Origin: Selaginella tamariscina
Lineage: Eukaryota; Streptophyta; Lycopodiopsida; Selaginellales; Selaginellaceae
Reading direction: 5' to 3'
Assembly (NCBI GenBank): GCA_003024785.1
Contig: PUQB01000533.1
Span: 78,500 to 142,499 of the forward strand
Length of the DNA: 64,000 nucleotides
How positions within the stretch are numbered: position 1 is the stretch's first letter; each line of letters begins with the position of its first letter. Shown here in pieces: positions 1 through 64,000 of this stretch. The notes beneath the pieces are model-generated. The model was not told the origin of the DNA. It saw only the letters and a list, made by a program, of their open reading frames with translations, and ran no database searches. The position numbers and the translations under genes are program-made.

Positions 1-203
1 ATTATCAAAGTAGGCGTTTAGGGTTCTTGTTTACTTTCTAGGGTTCTTCGTCTTCTCTGTCTTGCGTGCCCGTGTTCTCTCCAGAATTCTCTCTGTAAGT
101 AATCGATTTAACAAGAAATTGTAGAAATTCATAAAATAAATAATGAATGAATTAACTCACATATGTACATCTAGAGAAATTCATGCAAATTTTCAGGAAA
201 GAA
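1..203 (+). promoter_or_regulatory. 5' leader of the EF-hand gene with a probable 5'UTR intron
   Basis: A pyrimidine-rich leader contains two TAGGGTTC-like motifs (about 18-26 and 41-48) that resemble plant telo-box elements. A strong donor (GTAAGT, 95-100) pairs with an acceptor ending TTTTCAG at 196, so 95-196 is read as a 5'UTR intron. The ATG at 183 falls inside that intron and is therefore not the start; the ATG at 204 follows the acceptor by seven bases. The promoter proper lies upstream of the window. Confidence 0.55.
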
Positions 204-492
204 ATGTCTTATACTAGTGGATATTCTACAACTCCATCGGCACCTCCAGCGCCATCATCTCCGTACCAATCATGGCAGCCTGGTCAATCTACGGGGCCGT
301 ACGGATCGCCGTATGTTTCTAGCACGCCTGGCATGTCCCCTGCTCCTCCACATGGCCAACCTACGTATTCTACTGGGCATTCAGCTTATAGTTCAGGTAA
401 TTAAATTGAGCTACCTGAATTAATTTCATCTGGCTTCGTAAGTTAATTATTTACTAATTTCATATATTTGAAAATGTGTATACATGATCTGG

Positions 493-535
<43 letters not shown>

Positions 536-1978
536 ATTAGAGAGGGGCAGAGAGAGAGGTCTCACTCATTTGTTGTTCTTTCTAGCTCCTCCTGCACCTC
601 CTGCTCGGACAAATTCTTTTGGAGGAGCACCACCCCAATGGGGTCAGCCACCATCAGGATATCCATATGGATATCCCCCATTCACCTTACGGACAATACT
701 CTCAGGTAATTATACATATGTATTAGTTATTATTAGTTTCTCATACTCTATTATACATGGGTTATACTATAATATAATATAAACTATTGTAACCGTCAGC
801 TCATGGGTTAGTGTATTTTAACTAAGTCTTTATCGGCTAATTTGTGTGTTTGCTCATATTTATACAGGTTCAATTTCCTCCGGGAACGGATCCAGAGATT
901 GTTCAGGCATTTCAGAGTGCCGACCGGGATGGGAGTGGTACAATTGATGATGTGGAGCTTCAGAGAGCCCTCTCTGCAGGCCAACCTTTCAGTTTGAGGA
1001 CCGTTCATCTTATGCTTCACCAGTTTGCAAATGGTGCAAAGAGAATAGGTACATATACACATTTATATATACATTCCATACACGTATGTTTATATTATTC
1101 AGGATTTTGTAGAGTTCTATATGATTTGTTCTACTCCTGTATATCTTTTATATGTACATTCTCTCTCTCTCTCTCTCTCACTCACACACACACAGACACG
1201 TATAAGGCATTATATAGGATTCCGTGTCTATCCTGTTAAGTCCTGAATATTTGATCCACTCTCTTAGTTTTCTTCAATAACTGGGTTAACTCGTGTTTTT
1301 TTCAGGACCAACGGAGTTTACAACTCTATGGAAAGCTTTGAGAGAGTGGAGGGTACGTATTCTGTTGACATCCTTTTGACATGTGTGTGTGTGTGTGTGT
1401 GTGCTGCATTCATGTGTATGTTTAGCCAATGTGTATTTATATGTACGATTCCATATTGATTATATATAATTATTATATTACAGGGGATATTCGAGAGGTT
1501 TGATAGAGATCGGAGTGGCAGGATAGAGACAGGAGAGTTGCGAGATGCTTTACTAAGCTTAGGATACTCCGTTCCTCCATCAATCTTGCAAATTCTAATG
1601 TCTAAGTATGACAAGACCGGACAGGCTAGGGGCCTTGATTATGATAACTTCGTTGAGTAAGTACTTTATTCGTTAACGCGTTTATATTTAATGTTTACAT
1701 ATATGCGTGCGAGTGTGTGTGTGTCTATGCATATCTGAATGTATATGTGTGCGTATGAGTTATATATGATTGTAACTAATATTTATTTAAATTTGCTTTT
1801 TCAGGTGCGGTTTGTTAGTAAAGGTCAGTATTTATATTATATATATTGATGCTCCGGCTCAAACAACACACACACACACACACACACACACTTCTTTCGT
1901 ACGAATGTGTATGCATATTATAGAGAAGTCACATACATATATTTCTCTATATGTCAATGTGTTTGTGTTATGCGTCAG

Positions 1979-2023
<45 letters not shown>

Positions 2024-2054
2024 TCTCTCTGGCGTGTGTGTGTTGTGGTGTGTG

Positions 2055-2095
<41 letters not shown>

Positions 2096-2240
2096 TATTA
2101 CATATATGTGCGTGTATATACACATGTATTTGCAGGGGCTTACCGAGAAATTCAAGGAGAAGGATGTGAAGCTGACCGGGTCGGCTACACTCACATACGA
2201 AGCTTTCATGCTTATGGTACTGCCGTACATCGTTGCTTAA
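204..2240 (+). CDS. Penta-EF-hand calcium-binding protein, CML48/49/50-like (apparent 1-nt frameshift)
   Basis: Probable cytosolic Ca2+ sensor of the plant CML48-50 family (relatives of ALG-2/peflin). Seven coding exons are read: 204-396, 586-705, 868-1048, 1306-1352, 1484-1656, 1805-1823 and 2136-2240, all with GT-AG introns. The first two exons give a Pro/Gly/Ser/Tyr-rich N-terminus. Exon 3 has a canonical EF loop (DRDGSGTIDDVE), exon 5 a second (DRDRSGRIETGE) and a degenerate third (around DKTGQARGLDYD). The C-terminus GLTEKFKEKD...FMLMVLPYIVA is the family's conserved end. Exons 3-7 are in phase with one another, but exon 2 joins exon 3 out of frame: the frame must shift near a five-C run at about 675-679, after which the expected YGQYSQ is read. 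This may be an assembly indel or a real lesion. Expected length is about 280 residues, normal for the family. Confidence 0.88.
1860..2100 (+). repeat. Compound microsatellite in intron 6 of the EF-hand gene: (CA)n, (CT)n, (GA)n
   Basis: A CA tract at about 1867-1890, an uninterrupted CT tract at about 1981-2020 and a GA tract at about 2055-2095 lie in one intron. The CT and GA blocks are mutually complementary and could fold into a long hairpin in the transcript just upstream of the last acceptor. Open frames across this region are pure repeat translations and are not genes. Confidence 0.9.
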
Positions 2241-2539
2241 AATGCTTTGGTTTTGTAATTTGTGATACATAGTTTTTTGAGTTAAATAAATAAGGGTGAT
2301 TTGCTAAAAAATATGTAACATATATATTTTTTGATGTATGTACATAAGTCAATAATCTATGGTTAAATTAAATTACTAGTATATAAATTAAATTTTTACA
2401 TGTATAAAAATCATGTATTATACATAACATTACTGGATTATAGTGAGATATAGTCTCTAATTGAACATAAACAGGGATTGACTTTGAGAGTGAAAATGAC
2501 AGGTACAGGGTTCGAACCTGGTCCGGGTTTTAGGGCTTT
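2241..2539. other. Intergenic spacer between the EF-hand gene and NAA35
   Basis: About 300 bases, AT-rich in the first two thirds (probable 3'UTR and polyadenylation region of the upstream gene, with ATAAATAA-type signals near 2285), becoming GC-richer toward the NAA35 start. GGGTTTTAGGGCTTT just before the ATG resembles telo-box/leader motifs. It also contains a short GGTTCGAACC palindrome that looks like a tRNA T-arm but has no tRNA around it. Confidence 0.6.
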
Positions 2540-3645
2540 ATGGAATTGAGTTCATCCATGGCGGCCAGCGAAGAAGAGGAGCTGCTCATGGCCGGCGACC
2601 AGACGGTCTGGGCAGATGCTACAAATTTTATGTCCGATCTCTGCCAAGGTAAGGCGCTGCTTGTCCCTCAATCTCTCTCCTCTCTCTCATTTTCTCTCTC
2701 TTTCTCCAATCCCTTCAGAAATGGATCCGGGCGAGCTCATTCATGGCGAGAATTTTAGCCTCTTTGAATCCATGGCCGCTCTTGAGGTATCCTGCATTAA
2801 GTTAATACGCATATGCATATGTATACGTGCGTGTGGCCTACGATATTATTGATTTTTTATATATATTTTTATATGTGTTATGTACTTGTTTATGTTATAC
2901 ATATACATGCTGGTAAATGTAATATAGACGATGTGTTTAATAAACATGCGTTATTTAAAATGTGCAGTATATGCAAGCTCTGTTCTTGAGGTGCTGCATT
3001 ACACATATAACATCATTTTTAGACTAGATTCATGCTATTTTAACGTCATCATAATTATATATCTTATTCTACAGATATTTTGACAATATAACATAGCCAA
3101 TATGTTTAAACACGTATTATTTAAATTGTCCTAAGATTGATTATACACTTAAGAGTTCTACATATGTATATTAATTTATTATGTTTATATTGTATATATA
3201 CCACTGTTTGCATTATACTCAGTTGTTGTATTAATTGTTGCAGATTATGGATCCCAAAATGGACGGTGGGATGGATATAGGAGGTCCAAAGTCTGTAGAA
3301 GATGCTATAGCATTGGGCATGGCACCAACTGATTTAAACATCAAACAAATCGTAGACATCATGGATCACATCTTATCATGTGAGGTAATATTCTAATCAC
3401 TTATATAGAAAAAATTGTGTTTCTTTTTATACACAGGCTACATGGCATAAGGGTCATTCTCTGGCTCAGACTGTTTTCTCAAGTATATACATGATGAAGC
3501 TCGAGAGAACCATTTTGTTACCTGTTTTATATGCTTTTTGTAAAATTACTCGGGCTACTTGCAGCATCGTGAGAGCTGATGTTGCACTGACGCGCACACA
3601 TGAGGTACGATATGTTAGATATAAAAGTACATACAGTTCAACACA

Positions 3646-3676
<31 letters not shown>

Positions 3677-6600
3677 TATATATACATATCCATATGGTTG
3701 GAGATATACATAAATACACAGAACTTATGCATGTGGAATGCATAAACATGCAGCAGAAAGACAAAGTATGAAGATGGATACGTTTATGTAATTTAGTATG
3801 TGAATTCCTGGCTATGTAATATCTATCTACTAACAATGTTTTAGTAGTGTACATAAAGATACTAATATCTGGATATTTATTCATGTGTTCTCTCTCTCTC
3901 TCTCTCTATCTATCTCGCTCTCTGTGTTTGTACTGAATAGCAATGTTGACAGGAAGAGGACATATTCTCAACAGCTTTTGGTCTACCCGTAGACGAGAAC
4001 GACAGTGATTGTTTAGCAGTTCTAAATACCGCTGAAGAAGTGTGTACAAGGCAGCTTCGGAACGCTGAAAAGAAGAATAAAAAAGGTAAATTAATATGAC
4101 ATTATCTGTGTGTGTGCACACGCGCGCGTGCTTTGTAAAAAGTAACATCACACGGTATTATTTGTGTTTACATAATTATTCGTGAAGGTATATGTTGTAG
4201 ATATTCAACCTTTACAAGACGATGAAACACTTGAATACGGGTTTTGTCAGAGCGTTCTTTCTCGTTTACGCTTTCGCAAGGTAACACACGCACGCAGATA
4301 TAACTCAAGCTATGGGAATGCATAAATGTATATAGTCTGTATGGATCTCTTTACGTTTACTTACGTTCTATGGTGTGATTATTTTGATTTTTGTTTCTAC
4401 ATTAGTACTAGTCAAAATATGTGTTCCTATTTTCGATGGTCTTGCATATAGAACATTAAGCTCAGTGAGAAGAAGAACGGACCAGCAGCCTTTAGCAGTA
4501 AGAATCATTGGATATATACAATCTACTTGTATTATGTATATGCTATGTACATGAAGTAAGCGTGCTTCTGAACAGTTACATATAAAGTCCAGGCTATTTA
4601 GTGTATACCGAGGCACACACGTACACATACACATACACACTCACACTCACACGTTATAATTTATATTTGCAGGCTTATTATCAAGCTCTAGTGCATATGG
4701 AAAAGCCGCAAGGAAGGTATGCATATAGTATCTAATAGTGAAGTATGTCTACTGAACTATATATCAAAACATACATGTGTGGTTTGACAGGGGTTTAGAG
4801 ACGGCACGAAAGCATATATCAACAGCGCTCTCGGAGCTTAAATTAATACGTAGCTCGTCTGAGTTTCTTTCTTCACGTCATACCTCTTCAGAGGATTGCT
4901 TAACAACGGCATCTAGACGGAACGTTATTGGTTTCAATGAGAACATCAACAGAAATCTGTTGCCACCTACACCTCCTCGGTCTATGAAAATCCTGCCCTG
5001 GTCCGAGGTAAGCTACACACTTGTCTGTGTGTGCGCAACACACATACGTAAATATGTGTATCTAAATGTATGTATATGCAGTAGTGGAGTATATATTTCT
5101 ATATACAAGTATAATTGTAGTGTATACATATATATTATTTTATCATGTTCATATTGCATCATTAGTCTGTCAGGCCTTGGACTACTTTGAGCGTTTACTT
5201 CGGGATTTGGACCGTGTATGTACAGTACCTCTACATATTGAGCTCGAACCTCTAATTCAATTAATTGTGGATTTCCAAAAATCCCATCCAGATCTTGTTG
5301 CAAGATCTCGACTGCAGGTGTGTGCGCGTATAAATGTATATGCGTGTCTGTATTATGTATGTTTGTACGTATATGTGGCTGTTCACATAATAAATACATC
5401 GAGCTATTTGTGCTTAATAAGAACACACATATATATATGCATGTATATGATATGTGTATATATAATTTAGGCTAATTTATTTATTTTCAGTTGCTTGCGT
5501 TACAAAATAACAAATTATTTGGAATGCGTACAATTCCTGATGTGATTTACAAGTCTATTTATCGTCAACATGAGCCTGTTCGTGATACGGGACTAAATAA
5601 TTTTCTTCAGCAAACATCATTTGTAAGTTGGCAATTTGTGTGTGGCGTTCGTGTTTTGAAACATCTGTAATGAAGCATATACGTTACTGTTAAGCTATTT
5701 ACATAATATGCAGATAAACATATGATGTGTGCGTGTGCGTGTGTGTTTATGTGCGTGCGCGCAAGCGAGTGTGTTTGTGGAGCTAATGGTTTATATGCAG
5801 TTGATCATCAGTTTGTTGAAGATATTGTGTTCACATCCTGCTTGGCAATGTAGGAAACTTGGAAAAGCTTTAGAAGACTGGAGCAATCTATTCCAGCAAG
5901 TAAGCATAATAATGTGTACTATAAAATTAGTATCATTATTAATGATTAATGAGTTTTATACTAGGTTGACGTCATTGGAGATCCTTCTGAAACAGGTGAA
6001 ACGAAGGTGTCTCTCTCTCTCTCTCTGTCTCTCTCTGTCTCTCTCTCTCATATGCAGATAACTTTTGCAGAATATAGCTCCAATTGTGACTTGGATAGCC
6101 TGTCAAGCATCGTGGATAGCAAAACAATATCTAATGTTGGGATTCGATCTTGAACTCTATTCATTAGATGAGCATTGCATGATCTACTGGTGACTCTCTC
6201 TCTCTCCTCTCTCTCTACATGTGTATATCTCTTACAACTTTATAGAAAACCAATGTTTTATGGTATATATAATTAAACTTCTTTCAAATTATTTTTATAT
6301 GCAATTCACATGTCACATATACGTGTCTGTAATGCACAGATTATGAACTGAACATGCACTTACAGATTAACTAGTAATTGTATGTTCAGTACTATGTTCT
6401 TGTTAAAGAAAGTATATAATATCAACTATCTATATTAACATTTTACATTATGCAGGTACCTTGATCATATACTTCTCACTTACAGGCATTACAAAATGGA
6501 AAGGGACCAGATGTTCGATGCAAAGAAAACTGAGACTGCTGAAGCAGGTGCCTCTCTCTCTCTCACTCTCTCTCTAATGTTATGATTGATATTATATTAT

Positions 6601-7968
6601 AACTACATTGTTATAATTAATATTAATAATAATCGTTTTCATATTATTAGCTAAAAAGAAAGGGAAAAAGATAAAGAAAAAAGTTCCAGTAAAGAAACAA
6701 GAGAGAGATTTGCTGCTTTTACAATGTCTGAGTGACCTCTGCAAAGCCTACTTATGGGTGAGTTTTGTTTAATAATTATATTATCAGTATTAATCCATAA
6801 GTTTTATGATGGAAAAGGTACTTACCTTTTATCTGAATTCGCTAATTTGATATCCAGCAACACATTAGTTCTATTTGATATCACATGCACACACACATCT
6901 TAACTGTCTTTGGATTTATTATATATTATATAAAAATTATAACTAATACTATATAGCAGATCCTCATTGCTTTGCGTAAGGATGGCAAACTTCTTCAAAG
7001 GAAAACAGAATTCACTAGTGAACAAGAGGTATCTGTAGCGTTTGCGTCCATGCGTGCGTGTGTTTGAGAGTGTCCATGTTTTATTATGTTTTAATTGTTT
7101 CTGCAGATATATTTGCAACGATTTGAACTGCTTCACATATTACTTGTACCAGCTCCACTTTCCTTTTATCATTTCAAGGAGGCAACGAAGTTTGAACACT
7201 ACTCTGTAAGTAACAAATACAATTGATACAGATATGCACGTGTTCACTACACGTGCATGTGTCACACAGGTTTATACGTGTATATATATTGTATGTATCA
7301 TGTGACTTGTACGAAGCATAAACTATTTTAATGCTCTATGAACTATAAGTTTGTCGCCCCTTGTGTAATGAATATAATTTTTATGATATAGTATTGTACA
7401 TAATGTTCTATATTGTATACTATATATACGGTGTCGTTTATGCATATATTTATCTCCATACATCCATAACACGTTATATGAAGGATTTGTCCTTACACTG
7501 TATCTGTAGACACATATAATAATGCTGCATGCGCGTGCACATTATGTCCGTATGTATATATATAGGATACACTTAATGTAATGGATATGTTCTATATATC
7601 TTAGCAACAGACCTTAATGTGTATATCTGTGCTCTACTTTGTATGTATACATACATATAAGATTAATTATTTGACTGCTGAGTTTAATCAAATATGTTTT
7701 TCAGGCAAGAGAATTATATCATTTATCATACGAGCACTTAATGGGAATTGAAAAGGCATTGCAAGACATGCATCATGAACAGGGGGACGACGTGGCAGAA
7801 ATGACGAGTTCACAAACAACGTCCGAGATTCGACAACTGGAGCAGGTTATTAACAGGAACCGTATAGCTTTGCAGATAATAGACAGATCAGCGCCAGGTA
7901 AGCTCCACGTCAGCTTCCAATTTTTGCAGCATCCATGCTTTGGTGTGCTTGTTGTTAAGAATAAGTGA
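2540..7968 (+). CDS. NAA35: N-alpha-acetyltransferase 35, NatC auxiliary subunit (MAK10 homologue)
   Basis: Auxiliary, ribosome-anchoring subunit of the NatC N-terminal acetyltransferase (with NAA30 and NAA38), acting co-translationally in the cytosol. Eighteen exons fit without a phase break: 2540-2648, 2719-2786, 3244-3384, 3437-3604, 3953-4085, 4201-4280, 4673-4716, 4791-5007, 5174-5317, 5491-5622, 5801-5899, 5965-6006, 6071-6189, 6456-6547, 6651-6757, 6960-7028, 7107-7205 and 7705-7968, giving 708 residues, normal for the family. Diagnostic stretches are GELIHGENFSLFESMAALE followed by MDPKMDGGMD, GHSLAQTVFS, KPQGRGLETARKH, LMLGFDLELYS and the C-terminal FQFLQHPCFGVLVVK. A lysine-rich linker (AKKKGKKIKKKV) begins exon 15. 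The first 52 residues are acidic and variable. The gene looks intact and functional; most introns carry dinucleotide repeats. Confidence 0.95.
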
Positions 7969-8155
7969 GTTTACAATCCCATTTGATTTTCACATTCGTA
8001 TTAGTGCTATGTCTTTACAACTTACAAACACATACTAGATGTGTGTGTATGTGTACACCCCGTGTGTGTGTGTGTGTGTGTGTGCGTGTGGGAACTGTAG
8101 TTAAGTGACAAGTGGTCACCTCACATTAGATACAAAGCACAATACAAATACATGC
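7969..8155. other. Convergent intergenic spacer with a (TG)n microsatellite
   Basis: A short spacer between the 3' ends of NAA35 (+) and the kinase gene (-). It contains an interrupted GT-rich run at about 8040-8090. The two 3'UTRs must overlap or nearly so. Confidence 0.7.
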
Positions 8156-9263
8156 TCAGGTCCTTGTTGGTACATTTCTTGGAGAGCGTCTAGGGGAGGA
8201 CCTGTACCTGGTGGGAGCGCCATTTCCATTACTCTTCTGGTAAAAATTCCCATTCATTATGACAGGCCTGGGTCGAGTCGGGTAGTAAGCACTAGGGTTT
8301 GGTTGACCATGGTTGACCTGTCCAGTGACGTCACTCGTCACCTGTAGAGCTTCCAGCTGACGGACGACCTCCTTCATATCCAGCCTTGACTTTGCATCTC
8401 TGCTCAGGCACTGTGCTGCCAGCTGTGCTGCCTTTTGAAAGGGCTTTGACGGGCATTGACCGTCAAGTGTCGGGTCAACCAGGCGGAATATCCTCCTCTT
8501 GTCGTGTAGATACGGTCTTGCCCATTCTACCAGGTTGTGTTCGCCTGTCGCCCTTGACTTGTCCATCGATCTCCTCCCTGTTAGAAGCTCCAAGAATACC
8601 ACTCCGAAGCTGTATACGTCGCTCTTCGCCGTCAGGTGGCCTGAAATACAACGGGTATATATATACGTTAATCTGTGGGAAATACGTACCTGTCATTACG
8701 TATTCTGGAGCTGCGTATCCGTATGTTCCCATGACTCGAGTGGAAACGTGGCTTTTGTCGCCTTCCGGTCCGTCTTTTGCAAGGCCGAAGTCGGAAAGTT
8801 TTGCGGTATAATCCTGAATGAAAGTACATATCATATATATATATATATATGCGCGTGTGCGTGAAGAATAACTTACATGGTCCAGAAGAATATTCGAGGT
8901 CTTGAAATCGCGATAAATCACAGTTTTCTCATGGAGGAAAGCCAGGCCTTGTGCTGCTCCCAAGGCAATCTTCATCCTTACAGCCCATGTTAATGGCAGT
9001 GCTCCTAACACACTTAACCAGTTAATTAACCTGTAGTTCTCTCAAAGTCACACACACACACACACTTACACTTACACTTTCACACACACACACACACACT
9101 TACTTCGGAAAAGATGGTTTTCCAAGCTTCCTCTCGGCATGAACTCGTACACGAGTAGCCGATGGTCATCTTCAGCACAATAACCAATTAGCCTTACAAG
9201 ATTAAAGTGGTGCAGTTGGCCTAACACATTCACCTCCGCCTAAAACAACTTGCTAAGTTTGCT

Positions 9264-9323
<60 letters not shown>

Positions 9324-9855
9324 TATACTTACCAGCCATTCTCGGTGGCCTTGATAACCTTCGGGATTAAGCTGCTTAACAGCAACAGTTAATCCAGATC
9401 CAGGACGAACAGCAGTTGTACCATTTTCATCAATCCATCCCTTGAAAACATGCCCGAAACCGCCCTCCCCAATCCAACTATCCGGCCTGAAGTTCCTTGT
9501 AGCCGACTTGAGATCCGCAAAACTGAACACCCGGAGGTTGGAGTTCTCTATGATTGAGTTATTCCGTGTTCTTCTCGGCGTCGATGGCGACTCTGGACGA
9601 TCTGTGAATGGGTTTTTATGGGATTCAATGGGATTGGTGGGATGTTTACCTGAAACACTTCGTTTCCCGCTGCTGCTCCGTTTGTTCTGAGAAGGCGAAT
9701 CCGGATGATCTGGTAAGGAAATCGTCAATCGGAGATGTGGGTTTTGGTGGGTTTTTAGTGAAACTTAATGGGCTGTGTTGCGATTGCTTACCCGAGCTCG
9801 GAGTGACACTTCCGTTGTCTCGGCTGCCTAAACATCTTCTTAAAGCCGATCCCAT
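8156..9855 (-). CDS. Receptor-like cytoplasmic kinase, RLCK-VII / PBS1-like (PBL)
   Basis: Serine/threonine kinase of the class that relays signals from plasma-membrane immune and growth receptors. Six exons on the minus strand (9855-9792, 9709-9333, 9239-9104, 9004-8877, 8813-8690, 8640-8156) give 437 residues with no phase break. The start MGSALRRC offers an N-myristoylation glycine and a nearby palmitoylatable cysteine, so plasma-membrane attachment is expected. The kinase core follows a Ser/Pro-rich N-terminal arm: [11 protein letters not shown] (glycine loop), AVKQL (ATP lysine), the RLCK-VII-typical [14 protein letters not shown] catalytic loop (HRD replaced by YRD), [20 protein letters not shown] activation segment, [11 protein letters not shown] and SDVYSFGVV. 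The C-terminal tail is Pro/Arg/Asn-rich. All catalytic residues are present, so it should be active. The specific receptor partner cannot be inferred. Confidence 0.94.
9250..9330. repeat. (CT)n/(TA)n microsatellite in intron 2 of the kinase gene
   Basis: A CT tract of about 35 bases followed by a TA tract (about 9271-9322) lies immediately beside the donor of exon 2. On the transcript strand this reads as (TA)n then (GA)n directly downstream of the donor. Confidence 0.85.
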
Positions 9856-11200
9856 TTTGCTAATCCCAGGTTTTTCTATACATTTTGTAAATCTGCTTGA
9901 TTGCGCTGTGCAAATCCGATGCTGTTTCCTAGCTTGGACGGAGTAGAGAAATCTTCAATTTAACTGTAGACTTTGATGTCTTTGTGCAAAGCTTGTACGA
10001 AACCAGGAAAAACACGCGCAATGTTGAATAAACCAAGTATATAATTAATTAAGTACATTTCTATAGTTTCACTGTATGGATGAGAATAACATGATTAGAG
10101 TTAAATATATTATATAATTTAACTATCCCATTTGGACCATTGACCGGTGTTCAAACTGAGACCCAGGAACTAGTCCACGATTTGCAGCTGAATCCGCGTT
10201 CCCATTGGCCTTGTCTCTTTATATACATCTCGTGTGTGTGTGTGTGCGTGCGTGTGTGTTGCCCATCAAAGTGATTAAAGTAGTATTAATTGATAGTTTA
10301 GATATGTTTTATTAATAATAATGTAGTGTTTCTGTATGATTGAAATAGTGAAGGAACAAAGGAAGGTGCACTGGTTGGTAGGTTGCGTATGCCTTCTGTC
10401 CTTTGAAAAGGATATAAGTTAGTATTTTATTTGCGAGGGAAGGGACACGAGCACGACTTGGATATAGAACATGCCTTGTGTGGACTATGTTCTAGAAGGT
10501 AATTAGTATTAGGATTATATTAAACATGAGTTAATCCATTAAATAAATTACTAATCTCATGTTGAAGTTAATAAAGTAATACAATAAGTTTGTTAGTATG
10601 TAGCACTACATTCTAGTGCATCTCTAATTTAATTAAGCTAATAAGAATGTTCCAACAACACCTGTTGAAAAACTCCATGTTCAACACATGTAGTATATAT
10701 ATAAGATACACTACCAGTCTTGTTACACCATATTAATAATAATACTTTAATTCTTTAAATATATATATATATCTTAATAAAGGCCAGCATCATCATTAAG
10801 AAACTTAACCGTATTTCCCAGTCAAATATCACACACACGCACGCACGCACGCACGCACGTGTACGCAAGCATTGAAGGCACAATCTGCAGACTCCAATAT
10901 TACTACATAGTAGAGTATATAAACAGATGTAACCGAGCTCTCAAGTGTTCGTGTACAAAGTTTTCAGTACTACATATATTTCTTCGTGTGATAATAATAA
11001 TTGTGTGCGTGTCTGTGTGTGCGTGCGTGTGCGTGTGTGTTATGTGCATCTCAATCAACTTCAATATAAAAAGTGTATGTACAAATATCTTATGATATGA
11101 CATGACACGCATGAATGTCAAAAGAGAACGATCATCTGGGACGTCAGGATGAAGAAAAAAGAGCTTGAGGAATGGTGGGTGAAAATTATAATCTGTATGA
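9856..11200. other. Upstream region of the kinase gene; no gene seen
   Basis: The first few hundred bases are the expected 5'UTR and promoter of the kinase gene (minus strand). Beyond that are AT-rich DNA and short microsatellites: TG-rich at 10230-10260, a (GCAC)n run at about 10834-10860 and a GTGC-rich run at about 11003-11040. The short open frames here are repeat translations without recognisable domains. Confidence 0.55.
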
Positions 11201-12406
11201 AGATACTAGGTATATTATTTGCGTGACCAACTATTTAAGAATATGCTTTTTTATTAATTAATTAGTTTAATTATACCATAAATCATGGTTAGATTAACTA
11301 TTAAAAGAGTGTTGATGGATCTATAGAAAGCATATATATAATCGTATATATACACATAAATTATACTACATTACAGATTATGAAATTTTATTTATGTATA
11401 TTCCAAACTATCTAAGTTATTGCGTTAAGCGTATGTAAACAGATGCATATAAGCATACATATATATACACACACAAAGTATATAAACACGGTACAAAGCA
11501 CATACATGAACAAAACAAACACACACACACACACAGATACATAGAGATCACACACAAACACATACAAATACAATTGAAATTAACTTATTATTACTATATG
11601 TTGATTTATATGATTTGTTATCTTTGAACAAAAGTTTTGTACATATATTAAACACACCTAAATATTTGTATTAAAGTCTTAAATGGTTAAGCATCATTTA
11701 GTCCCATTTTAATATACATACACATGTTATATATTTAAAGATGTTTTATATTTACATGTAATAAAGTAAACATACCTTTGTATTAAAATATTTAAATGAT
11801 AAAGCATTTGTAATCAGTTTTAAAACATAATTAACATATTGAATACATTTTAAATTATTCAACTAAATTAATTTTAAAATGTATTGTATCGTCCATATCC
11901 AACTCCTTATAAACTTGGTATATTTTAAAACTTGTAAATTAAAATTTTCCTTAACAAATTTAAGATTAAAATATTAAAGTAAGAAAACTCCGTACGTTAT
12001 GGATCAAATTTAAATTATCCAATTAGTATTCACTTATCCCAATATTTAAATTTTTATATGATTAAAAAAATTTTAAGAAAACCTTTTCAATGAAATATAA
12101 AACTAAAATAAAGTTTAAACCATGTAATCAAGATAGATCTTAAAATGTAATTCATTAGTAAAATCTTTTAAAGGTTAAACACTTTTAAGTCTAAAATAAT
12201 TAATAATTATTAAGTTCCAAGTTTCATACAAACACCACACACAACTACACTTTAAAATAAAATGATACTATATTTTGATTTTATATAATTAATAATTATT
12301 AAATAATATTTAAATACATAATATATTCAAAGCAAACACTTTATATATATATATATTCATATCAAGTTGTAATTTCATTTTAATACACACAATAACATTA
12401 AAATGC

Positions 12407-13047
12407 TGTCGAACCATATGTAGTAACATTAATTTCTATACTCTTTATTAATGGGGTAAAATTGTTTTTCATAAAGTCCTTCTATATATATAAAAGACTT
12501 TTATTATGTTTTAAACCAGATTGTAATATAACATTATTAATACATTATATTTACTATAGTATATTAAAGTGCAGGTTAACTCATAAAATATATAAAATGT
12601 AAAAAATGCATATATAACTCGTTACATGATAAATATAGTTACATATCTTAATCACAACCTAAATTTAAACATTCATATTTAAATTCACATGTTAGCAATA
12701 ATAATGCTTTTAAATTTCTCTATTTAATCTACTTGTGAATTTTATTTCAACTAAATAAATACACAAATAATAATTCTTCTTTATATAAATAAAAAGTTGA
12801 TGAGTGTCTTAAAATAAGTTTATTATTATGGTTTTGTATGAGGCATATAATAAAGAATTTTTAAAATAAATTTAAAAGTTTAGAGTTTATTATGAATTGT
12901 TATTGATATTATTTCCTCATCAATATTTAATGAAATTATTATGAGTGAGATTCATTTTAAAAAAAGTATTAACAACATCAAAAAAAACATTTGAACAATT
13001 ACATTTTTTTAATGTAAGCATTTTTAATAATTAATCTTTAACATAGT
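12407..13047 (+). repeat. Repeat block A, copy 1
   Basis: About 640 bases closely matching 26276-26915 in the same orientation. Shared landmarks include GTAACATTAATTT, the TATATATATAAAAGACTTTT stretch, CACAACCTAAATTTAAACAT and GAGTGAGATTCATT. It is non-coding and probably belongs to an ancient dispersed element. Confidence 0.8.
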
Positions 13048-13304
13048 AGAGTCATTAAACTCGTGATTTACTCAAGACTAAATAAATATTAATAATCAAG
13101 TTGATTAAAATTATTATAAAAAAAATTATATTAATGTTTTTTCAACGTAAATTTAAGGAAGTGTTACAGAAAATGATTTATTATTTATATTATTTTACCA
13201 ATAAATTTTACTTTTTTTTTAAACCCAAAAAAAACATATTCATGTTGTGGAGAACTTTAAAAATAAAAAATAAATTTTTGATATGTATGATTAACAATGC
13301 TTTC

Positions 13305-13425
13305 TTTAGTTCTTGGGAATTTATTTTTTATACAAATATACACGAAATATACAAAAATGCCTTATGTTACATTCATTTATAACTATTGTCACTCTAACAT
13401 TTCAATAATGTAATTGTATGTGTAT
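13305..13425 (+). repeat. Fragment matching the 3' flank of the ParB-methyltransferase gene
   Basis: Matches about 61383-61475 in the same orientation (shared CAAAAATGCCTTATGTTACA and flanking bases), i.e. the sequence just beyond the stop codon of the ParB-methyltransferase gene. It indicates that another copy of that cassette once existed near this locus. Confidence 0.65.
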
Positions 13426-13469
13426 GTATATATATATATATATAATTTTTTATTTTAATTATCATGCAT

Positions 13470-14110
13470 TTTTATCATAATAATTGCTCAATTTAACTAT
13501 ATTGATAAGCTTCATGTAATATGTATTAATGTAGTTGTATGAGACATACTAGCAGTAATTACTATTATAAAATTCTTTATATACATGTATAAAAGATCAT
13601 TTTCATTAGTTTTATTTACATACATGTTTATGTAATATGTATATATATGAGTAAAACCAAGCTTCTTAATATCAAGTGGTATATTAGACGAACATGACTA
13701 TATAACTTTAAATTTCAATGTAAATGATAAAAAAATCAGAATTAAGAATTTAATACTTTATTTAAAAGTTAATTTAAGTAATCAAGTTTAAAGAGTTGTT
13801 AGTAGAACACGATTATTCATCCAAATATTATATATACATGTATAAATATATAAATACTTGTCTACATTCTAAACTTGTTTATTGTTATTATAGAAAGTAA
13901 AATAATATATTTAAATGTTGCATTGTTTGTTAACACATAAGATATTAGTTTTTTTGTGCCCCTTGTGAAACTAATGCATTTTAACATGCACAATATTCAA
14001 AACAAATTTTATTTATATTTTTATGAAAGTCAAGAAATTGATTAAATTGTTAAGATTTTTCTACTTGAATAGAAACACCATTTATCAATAATGATTTAAA
14101 AAACTTTTAA
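13470..14110 (-). repeat. Repeat block B, copy 1 (inverted relative to copy 2)
   Basis: Matches 25575-26225 in reverse-complement orientation. Examples: the poly-purine/AT segment around 14041-14080 corresponds to 25600-25640, and the block around 13530-13600 corresponds to 26080-26160. Together with block A this shows a rearranged mosaic repeat. Confidence 0.7.
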
Positions 14111-14229
14111 ATTTGTTTTTGATTAAATCATAAGTTATCTTAAATTTGCATTTAACTATTTATAGCATATGAAAATTTATAAGTACGTAAATCTTTATTT
14201 AGTTTTTATAAGAATGTTGTAACTAAAAT

Positions 14230-14642
14230 ACAAGAAAATGGGAATAGAAAATAAATTATTAATTAATACTTAAGTACTAATTATTAATTATTATTTAATT
14301 AATATATATTTAAGCCTTAATTAATAATTAATTAATAATTTAATCCTTAATTAACCTTACTTAGTTAATTTTCATGTTAATATATACTTAATAAATATTA
14401 CAATTTGAAATACATACAGAGAATATATTCTCAAGATATTCATAAAGTACAAACATAAGAATATTTCTAAAATATCTTAGAATATTCATATTATTCTTTA
14501 ATGTAAAAATGTTTTGCAATAATTAAAAAATATTATCAAACATAATTGAATATAATTAAAAATGAAATCATTTCCTTATCAACTTATTAATATATTTGTA
14601 ATTAGTTTCTCCTTAATTATACAGAAAAATCTCCTCGTTTTC
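14230..14642 (-). pseudogene. 3' flank and end of a decayed HAD-phosphatase-like gene (left of the LTR insertion)
   Basis: Matches 59768-60062, the region just downstream of and including the end of the intact HAD-like gene. Shared landmarks are the alternating AATTAATA/TTAATTA-rich spacer and the ATACAGAAAAATCTC...TTTTC segment. The rest of this copy resumes after the LTR element at 20,522, so the two parts form one gene copy split by the insertion. Confidence 0.75.
14638..14642. repeat. 5-bp target-site duplication (left)
   Basis: TTTTC immediately precedes the LTR start and is repeated at 20517-20521 immediately after the LTR end. Five bases is the usual duplication length for plant LTR retrotransposons. 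Confidence 0.85.
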
Positions 14643-15548
14643 TGTCATAGTTTTTACTATGACTCGACCCTTTACTTTGGGGTTTTACTGTTGTTACTTA
14701 TCGAATTGTGTGACGAACCCTAGATGTAGTAAGAAACATGCCCGTTTAGTGCACTTGAGTATTTAGTGATGGTCCGATCGAGTGTCATTAAGTATTTGCA
14801 GGAAATTCTAGGCGAAGCTAGAACTTACCTTCTAGAAAACTCTAGGGTTGCCCTAACCCCACGCCCTAAAACCCCCTTAGGGGTTAGGTTTAGGGTTAGG
14901 TTAGGACAACTCATTTTTCTAAGGGTTGGCATTTGTGTGCCAGCCCACTTACTCACTTAGGAAAACAAGGGGGGGGGGGGTTTCCTAAGGGGGGGGTCTG
15001 TCACATAAATAAGGTAGAGTATATATAGTGAGGCTTCCTGGGTTCAAAAGAAAGCTCGTTAACTCCTACCGGTGCAAGTTAAGTTTGTGTCGTCAAGGCG
15101 CAACCCTCTGTTGTGCCGCTCAAACTTCCACACAGACAGGGGTACATCCCACTTTTGGGTTAAACTATCCTTATCGTTGGCAGGATCTCGCCTTTGTGAC
15201 AGGGGTACGTTACTTCTAAGGAGTTAGTCAAACTCCTTGGGCCGAAAACCTGCTCGCAAGCTCAAAGGCATTGACCGAGTCCACGTTCCGCAAAATTAGT
15301 GGTTGAGGCCTTGCTTTGGCCGCCTCAACCACGCCAAGCTAGGAACGACACCTATAGCTCGGCTAGTCCGTGTATCCTGATTCACAAGGTGAGTCTCGTT
15401 CGTGGACTTGGTCAGTTAGGGTTAAGTTCCTAAGGGTTGGGTTCCTAATACGGGTTACTTTACCAGATTCCGTGGGGTTTCCAGAGAGGGGATTCCAGGG
15501 TTGGCACCTGGCAAGCCGCCTTTGTGGCACCAGGTAAAAACTCTGACA
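14643..15548 (+). repeat. 5' LTR of the gypsy element
   Basis: Starts TGTCATAG and ends CTCTGACA, the canonical TG...CA ends. The first bases form a terminal hairpin (GTCATAGT / ACTATGAC around a T-rich loop). The body contains telomere-like TTTAGGG/CCCTAAA motifs (14850-14910) and a long G run at 14969-14980. It belongs to the same LTR family as those at 44-53 kb. Confidence 0.88.
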
Positions 15549-15563
15549 ATTGGTATCGGAGCA
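15549..15563 (+). promoter_or_regulatory. Primer binding site, initiator tRNA-Met type
   Basis: ATTGGTATCGGAGC directly follows the 5' LTR and is complementary to the 3' end of plant initiator tRNA-Met (consensus TGGTATCAGAGC) with one mismatch. It primes minus-strand cDNA synthesis. Confidence 0.85.
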
Positions 15564-15859
15564 AGTTCTCTGCGGTCAGTAGGACTGCCTTAAGTCGTGA
15601 GTGTTTTAATGTTTAGATAACTCTAAATTCTTGATATACTCTATCGCTTTCGGTTGACATGTCTGTATTCTGCGCAGAGAGTTTGATCCTGTGAGTTGTC
15701 AAACTTCGGAGAACACTTGCTCAGTGAGTCGTGAGATTCTAGGTATGTCCGAAAGTCTTATGCTAGTTTAAGCTGATGTGTGTGGGTGTACAACCTGTGC
15801 AGGGTGTTTCCAACTTTATTGGGAATATTCCAAGCATATTCTCCGAGTGTTGAAACTAG

Positions 15860-17012
15860 GGTTCAATACGATGAGCAAAAGAAAGCAACCAGAGCCTGAG
15901 GCAAGAGGGCTGTCGCAGAGGCTCAAAATGAGGAGATGGATGAGGCTGATCCAGGTCGACCCCCTAGTTAGACAACGACCTGGTTGGCGAGAAATAATGA
16001 TGGATGCCCTAAACGAACTTCGAGGGGATGTTTGGGGTTGAACGACCGAATCGATAATGTTGCCGTTCGGATTCCGACGAATACTCAGTGCCAGATGTTC
16101 CGCAACCAGACACACGGAAAAAGAAGAAGAAGCATGACTCAGAGTCAGGTTCCTCTGAATCAGATTCTTCGACGGAAGTAGTGGTGGAGGTCCCAGTAAA
16201 TTCAAACCGGTAAAGCCTTCGAATTTCATGGGTTCAAAGGATTACAAGGTTTTGGATGACTGGTTGTATGATATGGAAAGCTATTTCGAGGCTGCTTCCG
16301 TGAGAAAGACAGAAAAGGTTGCATGTGCCAAGCAGTTTCTTAAAGAAGAAGCTAAGACTTGGTGGCGAATTGTTGAAGGTGAACGTGGATACCGAAACAG
16401 CTGGAAGCACATGAAAAAAGATCAAAAAGCAGTATATGCCGGATGATCTCGGTTTGCGATTGCGTGCTGACCTGGCACTTTGTCAACAGGGAGTTCGGGG
16501 AAGTCCAATGGACCACGTTTATCGATTCGAAAGTGTACGGCGATTGGTGCCAAATATGAGCGATGATGAAGCTCGAAGTTGCTTCATGGCTAGCTTGAAT
16601 GAGAAGACGCGAAAGAAATCTTAAGGTACAAGCCAACAAGCTATCGGGAATGTCAAGAGGCAGCTCAAAAGGTTGCTTATGGCATGTCGTTAGAAGACTT
16701 GTACAAAGGGGAGGAAGCAAAACCTAAATCAAGGAGGTTTCCTCCAAAGTCTGGGTTCAGAAGGTTTGATAGGCGACCAGATCAATCGCCATCAATTCGA
16801 AGTGCAAGTCCCTTTGTCGGCAGTTCCAAGTTTTCGGACACATCAAGACCCACCGGATTTCGGAAACCATTGGCGTTACCACCTCCTCAGCAGGCCAAAG
16901 GATCGGCTCCAAAGTCTGCTCCCCGCGTTCCGCAGGCGGGGTTCGTGAAATGTTATAATTGTAACAAGCCTGGTCATTTTGCTAAAGAGTGTCCGGCACC
17001 CTCACAACAATA
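15860..17012 (+). pseudogene. gag remnant with CCHC zinc knuckle
   Basis: Capsid-like segments are split over frames. The stretch from about 16228 carries a capsid-type DWLYDMESYF...AKTWW motif, and a zinc knuckle CYNCNKPGHFAKEC is encoded at 16951-16992. At least two frame changes (near 16440 and 16620) separate these parts, so it is a pseudogene. Confidence 0.85.
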
Positions 17013-17094
17013 GTCGGCATTTCAAGGCGATGGTAGAAAGGAAGTTGCTGAACCAGAAACGCTTGAAGATCCGGAAGATGAGTCAGAAGAGGTA

Positions 17095-18960
17095 ATGTTG
17101 TGCCAGACACAACCTGCCTTATTCGCTATTCAAGACAAAACTGACCCTTTGCTATATTTGACAGGAAGGATACGAGATATTGGAGCAACATACAACTTCA
17201 TATCGACTAGTCTAGCTCGTCGATTGAATTTGGATGTAATAAAGATGTGTGAAATAAAGATCAATTTTGGCAAAGGTTCTCAAAATACTAATAATATAGC
17301 AAGGGCAGTTCCTGTCCAAATCAAAGATTGGAAGGCTAAGCTAGACTTAGTTGTCTTGAATATGACGGGGTTTGACTTTGTTTTGGGTATGGAATGGTTC
17401 CATAAACATGTAATCGAAATGAGGGGTTCCGGAGATAATCGAATCACGCTTGCAGCAGATAAAGAGGACATTAGAAAAACACGCTCAAATGGAAACGCTA
17501 ACTGATAAGGATTGGAATCCTATGTTCCTTACCTTAACTCAGTTGCGTAAGGCAGTTAGACATCGGGAACGTGTGTTTCTTGCAATGGTTTTATACTGGT
17601 GAAGTCAAAATAGGAGATGGTCAAGAATCTGTTCCCGAACCTATTTTGGAAGTCTTGAACATGTTTAAGGATGTGTTGCCGAAGACTTGCCGCCGAGTTA
17701 CCTCCACGTCGAGCTGTGGACCACAGATAGAGATTTTGCCAGGTTCGTCTCCACCGGCAAGAGCCCCATATCGGTTGAATCCTCAAGAGTTAGTAGAATT
17801 GAAGAGACAGCTGACAGAATTGATTGGTCGAGGACACATTCGACCTAGTCGATCACCGTATGGTGCACCTATCTTGTTTAATGAAAAAGGATGGTACGAT
17901 GCGAATGTGTGTGGACTATCGAGCGCTGAACGCGATAACTATCAAAAAAAGTATCCTCTTCCACGAGTGGACGACTTATTTGATAGGCTATCGAAAGCAA
18001 AGTATTTTTCAAGAATAGACTTGAGATCGGGTACCATCAGATTCGGGTAGCAGAGAATGACATTGAGAAGACCGCTTTTCGAACGCGTTATGGATCATTT
18101 GAGTGCTTGGGTTGTGCAATGCTCCAGCAACTTTTTGCACAATGATGGATGATGTGTTTAGAGACTATCTAGACGAGTTCGTAGTGGTGTATATTGATGA
18201 CATTCTGGTTTTCAGTTCGACAATTGAGGAACATGTGGAACACTTAGAAAAAGTGTTTCAGAGGTTGAGAGAGAACCAGTTGTATGCTAAAGAAAGCAAG
18301 TGCGCATTTGGTCAAACCAAGATAGATTTCTTGGGACACTTGATCTCAGGTGGGGAGGTTGCCATGGACCCAAAGAAAATTCAAGCTATTACCGAGTGGA
18401 TGACTTTAAAAGACGTGCATGAAGTTAGATCATTTCTTGGTCTGACAGGGTATTACCGAAGATTCATAAAGGGTTACTCGAAATAGCGGCCCCATTGACA
18501 GATCTTACGAAAAACATTCCATGGCATTGGACTCCAGAGTGCCAACGTGCGTTCGTCAAACTCAAAGAGGCTATCTCTTCTGAGCCAGTTTTGCAGTTGC
18601 CCATCTTTGAAGATCCCTTTGAAGTAGAATGTGACGCTTCCGACTTTGCAATTGGTGGTGTATTGCAACAGAAAGGACATCCAGTGTCCTTTTTCTCAAG
18701 AAGTTAGATGCCGCGCAAACTCGATGGCCTACTCACGAAAAGGAGATGTATGCTATTGTTGCTTCCTTGGAGTATTGGCGTCATTATCTTCCAAGTCATG
18801 GCACTGTGGTTTGGACAGATAGTGTAACTCTAAGGTATTTTGAAACGCAGCCGAAGCTATCACCAAGTATGCTAGATGGCAGCAGAAAGTTGGCACGATT
18901 TCAGCCTGAAATCAAATAAGCGGGAAAGGACAATGTGGTAGTGATGCACTCAGTAGAAAG
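17095..18960 (+). pseudogene. pol remnant: protease, reverse transcriptase, RNase H
   Basis: A retropepsin-like stretch around 17161-17200 reads DIGAT where active enzymes have D-S/T-G-A. The reverse transcriptase is recognisable as VDYRALNAIT (17905-17945 in a shifted frame) and the catalytic YIDDILVFS (about 18190-18217). RNase H follows with FEVECDASDFAIGGVL (about 18616-18665). Frames change near 17890, 18030, 18100 and 18700, and stops are present, so the polyprotein is dead. Confidence 0.88.
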
Positions 18961-19079
18961 GGTCATCTTCGTATTATGTCAGCACCCGTGTCAACTTTGG
19001 TGAATGAATTTGTGACGGTTGTATCAGACATGGGAAGCTGCTCGTCAAGCGATGGATGTAACATAAGAAATGTATCGTC

Positions 19080-19449
19080 AGCAGTATGATAAACATTGAC
19101 GGGATGTAGAATATCAGGTTGGGGATATGGATATTGTTGAGTACCAGAGACTTGAAGTTCCAACGACTCTTTCGAAGAAGTTTCTATCACACTACATAGG
19201 TCCATACAAGGTGGTGAAGCGAGTAGGGAAAGTGGCTTATGGGTTGTATCTTCCTCCAAAGTGGGAACAATACACAATGTGTTTCATGTCAATTTGCTCG
19301 AGCCATTCCACAAGGATGAAAAACATCCAGATAGATATCATAGTTTACGTCCGCCTCCAGAGTTAGTTGGTGAGGAGAAAGAATTCGAAATTGAGGCGAT
19401 ATTAAAGGGGCAAAACATTCATGGACGGCAAAAACATAAACGTGAATAG
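19080..19449 (+). pseudogene. Integrase C-terminus / chromodomain remnant of the gypsy element
   Basis: Segments resembling the gypsy integrase tail (FLSHYIGPYKVVKRVG; HNVFHVNLLEPFH) are followed by EFEIEAIL, which looks like the start of a chromodomain cut short by a stop at the LTR junction. The zinc-binding and DDE core of integrase, expected between about 18,960 and 19,080, is missing, implying an internal deletion. Confidence 0.75.
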
Positions 19450-20516
19450 TTTTACTATGACTCAACCCTTTACTTTGGGGTTTGACTGTTGTTATTTACC
19501 GAGTTGTTGACGAACCTAGTAGGAAACATGCTCGTTTAGTGCACTTGGGTATCTAATGATGGTCCGGTCGGGTGTCATTAGGTATTTGCAGGAAACTCTA
19601 GGCGAAGCTAGAACTTACCTTTTAAAAACTCTCCTCCGGTTTGACATTCCAAAGTAGGTTTTCCCTTAAAAGTATATCTTATCAAAAAAAGGGTTAGGGA
19701 CACCCTTAGGGTTGCCCTAACCCCACGCTCTACCCCCCCTAGGGGTTAGGTTTAGGGTTAGGTTAGGACAACTCATTTTCTCTAAGGGCTAGCATTTCCG
19801 TGCCAACCCACTTACTCACTTAGGAAAACAAGGGGTTCCGTCACATAAATAAGGTAGAGTATATGTAATGAGGCTTCCTGAGTTCAAAAGAGGCCCAAAT
19901 AGGCATCACTTACTGGTATCTGAGCAATTTTACATGTTGCTTTCACGGAACCACCTTCCTGTATGGCTAACCCATCTCCATCGAAACAGCTCCAACATTG
20001 TCCGATTATGAATTTGGAGCAGAGCTCGTTAACCTCCTACTAGTGCAAGCTAAGCTTTGTGTCATCAAGGCGCAACCCTCTCTTGTGCCGCCCAAACTTC
20101 CACATGATAGGGTATGTTCCACCTTTGGGTTAGACTATCCTTATCGTTGGCAGGATCTCGCCTTTGTGACAGGGTACGTTACTTCCAAGGAGTTAGTCAA
20201 ACTCCTCGGCCAAAAACCTGCTCGCAAGCTCAAAGGCATTGCTTGAGTCCATGTTCCGCAGAATTAGTGGTTGAGGCCTTGCTCTGGCCGCCTCAACCAC
20301 GCCAAGCTAGGAACAACACTTATAACTCAACTAGTCCGTGTATCTTAATTCCCAAGGTGAGTCTTATTCCTGTACTTGGTCAGTTAGGGGTTTAAGTTCC
20401 TAGGGGTTGGGTTCCTAATACGGGTTACCTTACCAGATTCCATAGGGTTTTCAGAAAGGGATTCTAGGGTGGCACATGACAAGCCGCCTTTATGGCACCA
20501 GGTAAAAACTTTAACA
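19443..20516 (+). repeat. 3' LTR of the gypsy element, with an insertion
   Basis: Begins at a degraded TGAATAGTTTTACTATGAC (counterpart of TGTCATAG...), ends TTTAACA, and is followed by the target duplication. It is about 170 bases longer than the 5' LTR, partly from an extra segment at about 19894-20028 that the other LTR lacks. Confidence 0.82.
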
Positions 20517-20521
20517 TTTTC
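20517..20521. repeat. 5-bp target-site duplication (right)
   Basis: TTTTC, identical to 14638-14642. Confidence 0.85.
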
Positions 20522-21880
20522 TAAGTCATCACCTTCTGAATTGATCAAATCACTCTTATTAATATCTTTATGTTATTGTCACCACCTAACACTGCAATTA
20601 AGAGTTGCCATCCTTATTAATATGTAAGATGTGATAAAATCATGAGTGCAATAAAGGTTTTATCTTAAAAATGAAGTTCCTTGATAATAACATTGTAGAG
20701 CACCCGATTACTCTCATTTATTTTATAAAACTCAAAATTACGGGAAAGAAAATCGCCATGGTATGCTTTATATGGTTGATATTACTTGTAAAAGTTTTCA
20801 AGATTTTTCTTTTTAAGACCCATGTCTAAGTAATTCACTATCTCATCCATGATATTAATATTAAAATATGGGTTGAAAATGATTAGTTGGATACAAGAAA
20901 TGTTTTGGTTAAACATAGCCTTTTGAGGAGAGTCATTTATTACTAAAATATGTGTATTTTCATTATGCTTAAATGATTGATATCCCAACAAAGCCTAATT
21001 ATTATTTCATTTTTGAAGAAATATAACTTATTTTCCTTTTTTACATCTTAATAATCGAGAAATTTATAATAAATTTGCTGATTAAAATTTTAATCCTTAT
21101 GAATTGCCTTTTCTACAACACTATAGTGCTTATTAAGTAAATTCAACAGCAGTGTCAGGTTGTAAAACTGCATGCATGACCAAATTCTCACAAACACACC
21201 CATTTTCTTAAGTTTTTGAAAGAGACGGTTCAACCCTAGATGGAGGATGATATTATGTTAAAATTTACCATCACAACAAATGAAAACCCTATGTTTAATT
21301 TTTCTTTCCTTGTTCTTAAGCTTTTATGAATGAAGTAAAACACCATTGACATCTAATAATACAATATGGTCATGGGTAATAAAAAACAACATTGCCTCTT
21401 GAATGGTATGCAACTCACTTGTTTCATCCCTTTCACATTCATCTTTTGATACTCCGATGACTTTATCATTTACTTGTACTACAAGATTCAAATATTGTAC
21501 ACGTTGGAGAAAGGGGTTCAAGAACTGAAAACAATAAAAATGGTGATGCAAAAACATAAGGAGTTAAAGATGATGATTCAAAAACCTTAATAATAAACTC
21601 TTTATGTAACTTGCTAAGACAATTGATCCCCTCATTGACGATGTTTTGAATTGTATTGGTGTACATTTCTTACATGAACTTTGTCATCCCAACATGTGGC
21701 ACAAGTAATTCACGTCATACCCTTCCGTCACCTCATGCCACTATTGAAAATCCTTGTTATTAATTGTTTTATTATATATGTAAAATGATGGTTAATTAGC
21801 CTTATAATTACCAAGGTTCATTATTTACCTTATAAACGTGTGACCCATGTTTAAATTAAAAGCTAGGTGCAAAATCTGCA
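20522..21880 (-). pseudogene. Decayed HAD/FCP1-like gene (right of the LTR insertion)
   Basis: A degenerate copy of the intact gene at 60,019-61,194, in the same orientation. Recognisable pieces on the minus strand are HIVLLDVNGVLLH (about 21,325-21,365), the motif-IV region NDSPQKAMFNQN (about 20,910-20,950) and MDEIVNYLD. Frameshifts and stops separate them. Homology continues through the upstream flank and stops abruptly at AAAGCT (about 21,870), matching 61,371-61,376. Both copies carry DVN rather than DVD at the nucleophile motif. Confidence 0.85.
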
Positions 21881-22025
21881 ATTTAAACACATAATTTTAT
21901 GTAAAACCCTCAAAATTATGCATTTAAAATACATATTTTCCATCTGAAAATAGGCATATATAAAATTTTATTTTATTTTAATTATATAAAGTCTTTCACA
22001 ATAGGAATGTTTGGTCATCAGTTCA
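21881..22025. other. AT-rich junction between the HAD pseudogene and the RING1 segment
   Basis: No gene seen. This is the breakpoint between homology to the 61-kb cassette and homology to 31.8 kb. Confidence 0.5.
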
Positions 22026-24520
22026 TGCAGGAAGAAATATGTGCAAGTTTATGGATGTCCATGCTATTTGTTGTGTGCATATTACAATGCATATAATTAT
22101 GTCATTTATTCAGTTGACTCAAACAACTTGAGCATGATAATGCCCTATTCAAATTCAAAGGCCACTCAAAGTTAATGTTGAAAGAAGAAACATGTGTGAA
22201 TGGAAGATAAGATTTTAAGTGAATAGTTTTAAATTTTGCTGAAGTACTATATAGATTTAACTAAGTATTGATATTTGTTTTAATATTATTTCCCTTGTTT
22301 AATAGGTATATTACAATATGCTTGATAGGTATATTACAAAGTGCCTTGGTAAACTATAAAGTTTTAATCTATGCATTATAAATTATATGATGTATATATG
22401 ACACATACTTATTGTACAGGAATTATTTGCAAAACGCCTTTGTAGATTTTGTAGAGAGTGTATAAACAAGTCTATGCGTATGGGGTATACATAGTATATG
22501 TAACATAATACAAGTGCATATGTCAACCTACAGGGATAACTATATTTATTTATATTCCGTCAACAACTGCTCTTCGTGTATTTGCCACCCATGCAATTGT
22601 GCAGTTTCTCTGTTACATACATATATATAGATACATGTCTCTCTCTCAAATACATACATACATGCATACAGACAAACATGTACACAATAGAACACCAATA
22701 TATGTTTCTAATGAGGAGTATTGTGTTTAAGAACAATGAGTGCCTAGCATGACGAACACACTATGCAAGTAGCAGGTCACTACGTGATGATCCAAAATTT
22801 GATTCACTTATTGCAGCAATATACCAGGATATGAAACTTGCCTAAACCTCCCTGTTTAACCTTTGTGTTTAACGATGTTTTAGGAAATGTCTCTACTTGA
22901 AGAAGGGAAATACATGCACATACGCTTGTATAAAAGTATTTATGCTTGTGTATGTACGTAAGGTATACCTTCTGAGTAGTAAAGGAACAATTTGGTTTGT
23001 ATGTGTTTTTCCACACACACACATATAGCCGTTCAGATTAGTTGGACATTATAATTGTGAAAGCATGCTACATGCATTGAATATATATATAAATGTATAT
23101 TTTGTTCTCTTTTTCTGTGCATGTGTTTCTCATGTGTTCTGTATGCTTCTGCTATTCAGAATACTAATTTGTATTAACGTGCCCTACGTACACTCACACA
23201 CACTTATGTATAATATATTTAATCATGCTCACGTAACCTGATATACATGCATATACTATATGTTTGCTCTACACAGATTCAAGCCAACATTGTGGAGACG
23301 AAGTCAGAGGCTCTTGCAAAGCATAGGAGTACAGAAGTTACGACCGCAGCTATTGTGAGGAAGGCCCACAATAAAGGCCTGAAAAACCGAAATGCACATG
23401 CGCATGCGTGTACTTGTGCGTGTCCGTGAACGTATGTATATATATACGGACACACCTATGTTAGGTATATATAATGGGTATTATTAGAGGTGGTGGATCT
23501 AGACGCAGGGAATCACTTTCTCCACTGGAAGAGGAGAGCGATTACTACTTGGATAGGGAAGAAGAGAAGGTGGAGCCACCGCGTGAGGAAGAATATGCTG
23601 AAACTGATCGCGAGGTCTACCATCAAGCTACCACGCGTAAGAAACAGCAGGGCAATGGTGACACCATGGTAACTTGGGCTAGAGGTGGTACTCGTAGTAA
23701 TACCAGCTCTACAGCTAGTAATAGTCGACATGTACGGTGTAAGCGTGATACTCTTTTGATTGACTCTCTCACAGCTGCTGCTCATATTGATATCAATGAG
23801 GTAGGTTGCACATATATGTGTGTGTGTACATGTATCGATACGAAACATTTTCATATCAATAACTATATATTCTTTTGCAGCTTGATGTTCAGTTTACACT
23901 GCAACCCACGATTGATGAGCTAAACGTGGGGGAAATTTACCTAGTCTTGACACACCATATATAAGTTGCAGCACCTTTGTTCTGTAAGTGTATATGCATG
24001 TGGTGTATAACTTTATGCATTACGTGCACGATGAGAGTGTTGACGTGTTAAGTTGAAATACAGCTATATATATAATACATATTTTTTTAACTTATTGGTT
24101 TATTTGCAGTTTCTTATGAGTCACGATATATTCCCGTGGACACTGAGCTGGAAATTGTAGCAGAATGCGATCCTGTGAAGGTTAAGTCAACGAATGAAAA
24201 TGGGAAGATGGTTGAAGTTCTTGATATGAATGCCAAGTTAGGAGATGTGTATAACGCACATTGGAATAGACACGCTAACCTGGTGAGTATTACCCCGTGT
24301 GTGTGTGTGTGTTTGTGTGAGTGAGTGAGTGTGATATTTTATACTTGCGAGACAAATATGTTATGAAAGAAGTCTCTCTCTCACATACCCGCACACACAT
24401 ACCTTCTTATCTAAGTGTTTCTTCTTTTGTGTAGTCTTTGTTGTACCGGCGGAACAAGTGGTGGCTAATTGAGTGTACCATAACACAGTTTTGTAGCAGA
24501 ATTGGTCATTCTTTTTAATA
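22026..24520 (+). pseudogene. RING1-like Polycomb (PRC1) gene, pseudogene copy 1
   Basis: Relic of a plant RING1-type E3 ligase (histone H2A ubiquitination, PRC1). Visible pieces in order: RFCRECINKSMRMG (about 22449-22490), a second RING half reading NNECLA-stop-RTH (from 22733) then SLRDDPKFDSLIAAIYQ, MSLLEEGKY (about 22893-22919), IQANIVETKSEALAKHRSTE (from 23278), an acidic segment (23474-23800), and RAWUL-type pieces LDVQFTLQPTIDELNVG (from 23881), ELEIVAECDPVKVK (from 24142) and SLLYRR (from 24434). Lesions: TGA replacing a RING cysteine codon, a deletion after YQ (about 22830), and single-base losses near 23925 and 24133 that break the RAWUL frame. No intact N-terminal RING half is seen. 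Confidence 0.85.
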
Positions 24521-24639
24521 TAAACCATTTGTTATGCTTTTCAATATAATCAATACGGTTTATGCATTTCTATATAAATAACTAAGAGACTCGTTACAAA
24601 CACATATATATTTGTGTATATACATAATATAGTTATTAC

Positions 24640-24960
24640 ACAACATACACGCACACGCACGCACTAACAACGGAGGCTTTACCTCAGACCGATGGATCAC
24701 AGCACCTTCTCCTACACATCCACCATCTCCACACTTGTCCAAGTCACATAGATACCAAGATGCTCTTGGAATCTTTCACACCATAAGAAGAGGTTTTGTG
24801 AGCCCTAATTTCTTAGGGCTTTTTTGAGCGGTGCAAAGGCTGGACAGGGTGACCTTCATCACTGCTTCCGCATGAGTTGGAAGCTTACCAAACGGTAAGT
24901 CAGTACACAGCCTTGTATACAACTCTGGTTAATGTTTATGTTTTGCTACGGGGCTTCTTA
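24640..24960 (+). pseudogene. PPR-like gene relic, copy 1
   Basis: Short pieces match the PPR-like segment at 42,934-43,140, for example the region encoding RPMDHSTFSYTS-type sequence (about 24,680-24,730), GAFGIFHT-like sequence (about 24,755-24,785) and a VTFITASA-like stretch (about 24,850). Frames are broken by indels. It lies at the same position downstream of RING1 as in copy 2. Confidence 0.6.
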
Positions 24961-25557
24961 AATGTATGCGAAATGGGGGAGCGTCAATAACGTGTGTTAG
25001 AGCGTTCCAATATATATAACTATGTTATCGTTCTTTCTTTTTTTTTTTTAAATTTAAATTTCTACTTCATTCTATATAATGGTGAGAGAGACTCGTCAGT
25101 TCTTATTTCATTATTCATTTGCCAACTGTTGATATATATGTTGTGTGTCGAGAATAAGAACTGAATAAAGATTTACATACTTATAAATTTCCATACGCTA
25201 AAAATAATTAAATGCAAATTTAAGATAGCTTAAAATGATCAATCAGAAACAAATTTCAAAATGTATGCGAAATGGGGGAACGTCAATAACGCATGTTTAG
25301 AGAATTCCAATATATATAACTATGTTATCTTTTTTTTTTTTTTAATTAAATTTCTATTTCATTCTATATAGTGGTCAGAGAGACTCGTCAATTCTTATTT
25401 CGTTATTCACTTGCCAAAAGTTGATATACATGTGTGTGTGTGTCTCGAGAATAAGAACTAAATAAAGATTTACATACTTATAAATTTCCATATGCTATAA
25501 ACAGTTAAATGCAAATTTAAGATAGCTTAAAATGATCAATCAGAAACAAATTTCAAA
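24961..25557 (+). repeat. Tandem duplication of about 299 bp (two units)
   Basis: Unit 1 (24961-25259) and unit 2 (25260-25557) both begin AATGTATGCGAAATGGGGG and end AATCAGAAACAAATTTCAAA, with scattered substitutions and a variable T run. The second unit directly abuts the first. It starts at the edge of the PPR relic. Confidence 0.9.
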
Positions 25558-25574
25558 GTTTTTGAAATCATTAT

Positions 25575-26225
25575 TAATAAATGATGTTTCTATTTAAGTA
25601 GAAAAATCTTAACAATTTAATTAATTTGTTGACTTTCATAAAAATATAAATAAATTTTGTTTTTAATATGTGCATGTTAAAATGCATTAGTTCCACAAGG
25701 GGCAAAAAAAACCTGATATCTTATGTGTTAAAAAAACAATGCAACATTTAAATATATATTTTTTACTTTCTGTAATAACAATAAACAAATTTAGAATGTA
25801 GACAAGTATTTATATATTTATACATGTGTATATAATATTTGGATGAATAATTGTGTTCCACTAACAACTCTTTAAACTTGATTACTTAAATTGGCTTTTG
25901 AATAAATAAGAAGTATTAAATTCTCAATTCTGCCTTTCTTATCGTTTATATAAAGACTTAAAAGCTATATAATCATGTACACCTAATGTTATATAGTCAT
26001 GTACACTTAATATACTACTTGATATTAAGAAGCTTGGTTATTTATTATGTATGTAAATAAATTAATGGAAATGATCTTTTATACATGTATATAAAGTTTT
26101 TTTATTATGCAAAATTAATAGTAATTACTACTAGTATGTCCCATATAACTACATTAATACATATTACATGCAATATATTTAAACTAGGTAATTATTACGA
26201 TGAAACGGACAAACTACACGATAAT
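25575..26225 (+). repeat. Repeat block B, copy 2
   Basis: Matches 13470-14110 in reverse complement. It contains the AGTAGAAAAATCTTAACAAT stretch and the GGATGAATAATTGTGTTCC stretch, whose complements are found in copy 1. Non-coding. Confidence 0.7.
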
Positions 26226-26275
26226 TAAAGTAAAAAATTATATCTATCTATCTATACACACACATTATATATATA

Positions 26276-26915
26276 GAACCACATGTAATAACATTAATTT
26301 TTGCACTCTTTATTAATGAGGCAAATTGTTTTTCATAAAGTTCTTCTATATATATAAAAGACTTTTATTATGTCTTGAAACAAGATTGTAATATAACGTT
26401 ATTGACACATTATATTTAGTGTAGTGTATTAAAGTGCATCTTAACTCATGAGATATATAACATGTGAAGAATGCATATATAATCCATTACATAATAAATA
26501 TGGTTATAGATCTTGATCACAACCTAAATTTAAACATTCATATTTAAATTCACATGTTAGCAACAATAATGCTTTTTTGTGAATTTTATTTTAACTAAAT
26601 AAATACACAAATATATAATAATTCTTTTTTGTATAAATAAAAAAAGTGTTGAGTGTTTTAAAATAAGTCTGTTATTATGATTTTATATGAGGCATATAAC
26701 AAAGAATTTTTAAAATGAATTTAAAAGTTTAGAGTTTATTATGAAATGTTACTGATATTTTTCCTCATCAATATTTAATGAAATTATTATGAGTGAGATT
26801 CATTAAAAATAAAAGCATACATAATTAATTCTGTGTTAACAACGTAAAAAAGAACATTTGAACAATTGCATTCTTTTAATGTAAGCATTTTTAATAATTA
26901 ATCTTTAGCATAGCT
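26276..26915 (+). repeat. Repeat block A, copy 2
   Basis: Direct match to 12407-13047. Here block A follows an inverted block B, while in copy 1 block A precedes block B with a gap, so one copy has been rearranged. Confidence 0.8.
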
Positions 26916-27309
26916 TGTAAGATATTGTATTGTATATATGCATGTGTATATACACACATGCATAGTGACACATGGGTGGTGATCTGGTCCCCATTTGTAA
27001 GTGCCACGTGTCGCATGTGTGCCACATGGCAGAAGGTCTCCTGTATATAAGAAGGGTTTTTGAGTTAAATAAAATCATCACATTCTCTACATATTTATCT
27101 GTTCTTTGGTGAATAAGTTGGATATTCCTTCTCTTCTGCCTCTTCCTTTCTTGTTTTCATGACAATGAATGTGGAGACGGCATTATTGCGATTGTTATTG
27201 ATGCATAAACTAAGTTATTTGAGTGTTTTGTTGAGGGTCAGTCCTCTTCTTCCCTGCCTGAGCCTCCTGCTGGAGGATTTGCTTCTAATACTTCTTCGTC
27301 TTCTTCACA

Positions 27310-28180
27310 TGCTACAAATCTAAGGGAGATGATGTATACCATTGGTTTGATCATTTTCAAGTTATTGTTTATTACCAAGGTTGGGATGAGTCTCGTGCTT
27401 TCAAAGAATTCCCTACATACTTACAAGGTCCCGCACTCAAGTGGTATAATGGATTGGCTACAGAGATTCAAGCCAATAATAATCGGTTGATGGAATGTCT
27501 TAAACCAGTGATATATGCCATAGTAAAAAAATGCTATGGATTAGTAATTAAATTAGATTAATAATTAGTAAACTAGTAATTAAATTAGTAATTAAACATT
27601 TCCCATTTTTTGACTACAGATTTAATCACTGCCTCAAACGTATGTTTGGCAAAGTTGAAGATTCAGATGATGCTTTCCAACAACTACATGCGATACGACA
27701 ACATCATGGTGAGTCTGTTATATGGTTCAGTATTAGGTTTGGGGATTGAGCTTGACGTGCATATCCTAACATGCCTGAGCCCATTAAGCTCGGTATGTTA
27801 TGGCCGACTATGCAACCCGAACTCGTTTGATTCATTTGAGCTCTTTGGTTGACCGTATTTGAGGAGGCTTTGCACTAGCTCAACAATTTGAGTTGGTGCC
27901 TGGTGAGGGCCGTGGTCCCCTCAAGTTACATGCTCCCCTTTTCAATGTGCTGATCCAATGGAGGTTGATGTTGCTGCATATGTGCCCTCAGACAAGCCCT
28001 TCATGGTCGACCTCTTGCACATGGGCCACCTCGGGGCCAACCCCGTGGACCACCTCCACAAAATCTTCTTGCACTTTGCTCCAGTTCCTGCCCGTGGTGG
28101 TCGAAATCCACGAATTCATGAGAGGAGGAATCGGAACAATGCAAGTTGACCCAATCAAGTTCATTGTTGGGCATGTTAGG
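27310..28180 (+). pseudogene. gag remnant of the second gypsy element
   Basis: Capsid-like reading GDDVYHWFDHFQV...LQGPALKWYNGLA (about 27318-27460) is interrupted by an AT-rich insertion at about 27500-27615 and continues as FNHCLKRMFGKVEDSDDAFQ (from 27622). The CCHC motif could not be found. Frames change several times. Confidence 0.75.
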
Positions 28181-28619
28181 CACTTGGACACACTTGGCGG
28201 GCATGTGATGTGTATCTTGATTGGCGTCCACCACACCAGGCTATCAACCATATGTTCCATATGGTGTGCCTATGGTAGCCATTATGTCTGATGATGAGCT
28301 TCCAGATGACGAAGCCTCTCTTGCTGATGGATCTGTTACAGAAAACCAGTAATAGTATGAGCGATGGAGAGACCCATGCAATGAAGACTTCACCTCCATA
28401 CTTTTTTCCACTATGCATATCAAGGATTGCAAGTTCCACCAGATCATTCAGTTTTCACATTTTCTGCACGGGTGAATGATTTTCAGTCACAGTGCTTGTG
28501 ATACATGATCCAGTATGTCTTCCCTAACTACTTCTCTAGCGCATTGGTGCTCATTACCTTTAAGAATGCATATAAGGTCTTGCACATTTTATATGGTAAT
28601 GGGAGTCTTGTGCAGTATC

Positions 28620-30250
28620 ACAGTACACCACTTCGACTACGCTAGTTATGGGTGACAACCATAAGTTTCCCTCTGGGTCTCTTAGGGTTGTCCCTTCCCA
28701 GGTCTTTGACATTATTCTGGGATGTGATTGGTTAAAGCAGTCGAAAGGTATGTGTGATTTTTCACTCTCTCCTCCTATTACGCTTGGAGTCTGTGTCTTT
28801 GCAGTCTGTTTCCTTTACGTCCAGAGAAGCTTGTTGCTGTTTGTATCACGCATACAGCTCCTTTGATTCCAGTCTTGGGGTGGTGTTCATCTCAACAGGT
28901 TCAAATGCCGATCCGTCACCTGAGTATCAGCACATGCATCGAACAACTTAAGAGCAGTATGCAAGTTTGTTCAAATTTGATCTATCCCAAGGTGCACGTG
29001 TGAAGACTCGACACTGTATACCCACTGGCAATGCAAAGCCTTTCAAAGTCCCGGTTCACGCAGGTCATAAAAGAGTTATCAGCCATGCAAACAGCTTATT
29101 ACAATATGATTGTAAGCGGGTGTGTCGTCCATTACGGAGTCCATGGGCATGTGAACCTCATTTGTTCCCAAGCCTGATGGATCTCTACGATTTTGTGGAT
29201 TACCGACCTCTCAATGATGTTACCATTAAAAATGCTTATCCACTTTTGAAATCTGCCGATCTATTAGATCGTTTGGGTCAAAGTCGATGGTTTACTAAGT
29301 TGGATTTGGCATCAGAAGTTCCTATGGCTGAGAAGGATATTCCAAAAAAGGCCTTCCGAACACCATTTGGTTTTACGAGTTTTTGGTCATGCCTTTGGAT
29401 TGACTTCAGCTCCTACCACCTTTTAACACATGATGGCTTTAGATATGCCTGATATCACTACCGATTTCAATTCTTTTAGATATGCCTGATATCACTGTGT
29501 GCTCATTCATGAGTTTGGTTCTTGAGAGGATCATATTTGTGATGTAAGGCGAGTTTTTGATTGATTTCAAAAAGTTGGCTTGAAGTTGAAACTTGAAAAG
29601 TGTGTGTTTGATTCAACCAACATCACTTGGGTTACCATATCTCGAGAAGGTTTACAAGTGGATCTAACAAAGTTGCAAGCTATTCAAGAGTTCCCTCGTC
29701 CCCGTATAGTACATGAAGTCCAGTATATCTTGGGCAAAGTGCAGTACTTGGGTCAATTCATTGATCATCTCGCCGATCGAACTGCCCCTCTTCGAGAGTT
29801 CATTCACAAGTACTTTTCAAGTGGACTCGTAGGTGTCAACAGGCATTTAATCAATTAAAGAAGTTCTTGACAACTCCACCACTACTTCAATACACAGATT
29901 TTACTCGTCCATTCATTTTATGAGTAGATGCATTAGATATTGGTATTGGTGGTGTGTTGATGCAAACCGATGCTGTGGATCCTATAATTCGACACATGGT
30001 GGCTTACATTAGTCGAGTACTCGAGCCTGTTGAGCAGAATTATTTCACTACTAAAAAGGAATGTCTTGCTGTTGTTTGGGATTTTGAACGACTTCATGCC
30101 TACTTACATGGGAGTGAAACACTTTTGGAATGTAATCACGCTGTTGTCACTTCCTTATTAAAACGGAAGAATTTAGTGGGTCATGTAGCCAGATGGGCAT
30201 TAAATCTCCAAGTATATAACTTTAAAGTGGTGCATATACCTGGGTAAAAT
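28620..30250 (+). pseudogene. pol remnant of the second gypsy element: protease end, RT, RNase H
   Basis: VFDIILGCDWL (about 28702-28734) is the segment typical of the end of gypsy protease. RT follows with VDYRPLNDVTIKNAYPL (about 29196-29250), FTKLDLASE and KAFRTPFG. RNase H reads MVAYISRVLEPVEQNYFTTK (from about 29997) with LHAYLHG. The catalytic YxDD block is lost near 29,450-29,550. Confidence 0.85.
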
Positions 30251-30559
30251 GGTGGATGCAGATGCACTTTCTTGAGCACCCCTTTGCGATTCCACTTTGC
30301 CTGCTCAGGCAGTAGTTGCGGCGTTTGGTTTAATACAAGCCCCTTAGGTATTCGATGCCAACTTACCATCCTTGGAACAGTGGCAGGATGCCCAAAAACA
30401 TGAACCATAAATGAGGCAATTACGGGATGCGTTTGCAAATCCTTCTTTCGAACCTTGGTTTTGACAATATCATGCTCAGTTTCGATTTCATGATGGTTTA
30501 TTGCATTTCACTGGGACAAATCCAAAAGACAGATTGTGTTTGGTTGTACCCTCTGTATA

Positions 30560-31625
30560 TGTTCAGAACCTTCTTCGAACATATCATGATTTGCTATTGT
30601 TAAAGGTCATCTTGGTCATCATCGAGTGTTGGAGAAGCTCCACCAGCCCTTTTATTAGCCCAGCATGCATGCTGATGTGATCATGTATATTTGAAGCTAT
30701 TCCATTTGTCAAACTCAGAATTCCTTTACGACTCGGGCCACGGGGGTGTTGGAATCCATCAGTGTCTCTCGCTCTTTTGAGTTAATTGTAGTGGATTTAA
30801 TGGGATCTTTTCCACGTTCTTCTCAAGGTAACCAATACATTATTATTGTATCTGATTATTTAACTTATTGAGTGGAGGTTGATGCTCTTCTGAATGCAAC
30901 TGCCATGTCAACAACTTTGTTTCTGTTTAATAATGTGGTTTTGCAGCATTCTTGTCTAGAGTAGATGTTATTAAATAATGACCCCGCTTTCATTGTAGTG
31001 GTATTTCGAGTGTTGTATGAGAGGTTAAGAGTAAAACATTTATTTGCCTCTCCATATCATCCATAAAATAATGGTTTGGTGGAGCGATTAAATTGGACCT
31101 TCAAAAGTATGATTTCGAAGTATGTGAACTTTAATCATACTAATTGGGATTGATATTTGCGATGCTTGAAATTTGCTTATATAATAGGCATTTAGAATTC
31201 AATTGGTATCTTTCCATTCAAGACATTATATAGATATAATCATAAGTTGCTTAATGAATTGAATTTATCATCGAATTTACCACATGCCGAGGATGCAAAA
31301 ATGTGGGCTCGACATTTGAATGTTGTCTTGCCTCTTCTGTGTGCAAGTCTACTGAATATCTTGGTCGAGCTCAATTATAGCAGCAATCTTTTTACAATGC
31401 ACGACATTAAGTTCCACTAAATTATGTTGAAGGTGACTTAGTATTAGTACGTTTTCCCAAGCTGACTGCACCTGGACTTGCAACTGATTTATTACATAAG
31501 TGGCTTGGTCTGTACTGAGTACTCCAAAAGGTTGGTCCTCAGGTGTATCAATTACAGTTAGTAGGATCGCATGAGGTTGAGATAATTCACGTAGTTCGAA
31601 TGAAACGGTTCGTCGTTCAAGAGTT
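30560..31625 (+). pseudogene. Integrase remnant of the second gypsy element
   Basis: Pieces over shifting frames: a GHLGHHRVLEKLH zinc-finger-type stretch (about 30607-30650), FELIVVDLMGSFP with the first catalytic Asp (about 30778-30816), LFASPYHP (31042-31065) and the C-terminal GDLVLVRFPKLTAPGLATD (about 31432-31490) ending VVRMKRF. Numerous stops. Confidence 0.8.
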
Positions 31626-31659
31626 AATTAAGTACATTTGGTCATACCTTAGATGAGCC

Positions 31660-31790
31660 AGCTTACACAGATCCATTATACCATCAGATGAGCCAGCTTA
31701 CACAAATTCAGGACCATCAGATTCAAAAATAGGCGCTGATGACCAAACATTCATGTTGTGAAGGACTTTAAATAATAATTAAAAAAAAAT
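31660..31790. other. Spacer at the right edge of the second gypsy element
   Basis: Contains a short direct duplication (ATGAGCCAGCTTACACA at about 31652 and 31686). GCTGATGACCAAACATTCATG at 31734-31754 is an approximate inverted counterpart of sequence at about 22005-22030. No gene seen. Confidence 0.5.
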
Positions 31791-32163
31791 TATATGTGCA
31801 AGTTTATGCATGTCCATGCTATTTATTGCGTGCATATTGCAATGTGTACGAATTATGTCATTTATTTAATTGACTCAAACAACTTTGAGCATGATAATGC
31901 CCTATTCAAATTGAAAGAAGAGACACAAGAGAAATAATATTTTAATTGAATAGTTTTAAATTTTGCTTTAAGTATTATATAGATTTAACTAAGTATTGAT
32001 ATTTGTTTAAATATTATTTCCCTTGTTTAATATGCTTAAATGACATCGGATGTCCTATTTTAATCCATGCATTATAAATTATACGATGTATATATGACAC
32101 ATACGTATTGCTTATACTTATTGTACCAGGAATTATTTGCAAAACGCCTTCGTAGATTTTGTA

Positions 32164-32575
32164 GAGAGTGTATAGACAAGTCTATGCGTTTGGGATACGG
32201 GAAAATATACATAGTATATGTATACGTAATACAATGCATTATACAACTTACAGGGATAACTATATTTATCTATATTCCGTCAATAACTGCTCTTCATGTA
32301 TTTGCCACCCATGCAATTCTGCATATTATACATATAGATATGTGTCTCTCTCTCAAATACATACATAGAGAGTGTATAGACAAGTCTATGCGTCTGGGGT
32401 ACGGGAAAATATACATAGTATATGTATACATAATACAAGTGTATATATGCATTATACAACTTACAGAGATAACTATATTTATTTATATTCCGTCAACAAC
32501 TGCTCTTCATGCATTTGCAATTCTGCAGTCTATACATATAGATACGTGTCTCTCTCAGATACATACATACATGCA
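32164..32575 (+). repeat. Tandem duplication of about 204 bp containing a RING exon
   Basis: Two units beginning GAGAGTGTATAGACAAGTCT, at about 32164 and 32368, each carrying the RECIDKSMRLG-encoding sequence, its donor and the following intron part. Only one unit is present in pseudogene copy 1 (22.45-22.67 kb). Confidence 0.88.
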
Positions 32576-33589
32576 TACAGACAAACATGTACACATTAGA
32601 ACACCAATATATGTTTCTAATGGGGAATATTGTGTTTAAGAACAATGAGTGCCTAGCATGATGAACACACTGTGCAAGTAACAGGTCACTACGTGATGAT
32701 CCAAATTTTGATTCACTTATTGCAACAATATACCAGGACATTGATAGATATGAACAGGAAGGTAACTTGCCTAAACCTCCATGTTTAAGCTTTGTGTTTA
32801 ACGGTTTTTCTCATGTTTTAGGAAATGTCTCTACTTGAAGAAGGGAAATACACGCACATACGCTCATGTAAATATATTTATGCTTGTGTATGTACGTAAG
32901 ATATACCTTCTGAGTAGTAAAAGAACAATTTGGTTTGTATGTGTTTCTCCACACACACATATAGCCGTTCAGATTAGTTGGTCATAGCACATTATAATTG
33001 TGAAAACATGCTACATGCATTAAATATATACATAAATGTATACTTTTGTTCTCTTTCTCTGTGTCTCGTTTCTGTATGCTTCTGCTATTCAAAATACTAA
33101 TTTGTATGAACGTGCCCTACGTACACTCACACACACATACGTATATATTTAATCATGCTCACGTAACCTGATATACATGGATTCAGGCCAACATTGTGAG
33201 GAAGGCCCACAACACATATGTATATATCTAATCATGCTCACGTAACCTAATATACATGCATATACTATATGTTTGCTCTCAGGCCAACATTGTGAGGAAC
33301 ACCCACAACAAAGGCCTGAGAAATCGAAATGCGCGTGCGCATGCGTGTACTTGTGCGTGTGCATGAACGTGTGCATGTGCGTGTGTGTGTGCGTGTGCGT
33401 GCTAATATGTATATATATACGGACACACCTATGTTAGGTATATACAATGGGTATTATTAGAGGTGGATCGAGACGCAAGGAATCACTTTCTCCACTAGAA
33501 GAGGAGAGCGATTACTACGTGGATAGGGAAGAAGAGAAGGTGGAGCAGCCACGTAAGACTTCTACAAAGAGGCCAGCAGCATATGACTC

Positions 33590-33608
33590 AGAAATAAGGT
33601 TCAGTATA
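33590..33608. repeat. 19-bp target-site duplication of the LINE (left)
   Basis: AGAAATAAGGTTCAGTATA, repeated exactly at 41781-41799. Joining the two flanks through one copy restores an uninterrupted frame through the RING1-like acidic exon. Confidence 0.95.
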
Positions 33609-33757
33609 TTGGAACTGTGCGTATCTTATTCACTCGTGTATTAACATACATCAATCTGTTCCTTTTGTGGGTAACATCTACCTTATTCCTATCTCCTCAT
33701 CATCTCTGTATCTATTTGCCACATCCTCTGCCTTACCATATCAGCCTGCCATGTCGC

Positions 33758-34746
33758 CTATGTTCGCCATGCTGCATCTAAGGACGCATCACCCTCTATA
33801 AACCACACCGGGGGCTGCCATCTCCAACATATTATCGCTCGCGTACTCCCGGGAGTCCTCACCAACCGCCCAAGCGCAGGCAGCCATTGTTCTTCATACA
33901 CCCTATATTCACCTATGTCGCATGTAGCCCGTGCTTCCTCATAAGATGCCGCCACCAAGGACACCAATGTTACCCACAAGCATGCTAGGGTCCGCTGCAA
34001 ACCCCACCTGTGCCCTTGAAACACCTCGGCATTTCTGGCTCTCCAAATCGTCCACAGTGTGGACCCCCGCAAAAGGTACCATTGGTTCAACCATAAACCA
34101 GGCGGTTCCTCCATGATCACCTGTGTTCCGCCTGGATCAAAACTCGGTCTCTCCTCCAATCTCCCTGGAGTGCTCCATACTCCTGCAGACGCCCGTACAT
34201 GCACAACATGCTCCCCTAAGCAAGCTGTCTCCCATCCTATTGTTGCATCCTCTGCCCTGCTCAACCTTTGCACCAGTGCCATGGTACGGTACCATATAGC
34301 CCTTGCTGCTCGGCAGTCCCACAAGCAATGCCTTTCCGTCTCAACCAGCCCACAACACGTACACAAATTGCTCGGCAATCCTCTGATGTTAGCACGCACC
34401 GCTAAGCTGTCCTGCAACAACATCCACATAAACGTCTTGATTCCACTTGACCAAGACCCTGTCCAAAGTTCTCGTCCGAACGACCGTGCAAGCGACTGTG
34501 GAAGGCCCACCCGGCACATATGTTCTTCCAGTTTAGTAGGCGCACGAGGCCCACTAAATGTCTCTCGCCCGATTCTGGGTTCATAAGCAAAAAAACCCCG
34601 TCCAACCGCGGTCCGCCACTTCCACATTTCGGTCCATGTCCAACTCTTCCACTGGTTGGGCTCGAAAGATCACTAAGTGCCTCCACTGCCCATGTGCTAC
34701 CTCTGGATTGATCTCGGGCCGCTTCCTTGCCATATCTACGACTCAA
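33758..34746 (-). pseudogene. LINE ORF2 C-terminal region with zf-RVT zinc motif
   Basis: FMWMLLQDSLAVRANI followed by LCTCCGLVETERHCLWDC is the cysteine/histidine cluster found downstream of the RT in plant L1 elements. The frame opens to 34,627 and is joined to the RT part by a frameshift near 34,600. The last residues before the stop (WFIEGDASLDAAW) faintly resemble the start of an RNase H domain, but no complete domain follows. Confidence 0.85.
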
Positions 34747-34761
34747 ATAAGCTAGATCCAG

Positions 34762-37264
34762 CTAAGTCTGGCAAGGGGAAAAGCATACCGTTTGAGGGTC
34801 AAGCCTGCCATCCTGTCCCACTTGGAAGCTCGCTCCTTCCCCGCGCTCTGTGTCTGCCACGTACCAGACTCTCTCTCCTATCCGGCACCAATCTCCCTGT
34901 CGGTGTTCATAGTCTGGCCATTGCCCTCCAAAGTCTTTCAGCATCTGTTCACGTGTTGACAAGAGGATGATGACTGCCTTCACCTCGCTGGTCGTTAAAC
35001 GCCCCACGCTCCTGGCTGGTTCCCACTTGCGTAACCAATCCAGCATTCTCTGTGGCTGCATGTCCAAATCCTTAAGCTGCCCCACTGTTCGCAATCCTCC
35101 TGCATGCCACCTCCTATACACCACCTTCACACCGAGTGGCATTCGCTCATCCCCAATGGATATCCCAATACCAACGGATGCACAAGTTCATGTAAAAACA
35201 AAGGAAGGGCCAAGAGCTCTTCCAGTCGTGTCGGCCTCATCGGAACAAGAGCCAGCCGAAGTTCCTGCCAATACTTGAGCAACGTTCCACTGTACGAATC
35301 CTGTGCCGAAGGGGTCCTGAAGGGAGGTATGCTAAACATCCACCTGGGGTCCTCTGCCCATTGCAAGGCTGGTGCCATGGAAGATCTCCTCGGCCTAAGT
35401 TGCAGGAACGTTGCACGCATGAACACCTTCCATGGTTGATTACCTGGGAAAAAAGCTCTTACCAGCATCTTGGACATCAATGCTCGTGCCGATGGACCTG
35501 GAGCCAACAATCCCATACCTCCATTCTCACGTGATTGCAAGCAAGAGTCCCAGCGCACTCGGGCTTGATACTTTTGCTTTCTGCTCGCCCCTTTCCAGAT
35601 GTACACCCGCAACAATTGTTCAATCTCCTTGGTATCCTGCACACGCAAGCTCCATACCCCCGTGTAGAACCATAAGCTGCCCAGTAACACCGCATTCGCC
35701 ACTACTATGCGCGCCGGTAATGAGAGAGGGCGGTTGCCCCAACAACTCATCTGCTTGAGGAGGCGTTGAAGGATAAACGCGCTGTGTCGACTAGTGTTGT
35801 ACTCCGCGCCCAACTGAAATCCTAGGTACCGCGTGGTCTGCCCTCTTTCTACCCAAATAAACCCCCAAGCCTCTCCCCATCTTGGGCGTTCCTTGTCACT
35901 AAGCCACACTCCCTCGACTTATGCCAGTTTATCTTACCTCCCGCTACGAAGTTGAACCTATCCAACAGCTCCTTGACGCGGCCTAGGTTCTCCACCGTTC
36001 CTAAGACTAGCAAGCCTGTATCATCCGCAAACAAGCTATCTAGCACAGAGCGTTCCATTGGTGGGCCCAAGTCTCGCAAGGAACCTTGACACGTTGGCAG
36101 TGGGATCCCCGTTGGTCTACACGGCCGGTTACAATGCAGGTATGCGTGAAGTGCTTCAGCTTGCATCAGAAACAGGTATGGAGCCATCGGGCAGCCTTGA
36201 CGAACTGATCTGGTGAGGTGTATCGAGCTTCCCAACCATCCGTTGATCACTAGCCTACTAGTTGATCGTCTATAGAGTCTAGCTGTCCATCGCACAAACC
36301 TCGCTGGAAAGCCTAACTTTCTCATCACCAACTCCAGAAAGTTCCAATCTACCCTGTCATACGCCTTTTCTCCATCCAACAACAATAGACAATATGGATC
36401 AGGTAGGTTACTCGTCCATTCGCTAGCAAGCATCATGGTGGCAACATTCTCGTATAGCTGCCTTCCCTTGAGAAACCCGTTCTGCGCGTTGCAAGCGATG
36501 ACCCTCATTACCGGCTGTAGGCGGTTGGCAAGCGTCTTCGCGTAGATCTTATATATTGTGTTCATCATTGAAATCGGTCTCCATCCTTTCACCTCCGCAG
36601 CATCCCCACTACCTTCCTTCGGAATAAGAGTTACTAGCCCGTTCGTGAACACTTTTCCACATCTGCCTTGGATGAGTCTCCTTCGCCCAATTCCACTCCG
36701 CTAAGACTGCCGCTCCTATCCACCTCCATGCTTGGACGAAGAACTCCATGGGTATGCCATCTGATCCGGGGGACTTGTCTCGCTCATTTAGTGCCCGGAC
36801 TGCCACAAGTAGCTCCTCTTTTGTGAACGGCCTTAGCAGATTCTCCTCCATCTCAGGTGTGACCGCACGAGTTAATGTGGCAAGCACTGCTTCGCATCCC
36901 CTTGATCGTGCCGTGGCCATGGTTCCGCCGTGAAGAGCTGCTGGAAATACTCTGTACCTATTTCTAGCATGCCGTCCACGTCCTCACGAATTTGGCCGTT
37001 CTCATCCCTGAGTCCAAAAATAGGCTTGCCTTTTGTGACTGGGCGGATGGCTCGAAAAAACTCCGAGTTAAGCGTGCGCTCATTCGTGTACCAACGTAGA
37101 TCCCTAAGACGATGACAGTCCATTGCCTTTTCCGCCTCCAACTGTTCTAGATGGTGTGTCAATGCTACTTGACGAGCAGTCAACCATGGGTGTCCGGGAT
37201 AGTGCTTCAACAATCGTTCACTTGCAACTAAGCTCTCGCGAACTGCTCGTATCCTGGTAAACAC
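34762..37264 (-). pseudogene. LINE ORF2 reverse transcriptase region
   Basis: Successive frames (37264-36872, 36920-36609, 36652-35849, 35909-35127, 35142-34762) together spell an L1 reverse transcriptase: NERDKSPGSDGIPMEFF, GWRPISMMNTIYKI, a VRQGCPMAPYLF block and the catalytic FADDTGLLVLG (about 36,000-36,035). At least four frameshifts separate these parts. Confidence 0.9.
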
Positions 37265-38283
37265 CGTTGGTGCCGCTGCTTCTGAACCTCTCTACAGTAT
37301 TGCGACACATATTCCAGGTATCCTGCTAAGCTCTGTTCACCTGCATCTTGTCTCCCATTCCATTCTTGTTCCAGATGGCTCATGATATCCGGATCTCGTA
37401 TAAGTCTCCGCGTGATAGCTGCTGGCCTACGTTGTGCTGCTGGCTGATCTGAGACCTTCACGCGTACTGAGACTTGGGCATGATCCGATACTCCAAATCC
37501 CTGCCAGCGGGTTAGGCATCCACTCCGTTCCAAAAACCACCCCGAAAGGTACACTCGATCCAACCGTTTACTGATTGTCCTGCCTCCCGGCAAGCCACCT
37601 GACCAAGTAAATCGGGATTATGAGGTACGTACCCATCCATTCCATAAGCATCCGTGATACCAAAGTGCAATTGCAACAACCTCCATACTTGCAGCTCATC
37701 CTGTCCTCTTTTGGCATCCAAAATGTGCCCGAGCCACCATTGGGTTTGATGAGTCGTCTTCCATCTCCAACATATTGAAGTCACCTCCAATAATCCACTC
37801 GTCCACATCATTTGGCATCCACTGTATGAGTCTCTACCATAGTTCTATACGCTTTGCTGACCATCTCTCTGCATGTGCATATATGTTGAGGATCCCAACT
37901 CGCCGACCCCATACCTCCAACACCAGACATTGTGCCCGACTTCGCGCTACAATCTCATGGCGGACTATCAATCCACACCAACGGTGTGCCAATCCAATCA
38001 ACATACCCCCTGTGTGGCCGGTTGCTGGATTCCAGAAGGTTTTCCCTGTCGGGAAAAACACTCTCCCCTCCCCCACTGCAACATGGTGCTCCTGTACTAA
38101 CAGCACATTTACCATATTACGAACCCCCATCTCTGCAATGTTCTGACTTATCCTTGCTCGTCGCTTCACTCCCACTGTGCCATCATTTGCCAGCCCGTTG
38201 ACATTCCATGTAACCACATTAAAGCTCGTCATTAAGAGGAAGTTGAACCCGGATCCGGGATCTGCCCGGTGTCCACTACCCAC
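37228..38283 (-). pseudogene. LINE ORF2 apurinic/apyrimidinic-type endonuclease
   Basis: Begins with FNVVTWNVNGL (about 38,190-38,220), the N-terminal motif of L1 endonucleases, followed by LLVQEHH with the catalytic Glu. The frame opening at 38283 overlaps the end of ORF1 by about 50 bases. A frameshift near 37,830 leads to the segment at 37,811-37,512 and another to 37,593-37,228 (SDHAQV motif at about 37,470), so the enzyme is broken. Confidence 0.88.
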
Positions 38284-40401
38284 ACCAAGTCCGTTGGCAA
38301 TGTCAACTCCTCTGCAAACTGCAGCTCCGCTACCACATAGTCCATCGTTGGCGCAAAGTCTTGCACTACGACGTGCACTAGATTCTCTTTACCCAACATC
38401 ATCTTCAAAAACTGCACCAGCTCCTGCTCCTCGAATCCTGGTGCAATCAAGGGGATGTCTCCAATACCTATCTTCCGCGTTACAAGCAACTCCGCGAGCC
38501 ATCCTGTCGCTTTCTCCATGGGTACAGTCGCTTTGATCCTGATCGCTCTCTTCTCTACCTTCTTCTCCTTCGAAAACGATTGCTCTCGAGTTTCAGCCAC
38601 CTTCTCCGAACGTACGTCTGTCACAACCTTTTTGCCTCTTCCAACCACCAGCTCAACCGTTTTGGTGCAACGTTCTTGCCAACTTGGTTTTGCCAAGGGT
38701 GGAAATCTTGGCCTTCTTTTTCTTCGACCATTGTTTGCTGCTCCGTTGGATTGTTCGCGCCTTTACCACTTCTTTCGGGTTCGGTGCAGGCGTGTCTAGT
38801 TCTCCTTCCTGTTCCAAACTCGCAAAACGGTTCCCCGTCATCGTCATTGGCCTTGGACTGGCTGGGGGTGAGGCTCGAGTCTTCTTGGGGGTCTGCCATC
38901 CATCCTGTTCGTCCTCTCGTCCCGCTTTGGTCACATCCTCCCTTTGCTTCTGCTTCTTTGCTGCCAGTTTCCTACACTGATCAACCTTGTGGCCTTGTAG
39001 CTTGCAAAACCGACAAGCCCCCTCACCACCTTTGAGTACCAAGCCCACCCGAGCTCGCTCAACCCACATGGTTGTTGGATACGTTCGATTTCCAAGTACC
39101 CGCATCTTAACCGGACCTTGAATCCCATGTACCGGCTCTGAGATGGTGTACTCCGTTGCACCCAGGTCTACCGCCAACCGATACATCAGCTCTTCTGTCT
39201 CGCAAAAGAGTGGGGTAATCCCCATACCTCCAACTCCTTGCCTTCACTTGCAGCCAAGATGCCATCCTTGTCTTCCACTGAGAAGAAAGGCATCCACTTG
39301 CTGAGAACAGCACGGTAGGGTCCCATTCGCAATGTCTTTTGGTTTCAGTAGCTCCTTCAAACCATTGGCGTCTTTCAACATTGCTTCAAAACATCCCCGG
39401 CCAAGGTTCTGAATACGCGTAACTAAACACTGTTGCCCTGGATCCCCCATCGCAGCATTTACCGAGTCCCTGGTTTCCCCAGTCGGTGGATATCGCCCCA
39501 TGAACAAGATCATAAACCGGTTTCCTTCTGCTTCGAGTTGGTGTTGGGTGTGTAGCAACTCTTCTTCTTCATCCTCCGATAGGTCAAAGACCATCTCCAT
39601 TTCTCCATGCTCATTGAGTATCTCACTAGAACGTTTGGAGCGGACACCAGGTGAAACCTGAACCACTTTCTCTACAGGGACTGCCACCCCAACTACTGCT
39701 CTTAATTTCTCTCCTCCCCTATTTGCCCACGCATTCGCAACTTTAGTTGGCTCTTCCATCGCAACCTCTGCCCGAGGTGGATCTACTGCATTCTTTCCAG
39801 CAAGTGGGACATGTTCAGCATTCGCAAATGTACGAAGCAACGAACTCAACGTTTCTGTGCATGACGAAGGAGGCTTCCAAGGGACCAGTGCATTGTGATG
39901 CCCACCTTGCGGAGAAGGCACTTTTTCTTGCTTCTTCCAAGCACGATCTTCAGCCTCCTGTCTGCGCAAAAAGTCTGCAATTCTATGTGCTCTCCGCGCA
40001 TCTTCCTCATTCTCCGATAGGCTCCACACATAAGCAGTTGGTAGCTGCGGAAGGTCCTTCCCACTCCAACAAACTTCACATGCCTTCGGCTCCATCTGCT
40101 GTATTGTGAAGCTGCCTTTTGGCCAACCAAACCGATCTTCAGCCATGCTCCTCAAAGCTGCCTCTAGCCCTTCCCCTGGATGAAGGGCCACGCGAGCCAA
40201 CTCCCACTGTCCATCTCCAAGCTTCTCCATGAGAAAGTACCGAATCCCATCAGTAACCAACTCAATCTTGCTTGACACTAAGCTCCCAGCTTCTGCTTGT
40301 ACTATCCTCAAAAAAGTACTTGAAGAGTTCTCTAGCCGCAGCACACGAATCCACTCTTCTAGTTCTTCTGGGACTTTGGTGAGTGTGTCGAGCACCTTCA
40401 C
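38232..40401 (-). pseudogene. LINE ORF1, gag-like protein with CCHC zinc knuckle
   Basis: Nucleic-acid-binding protein expected to coat the LINE RNA. The frame from 40401 runs to 39244, then shifts to 39225-38653, which carries CRFCKLQGHKVDQC (CCHC, about 38,960-39,005), then to 38696-38232, rich in Lys/Glu. Two frameshifts are needed, so it is broken. The apparent start at 40401 is artificial: a MITE sits there, and without it the same frame continues upstream. Confidence 0.82.
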
Positions 40402-40596
40402 CAGGGTTTGGTGTTCCGTGTTCTCTAAACATTGGGAACATTAAAATACTTTAATTAAAAAACTTTAAATATTATTTAAATAAATCATTCATGTAGAATT
40501 TAATTTAAAAAAACACAAAATGTTCTCGATCGAGTTTTTCAGCTCAAGTATTTTAATGTTCCCGGTACTTTAAAAAACATGAAACGCCAAACCCTG
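40402..40596. mobile_element. hAT-type MITE inside the LINE (195 bp)
   Basis: Ends are CAGGGTTTGG...CCAAACCCTG. The terminal inverted repeats are about 50 bases and include a perfect GGGAACATTAAAATACTT / AAGTATTTTAATGTTCCC pair. It is flanked by an exact 8-bp duplication ACCTTCAC (40394-40401 and 40597-40604). CAGGG ends and 8-bp duplications are hallmarks of hAT-superfamily non-autonomous elements. The core is AT-rich and codes for nothing. Confidence 0.93.
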
Positions 40597-40612
40597 ACCT
40601 TCACGCTCCTCT

Positions 40613-41284
40613 CTATCTCAGGCAGCTCCTTAGTACCACCCTTGGTAACCGCTGCCAAGCTGCCGCCTGATTTGATAGTGCATCTGCCCGCACATTCTCC
40701 TCCCGTGGGACATGCACCATTTCGAAGTGCTCAAATTGCGTGATCAGGATCATCACACGTTCATGCATTACCCGGAGCGATGCTTTCTTCACGCCTGCTT
40801 GACCTCGAACCTGCTTAGCCATCAATTCCGAGTCGCAAAATGCCCGCACTGACCGCGCTCCTGCACCAAGCGCCGCACAAAGTCCAACTGTGAGCCCCCA
40901 ATACTCCGCTTCATTGTTTGTCGCTCTTAAGAGTGGTTGGAGAACTTCCTGTACGATGTCTCCGCTCATCCCTGACAGCACTGCACTCGCACCCGCTACA
41001 CCTTTAGGATTGTCTTTTCCTGCTCCATCTGAATGCAAGTACATCCAGCCGTCGTCCCCCTGCTCACTTGCTCCTAGCTCACTGCCCGAGCCATCAATAC
41101 TCTTACCCGAGCTATCCGCACCATCCGATTCCACTCCTGCCCCTGTTCGATCGCCTTCCATCCCTGCCTCCGGAGCTCTCACACACAGCAGCCCATCCTC
41201 CCTCGACTTTGCAGCACCCCCTGTCTCCTCTGCTTGGCTTGACATCCCTTCCCTCAACATGCGTATCCTCCTCGTCTCTACCAT
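40613..41284 (-). CDS. RNase H-domain ORF at the 5' end of the LINE
   Basis: An uninterrupted 223-codon frame. After a variable Ser/Gly/Glu-rich N-terminus (about 75 residues) comes a type-I RNase H fold: YLHSDGAGKDNPKGVAGASA (first Asp), TNNEAEYWGL (Glu), AFCDSELMAKQVRGQ (second Asp) and VPREENVRADALSNQA (last Asp). All four catalytic acidic residues are visible. It would degrade RNA in RNA-DNA hybrids during LINE cDNA synthesis. In plant L1 elements that carry RNase H the domain is known at the C-terminal end of ORF2; here it is a separate first ORF. Removing the MITE places the gag frame overlapping the end of this ORF in another frame. Confidence 0.88.
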   Translation of the reverse strand: MVETRRIRMLREGMSSQAEETGGAAKSREDGLLCVRAPEAGMEGDRTGAGVESDGADSSGKSIDGSGSELGASEQGDDGWMYLHSDGAGKDNPKGVAGASAVLSGMSGDIVQEVLQPLLRATNNEAEYWGLTVGLCAALGAGARSVRAFCDSELMAKQVRGQAGVKKASLRVMHERVMILITQFEHFEMVHVPREENVRADALSNQAAAWQRLPRVVLRSCLR

Positions 41285-41780
41285 TTCCTGCTCTGTCCAC
41301 CCTGTTCTACTCTGCTACGCTAACCCCTAAACCCTGATTTCGACCAGGAACCCTAATTTCCTGCTTGGTTGATCTTTCCGATTTTGCACAATCCCCTCCG
41401 AATAGCCTGAAATTCGTCCTGCCCATTTGCAATTCCTGCCCTTGCGCACAGATTTAGCCCTCGACATTTCACAGCCATATCCATTTCACTCCTTGCAGTC
41501 GCCCTATTTCCTGTTCATAGATCCGACCGGGCCAGATCTCACCTCTCGCTGCTACTACTCCTAGGAGACTGTATCCTACACCACCTCATCACCAACAAAT
41601 GCTTCTGCTAAAAAACTTCGCTAAACACATGGCACCAGTGTGGCGCCGTGGCGGCGCCCCCATGGAGGCCTCTCCCAGCTCAACTCATCCACAGAAAGCT
41701 CTCGTCAACGTTTTTTGCACCCCATAATCCTTATGGCTGTAAATTTATAGCAGCATTTTAATCAAAATATAACAAATCTG

Positions 41781-41799
41781 AGAAATAAGGTTCAGTATA
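41781..41799. repeat. 19-bp target-site duplication of the LINE (right)
   Basis: Exact copy of 33590-33608. Confidence 0.95.
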
Positions 41800-42700
41800 G
41801 AGGAAGAATATGCTGAAACTGATGGCGAGGTCTCCCATCAAGCTACCACGCGTAAGAAACAGCAGGGCAATGGTGACACCATGGGTGGTACTCGTAGTAA
41901 TACCAGCTCCACAGCTAGTAATAGTCGACATGTACGGTGTAAGCGTGATACTCTTTTGATTGACTCTCTCACAGCTGCTGCTCAGATTGATATCAATGAG
42001 GTAAGTTGCATATATATATGTGTGTGTGTACATGTATCGATACGAAACATTTTCATGTCAATAACTATATATGCTTTTGCAGCTTGATGTTCAGTTTACA
42101 CTGCAACCCATGATTGATGAGCTAAACGTGGGGGGAAATTTACCTAGTCTTGACACACCATATATAAGTTGTTCCCCAAAACTTTCAGTTCAGCACCTTT
42201 GTTCTGTAAGTGTATATGCATGTGGTGTATAACTTTATGCATTATGTGCACGATGAGAGTGTTGACGTGTTAAGTTGAAACACAACTATATATATAATAC
42301 ATATTTTTTTTACTTATTGGTTTATTTGCAGTTTCTTATGAGTCACGATATATTTCCCGTGGACACTGAGCTGGAAATTGTAGCAGAATGCGATCCTGTG
42401 AAGGTTAAGTTAACGAATGAAAATGGGAAGATGGTTGAAGTTCTTGATATGAATGCAAAGTTAGGAGACGTGTATAACGCACATTGGAATAGACACGCTA
42501 ACCTGGTGAGTTTTACCCCGTGTGTGTGTGTGTGTGCGTCTGTGTGAGTGAGTGAGTGTGATATTTTATATCTGCGAGACAAATATGTTATGAAAGAAGT
42601 CTCTCTCTCTCACATATACGCACACACATACCTTATTATTTAAGTGTTTCTTCTTTTGTGTAGTCTTTGTTGTACCGGCGGAAACAAGTGGTGGCTAATT
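41781..42700 (+). pseudogene. RING1-like gene, pseudogene copy 2, 3' part with RAWUL domain
   Basis: Continues the acidic exon after the LINE (EEEYAETDGE...), then SLTAAAQIDINE with donor at 42001. The RAWUL exons are in frame here: LDVQFTLQPMIDELNVGGNL (from 42082), SVQHLCS, FLMSHDIFPVDTELEIVAEC (from 42332), VYNAHWNRHANL (to 42504) and SLLYRRKQVVAN-stop (from 42664). RAWUL is the ubiquitin-like partner-binding domain of PRC1 RING proteins. This half is better preserved than in copy 1, but the gene is dead because of upstream stops and the LINE. Confidence 0.88.
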
Positions 42701-42933
42701 GAGTGTACCATAACAAGAAAATACAATTTGTAACAGAATTGAGCTTTTGGTAAAAAGCAGTCATTCTTTTGAACATAAACCATTTGTTTTTTTTCAACAT
42801 AATCAATACGGTTTAAGCTAGAGATGCATTTCTATATATAAATAACTATGAGACTATACTCATTAGACATATATTTTGTGTATATACATAATATAGCTAT
42901 TACACACCACACACGCACACGCACGCACTAACA

Positions 42934-43340
42934 ATGGAGGCTTTTCTCTCACATTTGCACCTCAGACCGATGGATCACAGCACCTTCTCCTACACATCCA
43001 CCATCTCCACACTAGTCAAGTCACATAGATACCAAGGTGCTTTTGGAATCTTTCACACCATGCTGCTCAGGGTGACCTTCATAAGTGCTTGCGCAGGAGT
43101 GGGAAGCTTACCAAACGGTAAGTCAGTTATATACAACTCTAGTTAATGCGGGAGCGTCAATAACGCGTGTTTAGCGTTTTCCAAGATGGAAAAGACTTCA
43201 GTTGTGGTATGGAATGCCATAATCACCGTATATACCCAAACTGCCTATGCCCAGAATGGGCATTTGCTGAAAGCTATCAAGCTCTTTGAGGAGATGTGTT
43301 TAGAAGGCGTGGAACCCAACTAGGTAACTTTGTGGCAGTC
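42934..43340 (+). pseudogene. PPR-like gene relic, copy 2
   Basis: MEAFLSHLHLRPMDHSTFSY...VTFISACAGVGSLPNGK (42934-43120) has the layout of plant organellar PPR proteins. After a broken stretch, KTSVVVWNAIITVY...KAIKLFEEM (about 43,193-43,296) is a clear PPR motif pair, ending near a TAG at 43,321. PPR proteins bind organelle RNA. Only part of a gene remains, and its frames are interrupted. Confidence 0.8.
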
Positions 43341-43344
43341 TTAA

Positions 43345-44229
43345 ATGTGTATGTAGGTTCATATGTGAATAACATTCACAAGCTCATGGTCGAGTGCTGT
43401 TTCAAAGCCCTGGAGAGCTATATGTAAAGCAGTGTGCATGTGTGTGGGAGCCCAAAGATTTATGCACATTACACTCACATGTACTTGAACATGGCCTATA
43501 ATACGATACGTACGTTTAGAACAGACTCTTGAACATGACCGCAAACACTATGGCATAGGACAGGGATGAAGAAAGCATGGCCCAAGGACGTGCCAACAGG
43601 GCATCTAGTTGACAGTAGGTTAACCATTGTTAAACGACTGACAAACACGAATGAGCGGTAGCTCAGAAGAGAGGCTGAACAATGCAGTGGGCAACGTATA
43701 GTGGGTACAAACTAATAGCAATGACCCAGTGAGAGAGTGCCATCTGGCCTCGTCCTAGTGCCACCCAAACCCATTATATAAGTAGGAAGGTGTGCAGTGG
43801 GTTGGGTCCTTCTAATCCATTTTCTTGTGTGTCTCTTGTTTTGACCATTTCTACGGAATTCTAATCCATCTTCTTGTGTGTCTCTTGTTTTGACCATTTC
43901 TAAGGAAGGGACCACCTTGTACTTTTAAGAAACAATATACATATATCTTCTGTCTATATTCCCACCTCCCCAATCTCTTTCCCTTGCTTCCTCCTTAGTG
44001 GGAGCCCACGCACCAAAAGGAGGGGAGTTTCAACCCATTGGTACATAGACCCTTGCGGCATCAGGGTAGAGGTCACCACTACACCTTTTTTGTAAATCCC
44101 AAAGTAGTGGTCAAACCTCGGTGTGGAACCCTAAGACTGGGCATTGGCAACAACGTTCTGGCAAACCACTAAGACCACCTAAAATCACCCAAGATTTGGC
44201 TTGCAAAGTTCCCATCGACTAGTATTGGT
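43345..44229. other. Spacer between the PPR relic and the large LTR element; contains a 49-bp tandem repeat
   Basis: No coding region recognised. A TATA-like ATTATATAAGTAGG at 43774-43787 precedes a 49-bp unit repeated twice (43811-43859, 43860-43908; core TTCTTGTGTGTCTCTTGTTT), suggesting a degraded promoter/LTR end of another element. The remaining 300 bases are GC-richer and unassigned. Confidence 0.5.
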
Positions 44230-46030
44230 TGTCATAGTTTTTACTATGACTCGACCCTTTACTTTGGACATTGACTGTTGTTACCTACTGTACTATGTTG
44301 ATGGACCCTAGATGTAGTGAAAACAGCCCGCTTAGTGCACTTAGGTGTTTAAGGGTAGTCTGGCCGGCTATCTTTAGATGTTGCGAGAAACTCTAAGCGA
44401 AGGTAGCACTTACCTTCTAGAAAACCTACCCCCAAATTTTGACGTCCCGAATAGGCTGATTAGTCCTTGCAAATGAGTTTGGCATGTTAAGTAGGGTTAG
44501 GAACACCCCTAGGGTTGACCTAACCCTAGGGTTGCCCTAACCCACGCCCTAAAACCCCCACCCCCTTCGGTAGGGTTTAGGGGTAAGAGTAAGGGTGAGT
44601 TATAGGCTCATATTGCTAATTTGTCTAAGGGGCTAAAATTCAGTGCCAGCCCACTAACACAAACAGGAAAAGAGGGGGGGGGGGGCTCCGTCACATAAAT
44701 AAGGTAGAGTATACGTAGGAGAGCTCCTGGGTTTCATGAATGAGTTTATTGCTCTTCTGCCGGTGCAAGCTTCAGCTTGTGTCGTTAAGGTACAACCCTC
44801 TGTTGTGCCGCCTCTAACTTCCAAATGCTAGGGGTACATCCACCTTCGGGGGTAGCTTACCTTAACATTGGCGAATCCATGCCTGGGAGGTCTTGTCAGA
44901 ATGCACGTTACCAAGAGGCAGAGGTTGAGGCTTGTCTCCAACCTCCTCCTCCACGTCAAGCTAGGTGTAGCACTCACGACCAAGCAAGGCACATATGTGT
45001 CCTTGTCCAACTGTGGGCGTGGGATCTTGTTTGACAGGTTCACGTTACCTGGTTCCTGAGGGGTTCTAGAGTTGGCATTTAGGAACCACGTTTGTGGTAC
45101 TTGGTGCAACTCTTGAATCTAAGGGCTATGGCATGATAGCCCACATCATGGAAGCAGTGTCACATGGAGATGTGACACTGGGCTAAACGTCACATGGTAC
45201 AACGCCCAAGGCATGCCCTTTGGGGTTATGTCATGGCTTGTCGCTAGGGGTTGGATACTCTAGCAAACAGGTATGCTTGTGCTTGCACAGGGTGCTAAGC
45301 CTTGGGCATCCGCTCAAGGGAGGTTAGGTCTCGTAACTAGGTGTGCTTTGGCACACTTGGCTAGGGGTGTTCTCCTTGGAATCCAGGGTTGAACAACCTA
45401 AGCTCATTAGCAGAAGCCCTTTCGTAAGGCACTCGCAAGGTCATGTGCTTAGGGTTATCCCAAACCTAGCCTTAGGGAGTTTGCTTAGCAGAACACTCGT
45501 GTCGCCTACGGCGCACACTCGTGTCCTCACTAAGTACTAGCCCTAGGTCTAGGGTATAACTTGGCCACTCAAACCCTTAGGGGTTAGTCGTGGTTCAGGG
45601 TACCCCTTGTCGCCCTAAAGGGGTTGTACTCCCGGATGAGGGTGATTCCTCAAGGGGTAAGTGACGATGCCTTAGCTCTGTCAGGGGTATGTGTGGAACA
45701 CACGTCTCCTTGATGGGGGTTAGGGCATGAGCCTGTCTAGGTCTTCTAGGGCAAGACCCTAAGTCAACTAGGGTTATCCCTCAAGGGTTTTGGGGTAGAC
45801 ACTCTAGGGAGACTTAGGCTAAACCCTAAGTCAACTAGGGTTATCCCTCAAGGGTTCTGGGGGCAGACATTCTAGGGAGACTTAGGCTAAACCCTAAGTC
45901 TCCTGTCCACTTGGGCATTAGAGTCTAACCCTAGGGGTTTGGGGTTGTTCTGGGAAACTTAGCGTTGCTCACACAGGGTGATGACGCCGAATGGCCACCT
46001 GGCAGCCACGTGTTGGCCCTTTGGGTTACA
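44230..46030 (+). repeat. 5' LTR of the LARD-like element (about 1.8 kb)
   Basis: Starts TGTCATAGTTTTTACTATGAC. Contains a perfect hairpin AGTGTCACAT/ATGTGACACT (about 45155-45178), telomere-like CCCTAA/TTAGGG motifs (44500-44600), a tandem repeat of about 69 bp (45768-45905) and a shortened end (GGGTTACA instead of the fuller ...ACTCTGACA). Confidence 0.85.
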
Positions 46031-46050
46031 AATTGGTATCGGAGCCTATT
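46031..46050 (+). promoter_or_regulatory. Primer binding site of the LARD-like element
   Basis: ATTGGTATCGGAGCC follows the LTR by one base, again matching initiator tRNA-Met. Confidence 0.8.
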
Positions 46051-49000
46051 CTCTACGGTCAGTAGGACTACCTAAAGTGTAGTGTATTTTAGGGTTTAGT
46101 TAGTTCTAAATTCTTGAAGTACTCTATCACTTTCGGCTAATGTCTGAATTCTGCGTGGAGAGTTGGTCCTGAGATCTATAACTCTTCAGAGTACACCTAC
46201 TTCATAAGTGGGTGTGGGTTATGGACTTAATGTAAGCACTTGGAAGTCAACTTCCAAGTTGTATGCCAGGTTATTTACCTTATGAGTTGTCCAGGTTACT
46301 TTACCATATACTTCCACAAGACGTGGCGTGTTAGTTTGTTCTGGCTTACAAACTAAGTCTTGTGAAGTGGATCTGTGATATCTAAGTTACACATTATTGA
46401 AAATTTTTCTTTTTCTTTAAGGTGTTTGAATTTGGGATAACACATGATTTGAGAACAACAGTCCTTTGAGTTTTGGCTTAGTCAAGATTCAATATCAGTT
46501 TCGGCAATAGTTCAAATGTGTGTCTTTGACTTCGGAGAAGGGGCATATTCAAACATAAGAATGAACACTACATTTTGACATAAAGTGTAAAATAAGCTCT
46601 CATTATAGTGCATGTTTCCGAGAGTGTAACTCTAGAAGCAGACTATGGTGATGAACTTATAATACAAAATGTCAAATATTAACATATGATGAATATGTTA
46701 AGCAGTTGGTTCGAAGATCCAATGTAATCAAAGTATTGTCCGATGTTCGCAATATTTTGATGACGCTAGCTGCAAGTAACATTAGGTGAATAGTTTACTA
46801 AGTTCAAGTCACCTATTTGAACAAAGTACAACTTGAAACCTTAGTTAGTTGTAAGCGCGCACTTTGTATTCAAGTTAGCTAGCTCGACTAACTTGATTAT
46901 GAAGTTATCTCATATGGGATCATAGAGAATGGATAATATATTTGGCAGTAGATTTTAATGTTGCATCCTATCAATGCAGTTTTGGGATAGATGGCATGAT
47001 CTATCAGAAAGAGTAATGTTGGAAACATACGTTTACATTTTCAGTTTACTGAGTAATGAAGGACTTGCATAGTGAAGGCGTTCGGCGCACACTTGTGCAT
47101 TTTCATTGTTAACTCTTTAATCTTGAAATTGTAACGTTGTTTGCAATGTGGGGATAAGCTCTTGAACAAGGGTGATTCCTTGGTTAAGAAGAGCATGATT
47201 TGGGATTCTCACTTTGTTATTGACTAAGTAAGGAAACTTGCTAAGTTTGATAACTTATGTTGAGTTCAAATGAGTCAAGTAGTCGGTTCATTGGAGGTTT
47301 AAGTGCATGTACCTCCTCAGAGAGTCGGTGTTCGATGAGAATTGAAGTTGATATTGATTTTCAATATCAATTTCATTTTAGAGTCGAATACGATTATTCA
47401 AAAGACGGTTTCTTGACTCTGCATCATGGTCGCAAATGTGGGCACTTAAAGAACAAATAAAGTATGTATCTTCAATCTTTCGAATATTGAAAAATAGAAC
47501 TATTCTTGACTCAAGGTTTGATTGTATTCCTTGGGTTAGTTTTAGTTCTATCTCAAGGTTTGATGGTGTTCCTTGAGTTGGTTCAATATTCTTGTAAGTA
47601 TGATATTGTGTAGCGGGATTAGCTCAAGAAGATGGTGTCCCTTCTTGATGATTGTAGTTCAAGGTTCGTCCAATATCCGGTTCGAGAATATGAGGTTTCC
47701 TATCACCTCATCTGTTGAGATATTTATATTCTAAACTTTGAGAATTTGTGACAATCTTTTCAAGATTGGTTATAAATGACTTGTCAAAGTATGTATGATA
47801 TCTCTTCAATATTGAGTTTGGAGCGCTCAATATCAAACTTGGTTATGATCACATGAGGTGGCCGTAATCATATAATATAAAGACTCAAGTGGATTTGAGT
47901 CTGACACTTTGGTAAGGCACTACCTTAGTGTTATAACTTGAAACGTGTTTTCAAGTTAGTTGAGAAATGAGACATTTCTCAATACATTGCTTGAGGGGCA
48001 ATGTGATACTTTCTGGATTGCTAGGTGTCTAGAGTGAATAATGTATCTTAGTTCAATGTACTGAACTAGATATTTTATTCATGTTTGGGGAGATCTATTG
48101 AATTATAAGGTATGACTAAAACATGAAGTTGATATAACACTTCAGTGTTATGATAACATTTATGTGGAGGTTGATATCTTACTAAATCAATTAGATGAAC
48201 CAGACACTAGTTCATGATTCCTCTTAGTCTCTGAACAAAGTTCCTCGAAATACTGTCATAACATTATATTTCCATCTCAAAATTGAAGTTCGGTTCATGT
48301 AAACTAAGACCATATGTATATTATAGTTGTAGCATTTTGATAAATTGATATGATTGTAAGTTTATATCCACTAGTATAACAACTAGTTGATAAGCTTAGG
48401 ATTTGAACGTTAAAACGATCATTATCCATTCGAGAGTATCAATATCGAAATTGCGACTATTTATAAATAAGGATTAGTTTTAAAAAGATGTTTATCAAAA
48501 CACTAGTTGCTTCAATTAGTGAAAATGCTATACTTCGGTATAGTGTTGAGAAACATTTACGAAATCAGTTTAAGAGTTGGAAATAAATATAATGTTATGG
48601 AGGCGTGCAGTATTCTGAATTCAGAGAGACTCTTATCGTGGAAATAAGATAAAGGAGTTAGGAAGTATTGAACGGCATCTAGTATGATGTGCTCTTTGGG
48701 GAATGAGTACAATGAGAGTGACAATGTTATCTAAAGATTGTCGATTGAGGCACTAGAGATGGGTTGAATTTCCTGGTTTCCACATTGGTTTATAAGAAAG
48801 GTATGTTAGCTTATCTGGTCCCTGAACTGGTCGGTGTTATGAAAGAGTACAAAGTTGGTTGTGAAGACGAATGGTAGTGCTATCACACTTGTTGTGGATT
48901 TGACTGAATTTGATTCCTATCGGGAATAAATTTATGTTAATACACACCAAGTGGATGGCAGTTGGCAAGACCTTGTTGTATACATGTGTACAGCCATGCG

Positions 49001-49729
49001 CCTCTGTGATCGCCTCTGGCCAGATTGATATGTTTACAAAGAACAGGGTTTCGAATTGTACTCTAGTATCGGAAAAGAGCTTGATTCCGATAAAAGTCTC
49101 ATACTTAGTCTGGCGTAACTATATACTAAAGGATAGGTATAGTAGCAGACCCTTATGAAAAGGGGTAATGAGAAACACCGAGGGATGCAGAATGTAAGCT
49201 ATAATATCGTAACATGTGGGACCATTGGAAAATCAAAGAAATGCGAAGGTGTTTGGTCAAGCATTTGAGAATGCTTGTTGTGCGTTAGACACAGAGGTTG
49301 TCAACAGCATTTAATATTAAGGAATAAAGCAAGTTTTTATTTCTTATTAACCAAGGGGCCGGCAACAACACTAACTAGAGCCCTCCAATATAAATTCTAG
49401 TTAAGTAAAGAAATTAACCAGTGTTGTGTGCGTCGGGTGACAGACTTTGCAAACGTGCAAAAGGTTTCCAGGTGACTTCATGTCGCAAGTGGTGCCTCCG
49501 GTAGCTGGGTTTACGACTCAGTGGACGACGGTTCTGAAGTACTTGGCTTCGCGTAATGCGGGGGGTAATGAAATTATGTGAACTTTTGGCTGACTCCGCA
49601 TAGAGTGATATGTTAGTTTTTGGTTAATTTTTTCTAACATTATCTAGTTTTGGTTAATTTTTTCTAACATTATCTAGTTTTGGAGTTGGACGTCAACGAG
49701 GACGTTGACATTTTCAAAGGCGGGGATTG
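46050..49729 (+). other. Internal region of the LARD-like element, no conserved ORF
   Basis: About 3.7 kb with stops in all frames. The only hint of coding ancestry is a 67-codon frame (47257-47460) ending HHGRKCGHLKNK, which resembles the second half of a gag zinc knuckle. A 30-bp unit is tandemly repeated at 49621-49680. A purine-rich stretch (AAAGGCGGGGATTG, 49716-49729) just before the 3' LTR fits a polypurine tract. Confidence 0.65.
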
Positions 49730-49928
49730 TGTCATAGTTTTACTATGACTCAACCCTTTACTTTGGACATTGACTGTTGTTACCTACTGTACTATGTTGA
49801 TGGACCCTAGATGTAGTGAGAAACAGCCCCGCTTAGTGCACTTAGGTGTTTAAGGGTAGTCCAGCCGGCTATCTTTAGATGTAGCGAGAAACTCTAAGCG
49901 AAGGTAGCACTTACCTTCTAGAAAACCT
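49730..49928 (+). repeat. 3' LTR of the LARD-like element, left part
   Basis: Same start as the 5' LTR; cut after CTAGAAAACC by a younger LTR and continued at 51,630. Confidence 0.85.
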
Positions 49929-51629
49929 GTCATAGTTTTTACTATGACTCAACCCTTTACTTTGGACGTTGACTGTTGTTACCTACTGTACTATGTTGAT
50001 AAGCCCTAGGTGTAGAAGAAACAGGCCCGCTTAGTGCACTTGGATATCTAGTGATGGTCCGGCCGGGTGTCATTAGGTATTTGCAAGAAACTCTGGGCGA
50101 AGCTAGCACTTCCATCTAGAAAACTCTTACCTTGGTTTTCCGTGTCCCGGTTGGGTTTAATGGCTAGTTCCGGTGAGTTCGGCATGTCGGATATGCTTAG
50201 AAATACCCCAGGTTTGACAGGTTAGGGTTTAGGGGTCGATGGATAACTCACCAAGTATGTTCCCTCTGGGAATGAGATTTCAGTGCTAGCCCACTTAAGT
50301 AAATAGGAAAACGGGGGGGGGCTCTGTCACATAAATAAGGTAGTATATAGGATTGAGGGTTCCTGGGTTCATGACTGAGCTCGTTACTCTTCTCCCGGTG
50401 CAAGCTCTAGTTGTGTCGTTAAGGCACAACCCTCTATTGTGCCGCCCTAACTTCCAGATGCCAGGGGGTACGTCCCACCTTCGGGGTAGTTACCCTTAAC
50501 GTTGGTGAATTCGTGCCTGGGAGGTCTTGTTGGAATGCACGTTCCAAGAGGCAGAGGTTGAGGCTTGTCTCCAGCCTCCTCCTCCACGTCAAAGCTAGGT
50601 GGAGCACTCACGGCCAAGCAAGGCACATCCGTGTCCTTGTCCAACTGTAGCGTGGGATCGTGATTTGACAGGTTCATGTTACTTGGTTCCTGAGAGTTCA
50701 TTGAGGGGTTCTGGAGTCGGCATTTAGGAGCCACGTTTGTGGCACTTGGTGCAACTCTTGAATCTAAGGGCTATGGCATGATAGCCCACATCGGGGAAGG
50801 CAGTGTCACATGGAGATGTGACACTGGGCTAAACATCACATGGTACAACGCCCAAGGCACGCCCTTTGGGGTTATGTCATGGGCTTGTCGCTAAGGGGTT
50901 GGATACTCTAGCAAACAGGCATGCTTGTGCTTGCACTAGGGTGCTAAGCCTTGGGCATCCGTTCAAGGGAGGTTAGGTCTCGTAACTAGGTGTGCTTTGG
51001 CACACTTGGCTAGGGTTGTGTTCTCCTTGGAATCCATGGGTTGAACAACCTAAACATGTTAGCAGGAGCCCTTTCGTGAGGCACTCGCAAGGTCATGTGC
51101 TTAAGGTTATCCCAAACCTAGCCTTAGGGAGTTTGCTTAGCAGAACACTCGTGTCCGCCTACGGCACACACTCGTGTCCTCACTAAGTACTAGCCCTAGG
51201 TCTAGGGTATAACTTGGCCACTCAAGCCCTTAGGGGTTAGTCGTGGTTCAGGGTACCCTTTCACCCTAAAGGGGTTGTACTCTCGGATGAGGGTGATTCC
51301 TCAAGGGGTAAGTGACGATGCCTTAGCTCTGTCCAGGGGTATGTGTGGACACACGTCTCCTTGATGGGGTTAGGGCATGAGCCTGTCTAGGTCTTCTAGG
51401 CAAGACCCTAAGTCAAGTAGGGTTATCCCTCAAGGGTTTTGGGGGTAGACACTCTAGGGAGACTTAGGCTAAACCCTAAGTCTCCTGTCCACTTGGGCAT
51501 TAGAGTCTAACCCTAGGGGTCGTTGGGTTGTCCTGGGAAACTTAACGTTGCTCACACAGGGTGATGACGCCAAATGGCACATGGCAGCCATGTGTTGCCA
51601 CGTGTTGGCCCTTTGGGTTAAAACTCTGA
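49929..51629 (+). mobile_element. Solo LTR nested in the 3' LTR
   Basis: Runs TGTCATAGTTTTTACTATG...AACTCTGACA and is flanked by AAACC on the left (49924-49928) and AAACC on the right (51630-51634), a 5-bp target duplication. No internal region or partner LTR is attached, so it is a solo LTR left by recombination. It carries one unit of the 69-bp internal repeat where others carry two. Confidence 0.87.
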
Positions 51630-53261
51630 CAAAACCCACCCCCAATTTTGATGTCCCGAATAGGCTGATTGGTCCTTGCAAATGAGTTTGGCGTGTTAAG
51701 TAGGGTTAGGAACACCCTAGGGTTGACCTAACCCTAGGGTTGCCCTAACCCACGCCCTAAAACCCCCACCCCTTCGGTAGGGTTTAGGGGTAAGAGTAAG
51801 GGTGAGTTATAGGCTCATATTGCTAATTTGTCTAAGGGGCTAAAATTTAGTGCTAGCCCACTAACACAAACAGGAAAAGAGGGGGGGGGCTCCGTCACAT
51901 AAATAAGGTAGAGTATACGTAGGAGAGCTCTGGGTTCATGAATGAGTTCGTTGCTCTTCTGCCGGTGCAAGCTTCAGCTTGTGTCGTTAAGGTACAACCC
52001 TCTGTTGTGCCGCCCTAACTTCTAGATGCTAGGGGTACGTCCACCTTCGGGTAGCTTACCCTTAACGTTGGCGAATCCATGCCTGGAGGTCTTGTCAGAA
52101 TGCACGTTACCAAGAGGCAGAGGTTGAGGCTTGTCTCCAACCTCCTCCTCCACGTCAAGCTAGGTGTAGCACTCATGGCCAAGCAAGGCACATATATGTC
52201 CTTGTCCAACTGTGGGCGTGGGATCTTGTTTGACAGGTTCACGTTACCTAGTTCCTGAGGGGTTCTAGAGTTGGCATTTAGGAACCACGTTTGTGGTACT
52301 TGGTGCAACTCTTGAATCTAAGGGCTATGGCATGATAGCCCACATCATGGAAGGCAGTGTCACATGGAGATGTGACACTGGGCTAAACATCACATGGTAC
52401 AACGCCCAAGGCACGCCCTTTGGGGTTATGTCATGGGCTTGTCGCTAAGGGGTTGGATACTCTAGCAAACAGGCATGCTTGTGCTTGCACTAGGGTGCTA
52501 AGCCTTGGGCATCCGTTCAAGGGAGGTTAGGTCTCGTAACTAGGTGTGCTTTGGCACACTTGGCTAGGGTTGTGTTCTCCTTGGAATCCAGGGGTTGAAC
52601 AACCTAAGCTCATTAGCAGGAGCCCTTTCGTAAGGCACTCGCAAGGTCATGTGCTTAAGGTTATCCCAAACCTAGCCTTAGGGAGTTTGCTTAGCAGAAC
52701 ACTCGTGTCCGCCTACGGCGCACACTCGTGTCCTCACTAAGTACTAGCCCTAGGTCTAGGGTATAACTTGGCCACTCAAACCCTTAGGGGTTAGTCGTGG
52801 TTCAGGGTACCCCTTGTCGCCCTAAAGGGGTTGTACTCTCGGATGAGGGTGATTCCTCAAGGGGTAAGTGACGATGCCTTAGCTCTGTCCAGGGGTATGT
52901 GTGGAACACACGTCTCCTTGATGGGGGTTAGGGCATGAGCCTATCTAGGTTTTCTAGGGCAAGACCCTAAGTCAAGTAGGGTTATCCCTCAAGGGTTTTG
53001 GGGGGCAGACACTCTAGGGAGACTTAGGCTAAACCCTAAGTCAACTAGGGTTATCCCTCAAGGGTTTTGGGGGTAGACACTCTAGGGAGACTTAGGCTAA
53101 ACCCTAGGTCTCCTGTCCACTTGGGCATTAGAGTCTAACTTTAGGGGTTGTTAGGGTTGTTCTGGGAAACTTAGCGTTGCTTACACAGGGTGATGACGCC
53201 GAATGGTCATCTGGCAGCCACGTGTTGCCACGTGTTGGCCCTTTGGGTAAAAACTCTGACA
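51630..53261 (+). repeat. 3' LTR of the LARD-like element, right part
   Basis: Continues exactly where 49,928 stopped (CCCACCCCCAATTTTGA, as in the 5' LTR after position 44,425) and ends AACTCTGACA at 53,261. Contains two units of the 69-bp repeat (about 52975-53110). Confidence 0.85.
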
Positions 53262-53640
53262 ATGGCACTTCATTGTCATAATAACATTAATGTGGAGGTA
53301 AATATTTTATTAAATTAGTTAAATGAACTAAATGTTAATTCATGATTCTTCTTAGTTAATGAACATCACTTTGAAATATTAAAAGTAGCATTATGTTTTT
53401 ATTAAGCTGAGGTTTGATTCATATTAATTAAGTCTAATGTTCATATTACAGTCCTTACATTTTGATGAATTGATATAATTATCAAGTCTTATTTGCTAAA
53501 TGTAACAACTATTGAGAAATTTGGGATTTGAACGTTAGGTGATAATATCGGTCGAGAGTATCAATATCGAAATTGTAATTGTTATAAGATTGATTTAAAA
53601 ATGCTTGTTAAAACACTAATTACTTAATTAGTGTAAAGGT
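53262..53640 (+). repeat. Segment resembling the internal region of the LARD-like element
   Basis: Similar to about 48142-48540 (shared TGTGGAGGT, AATTCATGATTC-type and GTATCAATATCGAAATTG stretches). It lies outside the 3' LTR, so another copy of the element, or a tandem LTR-internal-LTR arrangement, must have been present. Confidence 0.65.
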
Positions 53641-54360
53641 TGTCACAACCCGACAAAATACATGATACGACTTACATAATACAAGATATAGGATATGAGA
53701 TACATAAATACAAGATACGACCTATAAGATACAAAATACAGGATACGGATACAGGATATGCCTACAAGATAAAAGGGACATTATTTTTAACTCGTGACTA
53801 GATTAGCTCTTGGAGTATATTTTTAGCTCATGCTTAGATTAGCTCTTGGAGTTGTAAGTATAAAAGCTCCGACCTAATTATTGTACAATCAGTTACTATA
53901 AACACTAGTCATTCTACAATTATTCTTGTCTTGTTCTTGTCTTGTTCCTTGCGTCTTGTTCCTAGTTCTTGCCTTACTTTTAAAGTCAAGCCTCCTTGTT
54001 CTTATGATTGTTAAGTCACGATCCAAGAGCAAGGAGGCTTACCTCAAGAGCAGGACAAGAATTAGGAACAAAACGAGAACAAGAGGCAAGGAGCAAGACA
54101 AGAACAAGACAAGAATGATCGTATGATTGTACAACAATTAGGTCGGAGCTTTTATACTTACAACTCCAAGAGCTAATCTAGGCATGAGCTAAAATATACT
54201 CCAAGAGCTAATCTAGTCATGAGCTAAAAATAATGTTCTTTATCCTGTAGGCATATCCTGTATCCCCTATTCTGTATCTTGTATCCTGTAGGTCGTATCC
54301 TGTATTCTTGTATCTTGTATCCTATAGGTCATATCTTATATTCTATATCGGGTCGTGACA
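53641..54360. repeat. Two LTRs in inverted (tail-to-tail) orientation, about 350 bp per arm
   Basis: The left arm starts TGTCACAACCCGACA at 53641; the right arm, read on the minus strand from 54360, starts TGTCACGACCCGATA. The arms are largely complementary (shared AGGTCGGAGCTTTTATACTT, CTCCAAGAGCTAATCTA) and meet near 54,008. The right arm is the 3' LTR of the chromovirus relic next to it. The whole 720 bp could fold into a cruciform or long hairpin RNA. Confidence 0.85.
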
Positions 54361-55075
54361 CACTCCTCTTTAAGAATGAGTTCCACGAGTCCTAAGACCT
54401 GGTTTAGCAGGATAACGTTAATGGAGATAGCAACCTTGGAAAAAGCATGAAGTAAATTGAATGCAGGTTTTCAAGTGCGATCAGTAAGCAAATAACCTTT
54501 CCAATTTACCAAGTATTGAAGTTGGCGGCGAAAATATGAGAATCAAGGATGGCTGCAACTTCGTACTTAGGTTCATCGTTAATGACCACATGAGGGGGAG
54601 AGAGAAAAAGCACGACTAGGAAGAGAAGAAGGATGATATGTTTTTAACAAAGAGGTGTGAAAACAAGATGAAGTTTCACAGTAGATGGTAACTTTAGTTG
54701 AAAAGCTACATGATTGACCTCAACCACAATCCTGTAAGGGCCCAATCGTTAAAAAATCCAATTAGAAGAAGGCCTGTTGGTGCGAATATGCCAACGAAGA
54801 AGCCACACGAGATCACCAATTTGTATGTAGGTGCCGGCTGACGATGAGCATCAGCATGACACTTGTATCATTCATGAACTGAAGATGAACTCGGAGATCA
54901 TCTTGTACCTGACAAAGATGCTGGAGACGATCCTATACTGTAGGAGCGGAAGAAGGAAAGCATTAAGAGCAAAGTCAAAACGTGGATGGTAGCCTGTAAG
55001 AGCAAAGAAAGGTGTCTGGCCTATAAATGCATGAATGAGTATGCAAGTTGTAACTAAAATGGACATGGCTATAGT
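54361..55075 (-). pseudogene. Chromovirus (Ty3/gypsy) integrase-tail and chromodomain relic
   Basis: On the minus strand, IGQTPFFALTGYHPRFDF (about 54,965-55,030) is the highly conserved segment of gypsy integrases that follows the catalytic core. Further downstream PPHVVINDEPKYEVAAILDS, then after a one-base shift RRQLQYLVNWKGY (about 54,505-54,545), is a chromodomain; its next conserved tryptophan codon is TGA. It ends directly at the LTR at 54,360. Confidence 0.85.
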
Positions 55076-55545
55076 TCCATTTCCTAATAATTAGCAATTT
55101 TAACTATTTAATTAGCATTTTCTAATATAAAGGAATATTCTTTAGAATATATGTTTGAAATAGAATATTCTTTAGAATATTCTATTTTGTATTCGACCCT
55201 TTAATAAATTATAACATTCATTGAACAAAAATTAATAACATTATAAAAGTAGAAAGTATTAAATTTATTAATATATTGCCTAAATAACAATTAAGGAAGA
55301 AATATTGATGTTGTTATTAAAATATTAATATTTAAATATAACATTATTAATTAAAATTGTGTAGTAGTAATATATAATAATATACAAAATCCTCTAATAT
55401 ATAGTCAATCTTCCATATCGTTTTTTAAATTTATATAGTTAAGTAAACAATTTGGTACTATTATTAAAGAGTTTTTAATAATTATGAATAAATATATGAT
55501 ATTTTATAATTTTGTAATTGCTTTAAGCTTCAGAAAACATACATT
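55076..55545. other. AT-rich spacer
   Basis: Contains a repeated GAATATTCTTTAGAATAT palindromic stretch (about 55130-55185). Nothing coding is seen. Confidence 0.55.
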
Positions 55546-58420
55546 CCCTTGTAGTTTTGTTAATTGTGACTTTATCAATGCTTCTTGGCATTCACTCATA
55601 TCGAATGATTTAACATTTATAAAACATGCTAGGTCTTTTTGATTGGGAGAGACATGTTTTCTCTAGGCATCCATTATATCTTTCGCTCTCCTTCTCGTGT
55701 TGCCTTTTTTGTGATTTGAACCATGCCTTAACGATACTATTTTTTGTGATTACTTCAGGTGTTCGATAATTTGACCCATCTAAATAGGCTGATTATATGA
55801 CACATTTGGAGTAATGAGAACCATCATTAGTTTTTGAAGATCTTGGCAGCAATTAAGTATGCTTTAGGTTTTTTGGTTCCTTTGTCCAACAAAGTGTGGG
55901 GTTTGCACTTCCACATCATTACTGGCTTTTATGTCGCCTGTGCTCAGTGATGTCATTTCAATCTCCTCTCGCCACCTTGTTTTAGGCCAAAAAGGGTGTT
56001 GCAATTCTGTACTTGTGATAGTAGGTCCTTCCAACTCTCAAACAACAGTCTCCCAATAGTCAATCACATGCTTATATAGTTCTAAGTAGCTAGTTGCCTT
56101 ATCAGAATTCTTTGGCATCGATTTTTGAACCCATGCCACATATTTTATGATGCCATCAATAATAACCTCTTGTTCCTTGAGCTGGGCACTCAATGGAATA
56201 GGGTCTGGTTGTTCTTCTGGGAGAAGTAGCTTTCCATTCTCTCCACTTTTGAAGAGCATTAACCCCTCTTTCGGTAACCACTCATGCTCTGATGGCCGTA
56301 CTTGTACTGCATAATAGGTATACCATCTCGTATGGAGAAAAAGAATTGTAGCGGCACAAGGGACCAACTAAAAGAATCACTTCCTCTTTTATATACTCCT
56401 TGAGAAATTTTTTGAAGTCTGGCACCTTAGTCATAAGCAAAGCACAACTTTTTTTGGAGATGCAGTTTTCAAAAAGATTCATCATATGTGGTAAGGTAAG
56501 TGCACTTGTCCTTTTTGTAGAGTTGGAGACCTTGTTGAAGAACGCTCAATATCTTCATGAGTGTGACCAACCATAAGAACTGAGCATGATTGTCTCAAAC
56601 ACACCTTTGGCAACAAGCATTGACAAGTATGCTAGCACATATCTAGAAAATAAAGTAAGTATAACTTGAGAAACCCTTAAGTAAAATGATTTACCTATTT
56701 TGTTTGTCTGCACAATTATCCATCTGTAAAAGCAAATGATGAGGAAGCTTATTTGATGTTGAGGACACATGTACACTATTTGAGCTAGATCCCTCCACTG
56801 AACTAGAACTCTCAACAGGGCCATCTGTTTTTTTTGCAGGCTACTGACAATGCTCTCTATATTCCCAAGTAGCCTCAAGTGCAGACGTGTTCATGAGAGC
56901 ATTATGTAAAGGTTGAAGGTGTTGTTTCTTCACTTTGAGATCACTGATAGGACTTGTTATGAGTGGGCTTCAAGATTTTTGAAACACATGGCCAATGACC
57001 CAATAGTGAAATTGGAGTCACTAGACCAATGTGGAGTGAAAAGTGTCCATATGACTCACAACCGTGTTCATGTGTTAGCACACTTGTCAATGAAATCGGA
57101 AGTTTCATGACATTTCCAAGGCCACTTTGGTGTTGAAACGAGCTTTGGAATGTTGGCCTTTGAATGATCCATCTTGTCATGGATTAGCAGCACATGTACT
57201 ATGATGGGCGTGACACAGAAATCATGCGGTGTGCATAGTACTGAGACCGGCAAGTTTGTGTGCAATCATGTGGGCTCCATCTTCTTTGAATGGCAATGAT
57301 CTCCACCAAGGTTTTTGCACAAGCCTCTGCAGCCTTCAATGATGTACAAGTGTCACACTTGGAAAAGCTAGAGTGTTTTGTAATCTTCACATCCTTAAAA
57401 TGAGTATTCCATATATTATTGAAGGTACCAGTGCATTGCTTGCAGCCCCATCAAGCTGAGGCACTTGTTCACATGTTCACACAGCTTCAATTGAGTGTAG
57501 ATCGAAGGTAAAACCTTGAGATTTTCCCTGACCCCTGCATTTGTGGTTCGGCATTTGTGAGGCATCCTGTTTGCATTTGCTTCCACAAAAGCCTTGAGTA
57601 TCTTTATGGCTGCCATAATGTGAGAGTGGGTTTTGACCAAGCGAGTGTTCCCATGTATTGAGGTTCGCACTCCATCTAGCCACTCATCCCTCCGACAGTA
57701 GAACGTGGTCTTTGGGATCCCGTATATACTGTACCAAGCTTTGAAGCAGATGGCCACCTTATTAAATACCATAGATGTACTCTGATAACCTGTGTCCGAG
57801 GCCATTCCATCAATACACCCAGTTAGTGCAACATATACAAACTCATGCCTTTGTTTTTGGGTGAGCGTACGAAAGACATGAAATTTCATTCTGGTCTGCC
57901 ATCTGACAACACTTCTTCTTACAGCAGTCAATCGTGGAAATGTTCGTACACTTTCGGAAGATGTAGAATCCATCTTCACCCTCTTGCTGAAACTTGCAGG
58001 GAAGATCTGCAACCCATGAATCGCCTTTTTTCTTACAATAGGACTAATACAAGGAACCTCTTCAAATATGAATTGTTCTTCTGGTTGTTATTATTGAAAT
58101 CCAACCCAGAATATGTTGAACCATCTTGCCGTCTTAATTTAGATGTTCGCCACCTCACGAGGGATCCAGGATGTAATGTGCTATTAGGTGAAACCTTTGT
58201 CACAACTACCCACGAAGTCACCTAGTTTTCTCTTCTGACACTGCTTCCATTGGATTTATAGTTGTGATGATGCCTCTCCCAACCTTAATCTCATGAAGAA
58301 AGAGAATCACCTCATGAATCACAGCAGGCAAGCCATCATCTGGAAAAACTCGTGCTACTGTTTGTTTGTGACTCTGCATATATTTTGTGTCAGCCTTGAC
58401 TTCATCCAAATTCCACAATA
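55546..58420 (-). pseudogene. DUF7869-type (transposase-like) gene, decayed
   Basis: On the minus strand, pieces of a protein widespread in eukaryotic genomes as DUF7869, thought to be transposon-derived: an N-terminal part (58418-58218), a larger frame 58012-57416 with YGIPKTTFYCRRDEW and a CRTTNAG-type segment, KCDTCTSLK (about 57,340-57,370), HDKMDHSKANIPKL (about 57,150-57,190), QMDNCADKQNR (about 56,700-56,730), then after a 60-base intron-like gap YVLAYLSMLVAKGVFETIML and, in a shifted frame, MVGHTHEDIE (about 56,545-56,575), followed by the KSCALL and WETVV end. The D-N-C and GHTHED blocks are the family signature. Multiple frameshifts and stops make it non-functional. Confidence 0.8.
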
Positions 58421-58755
58421 CAGGAGAACCTCCTCAATTCCATTTCCGGAACCTCAACATGCTTGTAAATGGTGTTCACCCATACGTACACACAAGATCC
58501 TTGGGCAATATTGTGACATGATACATTATCATCTCGAACTTCCACAGTTCCAGTGCCAACTATCTCTGTTCCGAAGAAGACATACTTTATCTCCAGTATT
58601 TATACATATTGTCCTGCACATAAATAATTGTTATTTATGATATCTATTTATGCAATATTTTTAAGAAATCATAACTGCAGTTGCTTAATAATATGCATGT
58701 GCAATAATACATAATTATGTATAAAGATAATATTTCATGCTTTATTAATACAACT
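58421..58755. other. Spacer upstream of the DUF7869 relic; no gene seen
   Basis: The first part may still be the 5' end of the relic; the rest is AT-rich and leads into the palindrome array. Confidence 0.5.
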
Positions 58756-59092
58756 GATGGGCGGGATTAATCCCGCCCACGACTCCCTTCGACGAGGAAC
58801 GATGGGTGGGATTAATCCCGCCGCCGACTCTACCCCTTCGGAGTGAGTCGGCGAGATTAATCCTGCAGACGAAGCTACCCCTTCGGAGAGAGTTGACGGG
58901 ATTAATCCGCCGTCGATTCCCTCCCACGAGAAAGAATCGGTGGGATTAATCCTTGCCGCTGGATCGTCCTCGTCGGAGAGAGCGGCGGGATTAATCCCGT
59001 TGCGGACTCCCTTTGACGAGGAAGAAGCGGCGGGATTAATCCACCCCGGATCTTCCTCATCGGAGAGGCGGTGGGATTAATTCCGCCCACAA
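58756..59092. repeat. 45-bp-period palindrome array (8 units)
   Basis: Eight GATTAATC(or T)-centred palindromes with centres at 58768, 58813, 58858, 58903, 58947, 58992, 59037 and 59078, i.e. spacings of 45,45,45,44,45,45,41. The best site is a perfect 20-bp palindrome (GGGCGGGATTAATCCCGCCC, 58759-58778). Most spacers contain a second, weaker dyad around CCTTCGACGAGG or CCCCTTCGGAG. The GC-rich dyads stand out from very AT-rich surroundings. Confidence 0.95.
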
Positions 59093-59114
59093 CTTTTTTG
59101 AAGTTAGGATTTCA

Positions 59115-59385
59115 AAGAGATCTCGAGATAAATCCTGTCCATAAATATTTAAAATAGGGAAGTGGTGGCGAGATTAATCCTCCCACCCCTTCTCTGCCTC
59201 CTAAAATGATTAGCGAGATTAATCTCGCAAAATAATTCTTTTTAATAAATTCAAGTAACTCTTTATTAATTGAGAGAGTTATCGACGGGATTAATCCTGC
59301 CACCTCTTCAAATAGGGGATTAATCCCACCGCCCCGGCTAACTGAGAATATTAAGTTAGAAGTATATTTAAACGGGATAAATCCT
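59115..59385. repeat. Scattered additional GATTAATC palindromes
   Basis: Six degenerate copies at irregular spacing: CGAGATAAATCCTG (about 59124), GGCGAGATTAATCC (59167), GCGAGATTAATCTCGC (59212-59227, perfect), GACGGGATTAATCCTGCC (59284), GGGGATTAATCCC (59315) and CGGGATAAATCC (59372). They extend the array toward the HAD gene. Confidence 0.85.
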
Positions 59386-60018
59386 TAATGAAATATATTG
59401 TAATTCTAATGCATTCCTAAACCCTTAAATTCTAAATTTAAGAGAGAATGTAAGAAAGTGAATCTTTATAACTATATCTAATTTGTTTATATACTTACTT
59501 GTAAACAGCACTAAAGGCGTCGTGCTTTCCTATAAACAATAGTGCACCCAATTTAATGTCGTTCCTGAGCTGATCACTAAGAAGAAAAAAGAAAATCTAA
59601 GAGTGAAAAATAAAGAAATAAAGAAACCCTTGCCGGAGAAAGAACCAGATCTGAATTTGAGTGAGAAATTAAATGCATTTTTAAATTTACATGTCAGACC
59701 GATAATACTTATGTCAGAAATTCGAAATTATGCACGTTGTAACTAAAGTGGGCATGATACGTGAAAATGGGAATATAAAATAAATTACTAATTAATACTT
59801 AAGTTTTAATTATTAATTAATCATTTAATTAATATGTAATTAAGCCTTAAATATTAATTAATTAATTAATTAATCCTTCAATAACCTTACTTAGTAAGGA
59901 ATATTCCTAAAATATCTTAGAATATTCATATTATTCTAAAAATAGTTTACAATAATGAAGAAATACTATCAAACATAATTACAAATGAAATCATTTTCTT
60001 ATCAACATGTTAATTTTT
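59386..60018. other. 3' flank of the HAD-like gene
   Basis: AT-rich; 59768-60018 is shared with 14,230-14,620 beside the decayed HAD copy. No gene seen in 59386-59767. Confidence 0.6.
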
Positions 60019-61194
60019 TTATAAATACTTTCTTTCTATCATACAAAGAAATCTTTTCATTTTGTCTAAATCATCACTCTCCGGATTAATCAAATCATTT
60101 TGGTCAATATCTTGATGTTGTTGCCACCACTTAACACTCTCACGAATGCAATTGGGAGTTGCCATCCTTGTTAATACATAAGATGTGATAAGAGAAGGTC
60201 TGCATAAAGGCTCATCTAAAAACTGACGTTCCTTAAGAATAATATTATAAAGCGCCCGGTTGCTATCCTTCATTTTATAAAATTCAATATCACGAGAAAG
60301 AAAAGCTTCAGGAAATGTATGATACGGTGGATACTGCTCACAAAAATTTTCGAGATTCTTCTTTCTGAGGCACGTATCCAAGTAGTTCACTAGCTCATCC
60401 ATGATATCGGTATCAGAATATGGATCGAAAGTGATTGGATGAATACAAGCAATGTTTTGGTTGAGCATAGCCTTCTGAGGAGAGTCGTCTACTACTAAGA
60501 TATGTGCATTCTTCGTTATCCTTAAGCGACTGATCTCCCCATGAGTCCCAATTATTCTTTCATTCTTGAAGAAGTATGGCTTGCTTTCCTTTCTTATATT
60601 GTGAAATTCGAGAGGTTTATGACACATTCGCTGGTCAAAAATCCAATCTTTACGAATCACCTCTTCTGCAACACTACAATGTTTCTTAAGTAAACTCAAC
60701 AGCGGTGTTAAGTTATGAATCTGCATGCATGACCAAATCCCCACAAGCGCACCCATCTCCTTAAGCTTTTGAAAGAGACGATCCAACCCTGGACGAAAAA
60801 TAATATCATATCGAAATTTACCATGACAAGGAATGAAATCTCCTTGTTTGATTTCTGTTTTTCTATCCTCGGGCCTTTGTCGATGAAGCAGAACACCATT
60901 GACATCCAACAACACAATATGGCCATGAGTAACATGAGATAGCGTTGCCTCTTGAATACTTTGCAAATCACTTGTTTGCTCCCTTTCACATTTATCCGTT
61001 GCCACTATTTCGTTGCCTATCCCTTCATCATTTAATTGTACATCATCCTTACAAGATTCAGATATTGCATGCGCTGAAGAAATTGATTTCGGAACTGAAG
61101 CCAATAAAAATGATGATGCAAAAACTGAAGTGGCCCCCATGGTAACGATGTTTTGAGCTGCATTATTATCCATTTCCTGCATGAACTCTGTCAT
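60019..61194 (-). CDS. HAD-superfamily FCP1/SCP-like phosphatase-related protein
   Basis: Single-exon frame of about 391 residues starting at ATG 61194 (MTEFMQEMDNN; an upstream in-frame stop lies near 61,243). The first 90 residues are variable. The HAD fold then shows HIVLLDVNGVLLH (motif I), FRPGLDRLFQKLKEMGALVG, GIWSC (motif II Ser) and ILVVDDSPQKA (motif IV, two Asp), the layout of FCP1/NIF-type phosphatases. In motif I the second Asp, the general acid/base in DxDxT/V enzymes, is Asn (DVN), so classic phosphatase activity is doubtful. The C-terminal 130 residues are charged and unassigned. A decayed relative with the same DVN change lies at 14.2-21.9 kb. It is transcribed in the same direction as the ParB-methyltransferase gene, 270 bases downstream of it. 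Confidence 0.85.
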   Translation of the reverse strand: MTEFMQEMDNNAAQNIVTMGATSVFASSFLLASVPKSISSAHAISESCKDDVQLNDEGIGNEIVATDKCEREQTSDLQSIQEATLSHVTHGHIVLLDVNGVLLHRQRPEDRKTEIKQGDFIPCHGKFRYDIIFRPGLDRLFQKLKEMGALVGIWSCMQIHNLTPLLSLLKKHCSVAEEVIRKDWIFDQRMCHKPLEFHNIRKESKPYFFKNERIIGTHGEISRLRITKNAHILVVDDSPQKAMLNQNIACIHPITFDPYSDTDIMDELVNYLDTCLRKKNLENFCEQYPPYHTFPEAFLSRDIEFYKMKDSNRALYNIILKERQFLDEPLCRPSLITSYVLTRMATPNCIRESVKWWQQHQDIDQNDLINPESDDLDKMKRFLCMIERKYL

Positions 61195-61466
61195 TCTGAC
61201 ATGTGGCACAAGAAATTGTCGCCAAACCCCTCTCTTACCTCATGGCAATGCTGAAAATCCATGTTCTCAATTATTTCATTACATCTGCAAAATGATAATT
61301 AGCTGACCTTAAAATTATCAAGGTATATTATTTACCTTGTTAATGTGTGACCCATGTTTGAACTAAAAGCTTCATTAATCCTTGAGAATTTATTTTCTGT
61401 ACAAATATAAAAGAAATATACAAAAATGCCTTATGTTACACTCATTTACAACTATTCATCACTCTA
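61195..61466. other. Spacer between the HAD-like gene and the ParB-methyltransferase gene
   Basis: AT-rich. 61250-61376 is shared with 21,745-21,870, where the duplication ends at AAAGCT. 61383-61475 is shared with 13,305-13,425. It must hold the 3' end of one gene and the promoter of the other. Confidence 0.6.
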
Positions 61467-63850
61467 TCAATTCATTATCAATTCTTCTTCGCTATTACCT
61501 TCTGAATGAGGCGAAGAAGGTCTAAGCCGCTTGTGAGATGGTTCAAGATCTTCTGCATCTTCTATTGATGTTTCCATGGGTCCTGGAGTGTGCGAATGTT
61601 CTGTACTCCTCGAGATAACTTCCGGTCTAATATCTGATTGATGTTCGTTCTCAGACTCCGAGATTGAACCAGATTCACCTTCAGAGCTATCGCACTTATC
61701 TGGAGGGAACTTTCTCAAATACGCCTTTATGGATTCGTTGGGGTACTCAGTTGAGACCCAATCTATCCACTTGTTCAGGTCCTCAACCATGGTCTTATCC
61801 TTCTCAACGGCAAACACACATGTATGCCGAAGGTAACACTCCTTCAAGACGGACCCCCTAGTGCAGTAGTCAAAAACCCACGCATCACTGTGAGGACCCC
61901 TGATCAAGTTGACGATGCTCCGTGCCGCTTGACTTGTAATGTTTGGATAACGTACATTGCCGAATACGTCACTCATACCTATCGGTGTATCGGATGGAGG
62001 TTCAGGGCCGTTGGAGTGCAAACAGATGCCTGGCCAGTCATTTGGAAGCTTGAAATTGTTTGGCGCATTCCTAACAACCAAGTGAACAACAGTATCAATG
62101 CACTTGGGATTAGCATCGTTCATATAAAATCCTGTCCAACGATGTCTATTCTTCTTGGCGAAGGCGAAGGCAAAAGTATCGGTGACATGAGCAAGAATCA
62201 AGAAATAAATACCTGAAAAAGTAGGTATCAGTGAAGAGCGCAAGCATGAATTCAATAATAAATACCTTCTATGTATATGCTTGCACGGCTAAGTTTCTCC
62301 ACCAGATCCTCTAGTGCCCTATCTGTCGAAAGATTTTTTGACACCCGCCGATCCATCACGAACAATTGAAACGGTTTCCTACAAGCAGTGATGTTACCCC
62401 ATAAAGTCTCCGAATCTAACAACAAACATCTGTAGGGCTTGTCGTGATTCGTAGCATCCTCCTTTATAAGGTTCAATTCGGTTCTCCGCTGCTGAAGGAC
62501 TGCCATAAGAGAAGGCGTCATCCCAATGTTCTCCTTTTTGGCGTTGGCGTGCAATAGATTCTTGCCTAGATCTTCCGATTGGTTCACCCATTCGACAAGC
62601 ATATCATCGTTCGTCACATGCAAATATTTGCTAACCTCTTCATATGTTGAAGTCGAGGTCCAACCCAGTTTGTGGCAGTGTATTCCCAACCACTCCTTGA
62701 AATGCCTGACCGTCTTCAACTCCATTGCCTTGAGATGAAAAGGAGAGGTTGGGCTGCTGTTATTAATTTGTAGTTTGCCATCGATCACCAAATCAGCCAA
62801 GACTTCCATCTCCTCCATCGTTGTTCCATTTAAAGGCTTCAACCATGTGAGCTTGAAATCGTTGTCTACATCCTTTGTAGATTGAACAGACTTAGCCTTC
62901 GGCGTCTTACTGGGTTTCTTTGCAGACTTTTCTGAGGGCTCCCCTTCACTTGTCTGCTTCTTCTTCAGTGTTCCTTTTGAAAAGGATTCCATAATCCCCA
63001 ACCATTTGGCAAAGATCCTATCTTCGGGGCAAGAAATCAACATCATCAGAAATGATGTTTCCTTCCCGCCCACCTGGGCAAAATCAACTGCTGCAATTTC
63101 TTCAACTCTCTGAGGAAAAAGACAGATTAATATACCGGCGAGATAAATCCCGCCCAAACAATTTGCTTACCCGGTATTCCGCAGATTGTGTATTCCCTGC
63201 GGTAGCTCTTTGTGGTCGCTGAAGAGATTCCCACACGGCTCGCGTGTGTTTAAACTTCTCCCATATTTTGCTGTTGTAGTGGTTGGTGTCGGCAGCGTCC
63301 CATTCCGCCGATAACTTATGGTACTGCTCGATTGTGAGATTCGGCTTAGCTAAAAACGCCGATCTTTTTGTCAGCTTCTCACGGGTATGCTCGGAAAGTT
63401 TTGTTGCCATCGTTCCTTTGTTGTGTTCATCGAGAAGTCGTTGGGCTGCCGTTATTGTGTGCTGGCCACTAATGATGTAGTACTTGATAGATCTTTTATT
63501 CTCCGTCTGAATCTTCATGAGTTGTTCTGGTGTTGTGATCCAGACTTTGTCAGCACCCTTCCTTCTTTCATAGTATGGACACAAAACAGCATTATGTGGA
63601 ACGGTATAAGAATTGTCGTCCTTCATCTTCTCCATGAGCTCAGCTACACGTTCCTGGTTGAGTGGCCTGTAATTGAAGTTTGGGTTGACGCTGCAATATT
63701 TAACCCTACAAGGATAAATCTTATCATCCAACATCATTTCCTTGTGACTTATTGCAGCATGAGATGCCACAGGTGCAGCTGACAAAACGATTGATGATTT
63801 TCTTTTGCGATCCGAATCAACATGTGTGATCCCCGACTGCAGCTGTTCTA
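61467..63850 (-). CDS. ParB-like domain fused to a degenerate DNA-methyltransferase-like domain (5' end uncertain)
   Basis: Three exons on the minus strand are clear: about 63850-63171, 63109-62266 and 62212-61467 (introns of 61 and 53 bases, GT-AG, in phase). Exon 1 encodes a ParB/Spo0J-like N-terminal fold: VNPNFNYRPLNQERVAELMEKM, then YYIISGQHTITAAQRLLDEH, matching the ParB sequence with GQHT in place of GERR. Exon 2 holds a helical region with a Lys-rich linker and leads into FQLFVMDRRVSKNLSTDRA, where the permuted N4/N6 methyltransferases have their DPPY/SPPY motif; here it is not conserved. Exon 3 encodes WVFDYCTRGSVLKECYLR...FAVEKD, at the place of the SAM-binding DPFxGSGTT...GIE motif, also altered. 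An acidic Ser/Glu tail ends the protein. ParB-methyltransferase fusions are known in bacteria and phages. With both methylase motifs degenerate this is probably a non-catalytic DNA-binding derivative. No good ATG is found; an acceptor-like CTGCAG near 63,841 suggests the gene continues upstream. Confidence 0.72.
63135..63156. repeat. Single palindrome unit in the first visible intron of the ParB-like gene
   Basis: GGCGAGATAAATCCCGCC matches the unit of the array at 58.76-59.38 kb (TTTATC-centred variant). It occupies about one third of the 61-base intron. Confidence 0.85.
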
Positions 63851-64000
63851 GTGTTCTCGGCACACTCTTCCAGCTCCCGAAGCTTCCTAAGCAAATTGAA
63901 CGTGATCTGTAGAGAACCTGAGACCGAGCCACCTCTCAATCTCCCTTATGATGTCGCTGTGTTCTTCTTCAATGTGAAGAGGGAGATTGCTCCACTTGCT
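63851..64000 (-). CDS. Partial upstream coding sequence, probably of the same gene
   Basis: On the minus strand 64000-63910 reads SKWSNLPLHIEEEHSDIIRE and continues IERWLGLR. 63,905-63,830 reads NLLRKLRELEECAENTRTAA in a different frame. Both look like helical, charged protein rather than chance. They may be an upstream exon of the ParB-like gene or of a neighbour, joined by a frameshift or by splicing not visible here because the window ends. Confidence 0.4.

Follow-up and report, generated by a model that had tools for sequence, protein, structure and literature searches.

What is a gene that seems to join a ParB-like DNA-binding part to a methyltransferase-like half doing in the genome of a land plant? 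The question is raised by a stretch of 64,000 nucleotides of Selaginella tamariscina DNA (C875:78500-142499 in a 300.7-Mb assembly of 1391 contigs), hereafter the window, near the right end of which a preliminary description made from the sequence alone placed such a gene. The analysis presented below reveals that the gene is cargo of a giant, recently amplified DNA transposon with terminal inverted repeats (TIRs), and that the same transposon bears, on the opposite strand, a DUF7869 transposase as well as an ORF for a NIF/FCP1-like phosphatase. With respect to function, our favored reading, to which we would assign a probability of about 0.55, is that the gene is a transposon accessory gene with a ParB-like DNA-binding product.

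Structure of the accessory gene

Three exons on the minus strand join into one open frame of 783 codons that ends in a stop at 61467. Exon 3 (61467..62212, with the stop codon at 61467-61469) encodes the motif-I-like VFDYCTRGS and an acidic tail; upstream of it, intron 2 (62213..62265; 53 nt, phase 1, GT-AG) is followed by exon 2 (62266..63109), which encodes a constrained middle portion and the motif-IV-like MDRRV, and by intron 1 (63110..63170; 61 nt, phase 0, GT-AG), whereas the ParB-box-like YYIISGQHTITAAQRLL lies in exon 1 (63171..63932). In six older, diverged copies of the gene, most of the splice sites survive: donor 1 is intact in five of these, a one-base deletion adjoining it in the remaining copy; acceptor 1 has CAG in four copies and CAA in the other two; all six retain an intact donor 2; and acceptor 2 keeps its AG in five and has lost it in one. 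Thus, the initial recognition of a spliced gene with introns is borne out. The extent originally given, 61467..63932, holds at the stop codon and fails at the other end, where 63932 is merely the upstream limit of one open frame, and coding-like sequence in another frame continues upstream, beyond the end of the window (L011:9163-9882 in a complete copy of the transposon). Furthermore, indels of 1-2 bases are concentrated, across the copies, in a hotspot at the upstream junction of exon 1 (~63868-63942). Given this hotspot and the coding-like sequence in the other frame, the N-terminus of the accessory protein is provisional, and the 5' limit of exon 1 probably lies outside the window.

When 14 young copies are compared with L011, the differences are mostly indels of 1-3 bases at recurrent sites, with few substitutions. 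These recurrent indels are likely to be systematic long-read sequencing errors, which may have created artificial frame breaks in the assembly.

The host transposon

The left 4.3 kb of the transposon (59730..64000), out of ~14.65 kb, fall within the window, with sharp boundaries that are common to the copies; a complete copy is found at C553:335577-350228 (loci L011 and L012). The left 27-bp TIR, ATGCACGTTGTAACTAAAGTGGGCATG, occupies 59730..59756 on the plus strand and matches the reverse complement of the right end in 25 of 27 positions. For the pairing of ends, 92 of the 100 left and 99 of the 100 right ends listed were typed, and 32 pairs of typed ends, located on one contig 2-35 kb apart, were obtained among the matches listed. 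Identical 4-bp flanks, indicative of target duplication, are present in 18 of these 32 pairs, compared with 0.81% of 992 mismatched pairs; among the remaining pairs, 13 lack a match of 4 or 5 bases and one shares 5 bases. The first six copies read had given the impression of a transposon without target duplications, the 4-bp duplication being visible only in C91, and this impression was overturned by the 32 pairs. In 8 of the 32 pairs, the span is only 4.0-12.0 kb. The flanks are AT-rich, with a preference for T at the position three bases outside the left end, where it is found in 51 of 94 cases. Genome-wide, exact transposon ends number at least 669 (left) and at least 707 (right), with no occurrence of the reversed patterns; the end counts are too low because neither pattern admits T at one of the flank positions. 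An LTR element was considered and dropped, given that terminal repeats of at least 150 bp are missing from the C553 copy.

The scale of the amplification is apparent from several counts. At a first look, a 701-bp piece of exon 2 retrieved 1779 candidates, and all 40 scored matches were 100% identical; a 34-mer from the gene occurs exactly 1438 times, and a 26-mer from the transposase 1801 times, in this 300-Mb genome. If the copies are full length, 1438 copies of ~14.65 kb would amount to about 21 Mb, or 7% of the assembly. These numbers do not fit the single plant gene of the preliminary description; its suggestion of domestication likewise finds no support, the exact matches to the probe exceeding a thousand and lying inside a transposon. 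Conversely, its alternative, a mobile-element protein, turned out to be correct, and its argument that the gene is nuclear rather than a contaminant is upheld by the kept introns, the copy number and the element ends with varied flanks.

The right half of the transposon encodes, on the strand opposite to the accessory gene, a DUF7869 protein (Pfam PF25273, E=1.1e-26), in which inspection by eye suggests a D1 motif, IHDKMD, a D2-like LQMDKN, and GHTHEDID; we read this protein as a predicted DDE transposase. When the joined transposase was used as the query, 97 of 3447 candidate proteins matched at E<=0.001, all 97 of them with PF25273; these relatives include proteins of the liverwort Riccia, of bivalve molluscs and of a coral. 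A literature search found no open-licence paper containing "DUF7869". Among the matches listed, the transposase motif lies on the opposite strand and on the expected side, 5-13 kb away (median 9.4 kb), in 50 of 86 gene copies, and is present only in another arrangement in 3 of the 86. The second passenger gene is a 396-aa ORF on the minus strand (60019..61209) with the NIF/FCP1-like phosphatase domain (Pfam PF03031, E=7.5e-12); the corresponding ORF in C553 is shorter than this window copy.

As for the classification of the transposon, Sola2 elements generate 4-bp AT-rich target duplications (PMC3627910), and a Sola1 element of Physcomitrella is on record (PMC9033089). The Selaginella transposon resembles Sola elements in the 4-bp target duplication and the TIRs, and large accessory-carrying Sola elements are known; judging from these features, membership in the Sola superfamily is plausible.

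Affinities of the accessory protein

The accessory protein contains YYIISGQHTITAAQRLLDEH at the place of the ParB box, FQLFVMDRRV at the place of motif IV, and DAWVFDYCTRGSVLKECYL..VFAVEKD at the place of motif I; the motif reading of the preliminary description, applied to these three places, is plausible rather than proven. In the six older copies, the motif IV place reads DRRV in three, DRQV in two and DQWV in one, and in the five older copies that cover the motif I place, it reads DYCTRGS or a close variant (DYYTRGS in one, with one residue masked in another). None of these variants is of the DPPY/W type expected of motif IV, and DYCTRGS is not of the FxGxG type expected of motif I. Motifs I and IV of methyltransferases are required for catalysis. 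The observation of the preliminary description that both methyltransferase signatures are altered thus applies not only to the window copy but to most of the family.

The folds themselves, ParB and methyltransferase, which had been proposed along with the motifs, are not recovered as significant matches. Searches of Pfam, PHROGs and NCBIfam with the spliced protein and with its pieces produced nothing significant; the top-scoring hits, to PHROG 21535 at E=0.053 and to PH_BUD3_C of Pfam at E=0.038, are weak and regarded as chance. None of 5900 candidate proteins is a relative of the accessory protein at E<=0.001, and none of 6440 candidates in a second protein search at E<=1. One stretch of the viral contigs fits a sequence pattern and none encodes a relative, a tblastn search of phages with the accessory protein gave no match at E<=10, and the PDB sequences yielded two chance-level matches to designed proteins (E 1.9 and 5.6) with the protein and none with the alignment.

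Comparison with eight phage ParB proteins by hhalign, a set that includes L042 and L047, both of which lack the motif I region, gave probabilities of at most 3.2%, such that there is no significant profile similarity between the phage fusions and the plant protein. Nevertheless, the two parts of the protein differ. For the ParB part, shuffled columns reach the observed score in 3 of 150 trials with local alignment and in none of 150 with global alignment, and YYIISGQHTITAAQRLL lines up in register with the phage ParB box, a weak signal at the same probability of 3.2% or less. For the methyltransferase part, shuffles do as well in 70 of 150 trials with local alignment and in 46 of 150 with global alignment; with motif I alone, they do so in 46 of 200 and 45 of 200 cases, although the local alignment then pairs the residues in the register expected. 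Against an HMM of the phage proteins, the real protein is no better than shuffled versions, 367 of the 503 shuffles that scored (out of 1000 made) being as good.

Structure prediction was run on single sequences because relatives outside the genome were not found. AlphaFold models of a 189-aa piece of exon 1 and a 169-aa piece of exon 3 have mean pLDDT of 43.5 and 35.3, respectively. In the exon 1 model, the succession of strands and helices is compatible with ParB, albeit at low confidence, and Foldseek with this model gave 194 matches at E<=10 and none at E<=0.001. The structural check proposed in the preliminary description was thus carried out on these exon pieces; models of this quality are too poor for judging the folds, and the search with the first piece produced nothing significant. 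On balance, the motif, its register and the shuffle comparison make a ParB-like fold of the accessory protein probable, whereas the derivation of its second half from a methyltransferase is, in our estimate, a slightly less than even proposition.

Selection on the accessory gene

To characterize selection, substitutions common to the older copies were counted relative to the window, with ~27% expected to be synonymous. The six old copies are a small, hand-chosen sample, picked via one changed glycine codon. Exon 1 contains 13 synonymous and 8 nonsynonymous shared substitutions and exon 2 contains 15 and 4, respectively, whereas exon 3 contains 10 and 26, the latter including stops. In a finer breakdown, from which one of two near-duplicate copies was dropped, the ratios of synonymous to nonsynonymous substitutions are 4/2 for the N-terminus, 8/7 for the ParB-like part, 2/1 for the remainder of exon 1, 13/3 for exon 2 before motif IV, 5/6 from motif IV to X, 1/9 for the motif I half and 6/11 for the tail. 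Judging from the synonymous excess, the active lineage seems to have been under constraint in exons 1 and 2; no clear constraint is visible in exon 3.

Palindrome arrays

The transposon contains tandem repeats built on a perfect 18-bp palindrome, GGCGGGATTAATCCCGCC. In the right 9.7 kb of the C553 copy, there are 26 exact sites, and 44 at <=4 mismatches, whereas positions 1-57000 of the window contain none at <=4 mismatches and block shuffles 0 or 1. The sites form two arrays, at ~5.2-6.9 and ~10.0-11.2 kb of the transposon (L012:295-1832 and 5246-5977, ~45-bp spacing), with the spacing mostly 40-46 bp. Inside five complete copies, the sites at <=2 mismatches number 41, 31, 46, 47 and 44; outside these copies, a single site was found in 61,933 bases, in C495, where an additional, truncated copy lies next to the complete one. 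Between young copies, the left 0-6 kb differ by 0-5 mismatches/kb and the array regions by up to 105/kb, which implies that the arrays evolve fast. These arrays, which amount to 31-47 palindromes per complete copy in all five copies read, are the new feature of the present transposon.

One further site lies within the accessory gene itself, in intron 1 (63137..63154), with 2 mismatches to GGCGGGATTAATCCCGCC; an intron 1 site is present in all five complete copies. Taken together, the arrays and the intron site suggest a self-targeting system that would resemble either ParB/parS or VANC.

Comparison with known elements

The closest published counterpart is Sola1-1_Ec32, a 21.5-kb element of the brown alga Ectocarpus in which a gene for a protein with ParB and N4mC/N6mA methyltransferase domains lies opposite the transposase; the same report names parallels in green and red algae and suggests for proteins of this type that they bind the element encoding them and modify it (PMC12477816). 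The Selaginella transposon has the same layout, i.e., a giant DNA transposon with a gene opposite the transposase that encodes a ParB-box-like part followed by a methyltransferase-like part. In contrast to the Selaginella protein, in which neither domain gives a significant match and both motifs are altered, both domains of the Sola1-1_Ec32 protein are recognized and the methyltransferase is predicted to be active; moreover, the host here is a land plant, and the passages on the brown algal element do not mention palindrome arrays. The earlier statement that this architecture is bacterial or phage and not standard in plants accordingly needs to be divided: the architecture has been published for eukaryotes, in algal transposons (PMC12477816), whereas among the best-ranked results of a search of open-licence titles and abstracts, no ParB-methyltransferase transposon was reported from a land plant. 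Because a ParB plus methyltransferase gene opposite the transposase is on record for the brown algal Sola1 transposon, the Selaginella gene is probably a degenerate variant of this kind of accessory gene. The phage ParB-methyltransferase fusions share the order of the parts, with the ParB box first and motif I near the C-terminus, but lack introns, and their motif I region is intact in six of eight proteins.

A second parallel is found in the VANDAL transposons, where VANC proteins bind short motifs that are amplified as tandem repeats and bring about a loss of methylation there (PMC5735166). The Selaginella transposon resembles these MuDR elements in combining an accessory protein with a short motif that is repeated in tandem in non-coding DNA, the accessory gene's introns included. 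For VANC, both binding and demethylation have been demonstrated, whereas the accessory protein described here shows no evidence of kinship with VANC and is a putative DNA binder. Finally, fungal DNA transposons of several superfamilies carry genes for TET/JBP dioxygenases (PMC12730594), which are likewise epigenetic accessory genes but belong to a different enzyme family.

Proposed function and alternatives

The favored reading can be spelled out as follows. The product would be a DNA-binding protein of ParB-like type whose other half, methyltransferase-like, no longer has its catalytic motifs; its role would be similar to that of the ParB plus methyltransferase proteins of giant algal transposons except that, given the loss of these motifs, it would act as a reader rather than a writer. 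This protein would bind the palindrome arrays of the transposon and the site in its own first intron and, once bound, would coat the transposon and thereby favor its expression or transposition, for example by countering host silencing as VANC proteins of the Arabidopsis VANDAL elements do. Binding to the palindromes is, at this stage, a tentative proposal, and should it occur, we consider an anti-silencing role an even bet. The most elaborate version is a plasmid-style, partition-like module, with a ParB-like protein on a dead methyltransferase and 31-47 parS-like palindromes per complete copy at ~45-bp spacing, one of these in the intron of the gene itself, self-coating of the element, escape from silencing and, as a result, well over 1000 copies in the 300-Mb genome; we regard this version as a rather unlikely, speculative extension.

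The alternative that fares best, and comes not far short of even odds, is that the palindrome arrays serve the transposase or a host factor while the accessory protein does something else. The arrays are at least 1.8 kb from the intron site and close to the transposase half, and the shared element is the sole tie between them and the accessory protein; in addition, the half-site GCGGGA/TCCCGC is reminiscent of E2F sites. The presence of the intron 1 site in all five complete copies argues against this alternative, with the qualification that this site departs from the palindrome by 2 mismatches in the window copy and, among the older copies, by 3-4 in five of the six, the sixth having none that was found.

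It is less likely that the accessory protein is unrelated to both ParB and methyltransferases, being instead a transposition cofactor that binds the ends or internal repeats, or some other anti-silencing factor, with motifs that arose by chance or convergence. Such an origin would account for the empty family, sequence and structure searches and for a methyltransferase part that aligns no better than shuffled columns. Against it stand the ParB part, which outscores most shuffles, and the location opposite the transposase in a giant element, which fits the published ParB-methyltransferase gene.

A protein that has a ParB-like domain, is still active as an N4/N6 DNA methyltransferase and marks its own element would have a precedent in the algal proteins, for which this was proposed in Ectocarpus (PMC12477816). 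Such an enzyme is improbable here considering that motif IV reads DRRV, replaced by DRQV or DQWV in half of the six older copies, that motif I reads DYCTRGS, and that a methyltransferase profile signal is lacking. Domestication as a plant gene and contamination from a bacterium or virus, for which nothing speaks beyond the first motif impression, are both very improbable in view of the 1438 exact gene 34-mers, the mostly kept splice sites, and the transposon ends with varied flanks and target duplications. Copy number and element boundaries contradict both, and contamination has been dropped.

As far as we have searched, genes combining ParB and methyltransferase in giant eukaryotic transposons have been reported only for algae. 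The Selaginella transposon presents the same layout together with eroded catalytic motifs and candidate binding sites, which opens the function to a binding assay. If binding is confirmed, a bacterial DNA-partition fold would have been reused by a eukaryotic transposon for marking its own DNA, and the extreme copy number would be an outcome of this self-marking.

Neighborhood of the transposon in the window

Immediately to the left of the transposon, positions 58001-59729 of the window are part of an older, inverted relative, 87-90% identical in two stretches, which contains 12 decayed palindrome sites; sites at ~45-bp spacing occupy 58760-59330. The young transposon seems to have inserted into this older relative, with homology on the right flank restarting 7.7 kb on. 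Elsewhere in the window, Reverse transcriptase, zf-RVT and RVT_3 matches at 33758-36652 and 40613-41284 denote a non-LTR-like retroelement, and positions 8475-9011 match the Protein kinase domain (E=1.2e-15).
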